Made by a program: the position numbers and the translations under genes. The notes under the pieces were generated by a model. That model saw only the letters and a list, made by a program, of their open reading frames with translations. It had not been told where the DNA came from and ran no database searches. A stretch of DNA of 64,000 nucleotides from Selenomonas sputigena (lineage in GTDB: Bacteria; Bacillota; Negativicutes; Selenomonadales; Selenomonadaceae): contig NZ_CP110383.1 of NCBI RefSeq assembly GCF_026015965.1, positions 591,808 to 655,807 of the forward strand, in the 5' to 3' direction. Within the stretch, counting starts at the first letter, position 1. Every line of letters starts with the position of its first letter. Of the stretch, positions 1 through 64,000 are shown in pieces.

Positions 1-107
1 ATTTGACGGTTCTTATTCTAGCATGACGGCAGAAGGCTGTCAAACATTGGGAATCACAATCATATATTTGCCGAAATGGCAGGAGAAATATAAAACTTTA
101 TAGAATA

Positions 108-121
108 TTCCATATATGGAA
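108..121. promoter_or_regulatory. 14-bp perfect palindrome upstream of comEA
   Basis: The sequence TTCCATATATGGAA is a perfect palindrome about 57 bases before comEA. It sits in an AT-rich stretch that could hold the comEA promoter, although I could not fit a convincing -35/-10 pair. It may be an operator; this is inference from symmetry and position only. Positions 1-177 show no other gene. Confidence 0.3.
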
Positions 122-177
122 GAATAAATGCGAAATCGTCTTGTTAGAGGTGCAGTTCTGCTTAGGAGGCTGAAGCC

Positions 178-777
178 ATGCCGATGTTCAAGAAGTCGAT
201 GCTTGTTCTCCTGGCCGTCGTCGCCCTTGCGGCGGGCGGTGCTTTCTATGCGGGGATTCATGGGCAAGAGGAAGTTGTCGAGCTGGATGCGGGTACGGCG
301 CCTGTGCAAGAAGCACAGGCGAAAGAGATCGTCGTTTATGTCGCGGGCGCGGTCAATCGCCCGGGCGTCGTGCAGCTCGCTGAGGGGGCACGCGCGAAAG
401 ATGCGGTCGATGCTTGCGGCGGCTTTCTGCCTACGGCGGATACGAACGGTGTGAACCTTGCGCAGAAGCTCAAGGACGGTATGCAGGTCACGGTGCCGGA
501 GAAAATGACTGCAGCTGCACAAGGTGCGGCGACGCAAGGCGTGACGGGAGGCGCACAGGCGGGGGCGGCGAAGCCCCTGCCCGAAGGCATGGTGAACATC
601 AACACTGCGGACGAGAAGGAGCTGGACAAGCTGCCGGGCGTCGGCCCCGCCATGGCGAAGCGTATCGTCGAGTACCGCACGGAGAACGGCGCGTTCCAAG
701 CCCCTGAGGAGATCAAGCGCGTCAAGGGCATCGGCGATGCGAAGTATGAGAAGATGAAGGACAAGATTGCATTGTGA
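178..777 (+). CDS. comEA: ComEA competence protein, DNA-binding helix-hairpin-helix
   Basis: Membrane-anchored DNA receptor for natural transformation, acting outside the cytoplasmic membrane and handing DNA to the ComEC channel. The 199-residue protein has an N-terminal hydrophobic segment (about residues 6-22), a SLBB-like domain (about 55-105, starting near IVVYVAGAVNRPG) and a C-terminal pair of helix-hairpin-helix motifs (NINTADEKELDKLPGVGP and IKRVKGIG). Family length and order are normal. TAGGAGG lies just before the ATG. It is the first gene of a probable operon that ends with comEC. Confidence 0.93.
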   Translation: MPMFKKSMLVLLAVVALAAGGAFYAGIHGQEEVVELDAGTAPVQEAQAKEIVVYVAGAVNRPGVVQLAEGARAKDAVDACGGFLPTADTNGVNLAQKLKDGMQVTVPEKMTAAAQGAATQGVTGGAQAGAAKPLPEGMVNINTADEKELDKLPGVGPAMAKRIVEYRTENGAFQAPEEIKRVKGIGDAKYEKMKDKIAL

Positions 778-831
778 GGGGAGAAGCAGCGATCATGAGA
801 GGACGGACATTTAAGATGGGACGAGGCAGAT

Positions 832-2004
832 ATGAATAAACAGACGAAATATGCGATACTGCTTGCTGTTTTTATTGGTGTTTTTATAGGGGCGGGAGTG
901 GCTTATTTGGCATCGCATGTGGGAAGAGATGCGATGTCGTCTGATGTCCGTGAAGAACCCGTTAATGTCAAAACGCATGAAGAAAAAACGGAAAAGAAAG
1001 TTGAGAACATTTACAATATCGGGATCACCGAAGAGGAATTTCGCCAAAGATTTAATAAAATTGCGGACGAATATGAATTGGATTTACGGTTAACCAAAAG
1101 ACATATTTATGAAGGGACTTATGCGAACGTTTATGAAGCTCCTTTAAATATAAGTTCTTCATTAATTGTATCTTATGAACCAGACACGGGACTCATACGA
1201 GGCGTTCTCTTGTCAGGAACGACTGCAACTGAGCTTGAGTCAATTCGCTTCCTTTCTGCGCTTTCAGACATTACGGCAACGCTAAACCCGGATTTGCCTG
1301 ATGCTGGAGCAAGAGAATTGTTACCTAAACTAGGGATATTTGATGGAAAACATACAAATTATAGAAATGTAAACAAAGCGACCTCTTGGAATAATATTTA
1401 CTACAAACTGCAAGGAAATGGAGAGGGAAAGGTGATGTTCTTTGCCGTTGCAAAAGACATCAGCACCGAAGCCGATGCATCACTTGGAAGAGATGCGCCG
1501 CATAATATCATCACCGATATTGCGAATTATATGGTTTGGGATTATTCTAATCAGAACTCGTATAATGCAACAATGGATACTATGCCGAACAAGAAAAATA
1601 GCCCACAAAGTTCATCTGTAGAAATGTCTCTGGGCGGAATCGCTATTGGCGATACAAAAAACAGGGTTTATTCTATGTTGGGAAGAGAATCAAGGATTTC
1701 TTATGAAGGCAGCTATAGCGATCCTCGTTACCAATATCCGAATATGGAAGTGGTCATGTCTGGAAATATTGTCACGGCATTTGTTTCTAAAAATGCAATG
1801 GTCAAAACGGGACGCGGGATTGGCGAGGGAAATAGTGTTCAAGACGTATTGGCGGCCTATGGTAAGGCGGATATGATTATGGAGTATGATGGCTATCTTC
1901 TCTATGAATATAAATTCATCTCTGCGAATGGAAGAAACTGTCTATTGCGCTTTGCGATGAAAAATGGTACAGTCTCGTACATTAGCGGGAGAGTTGCAGA
2001 GTAA
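832..2004 (+). CDS. Membrane-anchored hypothetical protein with BamE-like repeats, between comEA and comEC
   Basis: I do not recognise a named family. The 390-residue protein starts with one transmembrane or uncleaved signal segment (about residues 8-28), followed by a charged linker, so the rest should lie outside the cytoplasmic membrane. The C-terminal third carries two similar stretches (GIAIGDTKNRVYSMLG and GRGIGEGNSVQDVLAAYG) that resemble the turn-helix repeat of SmpA/BamE-like and related envelope domains; this is pattern similarity only. Codon use is clearly more AT-rich than in comEA and comEC on either side, which suggests later insertion. The spacing (54 bp before, 39 bp after) fits co-transcription. 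Confidence 0.75.
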   Translation: MNKQTKYAILLAVFIGVFIGAGVAYLASHVGRDAMSSDVREEPVNVKTHEEKTEKKVENIYNIGITEEEFRQRFNKIADEYELDLRLTKRHIYEGTYANVYEAPLNISSSLIVSYEPDTGLIRGVLLSGTTATELESIRFLSALSDITATLNPDLPDAGARELLPKLGIFDGKHTNYRNVNKATSWNNIYYKLQGNGEGKVMFFAVAKDISTEADASLGRDAPHNIITDIANYMVWDYSNQNSYNATMDTMPNKKNSPQSSSVEMSLGGIAIGDTKNRVYSMLGRESRISYEGSYSDPRYQYPNMEVVMSGNIVTAFVSKNAMVKTGRGIGEGNSVQDVLAAYGKADMIMEYDGYLLYEYKFISANGRNCLLRFAMKNGTVSYISGRVAE

Positions 2005-2043
2005 TGGGACGACAACAAGGAAGCTGAGAGGCGAGGCGTAGCC

Positions 2044-4440
2044 ATGCGGTATGGACAGCAACAGCTTATTTTTCTCAACGGTCTTTTCCTTGTGCTTTTG
2101 CTCGGCATCTACGGCGAGGATTTGCTGCATGTCTCGCTTGGCGCTCTCGCCCTCGGCATGGCGGGGTTCTTCTTCTTGTCGCTTTTTCTTCTCGTGCGCG
2201 AGAGCAGCAAGACGTGGCTGGCGTTCTTGCTGCTCTTTCTTTTTTTCGGCGCGTGGCGTTTCGCTTGGGGCGAGGCTCTGCCTGCCGATGATGTTTCGCA
2301 TTTAATTGGCCGTGAGGCGGCGGTCAAGGGCGTGCTCGTCGAGGCGCCGCATGTGCGGCGGACGGAGCAAGGAGTGTTCGTGCGTTATACGGTGGAGGCG
2401 AAGCATGTGCGCATCTCCGGTGAGGAGCAGGCGGCGTCGGGAGCGCTCTACGTCTCGGAGATGCGCGAAAATGTCGGCGACTTGCCTGAGATTGGCGCGG
2501 AAATCACGGCTTTTGGGAAGGTTAAGGGCATCTACGGCTACGGCAATCCCGGGCGCATTGATGTGGAGCGCGCGGCGGCGGTCAAGGGCGTGCGCGCGCG
2601 TCTTTCGGCGAAGAAGCCGGGTGTAGCATGGGAAGCGGGAGAGTCGCATCCCGTGCTGCGCTGGAGTGAACGGGTGCGTTCGGCATACCGCGCTTCGATG
2701 GAAAGTGTGATGCCCAAGGAAGATGCAGCGGCGATCTTTGCCATGCTCTTTGGCGGCTACGAGGGTATAAAGCCCGAGCTTGTCGAAGCCTTCACGGCGA
2801 CAGGCATCGTGCACATCCTTTCGGTGTCTGGCTCACATATCACGCTGTTGGCGGCAGTCATGGCTTGGCTCGGCGCACTCCTGCGCCTGCGTCCCGTCGT
2901 GACGGCTGTTTTTGTCACCGTCGTCATCGTGCTGTACTGCGTGCTCGCGGGTTGCGTGCCGCCGGCAGTGCGTGCGGGTGCGATGGGATTGCTCGCATTT
3001 TTCGCACTCGCCTTGGAGCGCGAGAACGATGCGCGGCGGCTTTTGGCTCTCGTTGGCATGGCGCTGCTCTTCTTCGAGCCGCTTCTGGCGTTTGATGTCA
3101 GCTTCCAGCTGTCGTTCGCGGCGACGGCGGGGCTTCTCTACCTTGCGCCGCCTTTTGCCGAGCGCCTTTCGACCTTGCGCTTTCTGCCGCGCTTCGTCGT
3201 GCTGAGTCTTGCCGTCACGCTCGGGGCGCAGCTCGCGACCTTGCCGCTCCTCGCATGGTACTTCCACCGGTTGTCGCTTTCGTCTCTTATCGCCAATATC
3301 CTCGTCGTGCCCGTCGTGGAACTCGTCATCGTCGCGGGGCTTTTCGCGGGGCTTACATCCTTCGTACTGCCGTTTTTGGCAAAGATCGTCTTCCTCGCGG
3401 ATAGCTTGCTCTTGGGACTTGTCTACGAGTGCACGCGGCTCTTGGCGGTTATGCCCGGCGGTGAGGTGTATTTGCCGACGTTTTCCGTGCCGCTCGCGCT
3501 CGTCTACTTCGCCATGCTTGCTGTATTTGTGCAGCCTGAGGAGCGGCGAGAAGCTGTCTTCTCTTGGTGCAGCGAACGGCGCAAGGTGATTTTTGCCGCA
3601 TTTCTGTTCGCTGCTGCAGCCGTCGCCTTATGGCAGATTTCACGTCCACAGGAGATGGCGGTGCACTTCATCGACGTGGGACAGGGGGATGCGGCTCTTG
3701 TCGTGACGCCGCACGGCAGAGCCTTGATGATCGATACGGGCGGCACGCGCGACGGCGGCTACGACATCGGCTCGCGCGTCGATGTGCCGTACCTTTCGCA
3801 TTACGGCGTGCGAAGGCTCGACTATATCATCCTCACGCATGTGCACGAGGATCATGCGGGCGGTGTGGGCGGCATCGTGCGCCATATTCCCGTCGGCATG
3901 GTCTTGACGGCGCACGAGCCGCGCAGCGAGTATGCACGCGTGCTCGGCTGCTCTCTCGATGCGTCTGAGATGCAGCATCTGGCCCCTGCGGAGGCGGGTG
4001 AGCACATCGACCTCGACGGAGTGGCGGTCGACATCCTCTATGCGCCCCAGGTGGAAGGCGGCGCAGCGGAGGGTGCGACGGGAAACGAGTATTCGAACGT
4101 CATCCGCGTGCGATACGGTGCGGCCGCGTTCCTCTTCACGGGCGATCTTGTCGCGGAGCAGGAAAAGACCATGCTCGCGGAGGGGAGAAATCCTCAATGC
4201 ACCGTCCTGAAGGTCGCACACCACGGCTCGAAGACATCATCGACGGAGGCTTTCCTGGCTGCTGCACAGCCGCGCCTAGCCGTCATCAGCGTCGGCAGGG
4301 ACAACAACTTCGGACATCCCGCCCCCGAGGTCATCGAGCGTCTGCAGAAAAGCGGCATGAAAATCTACCGCACCGATGAGAATGGTGCGGTCGTATGCAG
4401 GACGGATGGGAAGACGCTGCGGGTAGAGACGTTTCGCTGA
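2044..4440 (+). CDS. comEC: ComEC/Rec2 DNA-uptake channel
   Basis: Cytoplasmic-membrane channel that takes up single-stranded DNA during transformation. The 798-residue protein is full length: an N-terminal membrane hairpin and DUF4131 (OB-like) region (about 1-200), the multi-spanning Competence domain (about 220-500), and a C-terminal metallo-beta-lactamase-like domain from about 540, with the metal site THVHEDHAGG and a later HHGSKTSS. The intact zinc-type motif is consistent with the proposed nuclease role of this domain. It lies in the com operon with comEA; comEB, often between them in Firmicutes, is replaced by an unknown gene. Confidence 0.93.
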   Translation: MRYGQQQLIFLNGLFLVLLLGIYGEDLLHVSLGALALGMAGFFFLSLFLLVRESSKTWLAFLLLFLFFGAWRFAWGEALPADDVSHLIGREAAVKGVLVEAPHVRRTEQGVFVRYTVEAKHVRISGEEQAASGALYVSEMRENVGDLPEIGAEITAFGKVKGIYGYGNPGRIDVERAAAVKGVRARLSAKKPGVAWEAGESHPVLRWSERVRSAYRASMESVMPKEDAAAIFAMLFGGYEGIKPELVEAFTATGIVHILSVSGSHITLLAAVMAWLGALLRLRPVVTAVFVTVVIVLYCVLAGCVPPAVRAGAMGLLAFFALALERENDARRLLALVGMALLFFEPLLAFDVSFQLSFAATAGLLYLAPPFAERLSTLRFLPRFVVLSLAVTLGAQLATLPLLAWYFHRLSLSSLIANILVVPVVELVIVAGLFAGLTSFVLPFLAKIVFLADSLLLGLVYECTRLLAVMPGGEVYLPTFSVPLALVYFAMLAVFVQPEERREAVFSWCSERRKVIFAAFLFAAAAVALWQISRPQEMAVHFIDVGQGDAALVVTPHGRALMIDTGGTRDGGYDIGSRVDVPYLSHYGVRRLDYIILTHVHEDHAGGVGGIVRHIPVGMVLTAHEPRSEYARVLGCSLDASEMQHLAPAEAGEHIDLDGVAVDILYAPQVEGGAAEGATGNEYSNVIRVRYGAAAFLFTGDLVAEQEKTMLAEGRNPQCTVLKVAHHGSKTSSTEAFLAAAQPRLAVISVGRDNNFGHPAPEVIERLQKSGMKIYRTDENGAVVCRTDGKTLRVETFR

Positions 4441-4477
4441 TATAGGTGCAATGAGGTTCATTTTGGCGTGGAAAAGA

Positions 4478-4511
4478 TTGCGCTTCACAATGGTGTACGT
4501 TATAATGTACG
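4478..4511 (+). promoter_or_regulatory. Promoter and operator of the yefM/yoeB-type module
   Basis: A TTGCGC box (4478-4483), a 17-base spacer and a perfect TATAAT (4501-4506) precede the antitoxin gene. TGTACG occurs twice, at 4494-4499 and 4506-4511, and GTACGTTATAATGTAC (4495-4510) is a near-palindrome covering the -10 box. YefM-type antitoxins are known to bind TGTAC-core palindromes, so autorepression at this site is a reasonable inference. Confidence 0.7.
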
Positions 4512-4529
4512 TAAAGGAGGGCGGCTATC

Positions 4530-4778
4530 ATGCAGGTGATGAATGCGACGACATTTCGACAGAATTTGTTTCAAACGCTTGAGCAGACTGTACGCTATAA
4601 TGAGCCTGTCCATATCACAGGAAAGGAAGGGGCAGCGGTGCTCATGAGTGCCACGGATTACAATGATTTAATGGCGACGATCGAGCTTTGTGCCGTTCCT
4701 GGTATGCAGAAGAAAATCGTCGATGGGCTGAATACTTCGACGGAAGAATGCCTGTCTGCGGATAAGGTGACGTGGTGA
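4530..4778 (+). CDS. Type II antitoxin, Phd/YefM family
   Basis: The 82-residue protein has the Phd/YefM N-terminal DNA-binding fold (VMNATTFRQNLFQTLEQTV, then VHITGKEGAAVLMSATDYNDL) and a C-terminal tail that should wrap and inhibit the partner toxin. An AGGAGG site precedes the ATG. The gene overlaps the toxin gene, the usual arrangement for translational coupling. It probably represses its own promoter through the TGTAC operator just upstream. Confidence 0.9.
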   Translation: MQVMNATTFRQNLFQTLEQTVRYNEPVHITGKEGAAVLMSATDYNDLMATIELCAVPGMQKKIVDGLNTSTEECLSADKVTW

Positions 4779-5041
4779 GCTGGCGAATCGTATATACGAA
4801 AGCAGCGGCGGCGGATGTGCCGAAACTCAAGGCAGCGCATTTGGCGGAAAAAGCGCAGGCGCTTATCAAGATTCTGGGGGAGAATCCATTTCAGAAACCA
4901 CCGCCTTATGAGAAGCTGCGAGGCAGTCTGCAAGGTGCATATTCCAGGCGGCTGAATATTCAGCATCGTTTGGTGTACGAAGTTTTGGGGGAAGAAAATA
5001 CTGTTAAGATCATCAGCATGTGGACGCATTACGAGTTTTAA
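4772..5041 (+). CDS. Type II toxin, YoeB/Txe-type mRNA interferase
   Basis: A RelE-superfamily ribosome-dependent mRNA interferase. The 89-residue protein shows the YoeB pattern: NPFQKPPPYEKLRG, YSRRLNIQHRLVYEV and a C-terminal HYEF, including the Arg/His/Tyr residues used for cleavage in this family. Two in-frame GTG starts exist, at 4772 and 4775; the second gives a GTGA overlap with the antitoxin stop and is the more usual coupling. No ATG is available near this point. No defect is visible. Confidence 0.88.
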   Translation: MVSWRIVYTKAAAADVPKLKAAHLAEKAQALIKILGENPFQKPPPYEKLRGSLQGAYSRRLNIQHRLVYEVLGEENTVKIISMWTHYEF

Positions 5042-5125
5042 GGAAGAGCTGATAAAATGAGGTCAAGCCAAAGGTACAGACAGACTGGGCATCATGTTAT
5101 CCATGATTTCTTGAGAAATACGCTA

Positions 5126-5154
5126 TGGATATGAGTTTGCTTCAATGATATAAT
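5126..5154 (+). promoter_or_regulatory. Promoter of the TM2/telA unit
   Basis: TGGATA (5126-5131), a 17-base spacer and a perfect TATAAT (5149-5154) lie about 60 bases before the likely start codon at 5213. Confidence 0.55.
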
Positions 5155-5212
5155 GGAGCACATAAGAAGTCCTTTTTCGCGATCGGCATTTGTCATAGGA
5201 GGGAGCGAGCGT

Positions 5213-6196
5213 ATGCGCTATCTGTGGCTGATTTTCGCAATCGCTGCCTTGGGCGGCGGCGCTTGGCTCGGCTATGAGGGGGACTGGTGGAAGGCCGGCG
5301 TGATGGTTTTTCTCGGCGGCTTTACACTTTTTCAGGCGAGGGGACTGCGCGGCGGAAAGCAGAGGCTGAAGCTCAAGAGGGCGCAGCTGCAGGGGCTGCC
5401 CGATGCGCGAGCGGAGCTTCTGGAAGCGAGTTTTGCCAAGGCGGCAGGCGACTACGATGTTCTGCAGGATTTGCGGCAAAAGGTGAAGGATCGCGAGATG
5501 TCGCAGGAGCTTGTCGCCCTGCAGCATGTTGCGGGCAATATGCTGCGCTATCTGGAGCGCAATCCCGAACGCATCGCGGCAGCGGAGGATTTCATCGAGA
5601 TATATCAGGAGAAGGCGGCCGTCATGCTGCGCCAGTATGTCGAGCTTGAGGAAACGCAGCTCGCCTCCGAAGAGGTGGTGCAGGCGAAGCGGCGTGTCAA
5701 GGAGATGCTTTCTTCCCTGCGCACGACGTATGAGGAGGAGTTCAAGCGCGTCATCAACTATCAGCTCATGGATCTCAACGCTGAGATCGAGGTGCTGCAG
5801 CATTCGATGAAGGGGCAGGCGATGGGGGAAGCGTGCACCGTGCCCGAAGCGGCGGAGCAGCCCTTCGTAAGGCGAGGTGCGCAGCATCCGATGAAGGCGG
5901 CGAACGCGACGCCAATCTTCCTGCAGAAGGTTTCGAGTCTCGCGCGAGGGACGAGCGTCATACCGCAGGAGCTTTACTGGCAAGTCGTGCGGCGCAAGAT
6001 CAAGGCGTCGCTGCTCGGCATATTCCTCGGTGGTTTCGGTGCGCACAAGTTTTTTCTGGGCAAGAATTTTCAGGGTGTTGGTTACATCCTGTTCCTCTGG
6101 ACGGGACTGCCGATCTTCGTCGGCTTCATCGAGGGCGTGCGTTGGCTCTTCATGCCCGTTGATGATTTTTACTTCGATTACTGTGATGAGGATTAG
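5213..6196 (+). CDS. XpaC-like coiled-coil membrane protein with C-terminal TM2 domain
   Basis: The start at 5213 is chosen because GGAGGGAGCG precedes it and the two N-terminal hydrophobic segments (about residues 3-20 and 26-42) begin there. A long charged helical region follows (about 60-215), then a TM2 domain near 262-315 with KASLLGIFLGGFGAHKFFLG, typical of the family. Such proteins often sit beside TelA, like XpaC in bacilli, and the telA gene follows after 26 bases. The role is unknown; a membrane partner of TelA in envelope stress is an inference. Confidence 0.75.
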   Translation: MRYLWLIFAIAALGGGAWLGYEGDWWKAGVMVFLGGFTLFQARGLRGGKQRLKLKRAQLQGLPDARAELLEASFAKAAGDYDVLQDLRQKVKDREMSQELVALQHVAGNMLRYLERNPERIAAAEDFIEIYQEKAAVMLRQYVELEETQLASEEVVQAKRRVKEMLSSLRTTYEEEFKRVINYQLMDLNAEIEVLQHSMKGQAMGEACTVPEAAEQPFVRRGAQHPMKAANATPIFLQKVSSLARGTSVIPQELYWQVVRRKIKASLLGIFLGGFGAHKFFLGKNFQGVGYILFLWTGLPIFVGFIEGVRWLFMPVDDFYFDYCDED

Positions 6197-6222
6197 GCAG
6201 AGCAGATAAAGGAGAGGGAGAA

Positions 6223-7377
6223 ATGGCGGAAATCAATCTGGACGATCTCTTGAGCAAGCGTGCGCAGCAGCCGCAGGAAAAGGCGCTGGAACTTGCGCCT
6301 GAAAAGGAGCTTGAGCGCATCGCGCAGGCGGTCGAGGAACTGACGCCTGCGGAGCGTGCCGAGGTGGAGAAGATCAAGGAGGGGCTTGACCTCACGGACT
6401 CGGCGGCGATCATCGACTTCGGCACGGCGGCGCAGAAGAACATCGCCGACTTTTCGGACAGCATTCTTTGCAACGTGCGTGCGAAGGACAGCGGTTACGT
6501 CGGCGAGCTTCTGGGCGAGCTTCTGACGAATGTCAAGAGTTTCGAGCCGAAGTCATCGGACGGCGGCTTCCTGAAGAAGCTGCCGCTTGTCAGCTCCCTC
6601 GTCGGCAAGGCGGAGACGATGATGCAGGGCTACGAGAAGGTTTCCGTGCAGGTCGAGAAGGTCAAGACGTCGCTGCAGAAGGCGCGCATGCTCATGATGA
6701 AGGACGTCACGATGCTCGACACTCTCTTTGCAAAGAATCTTGAGTACTTCAAGACGCTGGAACTTTACATTCGCGCGGGCGAGGAGAAGATGCAGGAGAT
6801 GCGCGAGACGACGCTGCCCAAACTGCGTGCGCAGGCTGCCGCTTCGAGCGACCCGATGGCGGCGCAGGTCGTCAGTGATTTTGAGAGTTCCGTCGAGCGC
6901 TTCGAAAAGAAGGTGCATGACCTCAAGATCAGCAAGACGATCTCCATCCAGACGGCGCCGCAGATCCGCCTCATACAGAACAACGACAAGGTTCTCATCG
7001 ACCGCGTGCAGAGTGCGATCTACAACTCGATTCCGCTGTGGAAGAATCAGATGGTCATAGCGCTCGGCCTCGCGAACCAGAAGAAGGTTCTTGAGATGCA
7101 GCACTCGGTCAATGAGATGACGAACGATCTTCTAAAGAAGAATGCGGAAATGCTCAAGATCGGCACGATCGAGACGGCGAAGGAGAACGAGCGCAGTATC
7201 GTGGACATCGAGACGGTGCGCAAGGTGAACGACGATCTCGTGACGACAATCGAGGAGACGCTGAAGATCCAGCAGGATGGCAGGGCGAAAAGGCGTGCGG
7301 CGGAAGCCGAACTCGTTGCGCTGGAAAGCAGGCTTAAGAAAGCGCTGGAAAGCACGCTTGACGGGCGAAATGGTTGA
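6223..7377 (+). CDS. telA: TelA-family toxic anion resistance protein
   Basis: A 384-residue, almost wholly helical cytoplasmic protein of the TelA/KlaA/YaaN family, linked to tellurite and cell-envelope stress tolerance; the mechanism is not established. The family core is recognisable from the QTAPQIRLIQNNDKVLIDRV and SIYNSIPLWKNQM-like regions (here AIYNSIPLWKNQMVIALGL). Length is normal. It is probably co-transcribed with the TM2 gene. Its stop codon lies inside the -35 box of the following purine promoter. Confidence 0.88.
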   Translation: MAEINLDDLLSKRAQQPQEKALELAPEKELERIAQAVEELTPAERAEVEKIKEGLDLTDSAAIIDFGTAAQKNIADFSDSILCNVRAKDSGYVGELLGELLTNVKSFEPKSSDGGFLKKLPLVSSLVGKAETMMQGYEKVSVQVEKVKTSLQKARMLMMKDVTMLDTLFAKNLEYFKTLELYIRAGEEKMQEMRETTLPKLRAQAAASSDPMAAQVVSDFESSVERFEKKVHDLKISKTISIQTAPQIRLIQNNDKVLIDRVQSAIYNSIPLWKNQMVIALGLANQKKVLEMQHSVNEMTNDLLKKNAEMLKIGTIETAKENERSIVDIETVRKVNDDLVTTIEETLKIQQDGRAKRRAAEAELVALESRLKKALESTLDGRNG

Positions 7378-7403
7378 CAGCGTTTCCTTTCATCTGCTAT
7401 CAT
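7374..7403 (+). promoter_or_regulatory. Promoter of the purine operon
   Basis: A perfect TTGACA (7374-7379), an 18-base spacer and TATCAT (7398-7403) lie across the end of telA; the telA TGA is part of the -35 box. The predicted leader before purE is only about 30 bases, too short for a purine riboswitch. Confidence 0.7.
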
Positions 7404-7438
7404 AAAATGTGCTAGAAAGAAAAGGAGATGGAACTTTC

Positions 7439-7930
7439 ATGAAAGCAGCTCTTTTTATGGGAAGTGATTCGGACTGGCCGATCATGAAGCCGGCGGTGGA
7501 GCTTCTCAAGGAGTTCGGCGTCGAGGTCGATGTCATCGTGGCGTCGGCGCACCGCACACCCGCGAAGGTGCATGAGTATGCCGAAAACGCGCGTGAAAAC
7601 GGTGTCGGCGTCATCATTGCAGCGGCGGGCGCGGCAGCGCACTTGGCGGGCGTTATCGCGAGCTACACGACGCTTCCCGTCATCGGCGTACCGATCAATG
7701 CGACGCCTTTGAATGGTCTCGACGCGCTCTTGAGCACGGTGCAGATGCCGTCGGGCATCCCCGTCGCGACGATGGCGGTCAACGGCGCGAAGAATGCGGC
7801 GGTCTTCGCCCTCGAAATCTTCGGTGCAGGCGATGCCGCTGTTGCAAAGCAGCTCGAAGGGTATCGCGAGAAGCTCAGGGAAGGCGTGGCGAAGAAGGCG
7901 GCGCGCGTCGCATCGCAGGTCAATCAGTAG
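7439..7930 (+). CDS. purE: PurE, N5-carboxyaminoimidazole ribonucleotide mutase
   Basis: Converts N5-CAIR to CAIR in purine synthesis. The 163-residue protein opens with the class I signature GSDSDWPIM and contains SAHRTP and the glycine/alanine-rich [11 protein letters not shown] loop of the active site. The start at 7439 is chosen over an upstream in-frame ATG because AAGGAG is correctly spaced and homologues begin at this point. It is the first gene of the pur operon. Confidence 0.96.
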
Positions 7931-7954
7931 GAATTCAACGGAGGACAGGAAATC

Positions 7955-8668
7955 ATGAGCAAGAAGGTTCTGTACGAAGGCAAAGCAAAAATCATGTACG
8001 AGACGGAGAATCCCGACGAATTGCTCGTCTATTACAAGGACGATGCGACGGCAGGAAACGGCGCGAAGAAGGGCACGATCGTCGACAAGGGCGTCATGAA
8101 CAACAAGATCACGGCTTTTTTCTTTGACCTCCTGAAGAAGAACGGCATCGACCATCACTGCATCAGCATGCCGAGCGACCGTGAGATGATCGTCAAGAAG
8201 CTTGAGATCATTCCGCTTGAGGTCGTCGTGCGCAACATTGCGGCGGGCAGCCTTGCCGAGCGCCTCGGCCTTGAAGAAGGCACGAAGATGGCGATTCCCA
8301 TCGTGGAACTTTACTACAAGAGCGACGAGCTTGGCGATCCGATGATCAACCACTACCATGTCAAGGCAATGGCGATGGCGACGGATGAGGAGATCCGTGA
8401 GATTGAGCGCCAGGCCTTGAAGGTCAACGAGATTATGCGCGATTATTTGAAGACGAAGAAGATTACGCTCGTCGATTTCAAGCTGGAATTCGGCAGGGAC
8501 AAGAACGGTACGATCATTCTTGCCGACGAGATCTCGCCGGACAACTGCCGTTTCTGGGACAGCGATACGAACGAGAAGCTCGATAAGGACAGATTTCGCC
8601 GTGACCTCGGCAACGTGGAGGACGCCTACAAGGAGATTCTGCGCCGCCTGACAGGCGAGGAGAGATAA
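7955..8668 (+). CDS. purC: PurC, SAICAR synthase
   Basis: Joins aspartate to CAIR using ATP. The 237-residue protein has the normal bacterial length and the signatures [22 protein letters not shown] and [19 protein letters not shown] precedes the ATG, 24 bases after purE. Confidence 0.96.
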
Positions 8669-8678
8669 TAGCCCGCAG

Positions 8679-8712
8679 CCCGCCGCCATTCCGTTGGATG
8701 GCGGTGGGTTTG
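8679..8712 (+). terminator. Terminator-like hairpin inside the pur operon, between purC and purM
   Basis: CCCGCCGCCAT (8679-8689) pairs with ATGGCGGTGGG (8698-8708) over 11 bp with one G-U pair and an 8-base loop, followed by a broken T-rich run. It may terminate part of the transcripts or stabilise the purE-purC segment. Confidence 0.55.
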
Positions 8713-8760
8713 TGTATTTCTTTACATTTTTTCGTTTTCGATTGTGTTGGAGGAGGCAGA

Positions 8761-9813
8761 ATGGAAAAGAAACTTACCTATCGCGATGCGGGCGTCGATA
8801 TCGACGCGGGCAATGAATCCGTCAAACTCATCAAGGACAGCGTGCGTGCGACGTACCGCCCCGAAGTGCTCGGCGATCTCGGCGGCTTCGGAGGCCTCTT
8901 TGCACTGCAGGCGGCGAAGTACAAGGAGCCGGTGCTCGTCTCAGGCACGGACGGCGTGGGCACGAAGCTGCGGCTTGCCTTCATGCTCGACAAGCACGAT
9001 ACCGTGGGGCAGGATGCCGTCGCCATGTGCGTCAACGACATCCTCGTGCAGGGTGCAGAGCCGCTTTTTTTTCTCGACTACCTCGCCGTCGGCAAGCTCG
9101 TTCCCGAGCAGGTGGCCGCTGTCGTCAAGGGCGTTGCCGCCGCCTGCAAGGAGTCGGGATGTGCGCTCATCGGCGGCGAGACAGCGGAGATGGCGGGCTT
9201 CTATGCTGATGGCGAGTACGACATCGCGGGCTTTGCCGTCGGCGTCGTCGAGAAGTCGAAGATCATCACGAGCGAGCGCGTCCAGGAGGGCGACGTGCTG
9301 CTCGCGCTGCCGTCCTCGGGCATTCACTCGAACGGCTTCTCGCTCGTGCGCAAGATTTGCTTCGAGCACAAGGGCTTCACGGGAGCTGAAACCTTCCCTG
9401 AGCTTCAAAAGACGCTCGGCGAGGAGCTTCTGGCACCGACGCGGCTCTATCCGCGCGTGTGTCTGCCGCTCATCGAAAAGTTCGACATTCATGGCATGGT
9501 GCACATCACGGGCGGCGGCTTCTACGAAAATATCCCGCGCGCCCTGCCCGAGCATCTTGCCGCAGAGGTCGATGCTTCCGCCTGGCAGACGCCGCCGATC
9601 TTCCGCCTGCTGCAAGAGTGGGGCAATGTCGATGGACATGAGATGTACCGCACGTTCAACATGGGCGTCGGCATGGTCATCATCGCCGGGCCCGAGGAGG
9701 CCGCGAAGATTCGCGCTCACCTTGCGTCAGTGGGTGAGGAGGTCTACGAGATCGGCTGCGTCAAGAAGGGTGCGCATGATGTGACGATCAAAGGCGGGGT
9801 TCTCGATGCGTAA
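8761..9813 (+). CDS. purM: PurM, phosphoribosylformylglycinamidine cyclo-ligase
   Basis: AIR synthetase, closing the imidazole ring with ATP. The 350-residue protein has [33 protein letters not shown] and [12 protein letters not shown], all family signatures. The start at 8761 follows GGAGGAGG; the frame upstream of it has no family similarity. It overlaps purN by 8 bases. Confidence 0.96.
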
Positions 9814-10417
9814 GGAAGTTCTCGGCATCCTGTGCTCGGGGCGCGGCACGAACCTCGAATCCATCATCAAGGCGCAGAAGCAGGGCGAGATTCGCGCTGA
9901 GATCGCTGTCGTCTTGACGGACAAACCCGAAGCGAAGGCCTTGGAACGCGCGGCACAGGCAGGCATCGCGCATCATTGCGTCGATCGCAAAGCGTGTGCG
10001 ACGCGCGAGGAGTTCGAGGAGAAGCTCGTTGCAGCGCTTGAAAAGGCAGGCGTGACACTCGTTGTGCTCGCAGGTTTCATGCGCATCTTGAGTCCGTACT
10101 TCGTGCGCAAGTTTTGCGGGCGCATATTGAACATTCATCCGTCTCTCCTGCCGTCGTTTGGCGGGGCGCACGCCCATCGCGACGTGCTCGCCTATGGCGT
10201 CAAGGTCTCGGGCTGCACGATTCACTTCGTCGACGAGGGCATGGACTCAGGGCCGATCATCCTGCAGGCGGCTGTGCCTGTCATGGATGACGATACGGAA
10301 GATACGCTCGCCGCGCGGGTGTTGGAGCAGGAACATATCCTCTATCCGCGCGCCATCGCGCTCTATGTGGATGGGCGGCTCAAGGTGGAAGGCCGCCATG
10401 TGACGATTTTGGAATAA
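9806..10417 (+). CDS. purN: PurN, phosphoribosylglycinamide formyltransferase
   Basis: Transfers a formyl group from 10-formyl-THF to GAR. The 203-residue protein has the N-terminal [10 protein letters not shown] motif, the catalytic region [18 protein letters not shown] and [10 protein letters not shown]. The usual PGLHPHRD form is GGAHAHRD here, with the His and Asp kept. It is translationally coupled to purM. Confidence 0.95.
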
Positions 10418-10455
10418 GTTATTTGTTTGTTGTAGACGAAAGGTGGAGGTTGACC

Positions 10456-11049
10456 ATGAAAATCAAGCGTGCTCTCATCAGTGTATCGGACAAGACGGGC
10501 GTCGTCGAGTTCGCACGCAAGCTGCATGATGCCGGTGTCGAGATCGTCTCGACGGGCGGCACGATGAAGGCGATCCGCGATGCGGGCATCCCCGTGCTCT
10601 ACGTCAGCGATGTCACGGGCTTCCCTGAGATCATGGACGGCAGAGTTAAGACGCTCAATCCCTACATCCACGGCGGCATCCTCGCCGTGCGCGACGATCC
10701 CAAGCACGCACAGCAGATGAAGGAGCACAAGATCACGCCGATCGATCTCGTCGTCGTCAACCTCTATCCGTTCGATGCAACCGTGGCGAAACCAAACGTG
10801 ACGCTCGCCGAGGTGATCGAGAACATCGACATCGGCGGCCCTGCGATGATCCGCGCCGCCGCGAAGAACTTCAAGTTCGTTGCCGTCGTGACGAATCCCT
10901 CGCATTACGATGAGGTAGCGGAAATGATCCAAAAGGACGGCTGCGTGCGCGGCATGAAGCGCATGGAACTCGCTCGTGAGGCCTTCCGTCATACATCGGT
11001 TTACGATGAGCACATCGCCGCATATCTTTCGGAGCAGATTGAGAAATAG
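10456..11049 (+). CDS. purH: Stand-alone IMP cyclohydrolase, PurH N-terminal domain only
   Basis: The 197-residue protein matches only the N-terminal (MGS-like) IMP cyclohydrolase part of Pur[41 protein letters not shown] and [15 protein letters not shown]. Normal bifunctional PurH is about 510-530 residues; the AICAR transformylase half is absent, and purD starts 10 bases after the stop, so there is no hidden remainder here. A separately encoded AICAR transformylase elsewhere is inferred, since the pathway otherwise has a gap. The start at 10456 follows AGGTGGAGG. Confidence 0.93.
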
Positions 11050-11059
11050 GAGCAACGAG

Positions 11060-12337
11060 ATGAAGATTTTGGTCATCGGCAGCGGCGGGCGCGAGCATGC
11101 ACTTGCCTGGAAGCTCAAGGATAGTCCGCAGACGGAGAAGCTTTATGCGATTCCGGGCAATCCGGGCATGGCGGCAATCGCCGAATGCGTACCGCAGATC
11201 TCTCCGACGGACAATGCGGCAGTCGTCGCTTTTACCAAGGAAAACGGCATCGATCTCGTCGTCGTCGGCCCTGAGGCGCCGCTTGCGGGCGGCCTCGTCG
11301 ACGCACTGGCGGCGGAGGGAATCAAGGCATTTGGCCCCGCGAAGCTCGCGGCGGAGATTGAGGGTTCGAAGGCATTTTCCAAAGACCTCATGAAGAAGTA
11401 CGGCATCCCGACGGCGAAGTACGAAGTGTTTTCCGATGCCGCCGCCGCACGCGCCTACGTCAAAGCCGAGGGTGCGCCCATCGTCATCAAGGCGGACGGA
11501 CTCGCGGCGGGCAAGGGCGTCGTCGTCGCCATGACCGAGGAGGAAGCGCTTGCCGCCGTCGACGAGATCATGGAGGGCGAAGCATTCGGCGCAGCGGGCA
11601 GCCGCGTCGTCATCGAGGAATTCATGGCGGGCGAGGAGGTTTCCATTCTCGCGTTCACCGACGGCAAGACGATTCGTGCGATGATTCCGTCGCAGGATCA
11701 TAAGCGCGCCTACGACGGCGACAAAGGGCCGAACACCGGCGGCATGGGCGCTTATGCGCCCGCTCCCGTCGCGCCTCCCGCACTCGTCGCCGAGGTGCAG
11801 CGGACGATTCTGGAGCCGACGATCCGCGCGATGGAGCAGGAAGGGCGGCTCTACAAAGGCTGCCTCTATGCAGGACTCATGGTCACAGAGGAAGGCGCGA
11901 AGGTCGTCGAGTTCAACTGCCGCTTCGGCGATCCTGAGACGGAGGTTGTGCTGCCGCTCCTCAAAGGCGACCTCGTCGAAATCATGCTGTCGTGCGTCGA
12001 CGGCAATCTCGCCGATGTCGAGATTCCGTGGAACACGGGCGCGGCGGTAACCGTCGTCCTCGCGGCGGGCGGCTATCCGAAGACCTACGAGAAGGGCGCG
12101 GAAATCACGGGTCTCGCCGATGCTGAGGCGGAAGGATGCCTCGTCTTTCATGCGGGAACGGCAGAGAAGGACGGCAAGATCGTCACGGCGGGCGGCCGCG
12201 TGCTGAACGTCGTCGCTGAGGCAGCAGACATCCGCGCGGCGGTTGAGAAGGCATATCGCGGCGTCGGGCGCGTACATTTCAAGAACGCCTTCTGCCGCAA
12301 GGACATCGCGCACCGTGCATTGGAAAGGATGAAATGA
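11060..12337 (+). CDS. purD: PurD, phosphoribosylamine-glycine ligase
   Basis: GAR synthetase, an ATP-grasp ligase. The 425-residue protein begins MKILVIGSGGREHALAWKL and contains FGPAKLAAEIEGSK, KADGLAAGKGV, HKRAYDGDKGPNTGGMGAYAP and FNCRFGDPETE, all characteristic. The start at 11060 follows AGGAG at a good distance. It is the last purine gene of the operon, with only 6 bases before the protease gene. Confidence 0.96.
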   Translation: MKILVIGSGGREHALAWKLKDSPQTEKLYAIPGNPGMAAIAECVPQISPTDNAAVVAFTKENGIDLVVVGPEAPLAGGLVDALAAEGIKAFGPAKLAAEIEGSKAFSKDLMKKYGIPTAKYEVFSDAAAARAYVKAEGAPIVIKADGLAAGKGVVVAMTEEEALAAVDEIMEGEAFGAAGSRVVIEEFMAGEEVSILAFTDGKTIRAMIPSQDHKRAYDGDKGPNTGGMGAYAPAPVAPPALVAEVQRTILEPTIRAMEQEGRLYKGCLYAGLMVTEEGAKVVEFNCRFGDPETEVVLPLLKGDLVEIMLSCVDGNLADVEIPWNTGAAVTVVLAAGGYPKTYEKGAEITGLADAEAEGCLVFHAGTAEKDGKIVTAGGRVLNVVAEAADIRAAVEKAYRGVGRVHFKNAFCRKDIAHRALERMK

Positions 12338-12343
12338 ACCTCT

Positions 12344-15286
12344 ATGAAGTTGAACCTCAAGGAAAATGAGATTCTCCACGGTTTCCGTCTGCTCAAGCAG
12401 CAGACGGTGCCGGAGATCGATGCGAAGGCCTATGCGTTCGTGCATGAAAAGAGCGGCGCCCGCCTTTTCTTTTTGGAAAACGACGACGACAACAAAGTCT
12501 TTTCCATCAGCTTCCGTACGACGCCGGCGGATGATACGGGCGTGGCGCACATCGTCGAGCATTCGGTGCTCTGCGGCTCCAGGAAGTATCCGCTCAAGGA
12601 GCCGTTCGTCGAGCTTGTCAAAGGCTCTTTGAACACCTTCCTCAATGCCATGACGTTCCCCGATAAGACGATGTACCCGGTGGCGAGCCGCAATGACAAG
12701 GACTTTCAGAACCTCATGGACGTCTATCTCGACGCGGTCTTTTATCCTTCGATGAAGGAGACGCCTGAAATCTTCCAGCAGGAGGGCTGGCACTACGAGA
12801 TCGACAATGCCGAAGAGCCGCTTCGCTACAGCGGCGTCGTCTACAACGAGATGAAGGGCGCTCTGTCCTCGCCTGATGACGTGCTTGAGAACAAGGTCAT
12901 GCTCTCCCTTTATCCCGATACGACGTACGGCTTCGAGTCGGGCGGCGATCCTGATGCGATTCCGACGCTGACATATGAGGATTTCTGCGCCTTTCACAGT
13001 CGCTACTACCATCCGTCGAACAGCTATATCTACCTCTACGGCGCGATGGACATTGAGGAAAAACTCGCCTATCTCGACCGCGAATATCTCGCCGCGTTCG
13101 ACCGAATTGAGCCGCATTCCGAGATTGCTTTGCAGCAGTCCTTCCGTGATATGGCTCGCAAGGAGGACTTTTACTCCATTAGCGAGGGGGAGAAGGAGTC
13201 GGAGAAAACCTTCTTGGCGCTGAATTGGCTCGTGGGAGAGGCGGACAATGCCGAAGCGATGCTCGCTCTTGAAATCCTGCAGCATGCTCTCCTGCAGACG
13301 GAAGCCGCGCCCCTCAAAAAAGCGCTGATGGACGCGAAGATCGGCAAGGACGTCAGCGCTTCCTTCGAGGATGCGCTGCGCCAGCCTTACCTGAGCATCA
13401 TCGTCACGAGTTCGGAGGCCGAGCGCGCCGAGGAGTTTTGCCGTCTGACGGAAGAGGCGATGCGCGGCCTCATCGAGAACGGCATCGACAAGACGCTGCT
13501 CGAAGCGTCGATCAACCGCCTCGAATTCAAGGCGCGTGAGGCGGACTTCGGCACGTTCCCCAAGGGGCTTGTCTACAACATCAAGATCATGAACAGCTGG
13601 CTCTACGATGCCGACCCTGCGCTCTACCTCTATTATGAGGAGCTTTTTCAGAAGATGCGCGAAGGACTCAAAGGGCGCTACTTTGAAGAGGTCTTGGAAA
13701 AGTACCTCGTGAAGAATGCGCATCGTTCTCTCGTCGTACTCAAGCCTAGCAAGACGCTTTCCTCTGAGCGCGAGGCGGCGCTTTCCGAAGCGCTGGAAAA
13801 GAAGAAGCAGGCGCTCACGCACGAGGAGATTGAGCGCATCATCGAGATGAACAAACGACTGAAGGAACGGCAGGAAAGCTCCGAGACAGCGGAGGCCCTG
13901 GCGACGATCCCTCTTCTTGAACTCTCCGATATTCGCAGGGAAGTGGAGAAACTGCCGCTCACCGAGCGCGAGATCGAGGGCTGCAAGGTGCTCCACAGCG
14001 ATATTTTCACGAACAAGATCGCCTACGTTAACCTCTATTTCGATGCGCAGGGCGTACCACAGGAGCACATCCCGTATCTCTTTTTGCTGACCGAGCTTCT
14101 TGATGCGGTTGACACAGAGAGCCATACATACGCCGAGCTGTCGAATCTCTCGAACCTCCATACGGGCGGCATATCGTACGAAAATTCCGCCGCCGTCCGA
14201 AACGGCGAGCCAGATTCCTGCATGCCGATGTTCCGCGTGCGTGCACGCGCCTTCGTACGCAAATTGCCCGAACTGTTCTCGTTTCTCGCGGAAGTTCTGA
14301 CCGAGAGCAAGTTCACGGACAAGAAGCGCATCGAGGAGCTTTGCGGACAGTGCCGCGCCGTCATGGAGGCTCGCGTCATGAGCGCCTCGCAGCGCAGTAT
14401 GGCGGCACGCATCGCGTCTTATCTGTCGCCAGCGGGCGCTTACAACGAGCAGGCGATGCTGTCCTTCTATAGCTTCATCGCCGATCTCACCGATCACTTC
14501 GAGGAACGCTTCGAGGGACTTTCTCAGATACTCGCAAGCCTCCTGCCGCTTGTGTTCACAAAGGGCAATTTGACCATCGGCGTGACGCTCGCCGAAGCCG
14601 AATATGCCACGTTCGCCGAGGAGGCCGCAAAGTTCTGCCGCCGTCTGCCGCAGGCGAAGGCAGAGCCGCAGGTCTATCACTTTGATGTACGTGCGAAGAA
14701 CGAGGGGATTCTGTCGTCGAGCCGCGTGCAGTATGTGGGCAAGGCGGCGAACTTCCTGCGCCTCGGCTTTTCCTACACGGGCAGTATGAGCGTTCTGGAG
14801 ACGATCCTGCGCTACGACTACTTCTGGACGAAAATCCGCGTGCAGGGCGGCGCCTATGGCGCATTTACGCAGTTCAGCCGCGTCGGCTTCCTGTTCTTCG
14901 GCTCGTACCGTGATCCGAACCTCAGGGAAACGCTCGACGTCTTCGACAAGACGGCGTACTATTTACGCGGCTTCGACGTGTCCGACCGCGAGATGGTGAA
15001 GTTCATCATCGGCACGATTAGCACGGTCGACGCGCCGCTGACGCCGCAACTCAAGGGACTTGCCGCGCAGGACGGCTTCCTGCGTCATGTGACGGAAGCC
15101 GACCGTCAGAAGTCGCGCGATGAGATTCTTGCGACGCGGCAGGCGGACATTCGCGCGCTGGCGGATGTCGTCGACGCCTGCATGCAGGAAAATGTCCTGT
15201 GCGTCTTCGGCAATGAAGAAAAACTGAAGGAAAATGCAGGCCTTTTCGGCGGGCTTCTGCACGCTCTGGGCAGTGCGGCTGATTGA
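12344..15286 (+). CDS. M16C zinc metalloprotease, presequence-protease type
   Basis: A 980-residue peptidase of the PreP/falcilysin (M16C) subfamily that degrades short unstructured peptides, here presumably cytoplasmic because no signal peptide is seen. The inverted zinc site HxxEH is HIVEH at residues 69-73, with the distal Glu expected in the YNEMKGALSSPDDVL region. Length and two-halved architecture are normal for the family. It lies 6 bases after purD, so it appears to be co-transcribed with purine genes, with no obvious functional link. Its stop codon overlaps the dapA promoter. Confidence 0.9.
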   Translation: MKLNLKENEILHGFRLLKQQTVPEIDAKAYAFVHEKSGARLFFLENDDDNKVFSISFRTTPADDTGVAHIVEHSVLCGSRKYPLKEPFVELVKGSLNTFLNAMTFPDKTMYPVASRNDKDFQNLMDVYLDAVFYPSMKETPEIFQQEGWHYEIDNAEEPLRYSGVVYNEMKGALSSPDDVLENKVMLSLYPDTTYGFESGGDPDAIPTLTYEDFCAFHSRYYHPSNSYIYLYGAMDIEEKLAYLDREYLAAFDRIEPHSEIALQQSFRDMARKEDFYSISEGEKESEKTFLALNWLVGEADNAEAMLALEILQHALLQTEAAPLKKALMDAKIGKDVSASFEDALRQPYLSIIVTSSEAERAEEFCRLTEEAMRGLIENGIDKTLLEASINRLEFKAREADFGTFPKGLVYNIKIMNSWLYDADPALYLYYEELFQKMREGLKGRYFEEVLEKYLVKNAHRSLVVLKPSKTLSSEREAALSEALEKKKQALTHEEIERIIEMNKRLKERQESSETAEALATIPLLELSDIRREVEKLPLTEREIEGCKVLHSDIFTNKIAYVNLYFDAQGVPQEHIPYLFLLTELLDAVDTESHTYAELSNLSNLHTGGISYENSAAVRNGEPDSCMPMFRVRARAFVRKLPELFSFLAEVLTESKFTDKKRIEELCGQCRAVMEARVMSASQRSMAARIASYLSPAGAYNEQAMLSFYSFIADLTDHFEERFEGLSQILASLLPLVFTKGNLTIGVTLAEAEYATFAEEAAKFCRRLPQAKAEPQVYHFDVRAKNEGILSSSRVQYVGKAANFLRLGFSYTGSMSVLETILRYDYFWTKIRVQGGAYGAFTQFSRVGFLFFGSYRDPNLRETLDVFDKTAYYLRGFDVSDREMVKFIIGTISTVDAPLTPQLKGLAAQDGFLRHVTEADRQKSRDEILATRQADIRALADVVDACMQENVLCVFGNEEKLKENAGLFGGLLHALGSAAD

Positions 15287-15311
15287 CTTTCTTCCCTTGT
15301 CATGCCATAAT
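15283..15311 (+). promoter_or_regulatory. Promoter of dapA
   Basis: TTGACT (15283-15288), a 17-base spacer and CATAAT (15306-15311) lie directly over the stop codon of the protease gene, repeating the arrangement seen at telA/purE. Confidence 0.65.
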
Positions 15312-15314
15312 GAA

Positions 15315-15343
15315 GAGAAACGCTGCATACGTCGGCGTTTCTC
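15315..15343 (+). other. Stem-loop at the start of the dapA leader
   Basis: GAGAAACGC (15315-15323) and GCGTTTCTC (15335-15343) form a perfect 9-bp stem with an 11-base loop. No T run follows, so it is not a typical terminator. It would sit at or just after the 5' end of the dapA transcript and could stabilise it. Confidence 0.5.
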
Positions 15344-15376
15344 TCCAAATGAGATAATATCAAGGGGGACTTCGGA

Positions 15377-16264
15377 ATGAAAGAACCAATCTTTACCGGT
15401 GCGGGCGTCGCCATCATCACTCCCTTTACGGAAGATGGCGTGAACTTCGAGGAGTTCGGCCGCATCATCGAAGATCAGATCGCGGGCGGCACAGACGCCA
15501 TCGTCGTCACAGGAACGACGGGCGAGGCGGCAGCCATGAGCGATGCCGAGCACAAGGAAGCCATCAAGTTTGTCGTTGAGACAGTCGGCGGACGCATCCC
15601 CGTCATCGCGGGCACAGGATCGAACGATACGAACTACGCGATCCAGCTTTCGCAGTATGCGGAGAAGGCGGGGGCGAACGGGCTGCTGCTCGTGACGCCG
15701 TACTATAACAAGTGTACGCAGGGAGGCCTTGTCAAGCATTTCTCGAAGATTGCCGACAATGTCAATATCCCGAGCATCGTCTACAATGTGCCGTCGCGCA
15801 CCGGCGTCAACATTCTGCCCGCGACGTATGCCCGTCTCGCCGAGCATCCGCGCATCAACGCGACGAAGGAAGCGAGCGGCAACCTCGCGGCAGTGGCGCG
15901 CATCCGTAAGGCTTGCGGCGATTCGCTCAACGTCTATTCGGGCAACGACGATGAGATCGTGCCGATCCTCTCCGTCGGCGGCAAGGGCGTCATCTCCGTT
16001 CTTTCCAACGTCGCGCCGAAGGCGACTCACGATATGTGTCGTCTGTACTTCGAGGGAAAGGTTGAGGAAGCAGCGAAGATTCAGATTGACTACATGGATC
16101 TGATCGAAGCGCTCTTCTCCGAGGTCAATCCGATTCCCGTCAAGACGGCGATGCGCCTCATGGGCTACAAGACGGGGCACTTGCGCATGCCGCTTTCCGA
16201 GCTGGAGCCTGAGCATCTGGAACCGTTGAAAAAGGCGCTGAAGAGTCACAGCCTTTTGCAGTGA
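15377..16264 (+). CDS. dapA: DapA, 4-hydroxy-tetrahydrodipicolinate synthase
   Basis: First committed enzyme of lysine and diaminopimelate synthesis, condensing pyruvate with aspartate semialdehyde. The 295-residue TIM-barrel protein has GTTGEAAAM, the YYNKCTQGGLVKHF segment, YNVPSRTGVN and the Schiff-base lysine in ATKEASGN. AGGGGGAC precedes the ATG. Confidence 0.95.
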   Translation: MKEPIFTGAGVAIITPFTEDGVNFEEFGRIIEDQIAGGTDAIVVTGTTGEAAAMSDAEHKEAIKFVVETVGGRIPVIAGTGSNDTNYAIQLSQYAEKAGANGLLLVTPYYNKCTQGGLVKHFSKIADNVNIPSIVYNVPSRTGVNILPATYARLAEHPRINATKEASGNLAAVARIRKACGDSLNVYSGNDDEIVPILSVGGKGVISVLSNVAPKATHDMCRLYFEGKVEEAAKIQIDYMDLIEALFSEVNPIPVKTAMRLMGYKTGHLRMPLSELEPEHLEPLKKALKSHSLLQ

Positions 16265-16303
16265 CCTCATGCCGATTGAGAAAGAGTCAAGGAGGAAGAT
16301 TCA

Positions 16304-16852
16304 ATGAAGAAGATTGTCCAAGTCATGCTTTTCGTCTGCCTGACCGTGTTCGGCATGCAGGTTGCTTTCGCCAACTCCGACAAGGTCACGATTCCGGAGG
16401 GCGCCGACATTGTCAGCGTCAAGCGTCTTGCTCTCGCAGCGCCGCTCTACACGCCGACGAAGGACGCTCCGACGAAAGAAGAATTGCTCGCTTCAATGTA
16501 TGAGGCAAGCAATGTGGCGCGCAGCTATGTGCTTTCCTATGATATGGTTGCCGCCGACATTCAGAAGAATACAGGCGTTGACATCAAGTCGCTCGACCGC
16601 CGCCAGGCCGCAAAGGTCTACAAGGAAAACGTGGCCGCCGATGCCGATGCTTATGTCGTCTTGACAGTCGCGAACAACAGTCGCATCGTCTTTTTCTTCG
16701 ATGTCTACCGCTCGGGCACGAACGAGCTTCTCTACACCTATCAGATCGTAGCGAACAGAAGCCAGAAGGCGAATACGGAAACGTACAAGGCTCTGTCGGA
16801 GCAGTTCTACAAGAACTTCGAGCGCTCCGCCAACGAACAGGCAAAGAAATAA
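16304..16852 (+). CDS. Secreted hypothetical protein
   Basis: I do not recognise a family. The 182-residue protein has a clear signal peptide (MKKIVQVMLFVCLTVFG..., probable cleavage after VAFA near residue 24). The mature part mixes helix and strand, with AADADAYVVLTVANNSRIVFFFDVYRSGT suggesting an alpha/beta domain like small periplasmic DUF4136-type proteins; this is a weak impression. AAGGAGG precedes the start. It is 39 bases after dapA and ends at a strong terminator, so it closes the dapA unit. Confidence 0.75.
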   Translation: MKKIVQVMLFVCLTVFGMQVAFANSDKVTIPEGADIVSVKRLALAAPLYTPTKDAPTKEELLASMYEASNVARSYVLSYDMVAADIQKNTGVDIKSLDRRQAAKVYKENVAADADAYVVLTVANNSRIVFFFDVYRSGTNELLYTYQIVANRSQKANTETYKALSEQFYKNFERSANEQAKK

Positions 16853-16860
16853 AAGGAAAG

Positions 16861-16907
16861 GGGGCTGCGCATAAGTCGATCGGACTTGTGCGGCAGCCCC
16901 TTCTTTA
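16861..16907 (+). terminator. Terminator after the dapA unit
   Basis: GGGGCTGC (16861-16868) pairs with GCAGCCCC (16893-16900), and the inner GCATAAGTC pairs with GACTTGTGC with one wobble and one bulged base; TTCTTTAT follows. Confidence 0.8.
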
Positions 16908-16964
16908 TGCGGCGGGGTGCAGCTGAAAACCTGCACGGACAATACGGACAGAAAGGAAGATCGG

Positions 16965-17381
16965 ATGATTTCAGCGAATCGCTTGATGCGCTATCTTTGG
17001 CTCGGTGTCGGCATGACCGCCTTCGCCTTGGGCACGGCGGGCATCGTTTTACCGCTGTTGCCGACGGTGCCGTTCTATCTTCTGGCGGCGTTCTGCTTTG
17101 CCAAGAGTTCGGAGCGTCTCCATCGTTGGTTTGCCGCCACCAAATTGTATCAGAAATACGTCGTCCCGTTCAACGACGGCAATGGCATGACGTGGCAGGC
17201 GAAGCTCAAGACCATGGCGCTTGTGACGGGCGTCATGAGCGTCAGCGGCTACTTCCTTTCGGACAACCGCATGGGCTTGATGATGCTCGGCGGCGCGTGG
17301 CTCCTGCAGTGCGTTGCGATGCTCTTTTTCGTCAAGACGAGGAGGCGTGAGAAGTCTCCTGTCGGTCAGTGTGCGAAGTAG
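16965..17381 (+). CDS. YbaN-type (DUF454) inner membrane protein
   Basis: A small membrane protein of unknown function. The 138-residue sequence has the DUF454 hallmark LGTAGIVLPLLPTVPFYLLAAFCFAKSS followed by RLHRWF, and about four hydrophobic segments. The start at 16965 follows AAGGAAGATCGG; an in-frame ATG at 16917 lacks a ribosome site. Its 3' end converges with, and overlaps by 16 bases, the glycosyltransferase gene on the other strand. Confidence 0.85.
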   Translation: MISANRLMRYLWLGVGMTAFALGTAGIVLPLLPTVPFYLLAAFCFAKSSERLHRWFAATKLYQKYVVPFNDGNGMTWQAKLKTMALVTGVMSVSGYFLSDNRMGLMMLGGAWLLQCVAMLFFVKTRRREKSPVGQCAK

Positions 17382-18115
17382 AGCGGCTTGATCTTGGCGG
17401 ATTCTGCGACGGATTCCGAGATGCAGCCCGTCCGCACCATGGCGTCGAGCACAACGAGCTGCCGCTTCTTTGCAAGCATGAAGTCGACGTAGGGCGAATA
17501 GACGGAAGGCGCATTGGGGATTCCTGCAAGCATTGACGTCTCGGGCAGGTCGAGTTCGTTGGGCTCTCTGCCGAAGTAGCCGACAGAAGCTTCGTGTATA
17601 CCGTAAAAGCCTGAGCCGAAGTAGATCGTGTTGAGATACAGCTCCAGAATCTCATCCTTGGAGTAGTGCATCTCAAGATCGAGCGAAAGCAGCGCTTCTT
17701 CCAGCTTGCGGTCGAGGGACTGCTCATCGGACAGGAAGAGGTTTTTGGCGAGCTGCTGTGTGATCGTGCTCGCGCCTTCCTCGATGCGTCCGTATTGCAG
17801 ATTGACGAGCGTCGCGCGTGCGATCGCTTCGGGATCGAAGCCGTGATGTGAGTAGAAGCGGCTGTCTTCGACGGCGACGACGGCGTCGAGGAGCGAGTCG
17901 GGCATCTCGTCAATCGTCACGTAGCGCTCGCGCTGGCGCACGCGCTCGGCGACCGCATCACGCAGAAAGATGAGGCGGCGAGCTTCCTGCATCTTCGGCA
18001 AGGAGTCGAAGAACGCGGGACGAAAGATTGCCGCACTGCCCGTGACGAGAAAGGCGAGACAGAAAATGGTGAGGAGAAAGAGGGAAAAGCGCAAGAGCCG
18101 CTTGATTTTCTTCAT
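17366..18115 (-). CDS. Monofunctional peptidoglycan glycosyltransferase, GT51 family
   Basis: Polymerises lipid II into glycan strands outside the cytoplasmic membrane. The 249-residue protein has one N-terminal membrane anchor (about residues 8-28) and the GT51 domain: the catalytic Glu in VVAVEDSRFYSHHG (E83), then GASTITQQLAKNLFLS, RKLEEALLSLDLE and LELYLNTIYFGSG. There is no transpeptidase domain, so it is an MtgA-like stand-alone enzyme. The ATG at 18115 is chosen because the membrane segment starts there; the frame upstream lies in the neighbouring gene. Confidence 0.9.
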   Translation of the reverse strand: MKKIKRLLRFSLFLLTIFCLAFLVTGSAAIFRPAFFDSLPKMQEARRLIFLRDAVAERVRQRERYVTIDEMPDSLLDAVVAVEDSRFYSHHGFDPEAIARATLVNLQYGRIEEGASTITQQLAKNLFLSDEQSLDRKLEEALLSLDLEMHYSKDEILELYLNTIYFGSGFYGIHEASVGYFGREPNELDLPETSMLAGIPNAPSVYSPYVDFMLAKKRQLVVLDAMVRTGCISESVAESAKIKPLYFAH

Positions 18116-18155
18116 GATGGCGGAAGCGTCCTCCTTTGATGGTCTTTGAATGCAC

Positions 18156-18398
18156 TCAGCTGGCAGGCACGGAATCGTCATAAAGCTCATGCGGCGCGAT
18201 GTCTTGTCCATCGGCCCACGCAACGGTATGTCCGGCGATATGCACGGTATGAAATACCGATATGTCGCGCAGTTTGCCATACCAATCTCCTTGGATGTAT
18301 GGTTCGACGTCAAAAATCTTTTTCTCGCCCGTTTCAAAATCCAAAAGCAGCTTGTAATCGGGCAATGGTTTTACTGCCGTAACTTTGGGTTGCAACAT
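18156..18398 (-). CDS. DUF2442 domain protein
   Basis: An 80-residue protein matching the DUF2442 pattern (VTAVKPLPDYKLLLDFETGEKKIFDVEPY, WADGQDIAPHELYD). The function is unknown; such genes often accompany DUF4160 genes and are suspected toxin-antitoxin parts, but no DUF4160 partner is present here. AAGGAGTC precedes the ATG. It lies 40 bases upstream of the glycosyltransferase gene on the same strand. Confidence 0.8.
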   Translation of the reverse strand: MLQPKVTAVKPLPDYKLLLDFETGEKKIFDVEPYIQGDWYGKLRDISVFHTVHIAGHTVAWADGQDIAPHELYDDSVPAS

Positions 18399-18509
18399 AA
18401 AGATGACTCCTTAAAGCAGGTTCGTCTTTATTATAAGTTATACCGTCCTTTTTTGGAATACATTTCGCAAAACAGCAATCATACAATTTGTTTTAGAAGA
18501 TAAACTATA

Positions 18510-18541
18510 CGCACAAACGTCCACTTTGTGGACATTGTGCG
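18510..18541. other. 32-base hairpin between DUF2442 and the arg operon
   Basis: Two nested arms, CGCACAA with TTGTGCG (one base offset) and GTCCAC with GTGGAC, meet over a TTT loop. Its role is unknown. It lies upstream of the arg promoter. Confidence 0.45.
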
Positions 18542-18551
18542 CCGCCCTTAA

Positions 18552-18605
18552 TGAAAGTTCGCCAATCAGTCTGCGCCCTTCGGGCTTGACTTCTTGGACT
18601 TTCAT
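18552..18605. other. Branched inverted repeat upstream of the arg promoter
   Basis: ATGAAAGTTC and GGACTTTCAT close a 10-bp outer stem with one wobble, at the two ends of this segment. Inside are AGTC/GACT and a GCCC-TTC-GGGC hairpin. It is upstream of the predicted arg transcription start, so it is not an arg leader. It could belong to a small RNA or the 3' end of an unseen transcript. No T-box signature is present. Confidence 0.4.
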
Positions 18606-18624
18606 AGTAAATTCCACAAACCTA

Positions 18625-18659
18625 TTGCATAATTATGCAATAAAATGTATAATTATAAA
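18625..18659 (+). promoter_or_regulatory. Arginine operon promoter embedded in two tandem ARG boxes
   Basis: TTGCATAATTATGCAA (18625-18640) is a perfect palindrome fitting the ArgR/AhrC operator TGMATWWWWATKCA. A second, weaker box TGTATAATTATAAA (18646-18659) is centred 20 bases away, two helical turns, as expected for an ArgR hexamer. TTGCAT (18625-18630), a 17-base spacer and TATAAT (18648-18653) fall inside the two boxes, so repressor binding would block RNA polymerase. Confidence 0.88.
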
Positions 18660-18700
18660 CATCGTTCGACAAAGGAATTCGGGAAGGGGCGGTCGAGCAC

Positions 18701-19735
18701 ATGAGAGTGAGCATTATCGGAGCTACAGGCTACGCGGGGGCGGAGCTTCTGCGGCTTCTTTACGAACACCCGCAGGCGGATGTCGTGCATATCACGTCGG
18801 AGAGCCATACGGGGGAGAAGATTTCGAGCATCTATCCGCATCTTCGCGGCATTTATGATGAAGAGCTTGAGAGCATGAAGGACATCGTGCGCATCGGCAG
18901 GGACAGCGACTTCGTTTTCATCGGTCTGCCGCACGGTCATGCGATGGCGGCAGGCAAGGCGCTCGAAGGCGAGAAGACGCGCATCATCGACCTCGGCGCG
19001 GACTATCGCTTCGCTGACACATCGGTCTATGAAGCGTGGTACAAGGTCAAGCATACGCACAAGGACGCCGAGCGCGTCTATGGTCTGGCGGAGCTCAATC
19101 GCGAGGCGATTCGCGGTGCGAAGATCATTGGCAATGCGGGCTGCTACACGACGGCGAGCATTCTCGCGCTCGCACCTCTCGCCAAGAATCACCTCGTCGA
19201 CATGGCGAGCATCGTCGTCGACGCGAAGTCCGGCGTATCGGGCGCGGGACGCTCGGCGAAGCAGGCGAATCTTCTGCCCGAGCTTTACGACAGCTTCAAG
19301 GCGTACGGTGTCGCCACGCATCGCCATACGCCTGAGATCGAGCAGGCGATGACGGAGCTTTCGGGCGAAGCGTGCATCCTGTCCTTCACGCCGCACCTCG
19401 TGCCCATGTCGCGCGGCATCCTCGCGACATGCTACGCGCGGCTGAAAGAAGGTGTCGAACCCAATATGGTCGATGCAGCGTATGAAAAGATGTACGGCGA
19501 GGAATACTTCGTGCGGCTTCTCGGACGCGGCGGCTATCCGGCGACGAAGGCGGTGCGCGGCTCGAACTTCTGCGACATCGGCTGGCACATCGACGAGAGG
19601 ACGCGTCGCGTCGTCGTCCTCTCCGCCATCGACAATCTCGTCAAGGGGGCGGCGGGACAGGCCGTGCAGAACTTCAACATCGCCTGCGGCTTCGATGAGA
19701 AGCTCGGGCTTGATCATATCGCAGTTTATCCGTAA
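18701..19735 (+). CDS. argC: ArgC, N-acetyl-gamma-glutamyl-phosphate reductase
   Basis: Third step of arginine synthesis, NADPH-dependent. The 344-residue protein opens with the Rossmann motif IIGATGYAGAELLRLL and has the active-site Cys in GNAGCYTTA, plus DAKSGVSGAGR and HRHTPEIEQ. It is the first gene of the arg operon, about 40 bases after the predicted transcription start. Confidence 0.96.
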   Translation: MRVSIIGATGYAGAELLRLLYEHPQADVVHITSESHTGEKISSIYPHLRGIYDEELESMKDIVRIGRDSDFVFIGLPHGHAMAAGKALEGEKTRIIDLGADYRFADTSVYEAWYKVKHTHKDAERVYGLAELNREAIRGAKIIGNAGCYTTASILALAPLAKNHLVDMASIVVDAKSGVSGAGRSAKQANLLPELYDSFKAYGVATHRHTPEIEQAMTELSGEACILSFTPHLVPMSRGILATCYARLKEGVEPNMVDAAYEKMYGEEYFVRLLGRGGYPATKAVRGSNFCDIGWHIDERTRRVVVLSAIDNLVKGAAGQAVQNFNIACGFDEKLGLDHIAVYP

Positions 19736-19753
19736 TACAGGAGGGTATACAAC

Positions 19754-20965
19754 ATGTTTTCTGATGCAGCAGCAAAAAAAGGCGTGACATTTCCCAAGGG
19801 ATTCAAGGCGGCGGGCGTCAAGGCCGGCATTAAGAAGAGCGGCAACCTCGACGTCGCCGTGATTTACTCGGAAGAGGAGGCTGCCGTCGCGGGCGTTTTC
19901 ACGCAGAATGCCGTGGCGGCGGCGCCCGTCTACGTTTCCAAAGCGGCGGTCGAGGACGGCAAAGCGCGTGCCATCGTGGCCAATGCGGGCTGTGCGAACG
20001 CCTGCACGGGCGAGCAGGGCATGAAGGATGCAAAGCGTACGGCGGAGATTGCAGCGAAGGCGCTCGGCTGTGCGGCGGATGACGTCCTCGTCGCCTCGAC
20101 GGGCGTCATCGGCGTGAATCTGCCGATGGACAAGCTGGAGCAGGGCGTCAAGGATGCTGTGGCAAGCCTTTCCACGGAAGGCAGCATGGATGCGGGCAAT
20201 GCCATCATCACGACGGACACATACTCCAAGGCGTGTTCGACGGAGGTCGAGATCGGCGGCAGGAAGGTGCGTTTCGGCGCGATTGCCAAAGGTTCGGGCA
20301 TGATCCAGCCGAATATGGCGACGATGCTCTCTTTCATCACGACGGACGCGGCAATCGAGAGCAAGCTTCTGCAGGAGGCTCTTTCCGAAATCACCGAGGT
20401 CACGTTCAACATGATCTCGGTCGACGGCGACATGAGCACGAACGATATGGTGACGGTGCTTGCGAACGGTGCGGCGGGCAACGCGAAGATCACGGAGAAG
20501 AACGCTGACTACGAAATTTTCTATCGGACGCTCAAGGAGATCTGCACGGGGCTTTCCGAGCGCATTGCGGCGGACGGCGAGGGCGCGACGAAGTTTTTGA
20601 CCGTGCATGTGACGGGCGCGGAGTCCTTCGACGCGGCGAAGCAGGTCGCGATGAGCGTCGCGAAGTCGCCGCTCGTCAAGACGGCCTTCTTCGGTGAAGA
20701 TCCGAACTGGGGGCGCGTCATCTGCGCTGTCGGCTATGCGGGCGTGCCCATGACGCCGGAAAAGACCGTCGTGAAGTTCGGCGGCATTCCCGTCTATGCG
20801 AACGGCACGGGCGCTTCCTGCGATGCAGACGCCTTGCGCAAGGTCATGGGGCAGCATGACATCGTCATCGATGTCGAGATGGGCTTGGGCAGTGCCGAAG
20901 CGACGGTCTGGACGTGCGATTTTTCCTATGAGTATGTGAAGATCAACGGCGAGTACCATACCTGA
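19754..20965 (+). CDS. argJ: ArgJ, glutamate N-acetyltransferase
   Basis: Moves the acetyl group from acetylornithine to glutamate, making the cycle economical. The 403-residue precursor contains KGSGMIQPNMATML, where family members self-cleave before the Thr to give two subunits and the catalytic nucleophile. The first residues lack a signal. Whether it also uses acetyl-CoA (bifunctional) cannot be told from sequence; no argA was seen in the window. Confidence 0.95.
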   Translation: MFSDAAAKKGVTFPKGFKAAGVKAGIKKSGNLDVAVIYSEEEAAVAGVFTQNAVAAAPVYVSKAAVEDGKARAIVANAGCANACTGEQGMKDAKRTAEIAAKALGCAADDVLVASTGVIGVNLPMDKLEQGVKDAVASLSTEGSMDAGNAIITTDTYSKACSTEVEIGGRKVRFGAIAKGSGMIQPNMATMLSFITTDAAIESKLLQEALSEITEVTFNMISVDGDMSTNDMVTVLANGAAGNAKITEKNADYEIFYRTLKEICTGLSERIAADGEGATKFLTVHVTGAESFDAAKQVAMSVAKSPLVKTAFFGEDPNWGRVICAVGYAGVPMTPEKTVVKFGGIPVYANGTGASCDADALRKVMGQHDIVIDVEMGLGSAEATVWTCDFSYEYVKINGEYHT

Positions 20966-20977
20966 GGCGGTGGAGCG

Positions 20978-21862
20978 ATGTTTGCGGCAAACGACAAGGC
21001 GGCGATCCTCGTCGAGGCGCTGCCTTATATACAGGAATTTTATGGCAAGACCGTCGTCATCAAGTACGGCGGCAACGCCATGATCAATGAAGAGCTCAAG
21101 GAAAAGGTCATGCAGGACGTGGCGCTGATGAAGTACGTCGGCATACAGCCCGTCATCGTGCATGGTGGTGGCCCCGAGATTACGGGATTTCTCGGCAAGG
21201 TCGGCAAGGAGACGGAGTTCATCAGCGGCCTGCGCGTGACGGATGAAGAAACGGTCGAGATCGCCGAGATGGTGCTCGACGGCAAGATCAACTCCGACAT
21301 CGTGACGCTCCTCAATCGCCGCGGAGTCAGTGCTGTCGGGCTGTCGGGCAAGGATGCGAACCTCATCCGCGCGCAAAAGAAGCTCGCGACGGTCTACGAA
21401 GGGGAAGAGAGCCGGAAGGTGGACATCGGCTATGTCGGTCAGGTCGAAAAAATCGACACGCGTCTCCTGCAAGACCTCATCGCGCACGACTACATCCCCG
21501 TCATTGCACCGATCGGCGTCGGTGCGGACGGCGAGAGCTACAACATCAACGCCGACTACGTGGCGGCGGAGATTGCGGGTGCGCTCGGGGCGGAGAAGCT
21601 CCTGCTCCTGACGGACGTCGAGGGCGTCTACAAGGACTATGAGGACAAATCATCCTTCATCTCGACGCTCACGGCAGCCGAGGCGCGTCGCTATATCGAG
21701 GACGGCACCTTGACGGGCGGCATGATCCCGAAGGTGGAAGCGTGCCTGAGGGCGCTCGATGCGGGTGCGGCAAAGACGCATATCATCGACGGCAGGCTCG
21801 GCCACTCCATCATCTTGGAAATCTTCACCTCGGCGGGCATCGGTACGCAGGTCGTGAAGTGA
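20978..21862 (+). CDS. argB: ArgB, acetylglutamate kinase
   Basis: Phosphorylates N-acetylglutamate. The 294-residue amino-acid-kinase fold protein has VIKYGGNAM, VHGGGPEITGFL, GLSGKDANLI and LTDVEGVYKD. The N-terminal extension (AAILVEALPYIQEFYGKT) resembles the helix that makes arginine-sensitive hexameric forms, so feedback inhibition by arginine is likely by analogy. Confidence 0.95.
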   Translation: MFAANDKAAILVEALPYIQEFYGKTVVIKYGGNAMINEELKEKVMQDVALMKYVGIQPVIVHGGGPEITGFLGKVGKETEFISGLRVTDEETVEIAEMVLDGKINSDIVTLLNRRGVSAVGLSGKDANLIRAQKKLATVYEGEESRKVDIGYVGQVEKIDTRLLQDLIAHDYIPVIAPIGVGADGESYNINADYVAAEIAGALGAEKLLLLTDVEGVYKDYEDKSSFISTLTAAEARRYIEDGTLTGGMIPKVEACLRALDAGAAKTHIIDGRLGHSIILEIFTSAGIGTQVVK

Positions 21863-21888
21863 CGGCGCATGGAAAAGCGGGGGAAATT

Positions 21889-23094
21889 ATGAAAGAAACA
21901 GATGAAGCAATCTACGCGAAGGACGCGGCGGGCTATCTGCCCGTGTTCAACCGCTACAAGATTGTGCTCGATCACGGCGAGGGCGTCTACGTTTTCGACA
22001 ACAACGGCAGGAAGTACATCGACTTCCTCGCAGGCATCGCGGTCAACGTGCTCGGCCACGCCTATGCGCCGCTCGTCAAGACGATTGCCGAACAGGCGGG
22101 GCGCATGATCCACTGCTCGAATCTCTATTACACGCAGGCGCAGGCGGATGCAGCGGAAAGGCTCGTGCGCCTATCAGGACTCGGCAAGGCATTTTTTGCC
22201 AATTCGGGTGCAGAAGCGAACGAGGGCGCAATCAAGGTCGCGCACAAGTATGCGCACGCGAAAGATCCTGAAAAGTCGCAGATCATCACGGCGTGGCACA
22301 GTTTTCACGGACGCACGCTCGCGACATTGACGGCGACGGGGCAGCCGAAGTATCATAAAGACTTTGGCCCACTGCCCGAGGGATTCGACTATGTGCATTA
22401 CGGCAATATCGAAGAGCTGGAAAAGATGATGAGCGCGAAGACGTGCGCCGTCATGCTCGAAACGATTCAAGGCGAGGGCGGCGTCCATGTGCCGACGGCA
22501 GAATACTTGAAGCGCGTGCGCGAGCTTTGCGACGAGCACGGCGCACTCTTGATCTTCGATGAGATCCAATGCGGCATGGGGCGCACGGGCAAGATGTTCG
22601 CTTACGAGCATTTCGGCGTGCAGCCCGATATCGTGACTCTTGCCAAGGGGCTTGCGGGCGGCGTGCCCATCGGTGCGTTTATCGTGACGGATGAGGTGGC
22701 GGGGGCGTTCCATGCGGGCGACCACGGCACGACCTTCGGCGGCAATCCTCTCGCGTGCGCGGCGGCGAACGTCGTGCTCGACACGGTGCAGAAAGAGGGC
22801 ATCTTGGGTCATGTCGACAAGGTCGGCGCGTATTTCCGTGAAAAGCTCGAAGGATTCCGAAAGAAGTATCCGGCTCTCATCAAGGAAGTGCGCGGCATGG
22901 GGCTTATTCTCGGCATGGAGCTGACCATAGAGGGACGCGGCATTGTCAACGAATGTTTGGAGCACGGCGCGATCATCAACTGCACGGCAGGAAATGTCCT
23001 GCGCTTCGTGCCGCCGTTGATTGTCAAGGAAGCGCATATCGACGAGCTCTGTGCGATCTTGGAGCCGATTCTGGCGAAGTACGCCAAAGGCTGA
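21889..23094 (+). CDS. argD: ArgD, acetylornithine aminotransferase
   Basis: PLP-dependent class III aminotransferase making acetylornithine. The 401-residue protein has FANSGAEANEGAIK, WHSFHGRTLA, the FDEIQCGMGRTG cofactor region and the PLP lysine in LAKGLAGGVPIGA. The start at 21889 is chosen because the upstream frame runs inside argB and homologues start here. Confidence 0.95.
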   Translation: MKETDEAIYAKDAAGYLPVFNRYKIVLDHGEGVYVFDNNGRKYIDFLAGIAVNVLGHAYAPLVKTIAEQAGRMIHCSNLYYTQAQADAAERLVRLSGLGKAFFANSGAEANEGAIKVAHKYAHAKDPEKSQIITAWHSFHGRTLATLTATGQPKYHKDFGPLPEGFDYVHYGNIEELEKMMSAKTCAVMLETIQGEGGVHVPTAEYLKRVRELCDEHGALLIFDEIQCGMGRTGKMFAYEHFGVQPDIVTLAKGLAGGVPIGAFIVTDEVAGAFHAGDHGTTFGGNPLACAAANVVLDTVQKEGILGHVDKVGAYFREKLEGFRKKYPALIKEVRGMGLILGMELTIEGRGIVNECLEHGAIINCTAGNVLRFVPPLIVKEAHIDELCAILEPILAKYAKG

Positions 23095-23109
23095 AGGGGA
23101 GGAAAACGT

Positions 23110-24042
23110 ATGTTAAAAGGCAGGGATTTACTTTCCATCCATGATCTGTCCTCTGAGGAGGTCGAGGCGATTCTCGCGCTTGCCGAAGAACTCAAGGCAA
23201 TGCAGAAGGCGGGCATCGAGCACCGCGTTCTCGCGGGCAAGACGCTCGGCATGATCTTCGAGAAATCCTCGACGAGGACGCGCGTTTCCTTTGAGACGGG
23301 CATGTTTCAGCTCGGCGGACAGGCGCTCTTCCTCTCGAACCGCGACCTGCAGATTGGGCGCGGCGAGCCAATCAAGGATACGGCTCGCGTCCTCTCGCGC
23401 TATCTCGACGGCGTGATGATCCGCACCTTCGAGCATGAGAAGGTGGAGGAGTTCGCCAAGTATGCCGACATTCCCGTCATCAATGCCTTGACTGATCTCC
23501 TCCATCCGTGCCAGGCGCTGACCGACCTCTTGACGATTCGCGAGCACAAGGGCAAGAATCTCAAGGGGCTGAAGATGGCGTACGTCGGCGACGGCAACAA
23601 TATGACGCATTCTCTGATGTATGCGGCAGCAAAGACGGGCATGAACTTCGTCGCCGCGACGCCTGCGGACTACGCACCCGATGAAGGGGTGACGCAGAGG
23701 GCTCAGGAAGATGCGAAGGAGACGGGCGCGAGCATTACGCTCGTGACCGACCCGTTTGCGGCGGCGAAGGACGCCGACATCCTCGTGACGGACACATGGG
23801 CGAGCATGGGGCAGGAGGCGGAGCACGAGGAGCGCAAGAAAATTTTCGCGCCGTACCAGATCAACGGCGACCTGCTCGCCGCCGCCGACAAACGCGCCAT
23901 CGTCATGCACTGCCTGCCCGCCTATCGCGGCGAGGAGATCACGGACGACGTCATGGAAGCATTCTCCGACGTCATCTTCGACGAGGCGGAGAACCGTCTG
24001 CATACGCAGAAGGCGATCATGGCACTTTTGATGGCGGACTGA
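23110..24042 (+). CDS. argF: ArgF, ornithine carbamoyltransferase
   Basis: Makes citrulline from ornithine and carbamoyl phosphate. The 310-residue protein has the carbamoyl-phosphate site SSTRTRVSFE, the HPCQALTDLLT motif and the ornithine-site HCLPAYRGEE. Length is typical of the anabolic enzyme; the synthetic position in the arg operon agrees. Confidence 0.95.
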   Translation: MLKGRDLLSIHDLSSEEVEAILALAEELKAMQKAGIEHRVLAGKTLGMIFEKSSTRTRVSFETGMFQLGGQALFLSNRDLQIGRGEPIKDTARVLSRYLDGVMIRTFEHEKVEEFAKYADIPVINALTDLLHPCQALTDLLTIREHKGKNLKGLKMAYVGDGNNMTHSLMYAAAKTGMNFVAATPADYAPDEGVTQRAQEDAKETGASITLVTDPFAAAKDADILVTDTWASMGQEAEHEERKKIFAPYQINGDLLAAADKRAIVMHCLPAYRGEEITDDVMEAFSDVIFDEAENRLHTQKAIMALLMAD

Positions 24043-24157
24043 CTTCATATTATCTGCAATCCCCGGCAGGAAAAATTTATGAAAGCGCGTATTCTTAAGG
24101 AGACGCTGAATTTATCAGTGCTTCCTTGATATAAAATATTTTAAGGAGCTGTTTTTC

Positions 24158-26802
<2,645 letters not shown>

Positions 26803-26808
26803 TGAGAC

Positions 26809-26848
26809 ATCCCCTTGCATGGCGCGTTGTGCCGGCAAGGGGATTTTT
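26809..26848 (+). terminator. Terminator of the arg operon
   Basis: ATCCCCTTGC (26809-26818) and GCAAGGGGAT (26835-26844) form a perfect 10-bp stem followed by TTTTT. From here to 27015 I see no gene. Confidence 0.88.
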
Positions 26849-27267
26849 CTGTAGGTGTTCTTATGGAAGAGCTGTATGTGCTGGCATAGAAGGAGATTTC
26901 TCTTTGAAGAAGAATAAGGTTAGCATACCTTGTGAAAATCTTTGCGGTTTATATGGTTTTGAATTGTTTTGCATATGATTGAATTTGAGTTATATCAACA
27001 ATCATTTTTCAGAGCGTAAATTCGCAAAGTAACTTCTGCTGATGTAAGTCTATGGGATTTAGTCTAAGAAAGCCGATAGGAGTAAGTGCGAGAAGCATCG
27101 GAATTTGTATGCAATGGATGACCTGAGCACAATATCATCTCAAAAGCTACCGAACCATAAGGGATAATCTGGAAAAAAGGACATGCTTCGCACTCCGAAA
27201 AGCGAGGTTTTTCAGAGTAAGTTCCACCCTAGCGGGATTTACTATGAGAAAGACGTGCAGCGCAAGA

Positions 27268-28426
27268 TTAGCCCTTCAGAAGCCTAGGAGACTGCACGAC
27301 ATCTTCCGGCGCAACATACGAGATACCCAAAAGAGCAGCCAGTTCCTCGGAAAAAGCGAACGTAAACATCTCATAGGGAGACTTGCCGCTGTAAATGTTG
27401 CGACGGACGCCATTGATGTGAGAAAAATCAAATTGACGGTATCCTGTGTGAAATGGTCGTGTGATTCTTCTCAATTTGCGCCTTCTGGCAAGACTGCATG
27501 GGATCGCAGAAAAAAAGGCAGGCCTCCTTTTCCCCCCTCAAGATTGTTCTCAAAGGCGAAAACATCGGAGAACTCTCCACCGTTGTCCGTAAGCATCACG
27601 GGCATAAGGTCAGGAAAAGCAAAACCGCCTGCAATCAAAGTTCGTTTGACATCTTGGAACTTCAAGGCAGCCTGCACAGCAATCTTGTTTTCGAGCAGAA
27701 GCCCGAACATGAAATTGAACGCAGTGAAGTGGACGATGAGGATGACTTTGCCGCCCGAAACTTCGATAACGGTATCAAGCTGCGTATGTGCGCAAAGCCC
27801 TTCCCGTTCCATATGAGCGAGGAAATCCACATAGGTGCGTTACTTCTTTATGGCAGAAGGAACGACATCCGCCCGCTTCTTTTTGCGAAGCTTGACTTTA
27901 CGGCGTGTGGAAGGTGAATTTTGGAAGCCGAATAATATCCCTCGGAAAAATGCCGATAAACCGTGCTGAGAGACACATTGAGCTCCGGGAGAGAAGCGAC
28001 GATATGATAAATGTGCTGATCCTTCTCAATGCAAGAGGAAATGATGCGATCCTGCTTGTAAAAAGACGCACAGTTCAATGGAATGCCTTCGCGTGCAACG
28101 TGCAGGAGCGCTTCGTATTCGGCATGTGCCTGCGGAGCGACATAGAGAAGGTGGAGGAAGCGGCAGTTAGCGGAACGGCGCTGGGAGTAAGCGTTGCAGA
28201 CGAAGGGTGCCTTGTCGAGCAAGGGGCAGAGTTCGTCTGTTTGCACGAATGCATTGCGGTGCTCTTTGCGATGTCGCTTCACTTCGTAAGATATGGTAGT
28301 AGGATTTTTCTGAACGAGCAGGGCGATCGCCTTGAAGGACAATCCCTTGTCGAGCCCGTTCATGATTTCCTGGCGGTCTTGCGCAGTAAGGTGCTTGTTC
28401 TTCTTGTTGTTGTCTGCTTTCTTCAT
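27268..28426 (-). pseudogene. IS30-family transposase, broken by frameshifts
   Basis: Three pieces in different frames read as one IS30 transposase. 28426-27848 gives the N-terminal HTH part (KNKHLTAQDRQEIMNGLD, TTISYEVKRHRKEHR). 27830-27471 gives the catalytic core with MLTDNGGEFSDVF, the second Asp region of the DDE site. 27474-27268 gives the C-terminus with YSGKSPYEMFTFAF and LGISYVAPEDVV. At least two frame changes separate them, so no functional enzyme is expected. Confidence 0.85.
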
Positions 28427-28499
28427 GATGACAGCCTCCTTTGTGTAGAGAACTTTCTCACACTAAATTCAGCCATAAATTCTTCTCAGAGTAAATCCC

Positions 28500-28530
28500 A
28501 TCAGTGACCTATTATGTGGGATTTACTTTG
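28500..28530. repeat. Inverted repeat at the copy-A end
   Basis: AGTAAATCCC (28491-28500) and GGGATTTACT (about 28518-28527) form a perfect 10-bp inverted repeat with a 17-base gap, partly overlapping the inner and outer ends of the insertion sequence. Confidence 0.5.
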
Positions 28531-28576
28531 GAAATTTACCAGAACATCTTGATACATACCTAGCGGTTCTTAAAAC

Positions 28577-28605
28577 TTGACTTTTTGACCTAATTATGCT
28601 ATAGT
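28577..28605 (+). promoter_or_regulatory. Promoter of the 60-residue small protein
   Basis: TTGACT (28577-28582), a 17-base spacer and TATAGT (28600-28605) precede the small gene at 28638. Confidence 0.65.
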
Positions 28606-28637
28606 ATAAATATCACAGAATGAAGGAGGTGAGTAAA

Positions 28638-28820
28638 ATGAATGGATATAGGTATTACAACGGGACTCGATTCGTTGGTGGGACGGCGGCACTTTTGCAT
28701 AAGATCAAGAAAGACGGGGGTCTTAGCAAGCATTATCAAAAAATCATCCAGCAATCGATTATGGACTTCATCCAAGCGGCCAACGAGGAAGAAAAACGTA
28801 ATTATATCAAGCTCGCGTAA
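28638..28820 (+). CDS. Small hypothetical protein, 60 residues
   Basis: I do not recognise it. The start at 28638 follows AAGGAGGTGAG, a near-perfect ribosome site. The protein (MNGYRYYNGTRFVGGTAALL...) has a Tyr/Gly-rich head and a charged amphipathic helical tail (QQSIMDFIQAANEEEKRNY), with no membrane segment. Its own promoter and a perfect terminator frame it, so it is a single-gene unit. It lies in a low-GC island between insertion-sequence copies and is probably acquired DNA. Confidence 0.7.
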   Translation: MNGYRYYNGTRFVGGTAALLHKIKKDGGLSKHYQKIIQQSIMDFIQAANEEEKRNYIKLA

Positions 28821-28835
28821 CTCCAATGGATCGAC

Positions 28836-28874
28836 AAATGATAACGCACCTGCAAGGTGCGCTATCATTTTTTT
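28836..28874 (+). terminator. Strong terminator of the small gene
   Basis: AAATGATA and TATCATTT flank an inner CGCACCT/AGGTGCG stem with one A/C mismatch and a GC(A)-type loop; seven T follow. This is an ideal intrinsic terminator. Confidence 0.88.
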
Positions 28875-28951
28875 GTGCACATATAATATGCTGCTCGGTG
28901 TATGTAATGATGATAAAGAGAGGGAATTGGACATCTGCTGGAGGTGATAAA

Positions 28952-29014
28952 ATGAGTGAATGTACAATAATTGCAATTTGCATGGCGATTGTCGCTCTTT
29001 GCGCTCATTTCTGA
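28952..29014 (+). CDS. Tiny hydrophobic peptide, possible type I toxin-like
   Basis: The frame gives MSECTIIAICMAIVALCAHF, 20 residues, almost wholly one membrane segment. GGAGGTGATAAA precedes the ATG at a proper distance. A TATAAT (near 28882) lies upstream without a clear -35. Small hydrophobic peptides of the holin-like toxin kind look like this, but length is short and no antisense RNA promoter could be shown. Function is inferred only from hydrophobicity. Confidence 0.45.
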   Translation: MSECTIIAICMAIVALCAHF

Positions 29015-29209
29015 GAAACATGAGAGTAAGTTGTTGAAAAATACGGGAAGTCGCAACGTAGTTTTGATGTAATTGCTTCTCAAAAAATATAGGACTTATT
29101 TATTCTTTGTAATGAAAGAAACTCTGTGCAAAAATATAGATAACTTCCGTACCATATATCGTTTGTAATGTAGGGAGCGAGAAAGTAAAAAATTAGCAAA
29201 GAATTGGAG

Positions 29210-29284
29210 GTGGTTGAAGTACTTGACACAGTATCAATCATATCAATGTGTTTTGCCATAGTCGTAGTATCTCTCTGTTGTTGA
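29210..29284 (+). CDS. Second tiny hydrophobic peptide, probably degenerate
   Basis: From GTG at 29210 the frame reads 24 residues, including EVLDTVSIISMCFAIVVVSL, similar in position, layout and composition to the peptide at 28952. GGAGGTG precedes it but overlaps the only GTG start, so translation as drawn is doubtful; a TTG at 29204 is an alternative. A terminator follows at once. It may be a decayed copy of a holin-like toxin-type unit. Confidence 0.3.
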   Translation: MVEVLDTVSIISMCFAIVVVSLCC

Positions 29285-29300
29285 TTATAAGGATAGAAGT

Positions 29301-29348
29301 GGAGCTTGTACGAGCGGGAAATCCTTTCGTACAAGCCCCTTTTGTTTC
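29301..29348 (+). terminator. Terminator after the second peptide
   Basis: GCTTGTACGA (29304-29313) and TCGTACAAGC (29327-29336) form a perfect 10-bp stem, extended by GG/CC and followed by TTTTGTTT. Confidence 0.75.
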
Positions 29349-29394
29349 AAAACCTATACTTTTTAGGAGTTTGCAGATCACCAATAAAATATGC

Positions 29395-29454
29395 TTCAAA
29401 AAGCCCCATCTACACTTTTGAAGCATTCTAAAAGTGTAGATGGGACTTTTTGAA
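29395..29454. repeat. 25-bp inverted repeat before the resolvase remnant
   Basis: Arms of 25 bases (29395-29419 and 29430-29454) match at 24 positions, with a 10-base loop; the core is CCATCTACACTTTT. It could be a terminator, a recombination site or a transposon end belonging to the resolvase just downstream. Confidence 0.65.
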
Positions 29455-29497
29455 ACAAATATGATAAAATTTTAAGTAAAGGAGAGGAACTTGCAAA

Positions 29498-29930
29498 ATG
29501 AAGATTGGATACATTCGCGTTTCTGATAAAAAACAGAATCCCGATCGACAGATTGAAAAATGCTGGCCATTGGAATTGAAACACGCAATATCGATATTGA
29601 TATTGTGGTGCTGGAGCAGGAATCCTTGTTTGACAGTAGGCGATTCCGGGAAATGGGAGAATTGGGGAAGCTGATGGAAGATCAGTTTCTCCGCCTTTTG
29701 AGTTACGTTGCAGAGCAGGAGCGCAATAAAATTCGGATGCGGTAGCGTGAAGGAATCAATATTGCGTAGCGGAAAGGGGGTTGATTCGGACGACCGCGCG
29801 TCGAGATTACGAGGGAATTTCAAGATGTTGTAAAACAATGGCGAAACGGGGAGATTATCACAAAGAGGCGATACGTATATCCAACATGAAGCCGTCCACC
29901 TTCTATCGGAAGGCAGGAGAATTCAGCTGA
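29498..29930 (+). pseudogene. Serine resolvase/invertase, decayed
   Basis: The start MKIGYIRVSDKKQNPDRQIEK is the classic N-terminus of a serine resolvase with the catalytic Ser in RVS. After a deletion, another frame reads MGELGKLMEDQFLRLLSYVAEQERNKIRMR, the end of the catalytic domain and the E helix. Then, past a stop, come FGRPRVEIT-like residues and the HTH tail IRISNMKPSTFYRKAGEFS, after one more frame change. The middle of the catalytic domain is missing, so it is inactive. AAGGAGAGG still precedes the ATG. Confidence 0.85.
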
Positions 29931-29964
29931 TAAGTGTTGGAAAGCCTTTTTGAGGGAATACAAA

Positions 29965-29990
29965 AAGGAATCCAACGAATTGGATTCCCC
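29965..29990 (-). terminator. Terminator of the minus-strand gene at 30007
   Basis: On the minus strand GGAATCCAA, loop TTCG, TTGGATTCC is followed by TTTTTGT. Confidence 0.8.
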
Positions 29991-30006
29991 TGCTTATACG
30001 TTATTG

Positions 30007-30345
30007 TTAGTTCTGTAAAAGATCTCTTATCTCGTTTATGATCTCTCTTACACGCTCCACGGCTTCTTCTGGTGAGTTTAGTCCATAGTCTTCGTAGTTG
30101 TCGACTACATCCATGATGTGTTGTCCGATAAACTTGTCACCTAAGAAGTCATTGATGTCTTCTTTGACCTTTTCATCATTATGAGATAAAGCGTATCGAT
30201 GGCCTAAGGCAAAGTTCACAGGACTTTTCCAGTCATCTCTTAGTAGGTTGTCATTTGCTTTTATACCAAAATCCAAATAATGGCATTTTAGATGTTTTCT
30301 CAAAATTCCTTCTAGGCTTTGGGCTAAATTTGCAGGATCTGCCAT
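30007..30345 (-). CDS. Small acidic hypothetical protein
   Basis: I do not recognise it. The start at 30345 is chosen because GGAGG lies 8 bases before; an in-frame ATG at 30360 overlaps that site. The 112-residue protein (MADPANLAQSLEGILRKHL...) is acidic, helical and soluble, with a C-terminal helix AVERVREIINEIRDLLQN. It has its own promoter and terminator and low GC, so it is an intact single-gene unit among broken mobile elements. Confidence 0.7.
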   Translation of the reverse strand: MADPANLAQSLEGILRKHLKCHYLDFGIKANDNLLRDDWKSPVNFALGHRYALSHNDEKVKEDINDFLGDKFIGQHIMDVVDNYEDYGLNSPEEAVERVREIINEIRDLLQN

Positions 30346-30397
30346 TCTAAAAACCTCCATACGAATAAATTGAATCTTTAGGATTTTTATCTTGCTT

Positions 30398-30426
30398 AGT
30401 ATATCATATACCTGATTAGATGAAAA
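30398..30426 (-). promoter_or_regulatory. Promoter of the gene at 30007-30345
   Basis: On the minus strand TTTTCA, a 17-base spacer and TATACT are followed by about 50 bases to the start codon. Confidence 0.5.
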
Positions 30427-30452
30427 GATATATATGAGAATTTATGTTGTGG

Positions 30453-31277
30453 TCAAGCGTTTTTGTAACATGAGTGTCCAATCAACTTATGTCGAATATC
30501 TCGCTTCGAATGGCGTACGATATCCGTTATAAGAATGACATGGTTATATGTGGTATAAGCAAAATGTTCCACAGCGCGGTAGAGAGACTCCTCATCTTGA
30601 TACTCGTGAAGATAAATTTCTTCGTTCTTCAGCGTATTGAAATAGCGCTCCATAGGGGCGTTATCATACGGGTATCCAGCCTTGCTCATGCTTTGCATCA
30701 GGTCATGTTCCTCGCAAAAGTCGGTGAACGCCTTCGATGTGTACGGGCTGCCTTGATCGCTATGAAGGATCAGACCTTTGATTCTCTTTCGTTGACTGCT
30801 GAGTGCTTTGCCAAGCGTTCGGATTGCCAAGTCACTCGTCATACGCCGATCCGTCAGACTTGCGACAACGCTGCGGTCATGCAGATCAATAATCGTACAG
30901 TTATATCGGACATCGCCTCCATGGAGAAATAAATAGGTGAAATCTGTTGCCCATTTTTGATTGATTTGTGGTGCTGTAAAATCTTGCTTGAGCAGATTCT
31001 CAAATTTCTTATGCTGCGTACCGCCTTGATATCTCGGGGCTTTTCGCCGTACAATGGAGCGCAGTCCCAGTTCCATATTCATATACTTATGAACCGTGAG
31101 GGCAGAAAGTTCGATGCCATTGCGTGCCAAATAAATCCGCATCCTGCGATATCCGGCAACGCCGTTGGTTTCATGATATATGGTTTGAATTTGATGCAGG
31201 ATATCTTGTTTTCGGGCAACTTCTTTTGCCCGTCTGTGCTTTCGGTAGTTATAATAAGCATTTGGATAAATTTCCAA
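30453..31277 (-). CDS. IS3-family transposase OrfB
   Basis: DDE integrase part of an IS3-group transposase. The reading gives the HTH_21 region (NGVAGYRRMRIYLARNGIE), the first Asp in WATDFTYLFLHGG, the second in LILHSDQGSPYTS and the Glu in YDNAPMERYFNTLKNEE, so the catalytic triad is intact. The same frame is open upstream to about 31377, as expected for expression as an OrfAB fusion by -1 frameshifting; the TTG at 31277 is only a nominal start. Confidence 0.85.
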   Translation of the reverse strand: MEIYPNAYYNYRKHRRAKEVARKQDILHQIQTIYHETNGVAGYRRMRIYLARNGIELSALTVHKYMNMELGLRSIVRRKAPRYQGGTQHKKFENLLKQDFTAPQINQKWATDFTYLFLHGGDVRYNCTIIDLHDRSVVASLTDRRMTSDLAIRTLGKALSSQRKRIKGLILHSDQGSPYTSKAFTDFCEEHDLMQSMSKAGYPYDNAPMERYFNTLKNEEIYLHEYQDEESLYRAVEHFAYTTYNHVILITDIVRHSKRDIRHKLIGHSCYKNA

Positions 31278-31339
31278 ACGTCGCAGCAGCCATCGAACAC
31301 CAAACAGATCCCGATATTCGGCTATGGACCGATAGGCCT

Positions 31340-31633
31340 CTAGTCGATTCCCTTTGCGAAGAATGTTGCCGCTTTTTTAGGAAAAGATTTTCTGCTTCTG
31401 CAAATTCTTCGCGCAAGCGGTGATTCTCCTTCATGAGCTCCAGATCATTCTGGGCAGTTGGGTTTTTTTGAGACACTTTTCTGGCATTCTTCGCTGAATT
31501 CTTTGCACCATTTGCAGATGCTTGATTTTGAGACTCCATACTCTTCCGTCAGGCTTCGGTATGTGCGTTCCTCTTCGATATGAAGACGGACAATCTGTTG
31601 TTTGAATTCTGGTTCATAATGTTGTTGTGACAA
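31340..31633 (-). pseudogene. IS3-family OrfA with frame errors
   Basis: The HTH part MSQQHYEPEFKQQIVRLHIE is in one frame and the leucine-zipper part (NDLELMKENHRLREEFAEAE) is in the next. The change falls at an A7 run (31463-31469) that should be A6, and a second at an A6 run (31373-31378) that should be A7 to reach the expected KKAATFFAKGID end. The A6G run is also the canonical IS3 slippery site. Unless corrected by slippage, the element cannot make normal OrfA. Confidence 0.7.
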
Positions 31634-31700
31634 GAATCGTATCTCCTTTCACTAGATGGTTTTTCTTTGGACATTCCTGTTACAACTTTAGTTTACCACA

Positions 31701-32052
31701 ACAGATGTTTACGCTCGCTTTTCAAAGAATTTTGCCGCTATATTGGGTATCTCGTATGTTGTATCGAAAGATGTCGTGTAGCTCCTATGCTTCTGAAGAA
31801 TTGATTTTGCTCTGTCCATCTTTCTCATAGTAAAGCCCGTCAGGGGTGGCCGCACTCTGAAACACCTCGCTTTTCAGAGTGCGAAGCATGTTTATTTTTC
31901 AGTTTTTGCCTTATGGTTTGCTCATTTTTAGTATATGTTTTGCCTAGGGCATCCGTTCCGACTAAATCTAAGGCTTATCGCACTACTTCTATCTGTCTTT
32001 TCTGACTAAATACTACAGGCCTGCATTAGTGAAAGTTACTTTGTGAATTTAC
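31701..32052 (+). mobile_element. Fragment of the same IS30-type element, copy B, inverted
   Basis: This segment is the reverse-orientation match of 27016-27375: shared blocks include GATGTTTACG, TTGGGTATCTCGTATGTTG, CTTTCTCATAGTAAA and GCGAAGCATGT, and it ends with TTACTTTGTGAATTTAC (32036-32052), the same outer terminal repeat. Only the transposase 3' end and the outer end survive, cut by the IS3 element. Confidence 0.8.
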
Positions 32053-32160
32053 GTTTTTGCTAAGCAACGCAATCGCAAGCACAAAGAAGGGCGTTGGGGT
32101 CGACAATGCCTATGGCAGCGCATACTATGAGAGTGAACATCAAGATGAGGAGGGGCGGCG

Positions 32161-33894
32161 ATGGCACGATTTTATCCTGCATTCGCGGGGGATTTTCATG
32201 GGAGCGAGGGGGAGCGGCAGGCTTACCGTGCGTTGGAAACGCTCGGGGATGATTATACGGTGTTCCACTCGTATTGCTGGCTGGGCGACGGCGTTCGCAC
32301 GGCGCCGCAGGGGGAGGCGGATTTCGTCGTGCTGCATCCGAGGCACGGCATTCTTGCCGTTGAGGTGAAGGCGGGCGGGATTGCCTACGAAGATGGCGCA
32401 TGGCAGCAGACGAACCGCCGCACGGGCGAGCGGAAGGTCATCTATCCGTTTCAGCAGGCGGAGAACAGCTGTCAGCGCATCCTTGCGGAGCTGCGCCAAA
32501 GGACGCCGCAGCATGTGCCTCTCGTAGGCAAGGCAGTCTGGTTCACCTCCGTGGAGATTCCTCAAGGCAAACCCTTGCCGTTGGAATCGCCGCGCGACAT
32601 CATCCTCGACGCGGGCGATTTGCGTGAGCCGAAAGCGAAATTGGAGAAGATTTACAGCTATTGGCGCAAGTTGTTCCGCATTCCTGAGCGCGTGCAGTCG
32701 CCGAGCGTGTTCAGACAGGTCATTCAGACATTGCAGCCCGTGTTCCGCATCGTGGAGACGGTTTCTGCCGCGTCGCAGGCGGTCGAGCAATCGACGGCGC
32801 GTCTGACGAATGCGCAGTTCGCGCTCTTGGAGTATCTGACTGATCAGCGAACGGCGGCGATTCACGGCGCGGCGGGCACGGGCAAGAGCCTGCTGGCGGC
32901 GGAGAAGGCGCGCATGCTGGCGCGTGAGGGACAGAAGGTGCTCTACCTTTGTTTCAATGAGTTTCTTTTTGAGCGGCTGCGCTCCTGTCACTGGGATTCG
33001 CAGATCATGATCCACAATGAGCGCACGTTGGCGGAGGAGTTGATGGCGGGGCGGAATCTGCCGCTCACGACGGTACTGCGCGAGTTCGAAGAGTTCTTTC
33101 AGAATGAATTTGATGATACACTGTGGGAGTATCCGAACATCGTCATCGATGAGGCACAGGATTTCCCGAGCGCATTGCTCGAACATCTCGCTCTTTTGGC
33201 TGAACTTCATAACGGAGCGTTCTACCTGTTTTATGATCGCGGGCAGACGATCATTTCGCGCCGTTCGACAGGGCAGACGCAGCAGACGGCGGCAGAGTGG
33301 ATCGACGCGCATATGGACTGCCGGCTCGTTCTCTATCGCAATTGCCGCAATACGGCGGAGATCGGGCGTACGGTGCAGAGCTTCCTTTCGGGTAGGCACA
33401 AGAATTATCTCAATGCCATCCATGGCAACAAGCCTCGTGCCGTATTCGTTCCCGATGCAGAAGCGCTTGCGGCGGCCGCCGCCGATTTCGTACGCCGTAT
33501 GAAGAGCGAGGAGAAGCTGGAAATTCAGGACATCGTGATCCTTACGGTGAGCACGCTGGAAAAGAGTATGCTCGCAGGCGTGACGTCGCTCGCAGGGATT
33601 CCTCTCGCCCATCAGCCGGCGGAGGGAAAGGTCTGGTTCACGACGGTGCGTCGCTACAAGGGACTGGAGGCGAAAGCCGTCCTCCTCGTGGATGTGCATG
33701 TGTCGAAGCTCGTGAAACCGACCTGCCAACGACTCGTCTACGTCGGCAGCTCACGCGCTTCTGCATATCTTGAGACGATATTTCTTAGCGATGTTTCGGC
33801 AGAGGAATATCCAGCGTTGGTCGAGCAGTTGGATACGGCTATTGAACCGTCTCCACAAGGAGTTGCGAAGTGGCTGGGGATGGAGGCGCAATAA
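32161..33894 (+). CDS. NERD nuclease-domain and SF1 helicase fusion protein
   Basis: The 577-residue protein has an N-terminal NERD domain (about 14-130) with the nuclease-like residues E52 and D54 in QGEADFVVL and E68-x-K70 in AVEVKAG. A UvrD/Rep-type ATPase follows: Walker A GAAGTGKS (236-243), Walker B VIDEAQD (DEAQ 330-333), an NCRNT motif and RYKGLEAKAV near the end. GAGGAGGGGCGG precedes the ATG. It should cut or process DNA using ATP; a role in repair or in defence against foreign DNA is inferred only from domain type and from its position beside an insertion-sequence island. GC content is like the core genome. Confidence 0.85.
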   Translation: MARFYPAFAGDFHGSEGERQAYRALETLGDDYTVFHSYCWLGDGVRTAPQGEADFVVLHPRHGILAVEVKAGGIAYEDGAWQQTNRRTGERKVIYPFQQAENSCQRILAELRQRTPQHVPLVGKAVWFTSVEIPQGKPLPLESPRDIILDAGDLREPKAKLEKIYSYWRKLFRIPERVQSPSVFRQVIQTLQPVFRIVETVSAASQAVEQSTARLTNAQFALLEYLTDQRTAAIHGAAGTGKSLLAAEKARMLAREGQKVLYLCFNEFLFERLRSCHWDSQIMIHNERTLAEELMAGRNLPLTTVLREFEEFFQNEFDDTLWEYPNIVIDEAQDFPSALLEHLALLAELHNGAFYLFYDRGQTIISRRSTGQTQQTAAEWIDAHMDCRLVLYRNCRNTAEIGRTVQSFLSGRHKNYLNAIHGNKPRAVFVPDAEALAAAAADFVRRMKSEEKLEIQDIVILTVSTLEKSMLAGVTSLAGIPLAHQPAEGKVWFTTVRRYKGLEAKAVLLVDVHVSKLVKPTCQRLVYVGSSRASAYLETIFLSDVSAEEYPALVEQLDTAIEPSPQGVAKWLGMEAQ

Positions 33895-33926
33895 TTTCCG
33901 CAATTCCCGCATCGTGCGCTTTGAGC

Positions 33927-33979
33927 ATGACAAATCCCGCCTGTTGCAGATCGTATTCTGAACAGGCGGGATTTGTCAT
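33927..33979. repeat. 19-bp perfect inverted repeat between convergent genes
   Basis: Arms 33927-33945 and 33961-33979 (ATGACAAATCCCGCCTGTT and its complement) are perfect, with a 15-base loop. It lies between a plus-strand and a minus-strand gene and is probably a bidirectional terminator, although no long T run follows on either side. Confidence 0.6.
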
Positions 33980-34015
33980 ATTGGGGAGAAATTCGTGCGT
34001 TCGAGAGCGGTGGTC

Positions 34016-34396
34016 TCAATAGTACCAGTATCCCTTGATGTAATATGACCAACCTAAGGAATCCATGCAAAACTCGAAGACCTGATTCCTGGGGAGGACG
34101 ACCGTCGTATGGTCTCCTCGCATAGTGCTTGTTTCATATCTCCACATATCCGATTTGTATTTGATGAAATTCCAATGGACGATACGGATCAGCTCTCCGT
34201 TTCGCACCTCCTTGGTAGATACCTTGAAATATTTTATGCTGTCGGATGAACCAGTTGTAAGCGTATCATCCATAACGTAGATATCGACGTCCTCTGAATT
34301 CCAATGGTCGACCCAGACGTCCTTTGCCTCGCAGACGTATGATGGCAGCAGAATGGCTGCAGATACGAGCAAAGCCATGAGAAAAAATCGTTTCAT
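34016..34396 (-). CDS. Secreted hypothetical protein
   Basis: I do not recognise it. The start at 34396 follows AGGAGGAATGCAAA. The 126-residue protein begins with a signal peptide (MKRFFLMALLVSAAILLPS, cleavage probably after VCEA) and has an aromatic-rich mature part (DVWVDHWNSEDVDIYVMDDT, DSLGWSYYIKGYWYY at the end). Codon use is more AT-rich than in flanking core genes. Confidence 0.7.
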   Translation of the reverse strand: MKRFFLMALLVSAAILLPSYVCEAKDVWVDHWNSEDVDIYVMDDTLTTGSSDSIKYFKVSTKEVRNGELIRIVHWNFIKYKSDMWRYETSTMRGDHTTVVLPRNQVFEFCMDSLGWSYYIKGYWYY

Positions 34397-34419
34397 TTTG
34401 CATTCCTCCTGAGAATTCC

Positions 34420-34570
34420 TCAATCCCGACGTATCTTTAGATGCTCATAAGAGAAGTCTCCGTTTTGAGCAACCATTGTCCAGCCTGTCGTCCCATCACT
34501 CTTGCGAAGGCAGTACCATGTCTCGATGGAAAGGAAACGTACCTAGGTGCAGCTTGTCATTCATATTCAT
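34420..34570 (-). pseudogene. Remnant of a small protein gene
   Basis: After GGAGGGATTTTAC an ATG opens a short frame (MNMNDKLHLG...). A second frame, overlapping it, reads ETWYCLRKSDGTTGWTMVA and then GDFSYEHLKIRRD before a stop, which looks like real protein sequence. One frame change near 34530 would join them into about 50 residues. The Trp-rich style resembles the secreted protein just downstream, so it may be a decayed relative. Confidence 0.45.
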
Positions 34571-34673
34571 GTAAAATCCCTCCATAAAGCCTTTTACATA
34601 GAGTATATTCTGCATATTATATGAAATTCCTCTAACATATTTCGGGGTAAAAGCGGTGTTTTTGAAAAATCCC

Positions 34674-34701
34674 TTGACGTACGGTGCATTGATATGATAA
34701 T
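34674..34701 (+). promoter_or_regulatory. Promoter of the infC operon
   Basis: TTGACG (34674-34679), a 16-base spacer and GATAAT (34696-34701) precede a leader of about 135 bases before infC. Confidence 0.55.
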
Positions 34702-34787
34702 ATATGCAAGTAATTCAAGAAGAGGCCGCCGCTTCTCACCTGCCGACATGCGTCGAGCGGGTCTTATATGCAGGTTTTGCAAAGGAA

Positions 34788-34815
34788 GGGGTGGCGTCTG
34801 CCGCCCTTTTTATTT
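34788..34815 (+). terminator. Attenuator in the infC leader (L20-leader type)
   Basis: GGGTGGC and GCCGCCC form a 7-bp stem with one G-U pair and a GTCT loop, followed by TTTTTATTT, about 30 bases before infC. An upstream GGCCGCC (34724-34730) could pair with GGTGGC and disrupt it. In bacilli this operon is controlled by L20 binding to such a leader; here that is inferred from position and structure. Confidence 0.7.
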
Positions 34816-34841
34816 GCTCGTTCACCAGGAGGTGTTTTCCC

Positions 34842-35372
34842 ATTAGCAGGGACTCTTTAAGAATCAACGAAGAAATCCGCATTCGCGAGGTACGCGTCAC
34901 GAGCGCGTCCGGCGAGCAGCTCGGCATCATGGCGACACGCGATGCCTTGCGCATGGCGGAGGAGCAGCATCTCGATCTCGTCGAGGTTGCGCCGAAAGCG
35001 AAGCCTCCTGTCTGCCGCATCATGGATTTCGGCAAGTACCGTTACGAGCAGCAAAAAAGGGAGAAGGAGGCGAAGAAGAAGCAGAAGATCGTCACGATCA
35101 AGGAGGTCAAGCTGCGCCCGAACATCGAGCAGCATGATTTCGACGTGAAGCTCAAGAATGCTCTTCGCTTTCTGGAAGAAGGAAACAAGGTCAAGGTCAC
35201 GATTATGTTCCGTGGCCGCGAATTGTCGCATCCGGAGCTTGGCCGAGAGGTCTTGAACAAGGTGGCTGATCGGCTCAAGGAGCTCGTTTCCATCGAGCGC
35301 GATGCGAAGCTGGAGGGCAAGAATATGACGATGATTCTCGCCCCGAAGGCGCAGACTAAAGGAGGAAAATAA
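34842..35372 (+). CDS. infC: Translation initiation factor IF-3, ATT start
   Basis: Binds the 30S subunit and checks start-codon choice. The 176-residue protein reads [19 protein letters not shown]..., with [27 protein letters not shown] and TIMFRGREL, all IF3 signatures. The start is the rare ATT at 34842, 7 bases after a perfect AGGAGGTG; homologues begin at this residue, and the upstream in-frame ATG at 34704 lies before the attenuator. Rare starts are the classic device for IF3 self-control. Confidence 0.93.
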
Positions 35373-35374
35373 AC

Positions 35375-35569
35375 ATGCCAAAGGTAAAGACACGCAGGGC
35401 CGCTGCCAAGCGCTTTTCGATAACGGGTTCCGGTGAGTTCAAGCGGAACAAGGCGTTCAAGAGCCATATCCTTGAGAAGAAGACGAGGAAGCGCAAGCGC
35501 AACCTGCGCAAGGCTACGCTTGTCGCCGCCGCTGACCACAGGCGCGTGCGCGATATGCTGAACAAGTAA
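35375..35569 (+). CDS. rpmI: Ribosomal protein L35
   Basis: The 64-residue basic protein begins [20 protein letters not shown] and contains [16 protein letters not shown], as in L35. AGGAGG precedes it; the infC stop is only 2 bases upstream, so it is translationally linked. Confidence 0.97.
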
Positions 35570-35600
35570 GATTCGAGCGAAGTTAATGGAGGAATAAGAT

Positions 35601-35954
35601 ATGCCAAGAGTAAAATCCGGCGTTACGGCGCATCGCCGCCATAAGAAGATTTTGAAGCTCGCCAAGGGCTATCGCGGCGCAAAGAGCAAGCAGTTCAAGA
35701 AGGCGAACGAGACGGTCATGAAGGCGCTCTACTATGCGCGTCGCGATCGCCGCGCGAAGAAGGGCGAGTTCCGCAAGCTCTGGATCGCCCGCATCAATGC
35801 GGCTGCACGCATGAACGGCATTTCCTACAGCCGTCTCATCAACGGCTTGACGAAGGCCGGCGTCGAGGTCAACCGCAAGATGTTTGCCGATCTTGCCGTG
35901 CACGATGAGAAGGCGTTTGCTCAGCTCGTCGCTATTGCCAAGGAAAATCAGTAA
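35601..35954 (+). CDS. rplT: Ribosomal protein L20
   Basis: The 117-residue protein begins [20 protein letters not shown], contains [15 protein letters not shown] and ends in the usual globular domain. It is the likely repressor acting on the leader upstream of infC. GGAGG precedes the ATG. Confidence 0.97.
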
Positions 35955-35966
35955 GAAGATGACGAA

Positions 35967-35997
35967 AGGGGAGCTTTCCACAGCTCCTCTTTTTTTA
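35967..35997 (+). terminator. Terminator of infC-rpmI-rplT
   Basis: AGGGGAGCT (35967-35975) pairs with AGCTCCTCT (35982-35990), followed directly by a run of T. Confidence 0.88.
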
Positions 35998-36121
35998 TGA
36001 AAGCCAAGAAGTCAAACTCGAAGGGTGCAGACTGCTTGGGGAACTTTCTGTAAGGGCGGCGCACAATGTCATGAAAGTGGATGTTCGTGCGTATAATATC
36101 TACAATTTCCGCGGAGGAACG

Positions 36122-36943
36122 ATGGAAAAGATCGAGAGCGCACAGAATAAGAGGATCAAGTGGATTGCGAGCTTGAAGAATGCTAGGCGGCGAAGGGAAG
36201 AAGGCGTCGTCGTCGCCGAGGGCGTGCGGCTCGTCGAGATGGCGGCGGAGGCGGGCTGGACGACGCGCTTTTGTCTCGTCACAGCCGAGGCGGCGCGCGA
36301 GGAGCGCGCAGAGCGCATCCTCGCGCGGCTTGCGTCCCTCGGCTGCCCGCTCGCTGAGGTGACGCCCGAAGTCTATAAGAAGGCGAGCGACACCGACGCG
36401 CCGCAGGGCATTTTGCTTGTACTGGAAGAGCGGGGCGCGAGTCTTGCGGCTCTTGCGATGCGGCAGGAAATGCACGTCGTCGTGCTCGATGGCGTGCAGG
36501 ATCCGGGTAATGCGGGAACGATCGTGCGCACGGCGGATGCGGCGGGCGCGGAGGCCGTCGTCTGCCTGGAGGATACGATCGACGTGTTTTCTGCCAAGGC
36601 GGTTCGCGCAAGCATGGGATCGGTCTTTCATGTGCCCGTCGTGCGGAACGTGTCTCGCACGGCGCTGTGCGAGTTCCTGCAGCAGGGACGCGTGCGGCTC
36701 TTGGCTGCCGATCTCGACGAGGCGGCGCAGCCGTACTATGCGGCGGATTACAGTGGCCGAATCGCGCTCGCCTTCGGCAACGAGGGCAACGGCGTGTCGG
36801 ATGAGGTTCGTCGTATGGCCGAGGCAAAGCTCTTCATTCCGATGTTCGGCAAGGCGGAATCGCTCAACGTGGCGACCGCCGCCGCCCTTGTGCTCTACGA
36901 GGCGGCGGGCGTGCGCCGCGGCTTTCGGCGTCATTGCCAGTAG
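36122..36943 (+). CDS. TrmH/SpoU-family RNA 2'-O-methyltransferase
   Basis: Methylates ribose in rRNA or tRNA with SAM. The 273-residue protein has an N-terminal substrate-binding domain (NKRIKWIASLKNARRRREEG) and a C-terminal SPOUT domain with LDGVQDPGNAGTIVRTADAAG, ALAFGNEGNGVSDEV and IPMFGKAESLNVATAAALVLYE, the knot motifs. The exact target is not decidable. The start at 36122 follows CGGAGGAACG. The 3' end overlaps the convergent thiamine pyrophosphokinase gene by 13 bases. Confidence 0.9.
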   Translation: MEKIESAQNKRIKWIASLKNARRRREEGVVVAEGVRLVEMAAEAGWTTRFCLVTAEAAREERAERILARLASLGCPLAEVTPEVYKKASDTDAPQGILLVLEERGASLAALAMRQEMHVVVLDGVQDPGNAGTIVRTADAAGAEAVVCLEDTIDVFSAKAVRASMGSVFHVPVVRNVSRTALCEFLQQGRVRLLAADLDEAAQPYYAADYSGRIALAFGNEGNGVSDEVRRMAEAKLFIPMFGKAESLNVATAAALVLYEAAGVRRGFRRHCQ

Positions 36944-37632
36944 AGATAGACGGCGAGCGTGCCCGCTTGCAGGCTGACGCGGAAGGAGGAGCTTCCTTCC
37001 GCCAGTTCGTTGCTCACGGCGTAGGGTTCTTCTTGGCGCAGGACGGCGTCTTCGAGCGGCCATTGTGTTCCCGCTAGAGAGACGCCGCGACATTCGCCGC
37101 CCAAGGCGAGGAGAGAGATGGCCTTGGGCGTTTGCTTTGCGGTGAAGGAAAGGCTGTCTTCTTCGTGCAGGAAGAAGCACGCTTCCTGCTCGTCCGCCAG
37201 AATCATCGGGATGCCGCTGAAGGCGCAGGAAAAGAGCGTGCTCATGGCGTGGTCGAAGCGGCCGCCGAAAGCCCCTGTGAGCAGGAGAAACGTGTCGGGG
37301 GCTTTCTCCTTGATTTTGACAAGTGCGAGCTGCGTGTCCGTGAGATCCTTTTTGACCTCGAAGCGCTCGCAGGGGACGCCTTCGGCGAGCGCCCAAGACC
37401 AGGCGGCGGGCGAGGCGCTGTCTGCGTCGCCGAGCAGGAAGTCGGGTACGCATTTCATCGCGTGGCAGAGATCGATGCCGTGATCGATCGCCCAGAGCTT
37501 GCCACGCCGCGCCCTTTGCAGCCAGTCGGCGGCGGGCGGACGGCCTCCTGTGACCAAGGTGCAGATATGTGCGGGAAGCGCCCGAGAAAACGCGATCGTG
37601 CCCTGCGGCAGGGAAAATTCATGGGAGCGCAT
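36931..37632 (-). CDS. thiN: Thiamine pyrophosphokinase
   Basis: Makes thiamine diphosphate from thiamine and ATP. The 233-residue protein has the TPK pattern: AIDHGIDLCHAMKCVPDFLLGDADS, KKDLTDTQLALV and LLTGAFGGRFDHAMSTL. GGAGGAGG precedes the ATG. No TPP riboswitch is seen in the short upstream gap. Confidence 0.9.
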   Translation of the reverse strand: MRSHEFSLPQGTIAFSRALPAHICTLVTGGRPPAADWLQRARRGKLWAIDHGIDLCHAMKCVPDFLLGDADSASPAAWSWALAEGVPCERFEVKKDLTDTQLALVKIKEKAPDTFLLLTGAFGGRFDHAMSTLFSCAFSGIPMILADEQEACFFLHEEDSLSFTAKQTPKAISLLALGGECRGVSLAGTQWPLEDAVLRQEEPYAVSNELAEGSSSFRVSLQAGTLAVYLYWQ

Positions 37633-37740
37633 GTTTTTCCTCCTCCATTTCCGTTTGTAGGAAGGTTTTTCAATTTTTTTGTTTAATTATACAATATATA
37701 GATTTTTTGTGCTCGACTAAAATGGGAGGAGTCAAATGCG

Positions 37741-38418
37741 ATGATCAAGTATACGTATTACGGGCACGCTTCGTTCTTGCTCGATGACGGCACGTCGAAG
37801 GTTCTGACCGACCCGTTCCTCACGGGAAATCCGCTCGCTGCGATTCAGGCGGATGAGGTGGAGTGCGACTACATCTTGCTGACGCACGCGCACGGCGATC
37901 ATCTCGGCGACGCGCCTGCCATCGCCAAGCGCACGGGCGCGATGGTCTTGGGCATTCCGGAGGTTCTCGACGTCTGTTTGCAGGCGGAGAGCGACATCAA
38001 GACGCACGGCATGAACATCGGCGGCTCGGTCAAGCTGCCCTTCGGCAAGGTGCGCATGACGATGGCGCTGCACAGCTCGGGCGTCGCGGGCGGCATCGCC
38101 TGCGGCTACGTCATCCAGATCGGCGGCATCAACGTCTACTTTGCCGGCGATACGGCGCTTTTTAGCGACATGAAGCTCATCGGACAGAAGGATCCGCTCG
38201 ATTACGCGGTTCTTCCAATCGGCGACAATTATACGATGGGACTTGAGGATGCGGCTCTTGCCGCACAGTGGCTCAACACGAAGAACGTCATACCGATCCA
38301 CTACAACACTTGGCCCGTCATCGCGCAGGAAGCGGGGCGGTACAAGGAAGTGACGGAGGGCATGACGCGTGCCGCCGTGCATATCGTAGAGCCGGGCGGT
38401 ACGTTGGAGCTTGCATGA
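37741..38418 (+). CDS. UPF0173-type metal-dependent hydrolase, beta-lactamase fold
   Basis: The 225-residue protein has the UlaG-like metallo-beta-lactamase pattern: YYGHASFLLDDG, THAHGDHLGDA as the metal site, FAGDTALFSDMKL and NVIPIHYNTWPVI. The substrate is unknown. GGAGGAGTC precedes the start. The stop overlaps the miaA start as ATGA, so it is coupled to the miaA-hfq unit. Confidence 0.88.
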   Translation: MIKYTYYGHASFLLDDGTSKVLTDPFLTGNPLAAIQADEVECDYILLTHAHGDHLGDAPAIAKRTGAMVLGIPEVLDVCLQAESDIKTHGMNIGGSVKLPFGKVRMTMALHSSGVAGGIACGYVIQIGGINVYFAGDTALFSDMKLIGQKDPLDYAVLPIGDNYTMGLEDAALAAQWLNTKNVIPIHYNTWPVIAQEAGRYKEVTEGMTRAAVHIVEPGGTLELA

Positions 38419-39374
38419 AGAAGGCGCGGCTCGTCGTCCTCATAGGGCCGACGGCGGTCGGCAAGACCGCGCTTTCCCTTGCGCTTGCCCGACGGCTTGA
38501 TGCGGAAATCATCTCGGGCGATTCGATGCTCTTTTATCGGGGCTTCGACATCGGCACGGCGAAGCCGACGAAAGAAGAGTTGAGTGTCGTGCCGCATCAC
38601 TTCATCGACATTCTCGCGCCTGCGGCTTCGTTCAACGTCATGGACTTTCAGCGCCTCGCGCGGGAGGAGATCGGACGCATCGCCGCGCGCGGCAAGCTGC
38701 CGCTCGTCGTCGGCGGCACGGGGCTTTACATCAAGTCGCTCCTGGAAGGGTACGTCTTCAACGAGACTTCGGGTGATCGCGCCTATCGTGAAAAGATTGA
38801 GAGGCTGGCACAGGAAAAGGGCAAGGCGTTTGTCCATGGCCTTTTGCAGGAAGCCGATCCGGAGGCGGCGGCTCGTCTGCATGTCAACGATTTCCGCCGC
38901 GTCGTGCGTGCCTTGGAGGTCGCTTCCTTGGGAAACGAGCATATCTCCGAGCAGCGCGAGGCGGCAGGCGGGGAGCTTGCTTACGACGCCTATGTCATCG
39001 GACTGCGGCGTGAGCGGCAGGCGCTCTATGCACGTATCGAGGAACGTGTCGATGCGATGTTGGAGGCAGGTCTTGCCGACGAGGTGCGCTCTCTCTTGGC
39101 GGAAGGCGTGCCTCGTGACTGTCCGGCGATGAAGGGCATCGGCTATCGCGAGATGCTTGCCTATCTTGCGGGAAGCATGGACTTGCCGCTTGCCGCAGAG
39201 GAAATCAAGAAGGCGACGCGCCATTTCGCGAAGCGCCAGCTCACTTGGTTTCGCAAGATGCCGTATGTACATTGGTATGCGGCGTCGCAAGGGGAAGAGC
39301 TGCTGCTGGAAAAAATTTGTACGGATATAAGGAGGTCTTTCCATGCCGGTAAAACCGCTGAACCTACAGGATAA
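38415..39374 (+). CDS. miaA: MiaA, tRNA dimethylallyltransferase
   Basis: Adds the isopentenyl group to A37 of tRNAs reading UNN codons. The 319-residue protein has the P-loop [11 protein letters not shown], the [19 protein letters not shown] region, [15 protein letters not shown] and a C-terminal [10 protein letters not shown]. The start at 38415 gives a 4-base overlap with the upstream gene. Its 3' end overlaps hfq by 32 bases. Confidence 0.95.
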
Positions 39375-39576
39375 TTTTCTCAATCAGATGCGCAAGGAGA
39401 ACCGGGCAGTCAGCATCCATCTGCTCAACGGCTTCCAGATGAAGGGATATGTCAAGGGCTTCGACAATTTCACGGTGATTCTTGAGGTGGCGGGCAAGCA
39501 GAATCTTGTTTACAAGCACGCCATATCGACGATCGCGGCGACGAAGCTTGCGTCGGCTGGCGAGGTGGAAAAATAA
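39343..39576 (+). CDS. hfq: RNA chaperone Hfq
   Basis: Sm-like hexameric RNA-binding protein. The 77-residue sequence has [37 protein letters not shown]-type Sm1 and the Sm2 motif VYKHAISTI. Length is typical of Firmicute forms, with a short tail. Its AAGGAGG ribosome site and start lie within the end of miaA, so translation is probably coupled. The stop codon is the first base-pair region of a long hairpin. Confidence 0.95.
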
Positions 39577-39613
39577 GAAGAGCCTTCTCCCGCAGAGGGG
39601 GAAGGCTCTTCTT
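39575..39613 (+). terminator. Long hairpin at the hfq stop codon
   Basis: Arms of 17 bases (39575-39591 and 39597-39613, AAGAAGAGCCTTCTCCC and complement with one wobble) meet over a 5-base loop. The following TTCGTGACG is not T-rich, so it may act as an RNA 3'-end stabiliser as well as a terminator. Confidence 0.65.
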
Positions 39614-39646
39614 CGTGACGCGGCGAAGATCTTAGGAGGAAATACT

Positions 39647-40102
39647 TTGCGAAAGCGTGGATTTGAAATCATCAAGGCGTATGAAGCGGCGGGGCTTTCC
39701 CTGCCGCAGAGAAAGACGGCGGCGAGCGCGGGCTACGATCTCGCGGCGGCGGAGGACTGCGTATTGCCGTGCAGCAAGGTGACGATCGTGCCGACGGGAC
39801 TCAAGGCGTACATGCAGAAGGATGAGTATCTCGGACTGCACATCCGCTCGGGAATCTCGCTCAAGCATCAGCTTATGCTCGTTAATGCGCAGGGAATCAT
39901 CGACGCGGATTACTACGACAACGAGGAGAACGAGGGGCATATCATGGTGGCGATCCTGAATCTCGGCGCGGCGGATTTTCGTGTGGAGAAGGGCATGCGC
40001 ATCGCGCAGGGCATCTTCTACAAGTATCTCGTCGCCGATGACGACGAGGCGGGCACGGGCGAAGCGCGTACGGGAGGGTTCGGCTCGACGGGCAAGCGCT
40101 GA
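39647..40102 (+). CDS. dut: dUTP diphosphatase
   Basis: Removes dUTP and supplies dUMP. The 151-residue trimeric-type enzyme shows the five motifs: AGYDLAA, LHIRSGIS, GIIDADYYDNEENEGHI, RIAQGIF and TGGFGSTGK. The start is TTG at 39647, after TAGGAGGAAATAC; the upstream frame is inside hfq and its hairpin. Confidence 0.92.
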   Translation: MRKRGFEIIKAYEAAGLSLPQRKTAASAGYDLAAAEDCVLPCSKVTIVPTGLKAYMQKDEYLGLHIRSGISLKHQLMLVNAQGIIDADYYDNEENEGHIMVAILNLGAADFRVEKGMRIAQGIFYKYLVADDDEAGTGEARTGGFGSTGKR

Positions 40103-40114
40103 AGCGGGCTGCTG

Positions 40115-41872
40115 TCAGCGCTCTTCGAGAAGCAGTCTTGCCGCGTCTTCTGCTGAAGGCGTCACATAAAGCGTCTTCTGGTGTGTGAAGATGACGAAGC
40201 CTGGACGTGAGCCGGAGGGCTTTTTCACATAGCGTCGGTAGGTGTAGTCGACGGGCACGTTCGAGGAATCCTGCGCCTTGCTGAAGTGTGCAGCGAGGAG
40301 GGCGGCGTGGTGCAGGCTCTCTTCGCTCGGCTCTTCGCCTGAGAGGCGCAGGATGACGTGCGAGCCGGGGATGTCCTTGGCGTGCAGCCAAATGTCGTCG
40401 GGTGCCGCCGTGTGGAAGGTCAGGCGGTCGTTTTGGTAATTGTTCTTGCCGACGAGGATGCTCTTGCCGTCCTCGGTCACGAAGCGAAAGGGAGCGGAGG
40501 GCTTGTCCTGCCGCTTTTTTTTCGTGCTCTCCTTGAGGAAGCCGCTTTGAATCAGCTCATCTTTGATTTCTTCGATTTCGGGCAGTGTCGAGGAGGCGGC
40601 GAGGGAGCTTTCGACGCTGGAGAGGTAGCGGATGTTCTCCTCGCAGAGTGCGATTTGCCCGTCGAGCAGCTTCTGCGCACGCTTGAGCTTGTCGTACTTG
40701 TGGTAGAACGCCTGCATGTTCTGACTGAGCGTCAATCTCTGGTCGAGTTTCAGCGTGATCTTTTCACCCGCTTCGCTGTAGATGTTGTCGACGGTCAGCG
40801 AGGCGTCGGCGTGGTCTTCGTAGAGATGCGCATACGTCATGAGATTGTCGCCAAAGATTTTGTAACCCTCGGCGTTTTCTGCTTGGCGAAGCTCTTCCTG
40901 CAGGACGCCGAGCTTGTTTTCGGCACGCGTGAGTTCGGTCTTGACGAATTTCTTCAGGCGATCCTTTTCGGGCGGCGTGTAGGCTCCCGCAAGCTGCGTG
41001 GCTTTTTCGAGCATCGCGCTGATCGTGGGAAAGGAGAACTGCGTGCTTTCTGCCGGGAAGTAATGGAGAGGAAAGGGCGAGGTCGCGAGCACCTTGTTGT
41101 TCTTGTCAAGGGTGAGGCTGGGCGCAGCTTCTTCCTCTATGCAGGCAGCATAGACTTCGGCGAGGGCGCATTGCAGCGCTTCCTTGTCCTTTGCGTCCAA
41201 GTCGGTGCAGCTCATCTTCTCGGGCAATCCGGCAGAAAAGATGACCTCGCGGGCGCTCACCGGGCCGAAGCCCAGACAGACGTTCAAAAGTCCTTTGCAG
41301 AGTGTCGCTTCCGCATCTTGTGCGAGGCGTTCGACGATGATGTCGGGCTTCACGGTGCGCAGGTCGAGTTTTTCCTGAGCGGGCGGCGGCGCGTATTCGC
41401 GTGCGGGCAGAATGAGGCGCGTGCGGCTGTTCGCGCTGCCGACTTTCTTGAGAGCGTCGATGACGACGCCGTCCTGCACGAGGATGATGTTGCTGTACTT
41501 GCCGATGAGCTCGACGATGAGGGTCTTCGTGACGATCTTGCCGCCGGCCGCGAGGGAATCGAAGTCGAAGCAGAGGATGCGGTCGAGAGAGTGCTGGCGG
41601 ATGTCGGCGATGCGGCTTCCTTCGAGCTGCTTGCGCAGAACCATGCAGAAGAGCGGCGGTTCGGCTGGATTCTCGGGCGGCTTCGTCGCGAGGAAGACGG
41701 CGCTTGCCTGCGGGCTTGCCGCGATGTGCAGCAGGTGATTCCTGCCGGGCTGGCGTATGCTCAAGAAGACGGAGGCTTTCGTCGGCTGCGTGATCTTGTC
41801 GATGCGTCCGCCTAGAAGCGCGGCGCGCAGTTCCCTGACTAAGGGCTGTGTGGAAAATCCATCGAGGCTCAT
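40115..41872 (-). CDS. rqcH: RqcH, ribosome quality-control NFACT protein
   Basis: Binds stalled 50S subunits and recruits tRNA-Ala to add alanine tails; related proteins were called FbpA. The 585-residue protein has an N-terminal NFACT-N domain (MSLDGFSTQPLVRELRAAL..., GGRIDKITQP), central helical coiled-coil arms (about 270-430) and a C-terminal NFACT-R domain with DDIWLHAKDIPGSHVILRL and YTYRRYVKKPSG. The start at 41872 agrees with homologues; the ribosome site is weak. It converges with dut. Confidence 0.9.
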   Translation of the reverse strand: MSLDGFSTQPLVRELRAALLGGRIDKITQPTKASVFLSIRQPGRNHLLHIAASPQASAVFLATKPPENPAEPPLFCMVLRKQLEGSRIADIRQHSLDRILCFDFDSLAAGGKIVTKTLIVELIGKYSNIILVQDGVVIDALKKVGSANSRTRLILPAREYAPPPAQEKLDLRTVKPDIIVERLAQDAEATLCKGLLNVCLGFGPVSAREVIFSAGLPEKMSCTDLDAKDKEALQCALAEVYAACIEEEAAPSLTLDKNNKVLATSPFPLHYFPAESTQFSFPTISAMLEKATQLAGAYTPPEKDRLKKFVKTELTRAENKLGVLQEELRQAENAEGYKIFGDNLMTYAHLYEDHADASLTVDNIYSEAGEKITLKLDQRLTLSQNMQAFYHKYDKLKRAQKLLDGQIALCEENIRYLSSVESSLAASSTLPEIEEIKDELIQSGFLKESTKKKRQDKPSAPFRFVTEDGKSILVGKNNYQNDRLTFHTAAPDDIWLHAKDIPGSHVILRLSGEEPSEESLHHAALLAAHFSKAQDSSNVPVDYTYRRYVKKPSGSRPGFVIFTHQKTLYVTPSAEDAARLLLEER

Positions 41873-42002
41873 GGTCGTCACCTGTTCTTTCGTAAACTTA
41901 ATACGAAGTATAGCATTGATGAAAGGAGTGGTCAACGGCGCGCGTCTTGCACGGGCGCGGGAATGTGGGGGAACGCGCGCTTCAGATCGTCCGCCATGCA
42001 GT

Positions 42003-42140
42003 TCAGGCATTGTCGTGATAAGTCAATGGTATTGCTGTATTTTGGAGGGAGGTGATTTCCTGTGCGGCGTTTTCCGACTGCTCGGCAAGCTTTCGCACTT
42101 CTTCCGCCACAACGGTGAAGCCGCGGCCCTGTGTGCCTGC
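42003..42140 (-). pseudogene. Fragment of a methyl-accepting chemotaxis protein
   Basis: One minus-strand frame reads AGTQGRGFTVVAEEVRKLAE and continues QSENAAQEITSLQNT before a stop. This is the highly conserved hairpin tip of the MCP signalling domain (usual form [20 protein letters not shown]). Nothing of the receptor or membrane parts remains nearby, so it is a gene relic. The rest of 41873-42318 shows no gene. Confidence 0.8.
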
Positions 42141-42318
42141 ACTTGGGCACGACGCCTTCTTTACTGACGAGAAAGTCGCGCTGACGTGCGTTTTACGATA
42201 CAGATATTTTATTTATTGTCTTATGAGGAAACACTTAGATTTACAGGGAAATGATACACTGATTCATCGTCAACGTATCAAGGATAGAAAAATCTTATCT
42301 TTCTGCCAAGGAAAAAAC

Positions 42319-42347
42319 TTGACAGGATGCATCACCTTGCTTATAAT
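42319..42347 (+). promoter_or_regulatory. Consensus promoter of the ylxM-ffh operon
   Basis: A perfect TTGACA (42319-42324), a 17-base spacer and a perfect TATAAT (42342-42347) lie 72 bases before ylxM. This is the best promoter in the window. Confidence 0.9.
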
Positions 42348-42419
42348 AGCCTAGTCAGGGGAGATTTCCCTGCGCATGTCCGTTTTGGAAACGTGCCTTG
42401 CAGGAAGGCGGGTGGAGTG

Positions 42420-42777
42420 ATGCTCGAAAGACTCTTTCATCTGGCGGAACTGTTCGACATGTACGGCATGCTGCTCACAGAAAAGCAGCGGCGCTGTCTG
42501 GAACTTCATCTCTTCGACGATTTCTCCCTCGCGGAGGTCGGCGAAGCGGTCGGAGTTTCGCGGCAGGCCGCTTACGATATCATTCATCGCTCGGAGCAGG
42601 CGCTGGAAGGCTACGAAGAAAAACTCGGCCTCTTGCGGCGCCTTGCCAAAGAGCACGAGGAACTTGCGGCGATCGGCGAGGCGATTCGTAAGCTGCGCAC
42701 GGAAGAGAACGATGTCGCCGTAGAGGCGGTCTTGCAGCGGATTTCGCGTCTTTTAGGGGCGCAGCGGGAGGTACAGC

Positions 42778-42788
<11 letters not shown>
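42420..42788 (+). CDS. ylxM: YlxM, SRP-associated HTH protein
   Basis: A 122-residue sigma-like helix-turn-helix protein found before ffh in Firmicutes. The segment LLTEKQRRCLELHLFDDFSL and the following VSRQAAYDIIHRSEQALEGYEEKLGL match the family. The start at 42420 is chosen because homologues begin LERLFHLAELFDMYG. It overlaps ffh by 11 bases. Confidence 0.92.
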
Positions 42789-44148
<1,360 letters not shown>

Positions 44149-44222
44149 TCGGCTCATGGAAGATTCGTCGGCTGCGATGCGTCGCGGCTGACAAAGAATT
44201 ATCCTTTAAAGGAGGTGAAAAC

Positions 44223-44498
44223 ATGGCAGTAAAGATTCGTTTGACCCGCATGGGTGCGAAGAAGAACCCGTTCTATCGCATCGTCGTGGCGGATTCCCGC
44301 TCGCCGCGCGACGGTCGTTTCATCGAGATCCTCGGCAACTACGACTCCACGAAGGAGCCGGCCGTCATCAATGTCGATGAAGACAAGGCCATCGATTGGA
44401 TGAGCAAGGGCGCACAGCCGACGGATACCGTCCGCTCGCTCTTCAGCAAGAAGGGCATCATGGCGAAGTTCGATGAGAAGAAGCGCTCGAAGAACTGA
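44223..44498 (+). CDS. rpsP: Ribosomal protein S16
   Basis: The 91-residue protein begins [20 protein letters not shown], followed by [19 protein letters not shown], typical of S16. AAAGGAGGTG precedes the ATG. Confidence 0.97.
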
Positions 44499-44568
44499 TC
44501 GAGACGAGGCGACGGAGACGGCGTGAAAAGCCGCCTCCCGCAGCTTCTCTTGAGAAAAGAGGATCAGC

Positions 44569-44796
44569 ATGAAGGAAGTCGTTGAAATCATCGCCAAGGC
44601 GTTGGTCGATCATCCCGAAGACGTCGTTGTCGACGAAAAGCAGGAAGACCGCATGACATTGATCGAGCTTCATGTCGCTTCGGACGATATGGGAAAGGTG
44701 ATCGGCAAGCAGGGCAGGATTGCGAAGGCGATCCGCACGGTTGCCAAGGCCGCCGGTACCCGCGAGAACAAAAAAGTCAAGGTCGACATCAATTAG
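44569..44796 (+). CDS. khpA: KhpA, KH-domain RNA-binding protein
   Basis: A 75-residue single KH domain protein (YlqC family) with the GxxG-type loop in IGKQGRIAKAIRT. With KhpB such proteins bind many RNAs in Firmicutes. It occupies the conserved slot between rpsP and rimM. Confidence 0.93.
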   Translation: MKEVVEIIAKALVDHPEDVVVDEKQEDRMTLIELHVASDDMGKVIGKQGRIAKAIRTVAKAAGTRENKKVKVDIN

Positions 44797-44804
44797 TGAA
44801 CTAC

Positions 44805-44843
44805 GCGGCAGCATTCCCTTCGGGGGTTCTTGCCGCTATTTCT
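44805..44843 (+). terminator. Hairpin between khpA and ylqD
   Basis: GCGGCA (44805-44810) pairs with TGCCGC (44831-44836), with inner CCC/GGG pairing around TTCG, followed by TATTTCTTT. Probably a partial terminator within the operon. Confidence 0.55.
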
Positions 44844-44907
44844 TTAGGCGCACGGATGAGGTGACGGTGTTGCCTCTCATCCATGCGCTCGATGAAGGAG
44901 AGAGAAT

Positions 44908-45315
44908 ATGGACAGCATTCAGGTGAAGGTTCCTTGCACGGTCAAGGCGAAGCTGACAGAAAAGCTCAAGAAGCGCATCATTGACGAGCTGGAAGACAGT
45001 CTGCAGAAGGTTGATCTCGAACTGCAGCAGATGGGCATTGAGGAGAAGCGCATCGTCTCTGAGGCGGCGCAGCAGGACATCCAGCGTGCGCAGGCGGCGC
45101 GTCAGCACTTCGCCATTGAGCGTCAAAAGCGCATGGATTTCAAGGAGCAGGCACAAGCGAAGCTCGAAGAGACGAAGAAGCTCGCCATCGGTGCTGAAAT
45201 CGTGCAGGGCACACTGGAGCGCACGGCGGAGCTGAAGGTTGGCTCGAACATGCGCGAGCTTATGAACGTCGAAGTCCTCGTCGAGGACGACAAGGTCGTT
45301 GCGATTCGTGGCTGA
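44908..45315 (+). CDS. ylqD: YlqD-family coiled-coil protein
   Basis: A 135-residue mostly helical protein of unknown function that lies between the KH protein and rimM in many Firmicutes. It starts MDSIQVKVPCTVKAKLTEKL, has a long coiled coil (about 20-100) and ends with a small beta segment (GSNMRELMNVEVLVEDDKVVAI). The stop overlaps the rimM start. Confidence 0.82.
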   Translation: MDSIQVKVPCTVKAKLTEKLKKRIIDELEDSLQKVDLELQQMGIEEKRIVSEAAQQDIQRAQAARQHFAIERQKRMDFKEQAQAKLEETKKLAIGAEIVQGTLERTAELKVGSNMRELMNVEVLVEDDKVVAIRG

Positions 45316-45817
45316 CGGGCGCGTCGTCATAGGCAAGGCGGGTGCACCGCACGGCCTTCGGGGCGAAGTGCGCGTGATACCGCTGACGGATTTTCCCGAG
45401 CGCTTCGAGTCCCTGCGCGAGGTCTTCATCGGCGAGCGCGTTTTCCACGTCGAGCACGTTCACTACCATCGCCAGTTCGTATTGCTGACGCTCGCTGAAT
45501 GCACGTCGCGCGAGGCGGCGGCAAAATTGACGGGCGAGCTTCTGCGCGTCGCGCGGGAAGATGCCGCGCCGCTCGCTGAGGGCGAGTTCTACACGTTCGA
45601 CATCATAGGACTCGCAGTGCTCGATATGGCAGGGGAAAGGCTTGGTGAGGTCACGAACGTCCTCAAGACGGGCAGCAATGACGTCTATGTGGTGAAGAAG
45701 CCCGACGGCGCGGAATTGCTCGTGCCGGCACTGAAGAAGGTCGTGCGCGAGATCGACATCGCCGGAGGATTTTTGCGTGTCGACTTGCAGGAAGAGTTGG
45801 AAGACCGTGCGGATTGA
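45308..45817 (+). CDS. rimM: RimM, 16S rRNA processing factor
   Basis: Assists maturation of the 30S head with S19. The 169-residue protein has VVIGKAGAPHGLRGEVRVIPLTDFPERF at the N-terminus and a PRC-barrel domain with LGEVTNVLKTGSNDVYVV. GTG at 45308 fits homologue starts; TTG at 45299 is in frame and also possible. It overlaps ylqD by 8 bases and trmD by 11. Confidence 0.92.
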   Translation: MADGRVVIGKAGAPHGLRGEVRVIPLTDFPERFESLREVFIGERVFHVEHVHYHRQFVLLTLAECTSREAAAKLTGELLRVAREDAAPLAEGEFYTFDIIGLAVLDMAGERLGEVTNVLKTGSNDVYVVKKPDGAELLVPALKKVVREIDIAGGFLRVDLQEELEDRAD

Positions 45818-46562
45818 CATCGTGACGCTCTTTCCCGCGATGTTTGAGGCGGTGTTCGGTGAGAGCATCATCAAGCGTGCGAGGGAGAAGGGGCTGCTCG
45901 ACATACGTCTGACGCAGCTGCGGGACTTTGCCTTTGACAAGCACCGGCAGGTCGATGATTCGCCCTTCGGCGGCGGCAGCGGCATGGTCTTGAAGCCTGA
46001 GCCGATGTTTCGCGCCGTGCGCTCGATCGTGGCGAACAGTGCTTTGAGGCGGCGGCGCATCGTGCTTCTGTGCCCGAGCGGCGAGACGTTCACCCAGGCG
46101 AAGGCAAAGGAACTGGCGAAAGAGGAACAGCTGATCTTCCTCTCGGGACATTACGAGGGATTCGACGCACGCATCCATGCGCATTTGGCGGATGAAGCGA
46201 TCTCCATCGGCGATTTCGTGCTGACGGGCGGCGAACTGCCCGCGATGGTCGTCGTCGACGCCGTGGCGCGCATGATCCCGGGCGTCCTCGGCTCGGAGGA
46301 ATCTGCACCGACGGATTCTTTCTACGATGGCCTCTTGGAGTTCCCGCAGTACACAAGGCCGCGCATCTTCGAGGGAATGGAAGTGCCCGAGGTGCTTCTG
46401 TCTGGCGATCATGCGAAGATTCGCGCCTGGCGTCGCAGAGAATCGCTGCGCATCACGCGCGAAAGGCGACCAGAGCTTTTGAAGGGCGTGCAGCTGACGG
46501 AGCGAGAGAAAGCCTATTTGGCGAATCTTATGGCACAGGAAGAGAATTGTGAGAAAGATTAG
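45807..46562 (+). CDS. trmD: TrmD, tRNA (guanine-N1)-methyltransferase
   Basis: Makes m1G37 in tRNAs. The 251-residue SPOUT enzyme has VRIDIVTLFPAMFEAVFGES, LSGHYEGFDARI, SIGDFVLTGGELPAMVV and PQYTRPRIFEG. The start is GTG at 45807. rplS, which usually follows trmD, is not here. Confidence 0.96.
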   Translation: MRIDIVTLFPAMFEAVFGESIIKRAREKGLLDIRLTQLRDFAFDKHRQVDDSPFGGGSGMVLKPEPMFRAVRSIVANSALRRRRIVLLCPSGETFTQAKAKELAKEEQLIFLSGHYEGFDARIHAHLADEAISIGDFVLTGGELPAMVVVDAVARMIPGVLGSEESAPTDSFYDGLLEFPQYTRPRIFEGMEVPEVLLSGDHAKIRAWRRRESLRITRERRPELLKGVQLTEREKAYLANLMAQEENCEKD

Positions 46563-46581
46563 TCAGGGCTAAAGGAAAGCT

Positions 46582-46610
46582 TTGACGGAGTATCGTTTCT
46601 TTGCTATAAT
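46582..46610 (+). promoter_or_regulatory. Promoter of the 3D-domain protein
   Basis: TTGACG (46582-46587), a 17-base spacer and a perfect TATAAT (46605-46610) lie about 40 bases before the start codon. Confidence 0.8.
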
Positions 46611-46652
46611 AGTCCTCGTAGGAAAATCAGCTTTTCTGTGAGGTGGCGTCTA

Positions 46653-47255
46653 TTGAGAAAAATGGTGATTTTTTCGTCCATCCTTTGCATTTGCCTGCTC
46701 TTGTCGAGTGCTGCAGCCTTTGCCAGCGGCTTCCTTGTCAAGGAAGGCATGCGGGGCGACAGCGTTCGTGCCGTGCAGAAGCTGCTGATCGGGCGCGGCT
46801 ATCTTGCGGATGGAGAAGATGACGGTGTATGCGGCAAGAAGACGGTGACTGCCATCACGAAGTTCCAGCAGGAGAATGGCTTGGATGCCGACGGCATCTG
46901 CGGACAGATGACGTACAGGGCGCTCTCGGGCGGTGAGGAGCCGCCTGTCATCGAGACTCCTGTGAGCCGCGGCGGCGGTCGTTCGCTGCTTGTGTCGGCG
47001 TCAGCGTACAGCCGTTTCGATCCCGGCCTTTCAAGTCATACGGCAAGCGGAACCTTGGTGAGAAAGGGTGTGATCGCTGTCGATCCTGCGGTCATACCGA
47101 TGGGCACGCGCGTCTTTATTCCGGGATACGGCGAAGCGGTGGCTGAGGACATCGGTTCGGCGATTCGCGGCAATACGATCGACATCGCTTTTGAGACGGC
47201 AGAAGAAGCGATTCAGTTCGGCCGCAAGACCATCGAGATCTTCATCATGGATTGA
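46653..47255 (+). CDS. Secreted 3D-domain protein with peptidoglycan-binding domain
   Basis: An exported wall-active protein. It has a signal peptide (VIFSSILCICLLLSSAAAFA), one PG_binding_1 domain (MRGDSVRAVQKLLIGRGYLA, TITKFQQENGLDADGICG-like), and a C-terminal 3D domain with the three Asp in VDPAVIP, AEDIGSAI and NTIDIAF. 3D domains are found in lytic transglycosylases (MltA/Rpf type), so glycan cleavage is likely. TTG at 46653 follows AGGTGGC; GTG 46638 and ATG 46662 are alternatives. Confidence 0.85.
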   Translation: MRKMVIFSSILCICLLLSSAAAFASGFLVKEGMRGDSVRAVQKLLIGRGYLADGEDDGVCGKKTVTAITKFQQENGLDADGICGQMTYRALSGGEEPPVIETPVSRGGGRSLLVSASAYSRFDPGLSSHTASGTLVRKGVIAVDPAVIPMGTRVFIPGYGEAVAEDIGSAIRGNTIDIAFETAEEAIQFGRKTIEIFIMD

Positions 47256-47365
47256 GAAGCGTTTGCTGTTTTTGCAGCATGATGGCGGCAGAGCATCGGA
47301 AAGGCAGGCTTTCGGCGTGAAAGATTCGCGCTGGAAGCCTTTTTTCTTGTGGGAGGAGAGCAATT

Positions 47366-49774
47366 TTGCGAAGGGCGGAAGTCTTTGTCAATATTCCCGT
47401 GAAGAGCATAGCGAAGGCGTACAGCTATGCTGTGCCCGACGAGATGTCTTTCCTTGCGGCGGGCTGGCGCGTATTCGTGCCTTTCGGCGGGCGCAGGGTC
47501 GAGGGTTTCGTCGTCTCTGTCCGGGAGGACGAAGGGGAACGGACAGGCTACGAGCTGAAGCCGATCATCTCTGTTGTCGACGAAGAGGCATGGTTTACGT
47601 CCGAGATGCTGGAAACGGCATGTCGGATCGCGGACTTCTACCTGTGCTCGCCCGCTGAGGCGATGCGGCTCTTCATGCCGGGCAAGAGCGGCTTGAAGAT
47701 CGAGGTCGAGTATGAGGCAAAAGAGGGGGAAGAGTCGTCTTTGACGGGCGCGGCGCAGCAGGTTTTCCGTTGCCTCCGTGAAAATGGCGTCATGCGGCTT
47801 TCTGCACTTCGCAAGGCGCTTCCTGCGCTTGCCGCCGAGATTCCCGGCCTCTTGGAAAAGCTCGTGCAGCAAAAGCAGGTGAGAAAGCTCTATCGGGCGC
47901 AGCAGCGCGACAAGGCGCGTTATGAGAATGTCCTGTCGCTTGCACGTCCGCTCGATGAGGCGGTGCTCTCCCGCTATCGAAGGCGGCACGCGCAGAAGCG
48001 TCTGTTGGAGCTCCTTGCCGCAGAGGGGGAAAAGGCGGATGCCGCCCTGCGCGAGGCAGGATTTTCCGCCGCTGTCCTTCGCGCGGTACTCGAAGCGGGC
48101 GATGTGAAGAGCGAGAAGCGGCGCGTTCTGCGCGACAGTTACGGAGATGTGACGGGCGTCGGGGCGATGGTCGACCTGACGGCAGAGCAGAGAGCGGCGG
48201 TCGATGCCGTGCTTCCTTACATCGGGCGGCGCGAGCACCGTGGCTTCCTCTTGCAGGGCGTGACGGGAAGCGGCAAGACTCAGGTCTATATCGAGACGGC
48301 GGCGGCCGCGCGCAGGGAAGGGCGCAGGGTTATCGTGCTCGTTCCTGAAATCGCCCTGACGAGCCAGATCGTCCTCGCCTTCAAGGGATCTTTTCCCGAG
48401 GACATCGTCGTCATGCACAGCCAGCTTTCCCTTGCCGAGCGAAACGACGCGATCTTCCGCGTGCGGCGCGGGGAGGCGGGCATCGTCATCGGTGCACGCT
48501 CGGCGCTCTTTACGCCCATCGAGGACGTCGGACTCATCATCCTCGACGAGGAGCAGGATATGTCCTACAAGCAGGACGAGGCACCGCGCTACCATGCGCG
48601 TCCTATCGCCGAGGTCATGGCGAAATTGCATCGCGCCGTACTGCTTTTGGGCAGCGCCACGCCGTCTCTTGAAACTTCGTATCGCGCGCGCTGCGGCGAG
48701 TTTACGCTGCTTTCGATGCCAGAGCGCATCGGTGCGAGACCGCTCGCGCATGTCGAATGTGTAGACATGCGCGAAGAACTGCATCGCGGCAATCGCACGA
48801 TCATCTCCGCGCCTCTGCGTCAGCTCATCGAGGAAACGATGGCGAAGAAGGAGCAGATGATCCTCATGTTGAACCGTCGCGGCTTCTCGACCTTCGTCAT
48901 GTGCCGCTCGTGCGGTGCCGTCGTCAAATGTCCTTCCTGCTCGCTGCCGCTCGTCTATCATCGCAGCGGCAGGCTCCTGTGCCATCACTGTGACATCGAG
49001 CAGGCCGTGCCGCTTTTGTGCCCCGAATGTTCGAGTCCCTACATCAAATACTTCGGCTCAGGCACGGAAAAGCTAGAAGCGGAACTCAAGGCGCTCGTGC
49101 CGACAGCCCGTGTCGTGCGCATGGACCGGGACACGACGGCGCGAAAGCTCGCGCACCAAGAAATTCTCACGGCGTTTCGCGAGAAGAGGTACGACATCCT
49201 GCTCGGCACGCAGATGGTCGCCAAGGGGCATGATATCCCGGGCGTTACGGCGGTCGGCATCCTCAGCGCCGATGCGAGCCTCAATGTGCCCGATTTCCGC
49301 GCGGCGGAGCGTTGCTTCATGCTCATCACGCAGACGGCGGGCCGCGCAGGCAGGGGCGAGGCGCCAGGACAAGTCGTCGTGCAGTGCTACAGCCCCGAGC
49401 ACTATGCGGTGCAGGCGGCGCTCAAGCAGGACTACGAGGCCTTTTATCGCGAGGAGATCGCTATACGCGAGCAGCTTTTCTACCCGCCGTTCAGCCGTCT
49501 CGTCAAGCTTATCGTGCAGCATGGGGAAGAGGAGGCGGCGCGTCAGGAAGCGTGCCGCATTCAGGAAAACTTCCTCGCTGCCTTCGCAGGCAGGGAAGGG
49601 CAGCAGATCATTGGTCCTGCGCCCGCCCTGATTGCCCAGTTTCGCGGCATCCATCGCTTCGTGCTTCTCATCAAGACGGCGGATCTTGCCGCCGTGAGGG
49701 AGTTCCTGCGCGGCGAGGGGCTGGATAAGAGAAACGATGTGCTCATCGACGTCGATCCAATCATGACGATGTGA
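47366..49774 (+). CDS. priA: PriA, primosomal helicase
   Basis: Restarts collapsed replication forks. The 802-residue protein has the N-terminal DNA 3'-end-binding domain, a SF2 helicase core (Walker A GVTGSGKTQVY, Walker B LDEEQDMSYKQDEAPRYH), and eight zinc-site cysteines between CRSCGAVVKCPSC and CPECSS, interrupted in the normal way by LLCHHCD. LGTQMVAKGHDIPGVT is a further PriA signature. The start is TTG at 47366 after GGGAGGAGAG. Confidence 0.95.
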   Translation: MRRAEVFVNIPVKSIAKAYSYAVPDEMSFLAAGWRVFVPFGGRRVEGFVVSVREDEGERTGYELKPIISVVDEEAWFTSEMLETACRIADFYLCSPAEAMRLFMPGKSGLKIEVEYEAKEGEESSLTGAAQQVFRCLRENGVMRLSALRKALPALAAEIPGLLEKLVQQKQVRKLYRAQQRDKARYENVLSLARPLDEAVLSRYRRRHAQKRLLELLAAEGEKADAALREAGFSAAVLRAVLEAGDVKSEKRRVLRDSYGDVTGVGAMVDLTAEQRAAVDAVLPYIGRREHRGFLLQGVTGSGKTQVYIETAAAARREGRRVIVLVPEIALTSQIVLAFKGSFPEDIVVMHSQLSLAERNDAIFRVRRGEAGIVIGARSALFTPIEDVGLIILDEEQDMSYKQDEAPRYHARPIAEVMAKLHRAVLLLGSATPSLETSYRARCGEFTLLSMPERIGARPLAHVECVDMREELHRGNRTIISAPLRQLIEETMAKKEQMILMLNRRGFSTFVMCRSCGAVVKCPSCSLPLVYHRSGRLLCHHCDIEQAVPLLCPECSSPYIKYFGSGTEKLEAELKALVPTARVVRMDRDTTARKLAHQEILTAFREKRYDILLGTQMVAKGHDIPGVTAVGILSADASLNVPDFRAAERCFMLITQTAGRAGRGEAPGQVVVQCYSPEHYAVQAALKQDYEAFYREEIAIREQLFYPPFSRLVKLIVQHGEEEAARQEACRIQENFLAAFAGREGQQIIGPAPALIAQFRGIHRFVLLIKTADLAAVREFLRGEGLDKRNDVLIDVDPIMTM

Positions 49775-49792
49775 GTCATGCAAAAATACTTG

Positions 49793-49821
49793 TTGCAAAA
49801 TTTCTTCAAAGGCAGTATACT
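49793..49821 (+). promoter_or_regulatory. Promoter of tmRNA
   Basis: TTGCAA (49793-49798), a 17-base spacer and TATACT (49816-49821) lie about 60 bases before the mature 5' end. Confidence 0.7.
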
Positions 49822-49884
49822 ATACATCCAAGCTGGACGGGCTTTTGAAAGTCTTTTCAGCGAGCGCTTCATGTGCATGCCAAC

Positions 49885-50237
49885 GGGGACGTAAAGGTTT
49901 CGACGAGGGTAGATGGTGCATGGGCAGCGAGCCGGGGGTTCACCATCCCGTCAGCAAGGTGAAACTTTTATTTAAACATAAAAGCAAACGAAGACTACGC
50001 TCTGGCGGCTTGACGCCAGCCTCTGTCCGCTTGGCTCCCGCCTGAGCGGATAAGAGGACAACTGCGGGATACCTGAGAGTTGATTTTCGCAGGCTCAAAA
50101 GGGAAATTTTTGCGGAATCGGATGACGGAAGCCTGTCTGCGGGCGTCTGGATTCTTAAATAAAAACACAGACTGCGCTCGGAGAAGCCGATGAAACGATG
50201 CTTTCGGACAGGAGTTCGATTCTCCTCGTCTCCACCA
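49885..50237 (+). ncRNA. ssrA: tmRNA (SsrA)
   Basis: Rescues stalled ribosomes. The 5' end GGGGACGTAAAGGTTTCGAC and 3' end GAGTTCGATTCTCCTCGTCT followed by CCACCA form the tRNA-like part; GGGGACG pairs with CGTCTCC. The tag frame at 49984-50013 encodes ANEDYALAA then TGA. Several internal stems (pseudoknots) with GC-rich arms follow. Length 353 nt is normal, with CCA encoded. Confidence 0.97.
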
Positions 50238-50268
50238 GAGGAAAAGCGGCAGAGCCGCTGAAATAAAG

Positions 50269-50310
50269 AAGAGGACGCTTGCGGCATTCGTACCGCAGAC
50301 GTCCTCTTTT
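50269..50310 (+). terminator. Terminator after tmRNA
   Basis: AAGAGGACG pairs with CGTCCTCTT, with an inner GCGG/CCGC stem, followed by TTTT. A smaller GCGGC/GCCGC hairpin lies just before, at about 50246-50258. Confidence 0.82.
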
Positions 50311-50377
50311 CGTGTTTGTACATCGGCTTCAGTGATCGACGTGTAGGGGAGAGTCCCTCTGTTCATTCATGGGCATT

Positions 50378-52627
50378 CTACTTCTTTTTCTTTTCCAACA
50401 GGGCAAAGAAATCAGAAATCTCCATCGGCCGGTGGAAGTAGAAGCCTTGGATGTAGTCGCAGCCCGCTTCGAGGACGGTCTGAAGTTCCTGATCTGTCTC
50501 GACGCCTTCGACGCAGACCTTTTTGCCAAACTTATGGCAGGAGTAGACGATGCTCGATATGAAGTCGCTGCTGTTTTTGGAATATGCCATTTCTTTCATC
50601 AAGCTGCGATCGAGCTTTACGATGTCGGACGGGTGCTTCAAGAGAAGTTCCAAGGAGGAATATCCTGTGCCAAAGTCGTCGAGCGCGAGACGAATGCCGA
50701 GGTCGCGGCACGCTTCAATGAAGGTCTGTAAAGTGGCGGGGCTTTCGTTGTAGTTCGTTTCCGTGAGTTCTGCGACGAGATTTTTGCCGTCCATTTCGTG
50801 ACGGACAAGGGTCTGACGCATGAAGGGCAGGAAGTCGGGGTCGAGCACTTGATGATAACTGACGTTGAAGTTTAGGGAAAAATTTGGATTCGTACGGCGT
50901 ATGCGCTTGGCATGGATGACTGCCTGTTCGAAGATCCAGCGTCCGACAGCGCGGATTTGTTGAGTGCGCTCCAAGATGGGGATGAATACGGCGGGTGAGA
51001 TGTTCGTGCCCTCGTGGGACCAGCGGCACAGAAGTTCGCCGCTGACGATGCCGAAACCGTCGGTGGTGACTGTTGGCTGGATGACCGTGCGGAAGTTGGC
51101 GCAACCGTGCTCGACATCCTCATTGATGGCGAGCAGGAAACGGCTGAGGTTTTTGCGCGTTTCGAGATTCTTTGAGGAGAAAAGAACATAAGGCTCATCG
51201 GGGGATTCTTTTGCGAGATCCAAGAGGCTCAGCATGTTAGCTATGATCTCATCACATGCCGTATCGCTCGGTATGTCCTCCATCAAGGCGAGAGAAGAGG
51301 GCGTTTGCACAGCAAGACCGTAGATGGCATAGAGATTCCTCACCGTCAAACTGATGAATTCGAGTATCGTCCTCGGATCTTCAGTGATGCTGGGCGAAAG
51401 GATTGCGAGGAAGCGCAGACCGTCGAGGCGGTAGATCAGAAGACCGTCGCGGAAGCGGTTCGTGAGCCCGGCTGCGATGTCCTTGAGGAGTGCGTCGGAA
51501 TGGCTTCGGCCGTGCATCTCGTTGATTTCGCGGAAGTTGTTCAAGCGGAAGCCTATGAAGGAAAGGGAAGGATATTCCTTCTGCAGTTCCTGCAATTTGA
51601 TTTCCGCGCCTTTCTCGCGTGCAAATCCTGTGATGGGATCAACGACAAAATCGAGTGCGAGGCGCGAGATGCTGCCGGAGAAGAATAGGGGGTTCTCGCG
51701 TGTCGAATCCCATTTGAGGATGCCGCAACAACGAATCCAGAACTCGTTTCCTTTATGATCGGTCACACGGTAGCGCAGATCATGGGTATCGCGCTTGCTT
51801 TTGATGATGTCGGCAATGTCCGCTCTGTATGTGGCGAGATCATTGGGACGATGGATTCGACTTTCCCATTTTTTGAGAAAGTTCTTGACAACGTTGCTCT
51901 TGAAAGCAAAAGTTTCGCGCATCTGGTCGTTGATGTAGAATAGGTTCGATTGCATGTCGCCGAAGTAGATGTATTGGTCGGCGAGTTCAATGGAATCGAG
52001 GAAACTTGGGAAGTCGAAGCGATTCTCTCGAAGGAAGGTGGAGAGAGCTCCCTTGTCGGCATCGGCATCGATTTCTGCAGCAACGCCGCCCGTGCTGCGC
52101 AAGAGATCCCTCATGCGGATGATGCGCATTGCAAAGCGCCCGACAAGGTACAACGCTGCTGTGAGATAACGAACTTTTTCCCAATCAGGAACATCGGAGA
52201 TGATGATGCCTGATGGTTCGCCATCCTTGAAGAGGGGGACAGCGGATAGGGAGTAAAGACCGAGCGAGGTGAAGCACTGGCTGGCAAGAGGGTGTTTAGC
52301 AGCAATCGTCTGCGTATCCTTATAGAGAATGCACTTGCCGTTCATCAATTGATCATACGTCAAGGCGACAGCAGCGCGCACGAGGTCGCCCTCAGGCTGC
52401 CTGTATGGTTCCATATCATTTGAACTCCAAGTGTAGGCGGGCGTAGAGCGCTCATCCAAGGGTTCGATAATCATGATACGATGCAATGCAAAGATATCGC
52501 CCATATACTGAAAGAGCGAGTGGATGCCTTCGTCAGATTCTTCCGTATCGACGATCTTTTTCAAAAAAGCCGCAGAAAGTTCGCTTTTTTCACAGAATTC
52601 ATCAAGCCATTCCAAAACGGAGTTCAT
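50378..52627 (-). CDS. GAF/PAS/degenerate-GGDEF/EAL cyclic-di-GMP protein
   Basis: Probable c-di-GMP phosphodiesterase, cytoplasmic. It has a GAF-like sensor (about 30-185), a PAS-like domain (about 210-320), a GGDEF domain whose signature is degraded to RLDGLRFL, so no cyclase activity is expected, and a C-terminal EAL domain. The EAL metal and catalytic residues look kept: E in GELLCRW, N in NFNVS, E in AELTETNYNE, DD in LDDFGTGYSS, K in VKLDRSL and E in VEGVET. The start at 52627 is a choice; ATGs at 52687 and 52723 are in frame with no better ribosome site. Confidence 0.85.
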   Translation of the reverse strand: MNSVLEWLDEFCEKSELSAAFLKKIVDTEESDEGIHSLFQYMGDIFALHRIMIIEPLDERSTPAYTWSSNDMEPYRQPEGDLVRAAVALTYDQLMNGKCILYKDTQTIAAKHPLASQCFTSLGLYSLSAVPLFKDGEPSGIIISDVPDWEKVRYLTAALYLVGRFAMRIIRMRDLLRSTGGVAAEIDADADKGALSTFLRENRFDFPSFLDSIELADQYIYFGDMQSNLFYINDQMRETFAFKSNVVKNFLKKWESRIHRPNDLATYRADIADIIKSKRDTHDLRYRVTDHKGNEFWIRCCGILKWDSTRENPLFFSGSISRLALDFVVDPITGFAREKGAEIKLQELQKEYPSLSFIGFRLNNFREINEMHGRSHSDALLKDIAAGLTNRFRDGLLIYRLDGLRFLAILSPSITEDPRTILEFISLTVRNLYAIYGLAVQTPSSLALMEDIPSDTACDEIIANMLSLLDLAKESPDEPYVLFSSKNLETRKNLSRFLLAINEDVEHGCANFRTVIQPTVTTDGFGIVSGELLCRWSHEGTNISPAVFIPILERTQQIRAVGRWIFEQAVIHAKRIRRTNPNFSLNFNVSYHQVLDPDFLPFMRQTLVRHEMDGKNLVAELTETNYNESPATLQTFIEACRDLGIRLALDDFGTGYSSLELLLKHPSDIVKLDRSLMKEMAYSKNSSDFISSIVYSCHKFGKKVCVEGVETDQELQTVLEAGCDYIQGFYFHRPMEISDFFALLEKKKK

Positions 52628-52779
52628 GATTCTTCCCAACTCCTTTGTAGCGTTTTTGGGAATTGCTGATAAATTTAGTACAGCCATCTGGATGCATCTT
52701 TTCTGCCTGCTCTGCATCGACAAATCTTCACCGATCTGACAGACTTCGTTTATCAGAGCTCCCTTTACTATATGATGTT

Positions 52780-52808
52780 ATTATACATGAAATCTCACTA
52801 TTCGTCTA
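52780..52808 (-). promoter_or_regulatory. Promoter of the EAL gene
   Basis: On the minus strand TAGACG, a 17-base spacer and a perfect TATAAT lie about 150 bases before the chosen start. The 52809-52985 gap also has an 8-bp hairpin (ATCGCACT/AGTGCGAT, 52848-52877) of unknown role. Confidence 0.55.
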
Positions 52809-52985
52809 TTGTTTATAGGAAAAAAGTTCATGTTTTGGAATTTTTGAATCGCACTTCGTTTTTAAAAGCAGTGCGATGGACTTTGGTGTGTGTTTTCGAT
52901 CAACCGCGTATTCATGCAGGGAAAAAGAAGCTTTTCGCGAATAAAAAAAGAGCAATAGTTCGACAATAGCAGAAAGGTGATACCT

Positions 52986-53645
52986 ATGCAATATAAAGCT
53001 GTGATCTTTGATTTAGACGGTACCCTTGTTGATTCCTTGGCTGATCTTTCGGACAGCGTGAATCTCATGCTGGAAAGTTACGGCTTTCCGACACATGAGA
53101 TAGAACAGTACCGTTATTTCGTCGGTAATGGCTCGAAAAAGCTCATGGAGCGTACCTTGCCGAGGGATAAGGCGGCGTCCGCCGAATTTGTTGTGGAAGC
53201 GCTCGTGAAATACAAGGCGATCTACAAGGAGCGCCTTCTGGAAAAAACGCGTCCCTACAATGGCGTACGGGAACTTCTGGCAGAATTGAAGAGTCGTGGC
53301 ATTCCCTTGGCAGTCTGCACGAACAAGCATAATGATGCGGCGTTGACCATCGTGAAGATTCTTTTTGCACCTGGTACCTTTGAAGAAGTGCTCGGCGATC
53401 GCCCGGGTTTTCCGAAGAAGCCCAATCCTGCGACCCCATTGGAAATCGCTTCACACCTTGGCGTGAAGCCTGATGAGGTGGCTTATTTGGGTGACACCTC
53501 GGTTGACATGGAAACCGCTGTGCACGCGGGATTTTTGCCTGTCGGTGTCCTCTGGGGATTCCGTCCCGAAGAGGAACTTGTGAAAAGCGGCGCGAAGGTC
53601 TTGCTCAAAGCACCGTTGGAGCTCTTGGAAAAAGTGGAGTTTTGA
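52986..53645 (+). CDS. gph: HAD-family phosphatase, phosphoglycolate phosphatase type
   Basis: The 219-residue protein has the HAD motifs FDLDGTLVDSL (I), VCTNKHN (II), the KKPNPATPLEI lysine (III) and YLGDTSVDMETA (IV), and a helical cap, as in Gph. The natural substrate may be 2-phosphoglycolate or another small phosphate; sequence alone does not decide. AAAGGTG precedes the ATG. Confidence 0.85.
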   Translation: MQYKAVIFDLDGTLVDSLADLSDSVNLMLESYGFPTHEIEQYRYFVGNGSKKLMERTLPRDKAASAEFVVEALVKYKAIYKERLLEKTRPYNGVRELLAELKSRGIPLAVCTNKHNDAALTIVKILFAPGTFEEVLGDRPGFPKKPNPATPLEIASHLGVKPDEVAYLGDTSVDMETAVHAGFLPVGVLWGFRPEEELVKSGAKVLLKAPLELLEKVEF

Positions 53646-53678
53646 ATAGCTATCGGACGATTGAAGGAAAGAGAAGCA

Positions 53679-55055
53679 ATGAGAAAAGAAATTCCCGTGC
53701 AACAGGGCGAAAAATATGAAATCACAATCAAGACCCTTGGCGCGAGCGGCGAGGGCGTGGGGCGTGTCGCCGATTTCACTGTATTTGTGCCTGGCGCTTT
53801 GCCTGGCGAGCGCGTGCTCGTGCGTATCGACGAGGTTAAGAAAACGTATGCGCGCGGAAAACTCGTGGAAATCTTGGAGAAAAGTCCTCGGCGCATTTCC
53901 CCCGCCTGTCCGATTTACGACTTTTGCGGTGGCTGTCAGCTTCAGCACCTGTCGTATGAGGGGCAGTTGCACTGGAAGCGTCAGCAGGTCGTCGATGCCG
54001 TCGAGCACATCGGAAGGCTTCCCGGTATCGAGGTGCTGCCCGTTTTAGGTGCGAAAGAGCCGTGGTTCTATCGCAACAAGATGCAGTTTCCCGTAGGAAG
54101 GAAGCGAGGGAAGACGGTCATCGGCTGCTTTGCCAAAGGCTCGCATGACATTATCGATACGAGGGACTGTCGGATTCAAAAGGAAGGTAACAACACCATC
54201 GTCAACGTCATGCGCGAGGTCGTCGAGCGTCTGCGTATTCCCATCTATGATGAAGATCGTCACACAGGCATCCTGCGCCACGTCGTCGGCCGTATTGGGG
54301 AAAACGGCGAAGCGATGGTCGTGCTCGTCACAGCGACGAAGGATTTGCCTAAGGCGAAAGAAATCATACGGTTTCTTAAGGAGCGCGTGCCAAACCTCAG
54401 GAGCGTGCAGCAAAATATTCAGACGTACCGCAATAATGTCATATTGGGGCGCGAGACAAAACTTCTCTGGGGCAAGCCGACGATCCCTGACCGCATCGGC
54501 AAACTGCACTTCTCCATCTCCGCACGGTCGTTTTTCCAAGTCAATACGGAACAGGCCGCCGTTCTTTATGAGAAGGCTCTCGAATATGCAGACCTCAATG
54601 GAATGGAAACCGTCATCGACGCCTACTGCGGCACAGGTACGATCACGCTCTTCCTCGCACAAAAGGCGCATCGTGTTTATGGCATCGAGATCGTCAAGCC
54701 CGCGATCGATGATGCGAAGAAAAATGCGCGTGACAATCGCATAAAAAATACGGTGTTCCTCGTCGGCGACGCCACAAAGCTCATGCCGCGCCTCTATCAC
54801 GAAAACGTTCATCCCAATGTCATCGTCGTCGACCCGCCGCGCGCTGGCTGTACGGAAACCGTTTTGAAAACCTTCGCCGCCATGCACCCCGACCGAATCG
54901 TTTATGTGTCTTGCAATCCCGCAACTTTGGCAAGGGATATGGCATTCTTGGCGACATTGGGATATATGGCGAAAGAAATACAGCCGGTCGATATGTTTCC
55001 GCAAACATCGCATGTGGAAACGCTCACGAAACTTATCAGGAAAGATTTGCTGTAA
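53679..55055 (+). CDS. rlmD: RlmD/RumA-type 23S rRNA uracil-5-methyltransferase
   Basis: SAM-dependent rRNA m5U methyltransferase. The 458-residue protein has a TRAM domain (ITIKTLGASGEGVGRVADF), iron-sulfur cysteines in CPIYDFCGGC plus one in DTRDC, and the methyltransferase core: RSFFQVNTEQA, DAYCGTGTI, VDPPRAGC with the catalytic Cys, and YVSCNPATLARD. In Gram-positives a single enzyme can act at both 747 and 1939; that is possible here. The start at 53679 has a fair ribosome site. Confidence 0.9.
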   Translation: MRKEIPVQQGEKYEITIKTLGASGEGVGRVADFTVFVPGALPGERVLVRIDEVKKTYARGKLVEILEKSPRRISPACPIYDFCGGCQLQHLSYEGQLHWKRQQVVDAVEHIGRLPGIEVLPVLGAKEPWFYRNKMQFPVGRKRGKTVIGCFAKGSHDIIDTRDCRIQKEGNNTIVNVMREVVERLRIPIYDEDRHTGILRHVVGRIGENGEAMVVLVTATKDLPKAKEIIRFLKERVPNLRSVQQNIQTYRNNVILGRETKLLWGKPTIPDRIGKLHFSISARSFFQVNTEQAAVLYEKALEYADLNGMETVIDAYCGTGTITLFLAQKAHRVYGIEIVKPAIDDAKKNARDNRIKNTVFLVGDATKLMPRLYHENVHPNVIVVDPPRAGCTETVLKTFAAMHPDRIVYVSCNPATLARDMAFLATLGYMAKEIQPVDMFPQTSHVETLTKLIRKDLL

Positions 55056-55311
55056 AGAAAAGGCTTCAAATCGAATTGACTGCACTCCAAAATACGGACA
55101 TGGATAGCGATAAATCGTGATTTCTTTGTTTTGTACCTAGGCGCATGATGCAAGAACTCAGTAAAATCAAGGGTCGAAGGGAATATGTATAATGATAAAA
55201 AATGATGTAGCGAGAGATATACCCATCATCCAATGGTATCCGGGCCGAATGGCGAAACGCTGAGTAGAAGCCTTATTTTACTAGGGGATTCGGCGCGTCT
55301 TGTCTCCCGAT

Positions 55312-55369
55312 GTAGTGAAATGTCTCCCATTCGTCTCCCAACCTTTTGCGGGAGACGAATGGGAGACAT
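55312..55369. repeat. Five GTCTCCC heptamers with a 20-bp perfect inverted repeat beside the integrase
   Basis: GTCTCCC occurs at 55312, 55322 and 55333 and as its complement at 55350 and 55361. The last four form perfect 20-base arms (55320-55339 and 55350-55369) with a 10-base loop. It ends 5 bases past the integrase stop. It may be the prophage attachment region, integrase arm sites or a terminator; the 55056-55311 gap has no gene that I can see. Confidence 0.6.
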
Positions 55370-55374
55370 GAGTT

Positions 55375-56646
55375 TTACAGAACATTTTTCACTTTACTTG
55401 ATATGATCCGCACTGGTATGGTTTGCATCTCCTGTCGGTTTCCGATGTAGCGGAGCGTCGTGTCGTAATCGGAGTGTCCCGCACGCGCCATGATGTCGTT
55501 CGGTGCCGCTTGCGACTCGCCGAGCATGGTGAGATTCGTGTGCCGCATGCAGTGAAAGTCGAAATTATGGACGCCGAGTTCACGGATTCGCTTGCATTGA
55601 TAGCTCATTGTGCAGGGTTTGATGTACTTGCCGTTCTGCTGCGTGCATATGATATCAATGCGTGGCCCGGGGGCGGGATAGCCTTTTTCCAAAGAGACAA
55701 TCTTCTTGATGTCGCGCCCCTGATAATCTTTTGCGGGGACGATGTAGTTATAGAAATAATCCTCTCCGTAGTAGAGTTCGTTTTCCGCCTGCTGACGTTT
55801 CCATCGCTGAAAGAGCGGAAGGATGACCTGTGCATCGAAAGAGAGTGTTCGGCAGCTGCTGTCGGTCTTCAGGTCGCAGACATAGTGCAGGCTGTGCTTG
55901 CCCCGCATGGCGAGGCGCTGGATCTGCTGCGTGATGGCGAGTGTCATGCGTTGCAGATCGCAGTTATCCCACGAGAGACAGATCGTCTCGCCGATCCGCG
56001 TACCGAAGTACAGCCCGATGATGAACGGCATGTGGAATGTCGTGCCAAAGGGATGGCGCTGAAAAATCATAGCGAGTTCGTTGTCCTCGATACGACGCCG
56101 CGGCTGTCGTTGGCTGAGAGGGGCGAATTCTTTGCCCGGCACATTGATAAGCCGGGCAGGGTTTTCGCGCAGCAGCTCCATTGGGTATATTGCATAGTCG
56201 AGAGCCGTGGAGATGTTGCTGAGGATTCGGCTGACCGTTTCGTAAGCATATCCGTCTTTGCGCTTTTGCTGAACAAATTGGTCGATGATGGCCGGTGTGA
56301 GAGAAGAGAGGCGGTATTCGCCGAGTGCCGGCTTGATGTGCAGTCGGATGTTCTTCTCGCGCAGCTCCAATGTGTTGTTTCGCGCGGAAAGGCGCGTACG
56401 TTCATACCAGATATCCAAGTAGTCTGCAAAGCTGATGCTGGCATCGTTTTTCTTGGTGCCGGCGCCGATGTATGCGTTGTACGCTTCGACGCCTGCGAGC
56501 CTTGCGTCCTGCTCTGTGGCATACCCGCCACATTCGCCGCGACAACGTTTGCCGCCGACTTTCGCTTTCTCGAAATAGTACGACCAAGAGGAGCCGCGCT
56601 GCTTCACGCGGACGTGATCGAGGGGATTGTTCGATTTTTTTGCCAT
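55375..56646 (-). CDS. int: Phage integrase, tyrosine recombinase
   Basis: Integrates and, with an excisionase, excises the prophage. The 423-residue protein has an N-terminal AP2-like arm-binding part, a SAM-like core-binding domain (about 70-165) and a catalytic domain with R217 in GTRIGE, K260 in LKTDSS, H365-x-x-R368 in HCMRHT, H391 in AGHSDYDTT and Y400. All catalytic residues are present. The gene reads outwards from the prophage towards its left end. Its ribosome site lies in a hairpin. Confidence 0.93.
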   Translation of the reverse strand: MAKKSNNPLDHVRVKQRGSSWSYYFEKAKVGGKRCRGECGGYATEQDARLAGVEAYNAYIGAGTKKNDASISFADYLDIWYERTRLSARNNTLELREKNIRLHIKPALGEYRLSSLTPAIIDQFVQQKRKDGYAYETVSRILSNISTALDYAIYPMELLRENPARLINVPGKEFAPLSQRQPRRRIEDNELAMIFQRHPFGTTFHMPFIIGLYFGTRIGETICLSWDNCDLQRMTLAITQQIQRLAMRGKHSLHYVCDLKTDSSCRTLSFDAQVILPLFQRWKRQQAENELYYGEDYFYNYIVPAKDYQGRDIKKIVSLEKGYPAPGPRIDIICTQQNGKYIKPCTMSYQCKRIRELGVHNFDFHCMRHTNLTMLGESQAAPNDIMARAGHSDYDTTLRYIGNRQEMQTIPVRIISSKVKNVL

Positions 56647-56652
56647 AATAAA

Positions 56653-56676
56653 AGCCTCCCTTGAAAATCGGAGGCT
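56653..56676 (-). promoter_or_regulatory. Hairpin covering the integrase ribosome site
   Basis: On the minus strand AGCCTCC (56676-56670) pairs with GGAGGCT (56659-56653), which contains the Shine-Dalgarno of int; TTTATT follows just before the ATG. Translation could be held down or a weak terminator formed here. Confidence 0.55.
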
Positions 56677-56731
56677 AATCCCATATAATATATTCGTGGG
56701 TAGATGTGATTAGCCTCACATTTATGCTAAG

Positions 56732-56765
56732 CCGTCCGGAGGTGGTGCTCCGGGCGGTTTTTTTA
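56732..56765 (+). terminator. Terminator hairpin upstream of int
   Basis: CCGTCCGGAG and CTCCGGGCGG pair around GTGGTG, followed by seven T on the plus strand. No plus-strand gene lies just before it, so it either ends a short plus-strand RNA starting near 56680 or acts on read-through towards the prophage. Confidence 0.65.
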
Positions 56766-57035
56766 ATATCTTATCTGAAAATGTTCTTTCAAAGCTTCTT
56801 TTACTTTCTTTCGTTCAAATGGGCCATATCCATAGTGTTCATTTAAAAAAGCTAAAACTATATCGTAATGCTTCTTGTTTATTTCTGGTGAAATATAGTC
56901 AAACTTAAACTCTGCGCCAGTGTATTCGGCTTTTAGGTGTGAAACGGAACCAGCAAGCATACAGTCAAAAAAGATAGTGTGCGGATGCTTCTTTTCAAAA
57001 TGAAAATCCGTCAATATGAGTGCATGTGTTGTCAT
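56763..57035 (-). CDS. Small hypothetical prophage protein
   Basis: I do not recognise it. The 90-residue protein (MTTHALILTDFHFEKKHPHT...) is soluble, mixed alpha/beta, with a basic C-terminal helix. AGGAGAATG precedes the start. It lies in the lysogeny side of the prophage with int and the repressor. Confidence 0.6.
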   Translation of the reverse strand: MTTHALILTDFHFEKKHPHTIFFDCMLAGSVSHLKAEYTGAEFKFDYISPEINKKHYDIVLAFLNEHYGYGPFERKKVKEALKEHFQIRY

Positions 57036-57080
57036 TGTTACATTCTCCTATCTAACATTATATATGTGGCGGTAATACCA

Positions 57081-57119
57081 CTAGAAGGGAATATCGTCGT
57101 CTGTCAGGAGTGCATAGTT
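57081..57119 (-). pseudogene. Orphan DDDIPF tail, remnant of a recombination gene
   Basis: One minus-strand frame ends NYALLTDDDIPF and a stop, the acidic tip typical of SSB and here also of the ERF protein at 62363 (YAAMTLDDGIPF). There is no gene body upstream. Read as a scar of a recombined early region. Confidence 0.5.
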
Positions 57120-57305
57120 ATAACAAAAAAAGACCTCCGCTAAAGCAGAAGCCTTTTTTGTGTTACGCCGTAACATTTCGGTATTATTTGGGAGTCAAGC
57201 CCAATCTATACACATATATTACACGGCTTTTAGTAACATGTCAAGGCTTTCTACTTCTGGCACTCCCTCTGGCACGCCTGCTGATGTCGAAGAGAGCGCT
57301 CGATC

Positions 57306-58016
57306 CTATTTTGCGTTCTTCCAGTCAGGGCCTTGTTTGGTGTGCATTCCCGCAGTGATGTATTGATCGTAAAGCCATTTAGAGCGGTCGCCTACGTATT
57401 GCGCAGGTGCGACCCCGATCGAGATGTTATACGTATCAAATAGACTACCGTAGGAATCTTTTGTTGGCATGGTAAATGAGCTGTCGTGGATAACGACATT
57501 GGAGGAGTATCGTCTTATCAGTGTGTCCGCCATATCGAGTGCGGCTTTTTTGTTGGTCGCTGGATTCACAACAAGAGCCATCGTGACTTCCTTTTTGTCA
57601 TGATCCACCTTGATAGAGAGGTCTTTTACCAGTGGGTAGTTTTGTGGATTCTTGAATTCGGCTATTGTGTCCCCTACTGCTTGATTTATCGCAGAGGTGG
57701 CCTTTTCCTTGGCTTTTGCTGCCTGTTCAGCCTGTGCTTTCTTTTCGGCTTCTGCTTGTTTATTTGAGGGAGTCTGTGCTTCGGTTTTCGTATTGTTTAC
57801 AACGTGTTGTTCACTAGTAGTAGGGTAGGATACGTTATTTGATTTGGTTATGGTAAGAAGGATTGCAAATATGATTGTTGCAATAAGATAGATGACAGAG
57901 ATCTTTTTTCGCTTCCACTCAGGTTTTTTTCCAAATGTTCCCCATGCAGGGTTCACTAGGGATATGAGTAGCATAATCAAACACACGAGATAAACCGCAT
58001 AAAAGAAATTATGCAT
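57306..58016 (-). CDS. Prophage membrane protein with coiled coil
   Basis: I do not recognise a family. The start at 58016 follows AAAGGATG. The 236-residue protein has two N-terminal membrane segments (about 3-22 and 40-56), an Ala/Lys/Glu-rich coiled coil (about 80-115) and a C-terminal globular domain (NPQNYPLVKDLSIKVDHDKK...). It lies next to the repressor on the lysogenic strand, where superinfection-exclusion or other lysogenic-conversion genes are often found; this role is only an inference. Confidence 0.65.
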   Translation of the reverse strand: MHNFFYAVYLVCLIMLLISLVNPAWGTFGKKPEWKRKKISVIYLIATIIFAILLTITKSNNVSYPTTSEQHVVNNTKTEAQTPSNKQAEAEKKAQAEQAAKAKEKATSAINQAVGDTIAEFKNPQNYPLVKDLSIKVDHDKKEVTMALVVNPATNKKAALDMADTLIRRYSSNVVIHDSSFTMPTKDSYGSLFDTYNISIGVAPAQYVGDRSKWLYDQYITAGMHTKQGPDWKNAK

Positions 58017-58042
58017 AAAAATCATCCTTTCCAATATTAATA

Positions 58043-58723
58043 TTACAACGTCACATTATACATAACGACCTTACCGACGAGCTGCAAGTCCTCGCAGTTG
58101 TCGTAGCTGAAAACGATGTCACGATAGGACATATCGCTGCTGTCAGGGCGGAAGATGAACTCTTGGCGCTCTTTGTCGTTGAAAAATCGTTTGACCGTGT
58201 AATCGCCGTTATTGCTGACGACCACAATATCGCCATTCTTAATTTGCGGCAGCTCGATTTTTGTGAGCACGGCAATGATTGCGCCGTTACGGATGACGTT
58301 GTTCATGCTCTCTCCGTTGACGGGCATAAGAATGATGTTTTTGTTACGTGCGTACCGCCCGAGCATACAATCGGGAACGGTCACGAGCGGCAGATCGGTC
58401 AGTCCTTCGATGGTAGTGAGACTTCCTGCAGCGACCGAGGCAGGCACATAACGATAGGCGGAGGAGGGGAGAGCTGCTGGTTCTTCTGCTGGAGTGTCTT
58501 CCAGAAAATAGCTTTTCCCTACATCAAAGTAATCGGCTATCTGCTGGATAAGTCCCATTGTTCGCGGCATAGATTTTCCCAACACCCATTTTCCTACGGT
58601 ACTTTCGGAAACATTGAGGATTTTTGCTAATTCATTTTGATTTAAATCGTGCTCTTTAAGCATTTTTCTAAGGCGTTCGCTAAATAGATCACGCGCTTTT
58701 AGCGTCTTGTCAGATAGAGACAT
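58043..58723 (-). CDS. CI-like phage repressor, HTH and S24 peptidase
   Basis: Maintains lysogeny. The 226-residue protein has an XRE HTH (LNQNELAKILNVSESTVGKW, about 28-47) and a LexA-like S24 domain with the cleavage bond A99-G100 in VAAGSL, the Ser nucleophile S139 in NGESMNN and the Lys K178 in YTVKRF, so RecA-stimulated self-cleavage on DNA damage is expected. Its promoter faces the early promoter across the operator region. Confidence 0.92.
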   Translation of the reverse strand: MSLSDKTLKARDLFSERLRKMLKEHDLNQNELAKILNVSESTVGKWVLGKSMPRTMGLIQQIADYFDVGKSYFLEDTPAEEPAALPSSAYRYVPASVAAGSLTTIEGLTDLPLVTVPDCMLGRYARNKNIILMPVNGESMNNVIRNGAIIAVLTKIELPQIKNGDIVVVSNNGDYTVKRFFNDKERQEFIFRPDSSDMSYRDIVFSYDNCEDLQLVGKVVMYNVTL

Positions 58724-58746
58724 CGCTTGTACACCTCCATAGCCTA

Positions 58747-58775
58747 AGTATAGAATAAAATTCTAGTTTTTGCAA
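58747..58775 (-). promoter_or_regulatory. Repressor promoter with operator O1
   Basis: On the minus strand TTGCAA (58775-58770), a 17-base spacer and TATACT (58752-58747). Operator O1, TAGAATAAAATTCTA (58751-58765), fills the spacer and touches the -10 box. Confidence 0.8.
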
Positions 58776-58804
58776 TATAAATATAGAAATGTAGAAAAAT
58801 ATTC

Positions 58805-58833
58805 TTGACACTAGAATCTAATTCTATTATACT
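58805..58833 (+). promoter_or_regulatory. Early (lytic) promoter with operator O2
   Basis: A perfect TTGACA (58805-58810), a 17-base spacer and TATACT (58828-58833). Operator O2, TAGAATCTAATTCTA (58812-58826), fills the spacer exactly. Confidence 0.88.
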
Positions 58834-58861
58834 GATATCAGAAAAGAAACGGGAGGTGATT

Positions 58862-59062
58862 ATGTTGTTCCCCAAGATATCCCTGAAAGCAGCTCGTGTA
58901 AACGCGAATCTCACGTTGTTGGAGGCTGCAAAGCTTTTGGGAGTGGGAAAAGACACTCTTATAAAGTGGGAACGTAATCCAGATCGCGTTCAACCACGTT
59001 ATCAAAAACGCATATCTAAGGTGTATGAAATGCCTATTGATGTGATTTTTTTTGGGATCTGA
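58862..59062 (+). CDS. Cro-like HTH protein
   Basis: The 66-residue protein is a small XRE-type HTH protein (TLLEAAKLLGVGKDTLIKWE) with a short beta tail (MPIDVIFFGI), the first gene under the early promoter, as Cro is. GGGAGGTGATT precedes the ATG at 58862. It would bind the same operators as the repressor. Confidence 0.82.
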   Translation: MLFPKISLKAARVNANLTLLEAAKLLGVGKDTLIKWERNPDRVQPRYQKRISKVYEMPIDVIFFGI

Positions 59063-59063
59063 C

Positions 59064-59078
59064 TAGAATCTAATTCTA
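59064..59078. promoter_or_regulatory. Operator O3 after the cro-like gene
   Basis: TAGAATCTAATTCTA is identical to O2 and lies directly after the stop of the cro-like gene, 238 bases from the O2 end. Confidence 0.8.
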
Positions 59079-59132
59079 TACGCTGATCCTCGCGATCCAG
59101 CGGGGCGGCGTAGAGAGGGGGAGGGATGCGGC

Positions 59133-59339
59133 GTGCAGGTAGATGTCGATCTTTTGCGGAGAACGCTGAAGTTTCACGGACTGACGAATGAGATTGCAGG
59201 CAAAGCGCTCGGTGTATCACGAGATGCCTTCCAGCGAAGGCTTCGCGAAAGGTCGTTCCGCATTGATGAGATTCATATGCTCATGCGAACGGTACCACTC
59301 ACAAAAGACGAGGTGTGGCAAATTTTCTTCAGCGAATGA
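59133..59339 (+). CDS. Small HTH protein, early prophage gene
   Basis: A 68-residue DNA-binding-type protein (LTNEIAGKALGVSRDAFQRRL as HTH). GTG at 59133 follows GAGGGGGAGGG at some distance. Similar DUF739-like proteins occur just after cro in Firmicute phages. Function unknown beyond likely DNA binding. Confidence 0.65.
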   Translation: MQVDVDLLRRTLKFHGLTNEIAGKALGVSRDAFQRRLRERSFRIDEIHMLMRTVPLTKDEVWQIFFSE

Positions 59340-59340
59340 A

Positions 59341-59368
59341 AAAGGTAGAGTGCGGTCACACTCTACCT
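59341..59368 (-). terminator. Terminator of the minus-strand small gene
   Basis: AGGTAGAGTG and CACTCTACCT pair around a 6-base loop; on the minus strand TTTTTC follows at once. Confidence 0.75.
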
Positions 59369-59388
59369 CTTGGAAATCTTATGGCAGG

Positions 59389-59535
59389 TTACTTCTTGCC
59401 GCGCGCGGGGCGCTGTGAAAGTGCACTTCCTGCAGCGGTCTTAGATGCCTTGCTGGTGCGTCCGTCGCGCAACACCTTGGACGCTACACTTGCCGCGCGA
59501 GCAGAGGTTACCTTGCTACTATTCGACTTTGCCAT
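59389..59535 (-). CDS. Small basic Ser/Ala/Lys-rich protein, 48 residues
   Basis: On the minus strand a perfect AAGGAGGTGAATCTGC precedes an ATG that opens MAKSNSSKVTSARAASVASK and continues with KVLRDGRTSKASKTAAGSAL to RGKK. It is very basic and probably disordered. It has its own terminator and runs against the early genes. I do not recognise a function; nucleic-acid binding is plausible from composition. Confidence 0.7.
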   Translation of the reverse strand: MAKSNSSKVTSARAASVASKVLRDGRTSKASKTAAGSALSQRPARGKK

Positions 59536-59643
59536 GCAGATTCACCTCCTTTATTTAGTATCTATGCAAATTATACTACATATTGTATTGGAAATCAAAT
59601 ATAGATACTAAATATAGGGAATAGAAAAGGAGAGATTTACACC

Positions 59644-59838
59644 ATGAAAACTTACTACTGTGTTACATCATCTGTTGACGACCGTGGCCGCATGACGGCA
59701 GCGGTTACGGAATCCATGGAGGCGGAGCAGATGCCCAAAAACACCTGCACGTCGACGCGGCGCAAGGACATCTACAAGGACTGGTTTGAAAGCCGCAAAG
59801 AGGCAGAGGATTTCGCCACTGAAGCTCGGAGCGCATAA
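59644..59838 (+). CDS. Small hypothetical prophage protein
   Basis: A 64-residue soluble protein (MKTYYCVTSSVDDRGRMTAA...) with a charged C-terminal helix ending in FATEARSA. AAAGGAGAG precedes the start. I do not recognise it. The 59839-60058 gap holds a CGCCCTGCA/TGCAGGGCG inverted repeat (from about 59904 to 59960) and no clear gene. Confidence 0.6.
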   Translation: MKTYYCVTSSVDDRGRMTAAVTESMEAEQMPKNTCTSTRRKDIYKDWFESRKEAEDFATEARSA

Positions 59839-60058
59839 CAGCCGAAACGCCCGCAAGGGCGTCCGCGGGAGATTGCCTACCCGCGCTGATGAGGCAGGCA
59901 GAAGCGCCCTGCATAGATGCACGCGGACGCATGGGACGTTAGTCAAAACCGTGCAGGGCGTATTCCTGTAAATTTTATGGAGGTGATACTGCAACAATAA
60001 ATCGTCGGACGGCTGAGCGTTGTGTGAGGCTAAATCAACGGATCGGAGGTGCAGGGAT

Positions 60059-60370
60059 ATGGAGATCGCAGCGATGGAATGTGTCATCGCCAGTGCGATC
60101 GAGCGTGCGGCAAGAGCAATGACCGTGGTGCGGGAGCGTCAAACACCAGACGAACTCCTGACGGTGATCGAGGTCGCCAAGGTGCTCGGCGTCGGCAAGA
60201 ATTACGCAAATATGCTGGTTCAGTCCGGTATCATCCGAGGGATCAAGCTCAACGGCATGAAGGTTCGCCGGCGGGAGCTTGAGCGCTGGATGGAAGAGAT
60301 GGAGGGGATGGATCTGGAAGATCCTCGGAATCCGGTTCCCATCGAACGAGAGGAGAGACGTGTGGTATGA
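60059..60370 (+). CDS. Excisionase-type HTH protein
   Basis: The 103-residue protein has a MerR-like HTH_17 motif, LLTVIEVAKVLGVGKNYANM then GIIRGIKLNGMKVRRRELERW, as in Xis and related DNA-binding adaptors. It could be the excisionase or an early regulator. CGGAGGTG precedes the ATG. It overlaps the next gene by 4 bases. Confidence 0.78.
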   Translation: MEIAAMECVIASAIERAARAMTVVRERQTPDELLTVIEVAKVLGVGKNYANMLVQSGIIRGIKLNGMKVRRRELERWMEEMEGMDLEDPRNPVPIEREERRVV

Positions 60371-60735
60371 GAATATACTTGGCGCATCCGTACACAGGCG
60401 ACGAGGAGAAGAACCGCGAACGTGCGCTGCGGGCGGAGGAGCTGCTGCGCAAAGCAACGCCGCAGACGGCGTTTTACAATCCCGCCGGCAGGCTGTCCGA
60501 CTCGAAACAGTTTGCAGCGATGTCCTACGCCGGCATCATGGCGCACTGCCTGGGCGAACTCACACGATGCGACGGTATCGTGCTTTGTGGCGACTGGGCA
60601 AAGAGCACGGGCTGCCGCATCGAAGCACAGGTGGCACAACGGTTGAGCTTACCGCGCTGGTACGGAGTGGATGCCTACATCAAGATGTGGATGCGCGTCG
60701 AGATCGAGGCGCAGTTCGAGGAGGTAGTCTTATGA
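60367..60735 (+). CDS. DUF4406-type nucleoside deoxyribosyltransferase-like protein
   Basis: The 122-residue protein has MRIYLAHPYTGDEEKN, YNPAGRLSDSK, CDGIVLCGDWAKSTGCRIE and AQVAQRLSLP, the DUF4406 pattern related to nucleoside 2-deoxyribosyltransferases. A role in nucleotide metabolism is suggested but not shown. It starts as ATGA on the previous stop. Confidence 0.82.
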   Translation: MRIYLAHPYTGDEEKNRERALRAEELLRKATPQTAFYNPAGRLSDSKQFAAMSYAGIMAHCLGELTRCDGIVLCGDWAKSTGCRIEAQVAQRLSLPRWYGVDAYIKMWMRVEIEAQFEEVVL

Positions 60736-60863
60736 CAGAGACAACACGCATGCAGGAGCTTATCGAGATCTTTTGTGACGCCGATCGACGTCGGGGACTC
60801 ACAGCGGAGGAGATCGAGCAGTATTGCCCAACCGTCGACGCCGCTGTTGATGCGGTGGGGTGA
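60732..60863 (+). CDS. 43-residue hypothetical protein
   Basis: The frame gives MTETTRMQELIEIFCDADRR, then RGLTAEEIEQYCPTVD and a short tail. It overlaps the previous stop as ATGA and the next gene starts 6 bases after its own stop, so it looks coupled and real. An acidic helical protein, no recognised family. Confidence 0.6.
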   Translation: MTETTRMQELIEIFCDADRRRGLTAEEIEQYCPTVDAAVDAVG

Positions 60864-60869
60864 TGGGCG

Positions 60870-61412
60870 ATGAGCCAAGAATCCAAACGCGAGTACGCAC
60901 GAGAAACGTACCACTGGCGCAAAGAGCACGGTGTTTGCGTGAAATGCGGCAAAGAAGATGCTGAACCAGGAAAGACACTCTGCGCGGAGTGCGCGGAAAA
61001 GCAGAGTGTGCACAACAAGAGATACTGGGGCTCACTGGACGCGGAGAAACGGCAGAAAATCATACGGCAGACACGAGAACGGAGTCGCGCGCAAAGGGAG
61101 CAGCGCAAGAACCTAGGGCTGTGCGTAATCTGTGGAAAGAAAGCAGCAAAAGGAAAGGCGCACTGCATAGAATGCCTGCTCAAGGAAAGGCGCAGAAACT
61201 TTGAGCGGTACAACACAAGGCGCGTGAAGACGGATTTCTCCGAGGGGCTTTGCTGCTGCTGTAACGAGCCCGCCCTGCCCGATAAAAAGTTCTGCAAAAA
61301 GCACTACGACATTGCACAACGTCGAGCAGAAAAGGCACGGAAAAGCCAAGACATTACAAAACACACGTGGAAGCAAGACAATCGCTTGATTTTCATCAAA
61401 CAAAAGAAATAG
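60870..61412 (+). CDS. Triple zinc-ribbon phage protein
   Basis: The 180-residue, very basic protein has three Cys clusters: CVKCGKEDAEPGKTLCAEC, CVICGKKAAKGKAHCIEC and CCCCNEPALPDKKFCKKH, each likely to bind zinc, separated by charged helices. Nucleic-acid binding is likely. No family name is certain. Confidence 0.75.
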   Translation: MSQESKREYARETYHWRKEHGVCVKCGKEDAEPGKTLCAECAEKQSVHNKRYWGSLDAEKRQKIIRQTRERSRAQREQRKNLGLCVICGKKAAKGKAHCIECLLKERRRNFERYNTRRVKTDFSEGLCCCCNEPALPDKKFCKKHYDIAQRRAEKARKSQDITKHTWKQDNRLIFIKQKK

Positions 61413-61500
61413 CCTGCACCGCAAGGGACGCGATACAGGCTGCTCCATTGGAGACCTACAGATTACACCTCCAATGTAGCAAATCAGGGAGGTTATGTCA

Positions 61501-61848
61501 ATGACGAATTGTGAGAAGTTGTATACGTATTATGCAGAGCATCCGAAGGCGACGACGGATGAGGTTATGACGGCGCTGGATTGGGAGCGCCGTCAGGTGA
61601 CTCGGTACAAGCATCGGCTCAAGGCGCGCGGCTTCATTGATGTGGATCCCGTCGACGGGGTGCGGGCGCTGCGTCCCTACCGCAAGGAGGAGGACAGCGA
61701 TCCGATCCACGAGTACAAGCAGGATGCGTATCGGCAGGCAGCCGATGCCTGCCTCGATCGGATGCACGCGCTGGAGACGACGATTCCGCAGATGATCGAG
61801 CTTATCCGCGAGCTTCGGATGATCTTGAAAGAGATCACCGCAATATAG
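61501..61848 (+). CDS. Small phage protein with winged-helix-like region
   Basis: The 115-residue protein has a possible HTH (KATTDEVMTALDWERRQVTR, then HRLKARGFIDVD) followed by a charged linker and a C-terminal helix (MHALETTIPQMIELIREL). ATG at 61501 is 8 bases after GGGAGG; the ATG at 61495 is too close. Role unknown. Confidence 0.7.
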   Translation: MTNCEKLYTYYAEHPKATTDEVMTALDWERRQVTRYKHRLKARGFIDVDPVDGVRALRPYRKEEDSDPIHEYKQDAYRQAADACLDRMHALETTIPQMIELIRELRMILKEITAI

Positions 61849-61859
61849 GGAGGTACAGC

Positions 61860-62366
61860 ATGGCAAAACAGACACTTTTCGATTTGTCGAGCGGGTTCAA
61901 CAACATTCTCGACCTTGCGCTCGACGACACGATGGATCTCAACGTCTTGGAGGATGGCTTGCAGACGATCGAGGCGGAGCTGACAGTCAAGTGCCAGAAC
62001 GGCATCGGGCTGATCCGCCACCTTGAGGCGCTGCACGCGGGCATGAAGGCGGAGGCGACGCGACTCACCGCGCAGGCGCGGTTTTTGAAGAACCGCATCG
62101 ATTCTATCAAGATGTGGTACGCGAAGAATCTTGACGCGATGGGCAAGAGCAAGGTCGCGACGGAGTTCGGCACGATGCGCGTGCAGAACAATCCGCACTC
62201 CTATCCGCACGAACTCTGGCAGCGCGACAAGATACCCCCAAAGTATTTCGACGTGGTGCCGGAGCACTTGGAGTTGAACATCGACCGCGTGAAGGATGAC
62301 CTCAAGGCGAATGTTGAAGTGCCGGGCGCATGGCGTACGCAGACGAGGGGGCTGAGAATCCAGTGA
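61860..62366 (+). CDS. Gp157-family phage protein
   Basis: The 168-residue protein fits the siphovirus Gp157 family: an N-terminal helical coiled-coil part (LEALHAGMKAEATRLTAQARFLKNRID) and a short C-terminal domain with PPKYFDVVPEHLELNIDRVK-like sequence. Gp157 genes lie beside ssb and annealase genes; a role in recombination or resistance has been proposed for relatives. The TGA overlaps the next start. Confidence 0.82.
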   Translation: MAKQTLFDLSSGFNNILDLALDDTMDLNVLEDGLQTIEAELTVKCQNGIGLIRHLEALHAGMKAEATRLTAQARFLKNRIDSIKMWYAKNLDAMGKSKVATEFGTMRVQNNPHSYPHELWQRDKIPPKYFDVVPEHLELNIDRVKDDLKANVEVPGAWRTQTRGLRIQ

Positions 62367-63040
62367 ACATCTATGAGAAGCTGCAGGCGGTGCGCGTGGA
62401 GCTGGCAAAGCAAGGCATCAAGAAGGGCAAAAAGAACACCTATGCAGGCTACAGCTACTATGAGCTTGCGGACTTTCTGCCGCAGATTCAGGAGCTTTGC
62501 CAAAAGCACAAGGTGACGCCAATTTTCACCGTGTCAAGTGACGGGACGTCGGCATTGCTGATAATCCAAGATACAGAGAAGCAGGATGCGAGCTTGGAGT
62601 TTTCCATTCCGATGAGTCAGGCGCAGCTCAAGGCGTGTCATCCGGTTCAAAACCTCGGTGCGGTACTGACGTACGAGCGCCGCTATCTCTATATGATCGC
62701 CTTCGAGCTTGTCGAGGCCGACGTATTGGAGGCGACAACAGGCGATCCGAAGCAGGCAGTGCAGCAGGCCGCGCCCAAAGGGCAGGAGACGCGGAGTTTC
62801 GTTGTGAACACGGACGCCGACCCAAAGACGGAGCTTGAGCGGCTCTGGGCGTTCGTCGGCTGGGATACGAGCGGCATAGAGGAATATATCAACAGTTATG
62901 CCGCCCGCAACAAGCGCCCGGCTAATTCCCTGCTCTACGAGAGGATTCTGCATGAGCAGGTTGCCTATATCAAGAGCGAGGCGGAAAAGGGAAATCCGCA
63001 GTATGCAGCAATGACACTTGATGATGGAATACCTTTTTGA
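62363..63040 (+). CDS. ERF-type single-strand annealing protein with SSB-like acidic tail
   Basis: Phage recombination protein that anneals single strands. The 225-residue protein has the ERF core (VNIYEKLQAVRVELAKQGIK, YAGYSYYELADFLP, HPVQNLGAVLTYERRYLYM) and a separate C-terminal helical domain. The last residues are YAAMTLDDGIPF, matching the acidic DDxIPF tip by which SSB recruits partner proteins. The start is GTG at 62363, sharing GTGA with the previous stop. Confidence 0.85.
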   Translation: MNIYEKLQAVRVELAKQGIKKGKKNTYAGYSYYELADFLPQIQELCQKHKVTPIFTVSSDGTSALLIIQDTEKQDASLEFSIPMSQAQLKACHPVQNLGAVLTYERRYLYMIAFELVEADVLEATTGDPKQAVQQAAPKGQETRSFVVNTDADPKTELERLWAFVGWDTSGIEEYINSYAARNKRPANSLLYERILHEQVAYIKSEAEKGNPQYAAMTLDDGIPF

Positions 63041-63052
63041 GGAGGATGTAAA

Positions 63053-63601
63053 ATGAATGTTTCTTTTTTCGGCAGATTGACGCGCGATGCGGAGATCAAG
63101 ACAGGCAAGAGCGGTGCGAACTTCACGGCATTTACCGTGGCGACGAATGTGCGCGCCAAGGGAAATGACGGCAAGGCGAAGGCGGTCTTCGTCGATGTGA
63201 CGGCGTTCGGCAAGACGGGCGAGACGATCTGCCAGTATTTCCATAAGGGCAGCCGCATCGTCGTCCATGGCGAGGTGCAGGACATCTCGGCATGGCAGGG
63301 CAAGAACGACGGCAGTCTGCACGCGAATGTCAATGTGACGCTGAACGGCTTTGATTTTGTCGATACGCAGGCGGAGAGCCAGCAGCAGGCGCAGGGGAGT
63401 TATGCGCCGCCACAGCAGGCAGCGCCGCCTCAGCAGGGCGGCTATGCGTATCAGCCGCCCACGGCACCCGCAGGGTATGCCGGGCAGGCACCGCAGGCGC
63501 CGCCTCCTGCACAGGCACAGGCTGCAGCACCTTGGGGCGCACCTCCTGCAGCTGCCGCGATGCCGCCCGCTGCGCCACAGTATCAGTCGGTACCGTATTG
63601 A
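63053..63601 (+). CDS. ssb: Single-stranded DNA-binding protein lacking the acidic tip
   Basis: The 182-residue protein has an OB-fold domain (about 1-105: MNVSFFGRLTRDAEIKTGKSGANF-like start, FVDVTAFGKTGETICQYFHKGSRIVVHGEV) and a Gln/Pro/Ala-rich tail. It ends PQYQSVPY, without the usual acidic DDDIPF. It is therefore a phage SSB that may not bind host partners the normal way. AGGAGG precedes the ATG, 12 bases after the ERF stop. Confidence 0.9.
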   Translation: MNVSFFGRLTRDAEIKTGKSGANFTAFTVATNVRAKGNDGKAKAVFVDVTAFGKTGETICQYFHKGSRIVVHGEVQDISAWQGKNDGSLHANVNVTLNGFDFVDTQAESQQQAQGSYAPPQQAAPPQQGGYAYQPPTAPAGYAGQAPQAPPPAQAQAAAPWGAPPAAAAMPPAAPQYQSVPY

Positions 63602-63612
63602 GGTGAGTCGCA

Positions 63613-64000
63613 ATGTTCTCCCTGAGACCTTATCAGGAGCAGTGGATTGAAGATGTCGGCTACGAATTTTCTGCAGGACGGCGGCGCGTCTTGGCCGTCG
63701 CTCCCTGCGGCGCGGGCAAGACGGTCATGACGGGGTGGATGGCGCGCGGCACGGCACTTGCCGGACGGCGCGCCATCTTCATGGTGCATCGTCAGGAGCT
63801 TATCGAGCAGACGTCTAAGACATTTACGGCGCTCGGCATACGACATGGCATCATCGCAGCGGGAGTGGCGAAGGAGTACGCATTGCCGGTGCAGGTGGCG
63901 AGCGTTCAGACGCTCGTGCATCGCTTGGGCGAGGTGCCTGCACCGGATTTTCTCATCTGCGACGAATGCCACCACGTCATAGCCAATACCTACCTGCGCA
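63613..64000 (+). CDS. SF2 DEAD/DEAH-type helicase, partial
   Basis: The gene runs off the window. The visible 129 residues start MFSLRPYQEQWIEDVGYEF and have Walker A APCGAGKTVMTGWM, motif Ia VHRQELIEQT, VASVQTLVHR and Walker B ICDECHHV, typical of phage UvsW/type III-like helicases in early operons. AGGTGAGTCGCA precedes the ATG. Length of the whole protein is not known. Confidence 0.85.
   Translation, partial: MFSLRPYQEQWIEDVGYEFSAGRRRVLAVAPCGAGKTVMTGWMARGTALAGRRAIFMVHRQELIEQTSKTFTALGIRHGIIAAGVAKEYALPVQVASVQTLVHRLGEVPAPDFLICDECHHVIANTYLR

What the first reader, a model, noticed from the sequence alone, without database searches (positions are those of the whole stretch)
58747..59078. Phage switch with operators placed exactly in promoter spacers
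The 6-3-6 palindrome TAGAAT-N3-ATTCTA fills the 17-base spacer of both face-to-face promoters and recurs a third time after the cro-like gene, identical to O2. The layout is simple and symmetrical: O1 on the repressor promoter, O2 on the early promoter, O3 238 bases on for possible looping.
Basis: partly seen in the sequence, partly recalled or inferred. Interest (0 to 1): 0.6.

Follow-up and report, generated by a model that had tools for sequence, protein, structure and literature searches.

The report
Prophage lysogeny switch with distal operator
This is the on/off switch of a dormant virus sitting in a bacterial chromosome; it is of a known general kind, but its operator layout recurs in many phage switches that use different operator sequences, so the layout seems to be kept while the letters change.

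Summary
Largely confirmed, with corrections. Three perfect TAGAAT-N3-ATTCTA palindromes lie at 58751-58765 (O1), 58812-58826 (O2) and 59064-59078 (O3); the 2.61-Mb genome holds no other perfect copy. They flank a divergent pair: an HTH/S24 CI-type repressor (minus strand) and a 66-aa Cro-like protein (plus strand). The promoters diverge, they do not face each other; O2 sits exactly in the lytic 17-bp spacer, but O1 runs 2 bp into the repressor promoter's -10; and an imperfect fourth site (O4, 58792-58806) lies 20 bp upstream of O2 on the -35. Twenty other loci carry O3-type and (19 of them) spacer-centred O2-type sites. Lactococcus phage BK5-T has a matching layout on record, so this is a new member of a known kind. 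The more unusual result is comparative: without assuming a motif, 42 of 64 clusters of Cro-family loci repeat their promoter operator near the 3' end of cro, and this distal operator is centred 197 +/- 1.5 bp from one cro codon in 38 of 41, across about a dozen operator sequences. Binding, and what O3 does (elongation gate or loop anchor), are inferred only.

The parts
58043..58723 (-). CI-type repressor, 226 aa, N-terminal HTH and C-terminal Peptidase S24
   Evidence: PF00717 2e-14, PF01381 1.7e-08; PHROG 4 transcriptional repressor 5e-35. Self-cleavage not tested.
58747..58775 (-). repressor promoter, TATACT -10 (58752-58747) and TTGCAA -35 (58775-58770), spacer 17
   Evidence: consensus match 9 of 12; O1/promoter register recurs in relatives
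58751..58765 (.). operator O1, TAGAATAAAATTCTA, on the spacer and first two bases of the repressor promoter's -10
   Evidence: match at -62 from O2 (9 of 12 letters or more) in 10 of 19 family loci and at -72 in 4; here -61
58792..58806 (.). imperfect operator O4, TAGAAAAATATTCTT, ending on the lytic -35, 20 bp upstream of O2
   Evidence: 2 mismatches; match at -20 in 12 of 19 family loci and at -30 in 5
58805..58833 (+). lytic (early) promoter, TTGACA-17-TATACT
   Evidence: 11 of 12 consensus matches; same register with O2 in 20 of 21 loci
58812..58826 (.). operator O2, TAGAATCTAATTCTA, concentric with the lytic promoter spacer
58862..59062 (+). Cro-like protein, 66 aa
   Evidence: PF01381 2.1e-08; tblastn matches in 99 phage records, 30-52% identity in the rows listed
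59064..59078 (.). distal operator O3, identical to O2, one base after the cro stop
   Evidence: O3-type site with <=2 mismatches in 21 of 21 family loci including the window; motif-free tests

Best explanation
This is the lysogeny switch of an integrated temperate phage. In the lysogen, CI dimers bind O2 and O4, over the spacer and the -35 of the lytic promoter, and shut it off (inferred from position; repression through a spacer operator is experimental in phage mv4, which has a homologous Cro). At higher CI levels O1, on the -10 of the repressor promoter, limits CI synthesis (inferred). The Cro-like protein probably competes for the same sites after induction (inferred), and S24-type self-cleavage of CI is the likely trigger (inferred from the domain). 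O3 is an auxiliary operator for the same protein or proteins. My first choice for O3, about 0.5, is a second gate: repressor bound just past cro stops leaky transcription from entering the downstream early genes. Second choice, about 0.4, is an anchor for repressor-mediated DNA bridging. Shown here: the sites, their positions and conservation, and their covariation with the repressor's recognition helix. Not shown: any binding or regulation.
For: Divergent HTH/S24 repressor and small HTH protein, integrase and excisionase-like genes nearby. All three perfect sites of the genome lie here. Site layout kept in G144 and G177, found by protein and not by motif, in G352, L055 and L059-L062. O2 at spacer positions 2-16 in 20 of 21 loci. 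Repressor loci with the STVGKW helix have a TAGAAT site in 13 of 14; 0 of 50 with ...SNW helices do. G025, same S24 part at 67% but another N-terminal half, has no site with <=2 mismatches in the 3.4 kb fetched. The distal copy follows the promoter operator of its own phage: 42 of 64 clusters, controls 0, 1 and 2 of 64. mv4 operator between -35 and -10 represses strongly (PMC10848424, passages). For the gate: the gene after cro is annotated as an antirepressor in 5 of 8 named phages, and as Xis followed by Ant in mv4.
Against: No binding data. The promoter scan alone is at chance level. Three of the 21 family repressors have a variant helix (L063 SSIGKW, L072 SAVGKW, L076 STVNKW), L072 and L076 with somewhat changed operators, but L063 with ordinary ones. 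O1 is degenerate or out of register in several relatives (L068, L072, L075, L078, L086). In the window the gene after O3 is a 68-aa protein without a Pfam or PHROG match, not an antirepressor, which weakens the gate argument here. A weak helical-phase signal in O2-O3 spacing (p about 0.017 at 10.5 bp, uncorrected) leans towards a loop.
Confidence: 0.82

Rival explanations
1. O3 is a loop anchor: CI oligomers bridge O3 to O2, O4 or O1, as proposed for hexameric CI of TP901-1 with OR, OL and OD.
For: A hexameric-wheel looping model exists for TP901-1, which has a distal operator (PMC4941734, passages; PMC7250872 introduction). O1-O2 and O4-O2 distances alternate by one helical turn, 62/72 and 20/30, so neighbouring sites care about DNA face. 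O2-O3 phase p about 0.017 at 10.5 bp, 0.002 at 11.0 (39 switches).
Against: Phase p is 0.16 at 10.0 bp, 0.10 for the 17 TAGAAT members, 0.052 for one per operator type; relatedness is uncorrected. Distances 582 and 789 bp in proPhi6 and BK5-T. O3 is tied to cro codons, not to O2.
Confidence: 0.4
2. O3 acts as RNA: a hairpin or weak terminator after cro rather than an operator.
For: Palindrome just after a stop codon; in L025 and L062 the arms extend further (sequences).
Against: Not listed as terminator-like. It repeats the promoter operator of its own phage whatever that sequence is, and lies inside the coding end in some phages (L086, L091, L093, L096 and others). RNA folding was not run.
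Confidence: 0.05
3. O3 is a leftover copy with no present function, kept because it is embedded in the cro end.
For: Its distance to the cro codons is expected to be stable, since coding DNA tolerates few indels; some Cro-family clusters have no detectable copy (22 of 64).
Against: In the TAGAAT family it usually lies after the stop codon, where indels and substitutions are free, yet it stays at <=2 mismatches in 21 of 21 loci. In other phages its sequence matches the new promoter operator.
Confidence: 0.08
4. A host regulator, not the phage proteins, reads the palindromes.
For: None found; not excluded by binding data.
Against: No other perfect site in the 2.61-Mb genome, and the site follows the repressor's recognition helix across phages.
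Confidence: 0.03

Closest known systems
Lactococcus phage BK5-T switch (OR1, OR2, OR3 annotated as putative repressor sites in AF176025)
   Same: Divergent cI and cro; OR3 on the -10 of the repressor promoter, OR2 42 bp further, OR1 in the lytic promoter spacer; Cro homologous (35.5%, E 8e-8). Its cro end has a palindrome at 197.0 bp from the codon-5 equivalent that matches OR1 in 14 of 16 letters, in the relaxed test; it is not annotated in the record stretch shown.
   Different: Operator sequence CACCGAATAAAATCGGTG; OR2-OR1 28 bp against 20 here (O1-O4 41 bp here); OR1 also covers two bases of the -35; lytic promoter about 590 bp before cro, so the distal site is 789 bp from OR1. The strict pair test found none in BK5-T.
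Lactobacillus phage mv4 switch (rep/tec)
   Same: Homologous Cro (42.9%, E 9e-9); operator between -35 and -10 of the lytic promoter, with strong repression measured (PMC10848424, passages); cro-end palindrome at 198.0 bp, 250 bp from an upstream match of 14 of 16.
   Different: Other operator sequence. A cited title (Coddeville 2007, seen only in that reference list) speaks of single independent operator sites. Strict pair test found none.
Lactococcus phage TP901-1 switch (OR, OL, OD), and phage phi13 with OR, OL, OD
   Same: Several CI sites, one distal: OD lies in the distal part of mor (PMC7250872, introduction); measured here OL-OD 248 bp. phi13 CI binds OR, OL and OD (PMC8516035, section 3.2). 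CI C-terminal parts are exchanged between relatives there too (PMC7250872).
   Different: MOR shows no BLASTP match to this Cro; OL is centred 34 bp downstream of the promoter spacer centre, not in it; other operator sequence; TP901-1 CI has no peptidase domain (PMC7250872).
Lactococcus phages Tuc2009 and r1t
   Same: Read by eye: Tuc2009 has CCAC-N5-GTGG centred in the lytic spacer and a like sequence near the cro end; r1t repeats its operator at the end of tec.
   Different: Tuc2009 Cro gives no BLASTP match and the automatic pair search listed nothing for it; r1t Tec matches over 42 aa at 36%, distance 401 bp.

Membership tests
BK5-T/mv4-type CI-Cro lysogeny switch | divergent CI-type repressor and homologous small Cro | tested here: met
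BK5-T/mv4-type CI-Cro lysogeny switch | one operator in the lytic promoter spacer, one on the -10 of the repressor promoter, one between | tested here: met
   O2, O1, O4 against OR1, OR3, OR2; the middle spacing differs, 20 against 28 bp
BK5-T/mv4-type CI-Cro lysogeny switch | operators bound by the repressor and by Cro | not testable with these tools
   needs gel shift; indirect support from helix-operator covariation
TP901-1-type CI-MOR switch | MOR homologue | tested here: not met
   no BLASTP alignment with E <= 100; profile comparison not run
TP901-1-type CI-MOR switch | distal operator at the end of the small gene | tested here: met
   O3 one base after the cro stop; TP901-1 OD straddles the mor stop
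TP901-1-type CI-MOR switch | composite OM-OR sites for a CI-MOR complex | not tested
   OM motifs were not searched for in the window
S24 (LexA/CI-type) self-cleaving repressor | Peptidase S24 domain with HTH | tested here: met
   PF00717 2e-14, PF01381 1.7e-08
S24 (LexA/CI-type) self-cleaving repressor | RecA-stimulated cleavage on DNA damage | not testable with these tools
   experiment needed

The most novel reading that the evidence does not exclude
The window belongs to a widespread class of phage switches in which geometry is frozen while specificity turns over: the lytic operator is concentric with the promoter spacer and a distal operator stays 197 bp from one cro codon, through about a dozen operator sequences and at least two kinds of repressor C-terminal part. 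Repressor, Cro and all operator copies would then have changed specificity in concert, and the distal operator would have a general function that has not been recognised as a class feature.
Probability: 0.5. Interest if true: 0.6.

Novelty: new member of a known kind. Interest (0 to 1): 0.45.

Why it matters
As a single switch it is ordinary. The comparative result gives a simple rule for finding operators in unstudied temperate phages of this Cro family (look in the lytic promoter spacer and 197 bp after the codon-5 equivalent of cro), and a dataset for asking how phage immunity specificity evolves when two proteins and three or four DNA sites must change together.

Tried and rejected
Helical phasing of O2-O3 looked striking with the first eight loci (250-253, 260-262, 272) but blurred with more (244, 247, 249, 255, 256). 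Rayleigh p for 39 switches: 0.16 at 10.0 bp, 0.017 at 10.5, 0.002 at 11.0; 0.10 for 17 TAGAAT members at 10.5; one per operator type (15, list typed by hand) 0.19, 0.052 and 0.01. Relatedness is not corrected and several periods were tried, so I treat it as weak. The first version wrongly used O1 for L071, L048 and L212.

The first motif-free pair test was tied to the cro stop and gave 39 of 64 clusters, with controls 0, 0 and 1 of 64 and 37 of 384 cross-locus pairs, most probably pairs from one operator family. The second, tied to the cro start, gave 42 of 64 with controls 0, 1 and 2. The strict pair test failed in 7 of 8 named phages; a relaxed test then gave convincing sites in BK5-T, mv4 and proPhi6 as well as Rg507T2_2, and none in AQ113, jlb1, T25 and Lv-1.

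Ascertainment: L055 and G352 were found by demanding perfect O1 and O2, L059-L062 by demanding perfect O2 and O3. G144, G177 and the Cro-profile loci were found by protein.

Rows dropped: the survey used 80 loci kept of 186 plus 14 others. L050, L052, L211 and L213 were set aside because the frame read ended early; some more fell out near contig ends (88 scored, 85, 64 clusters). L058 is not among the 41, as it had no profile start residue; its start was set from alignment A4. In one search the stretch scanned was fixed before position 2001, which is the wrong stretch for L174 and L204, so those two loci are untested. Operator types were grouped by eye.

DNA search of phage records found nothing. 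No solved structure matched the Cro at E <= 0.01; the repressor matched 2kpj and 3op9. No fold prediction was run.

No paper stating a cro-end operator at a fixed register across phages was seen in the listings of searches (title-and-abstract listings apart from four papers opened: PMC7250872, PMC8516035, PMC4941734, PMC10848424, of which sections or passages were read). The library lacks most subscription papers, so this is weak evidence; and PMC7250872 says the overall topology is shared by many lactococcal and streptococcal switches.

Full report
OBSERVATION. Three perfect TAGAAT-N3-ATTCTA palindromes lie at 58751-58765, 58812-58826 and 59064-59078 and nowhere else in the 2,613,980-bp genome; two other places have one mismatch. 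O2 is concentric with the 17-bp spacer of TTGACA/TATACT. O1 is not confined to its spacer: it runs two bases into the -10 of the repressor promoter. The promoters diverge. A two-mismatch site (58792-58806) ends on the lytic -35, 20 bp upstream of O2. The promoter scan alone is at chance level (5 sites, 3.9 expected).

GENES. Minus strand: 226-aa repressor with HTH_3 and Peptidase S24. Plus strand: 66-aa HTH_3 protein. An integrase (55375-56646) and an excisionase-like HTH gene (60059-60370) fit a prophage.

SAME SWITCH ELSEWHERE. A protein search of 189 genomes of the family gave G144 (repressor residues 1-82 at 70%, Cro 74%) and G177 (residues 10-77 at 64%, Cro 60%). Both keep the layout: O1-O2 62 bp, O2-O3 262 and 250 bp, O3 just after the cro stop; in G177 O2 has two mismatches. 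In 380 genomes of the class the O1-O2 pair was found in 3, the window's own, G144 and G352; G352 also has O3. Viral contigs gave L055, L059-L062, and a Cro profile gave more. Of 21 loci read side by side, the window included and L064/L065 near-identical, 21 have an O3-type site with at most two mismatches and 20 have O2 at spacer positions 2-16. O1 is degenerate or out of register in L068, L072, L075, L078 and L086. Over 19 loci, offsets from O2 with at least 9 of 12 letters matching: -20 in 12, -62 in 10, -30 in 5, -72 in 4; the alternatives differ by one helical turn. Where the cro frame runs past O3 (L070, L086), O3 keeps its distance from the cro start.

WHO READS THE SITES. Eight aligned repressors all carry STVGKW; among the 21 loci L063, L072 and L076 have variants. 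Of 68 profile-found repressor loci, 13 of 14 with STVGKW have a TAGAAT site with at most one mismatch upstream, against 0 of 50 with ...SNW helices, 0 of 1 VSRQTVGKW and 0 of 3 unread (L174 and L204 were scanned in the wrong stretch; many loci are close relatives). G025 keeps the S24 part at 67% but has another N-terminal half and no site with <=2 mismatches in the 3.4 kb fetched. The C-terminal part is exchanged: S24 in the window, L059, L060 and L061; none in L058, L025 and L026. Next to the repressor of L058 and L062 is a short IrrE/ImmA-like protein above the Pfam cut-off; that of L026 is below it and that of L025 has no Pfam match, though all four share PHROG 20936.

MOTIF-FREE SURVEY. 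In 64 clusters of Cro-family loci (85 loci before removing near-duplicates) a palindrome upstream of cro is repeated 150-290 bp after the cro match start in 42, against 0, 1 and 2 of 64 for three control stretches. By my count 17 of these 42 are of the TAGAAT family (20 of the 64 clusters) and 25 are among the other 44, with about 14 operator types grouped by eye. In 30 of 42 the chosen upstream copy is centred within 0.5 bp of the spacer centre of the best promoter, in 32 within 2 bp; five TTAGCT-type switches have it about 32 bp downstream; in three the best pair used O1, and a weaker copy at 0 exists; L130 (+10) and L049 (no good promoter) do not fit. The distal copy is centred within 1.5 bp of 197 bp from the codon-5 equivalent in 38 of 41; L130, L131 and L214 lie outside. 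Cro length varies with sd 14.1 bp. A palindrome score alone finds >=5 of 7 pairs centred at 196-198 bp in 49 of 64 clusters, against a mean of 5.2 and a maximum of 19 in 81 windows elsewhere; without the TAGAAT family 32 of 44 against 4.0 and 16. There is also a rise near 180 bp over the coding end, which I take to be coding composition. The stable distance to cro codons is partly expected, since coding DNA tolerates few indels; that the sequence there follows the promoter operator of its own phage is the informative part.

KNOWN SYSTEMS. BK5-T's record marks OR3, OR2 and OR1 in corresponding places (42 and 28 bp apart; here 41 and 20). In a relaxed test its cro end has a matching palindrome at 197.0 bp, 789 bp from OR1; proPhi6 at 197.0, 582 bp; mv4 at 198.0, 250 bp; Rg507T2_2 at 196.5, 249 bp; AQ113, jlb1, T25 and Lv-1 have none that convinces (strict test positive only for Rg507T2_2). 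For mv4, repression through an operator between -35 and -10 is experimental (PMC10848424, passages). TP901-1 has three CI sites with OD in the distal part of mor, a topology said to be shared by many lactococcal and streptococcal switches (PMC7250872, introduction). Hence: a new member of a known kind.

MECHANISM. Repression of the lytic promoter at O2 and O4, and self-limitation at O1, follow from position and from mv4. O3 has no promoter of its own in the scan. A fixed-length loop is disfavoured by the range of distances; a tolerant loop is not excluded. The gene after cro is an antirepressor in 5 of 8 named phages, and Xis then Ant in mv4; its leak would harm a lysogen, which favours a gate. 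In the window, however, the next gene is a 68-aa protein without a family match.

LIMITS. All statements on binding are inferred.

Noticed in passing
59389-59535 (-): 48-aa gene opposite to the early genes, matching PHROG 5079 of unknown function (2.8e-16), with a promoter-like TTGATT-17-TATAAT at 59598-59570.
   Followed up: no
59133-59339 (+): 68-aa protein after O3 with no Pfam or PHROG match; by eye it resembles the 74-aa protein at L025 2335-2559.
   Followed up: no
L024 1498-2466 (-): Repressor with the window's S24 part (67% identity) joined to an unrelated N-terminal half that looks like two HTH segments: a natural domain swap.
   Followed up: partly
59046-59053 (+): Run of eight T in the codons for the conserved IFFG end of cro, about 10 bp before O3; by eye a like run stands in L058-L062 but not in G144 or G177.
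   Followed up: no
L158, L184, L205, upstream of the repressor: Switches with ...SNW helices show, by eye, TATTACTT/AAGTAATA repeats instead of TAGAAT sites.
   Followed up: no
57306-58034 (-): 242-aa protein next to the repressor with only weak matches (SPP1 holin below cut-off, PHROG 25932 of unknown function).
   Followed up: no
60367-60735 (+): Early gene matching DUF4406 and a nucleoside 2-deoxyribosyltransferase PHROG.
   Followed up: no
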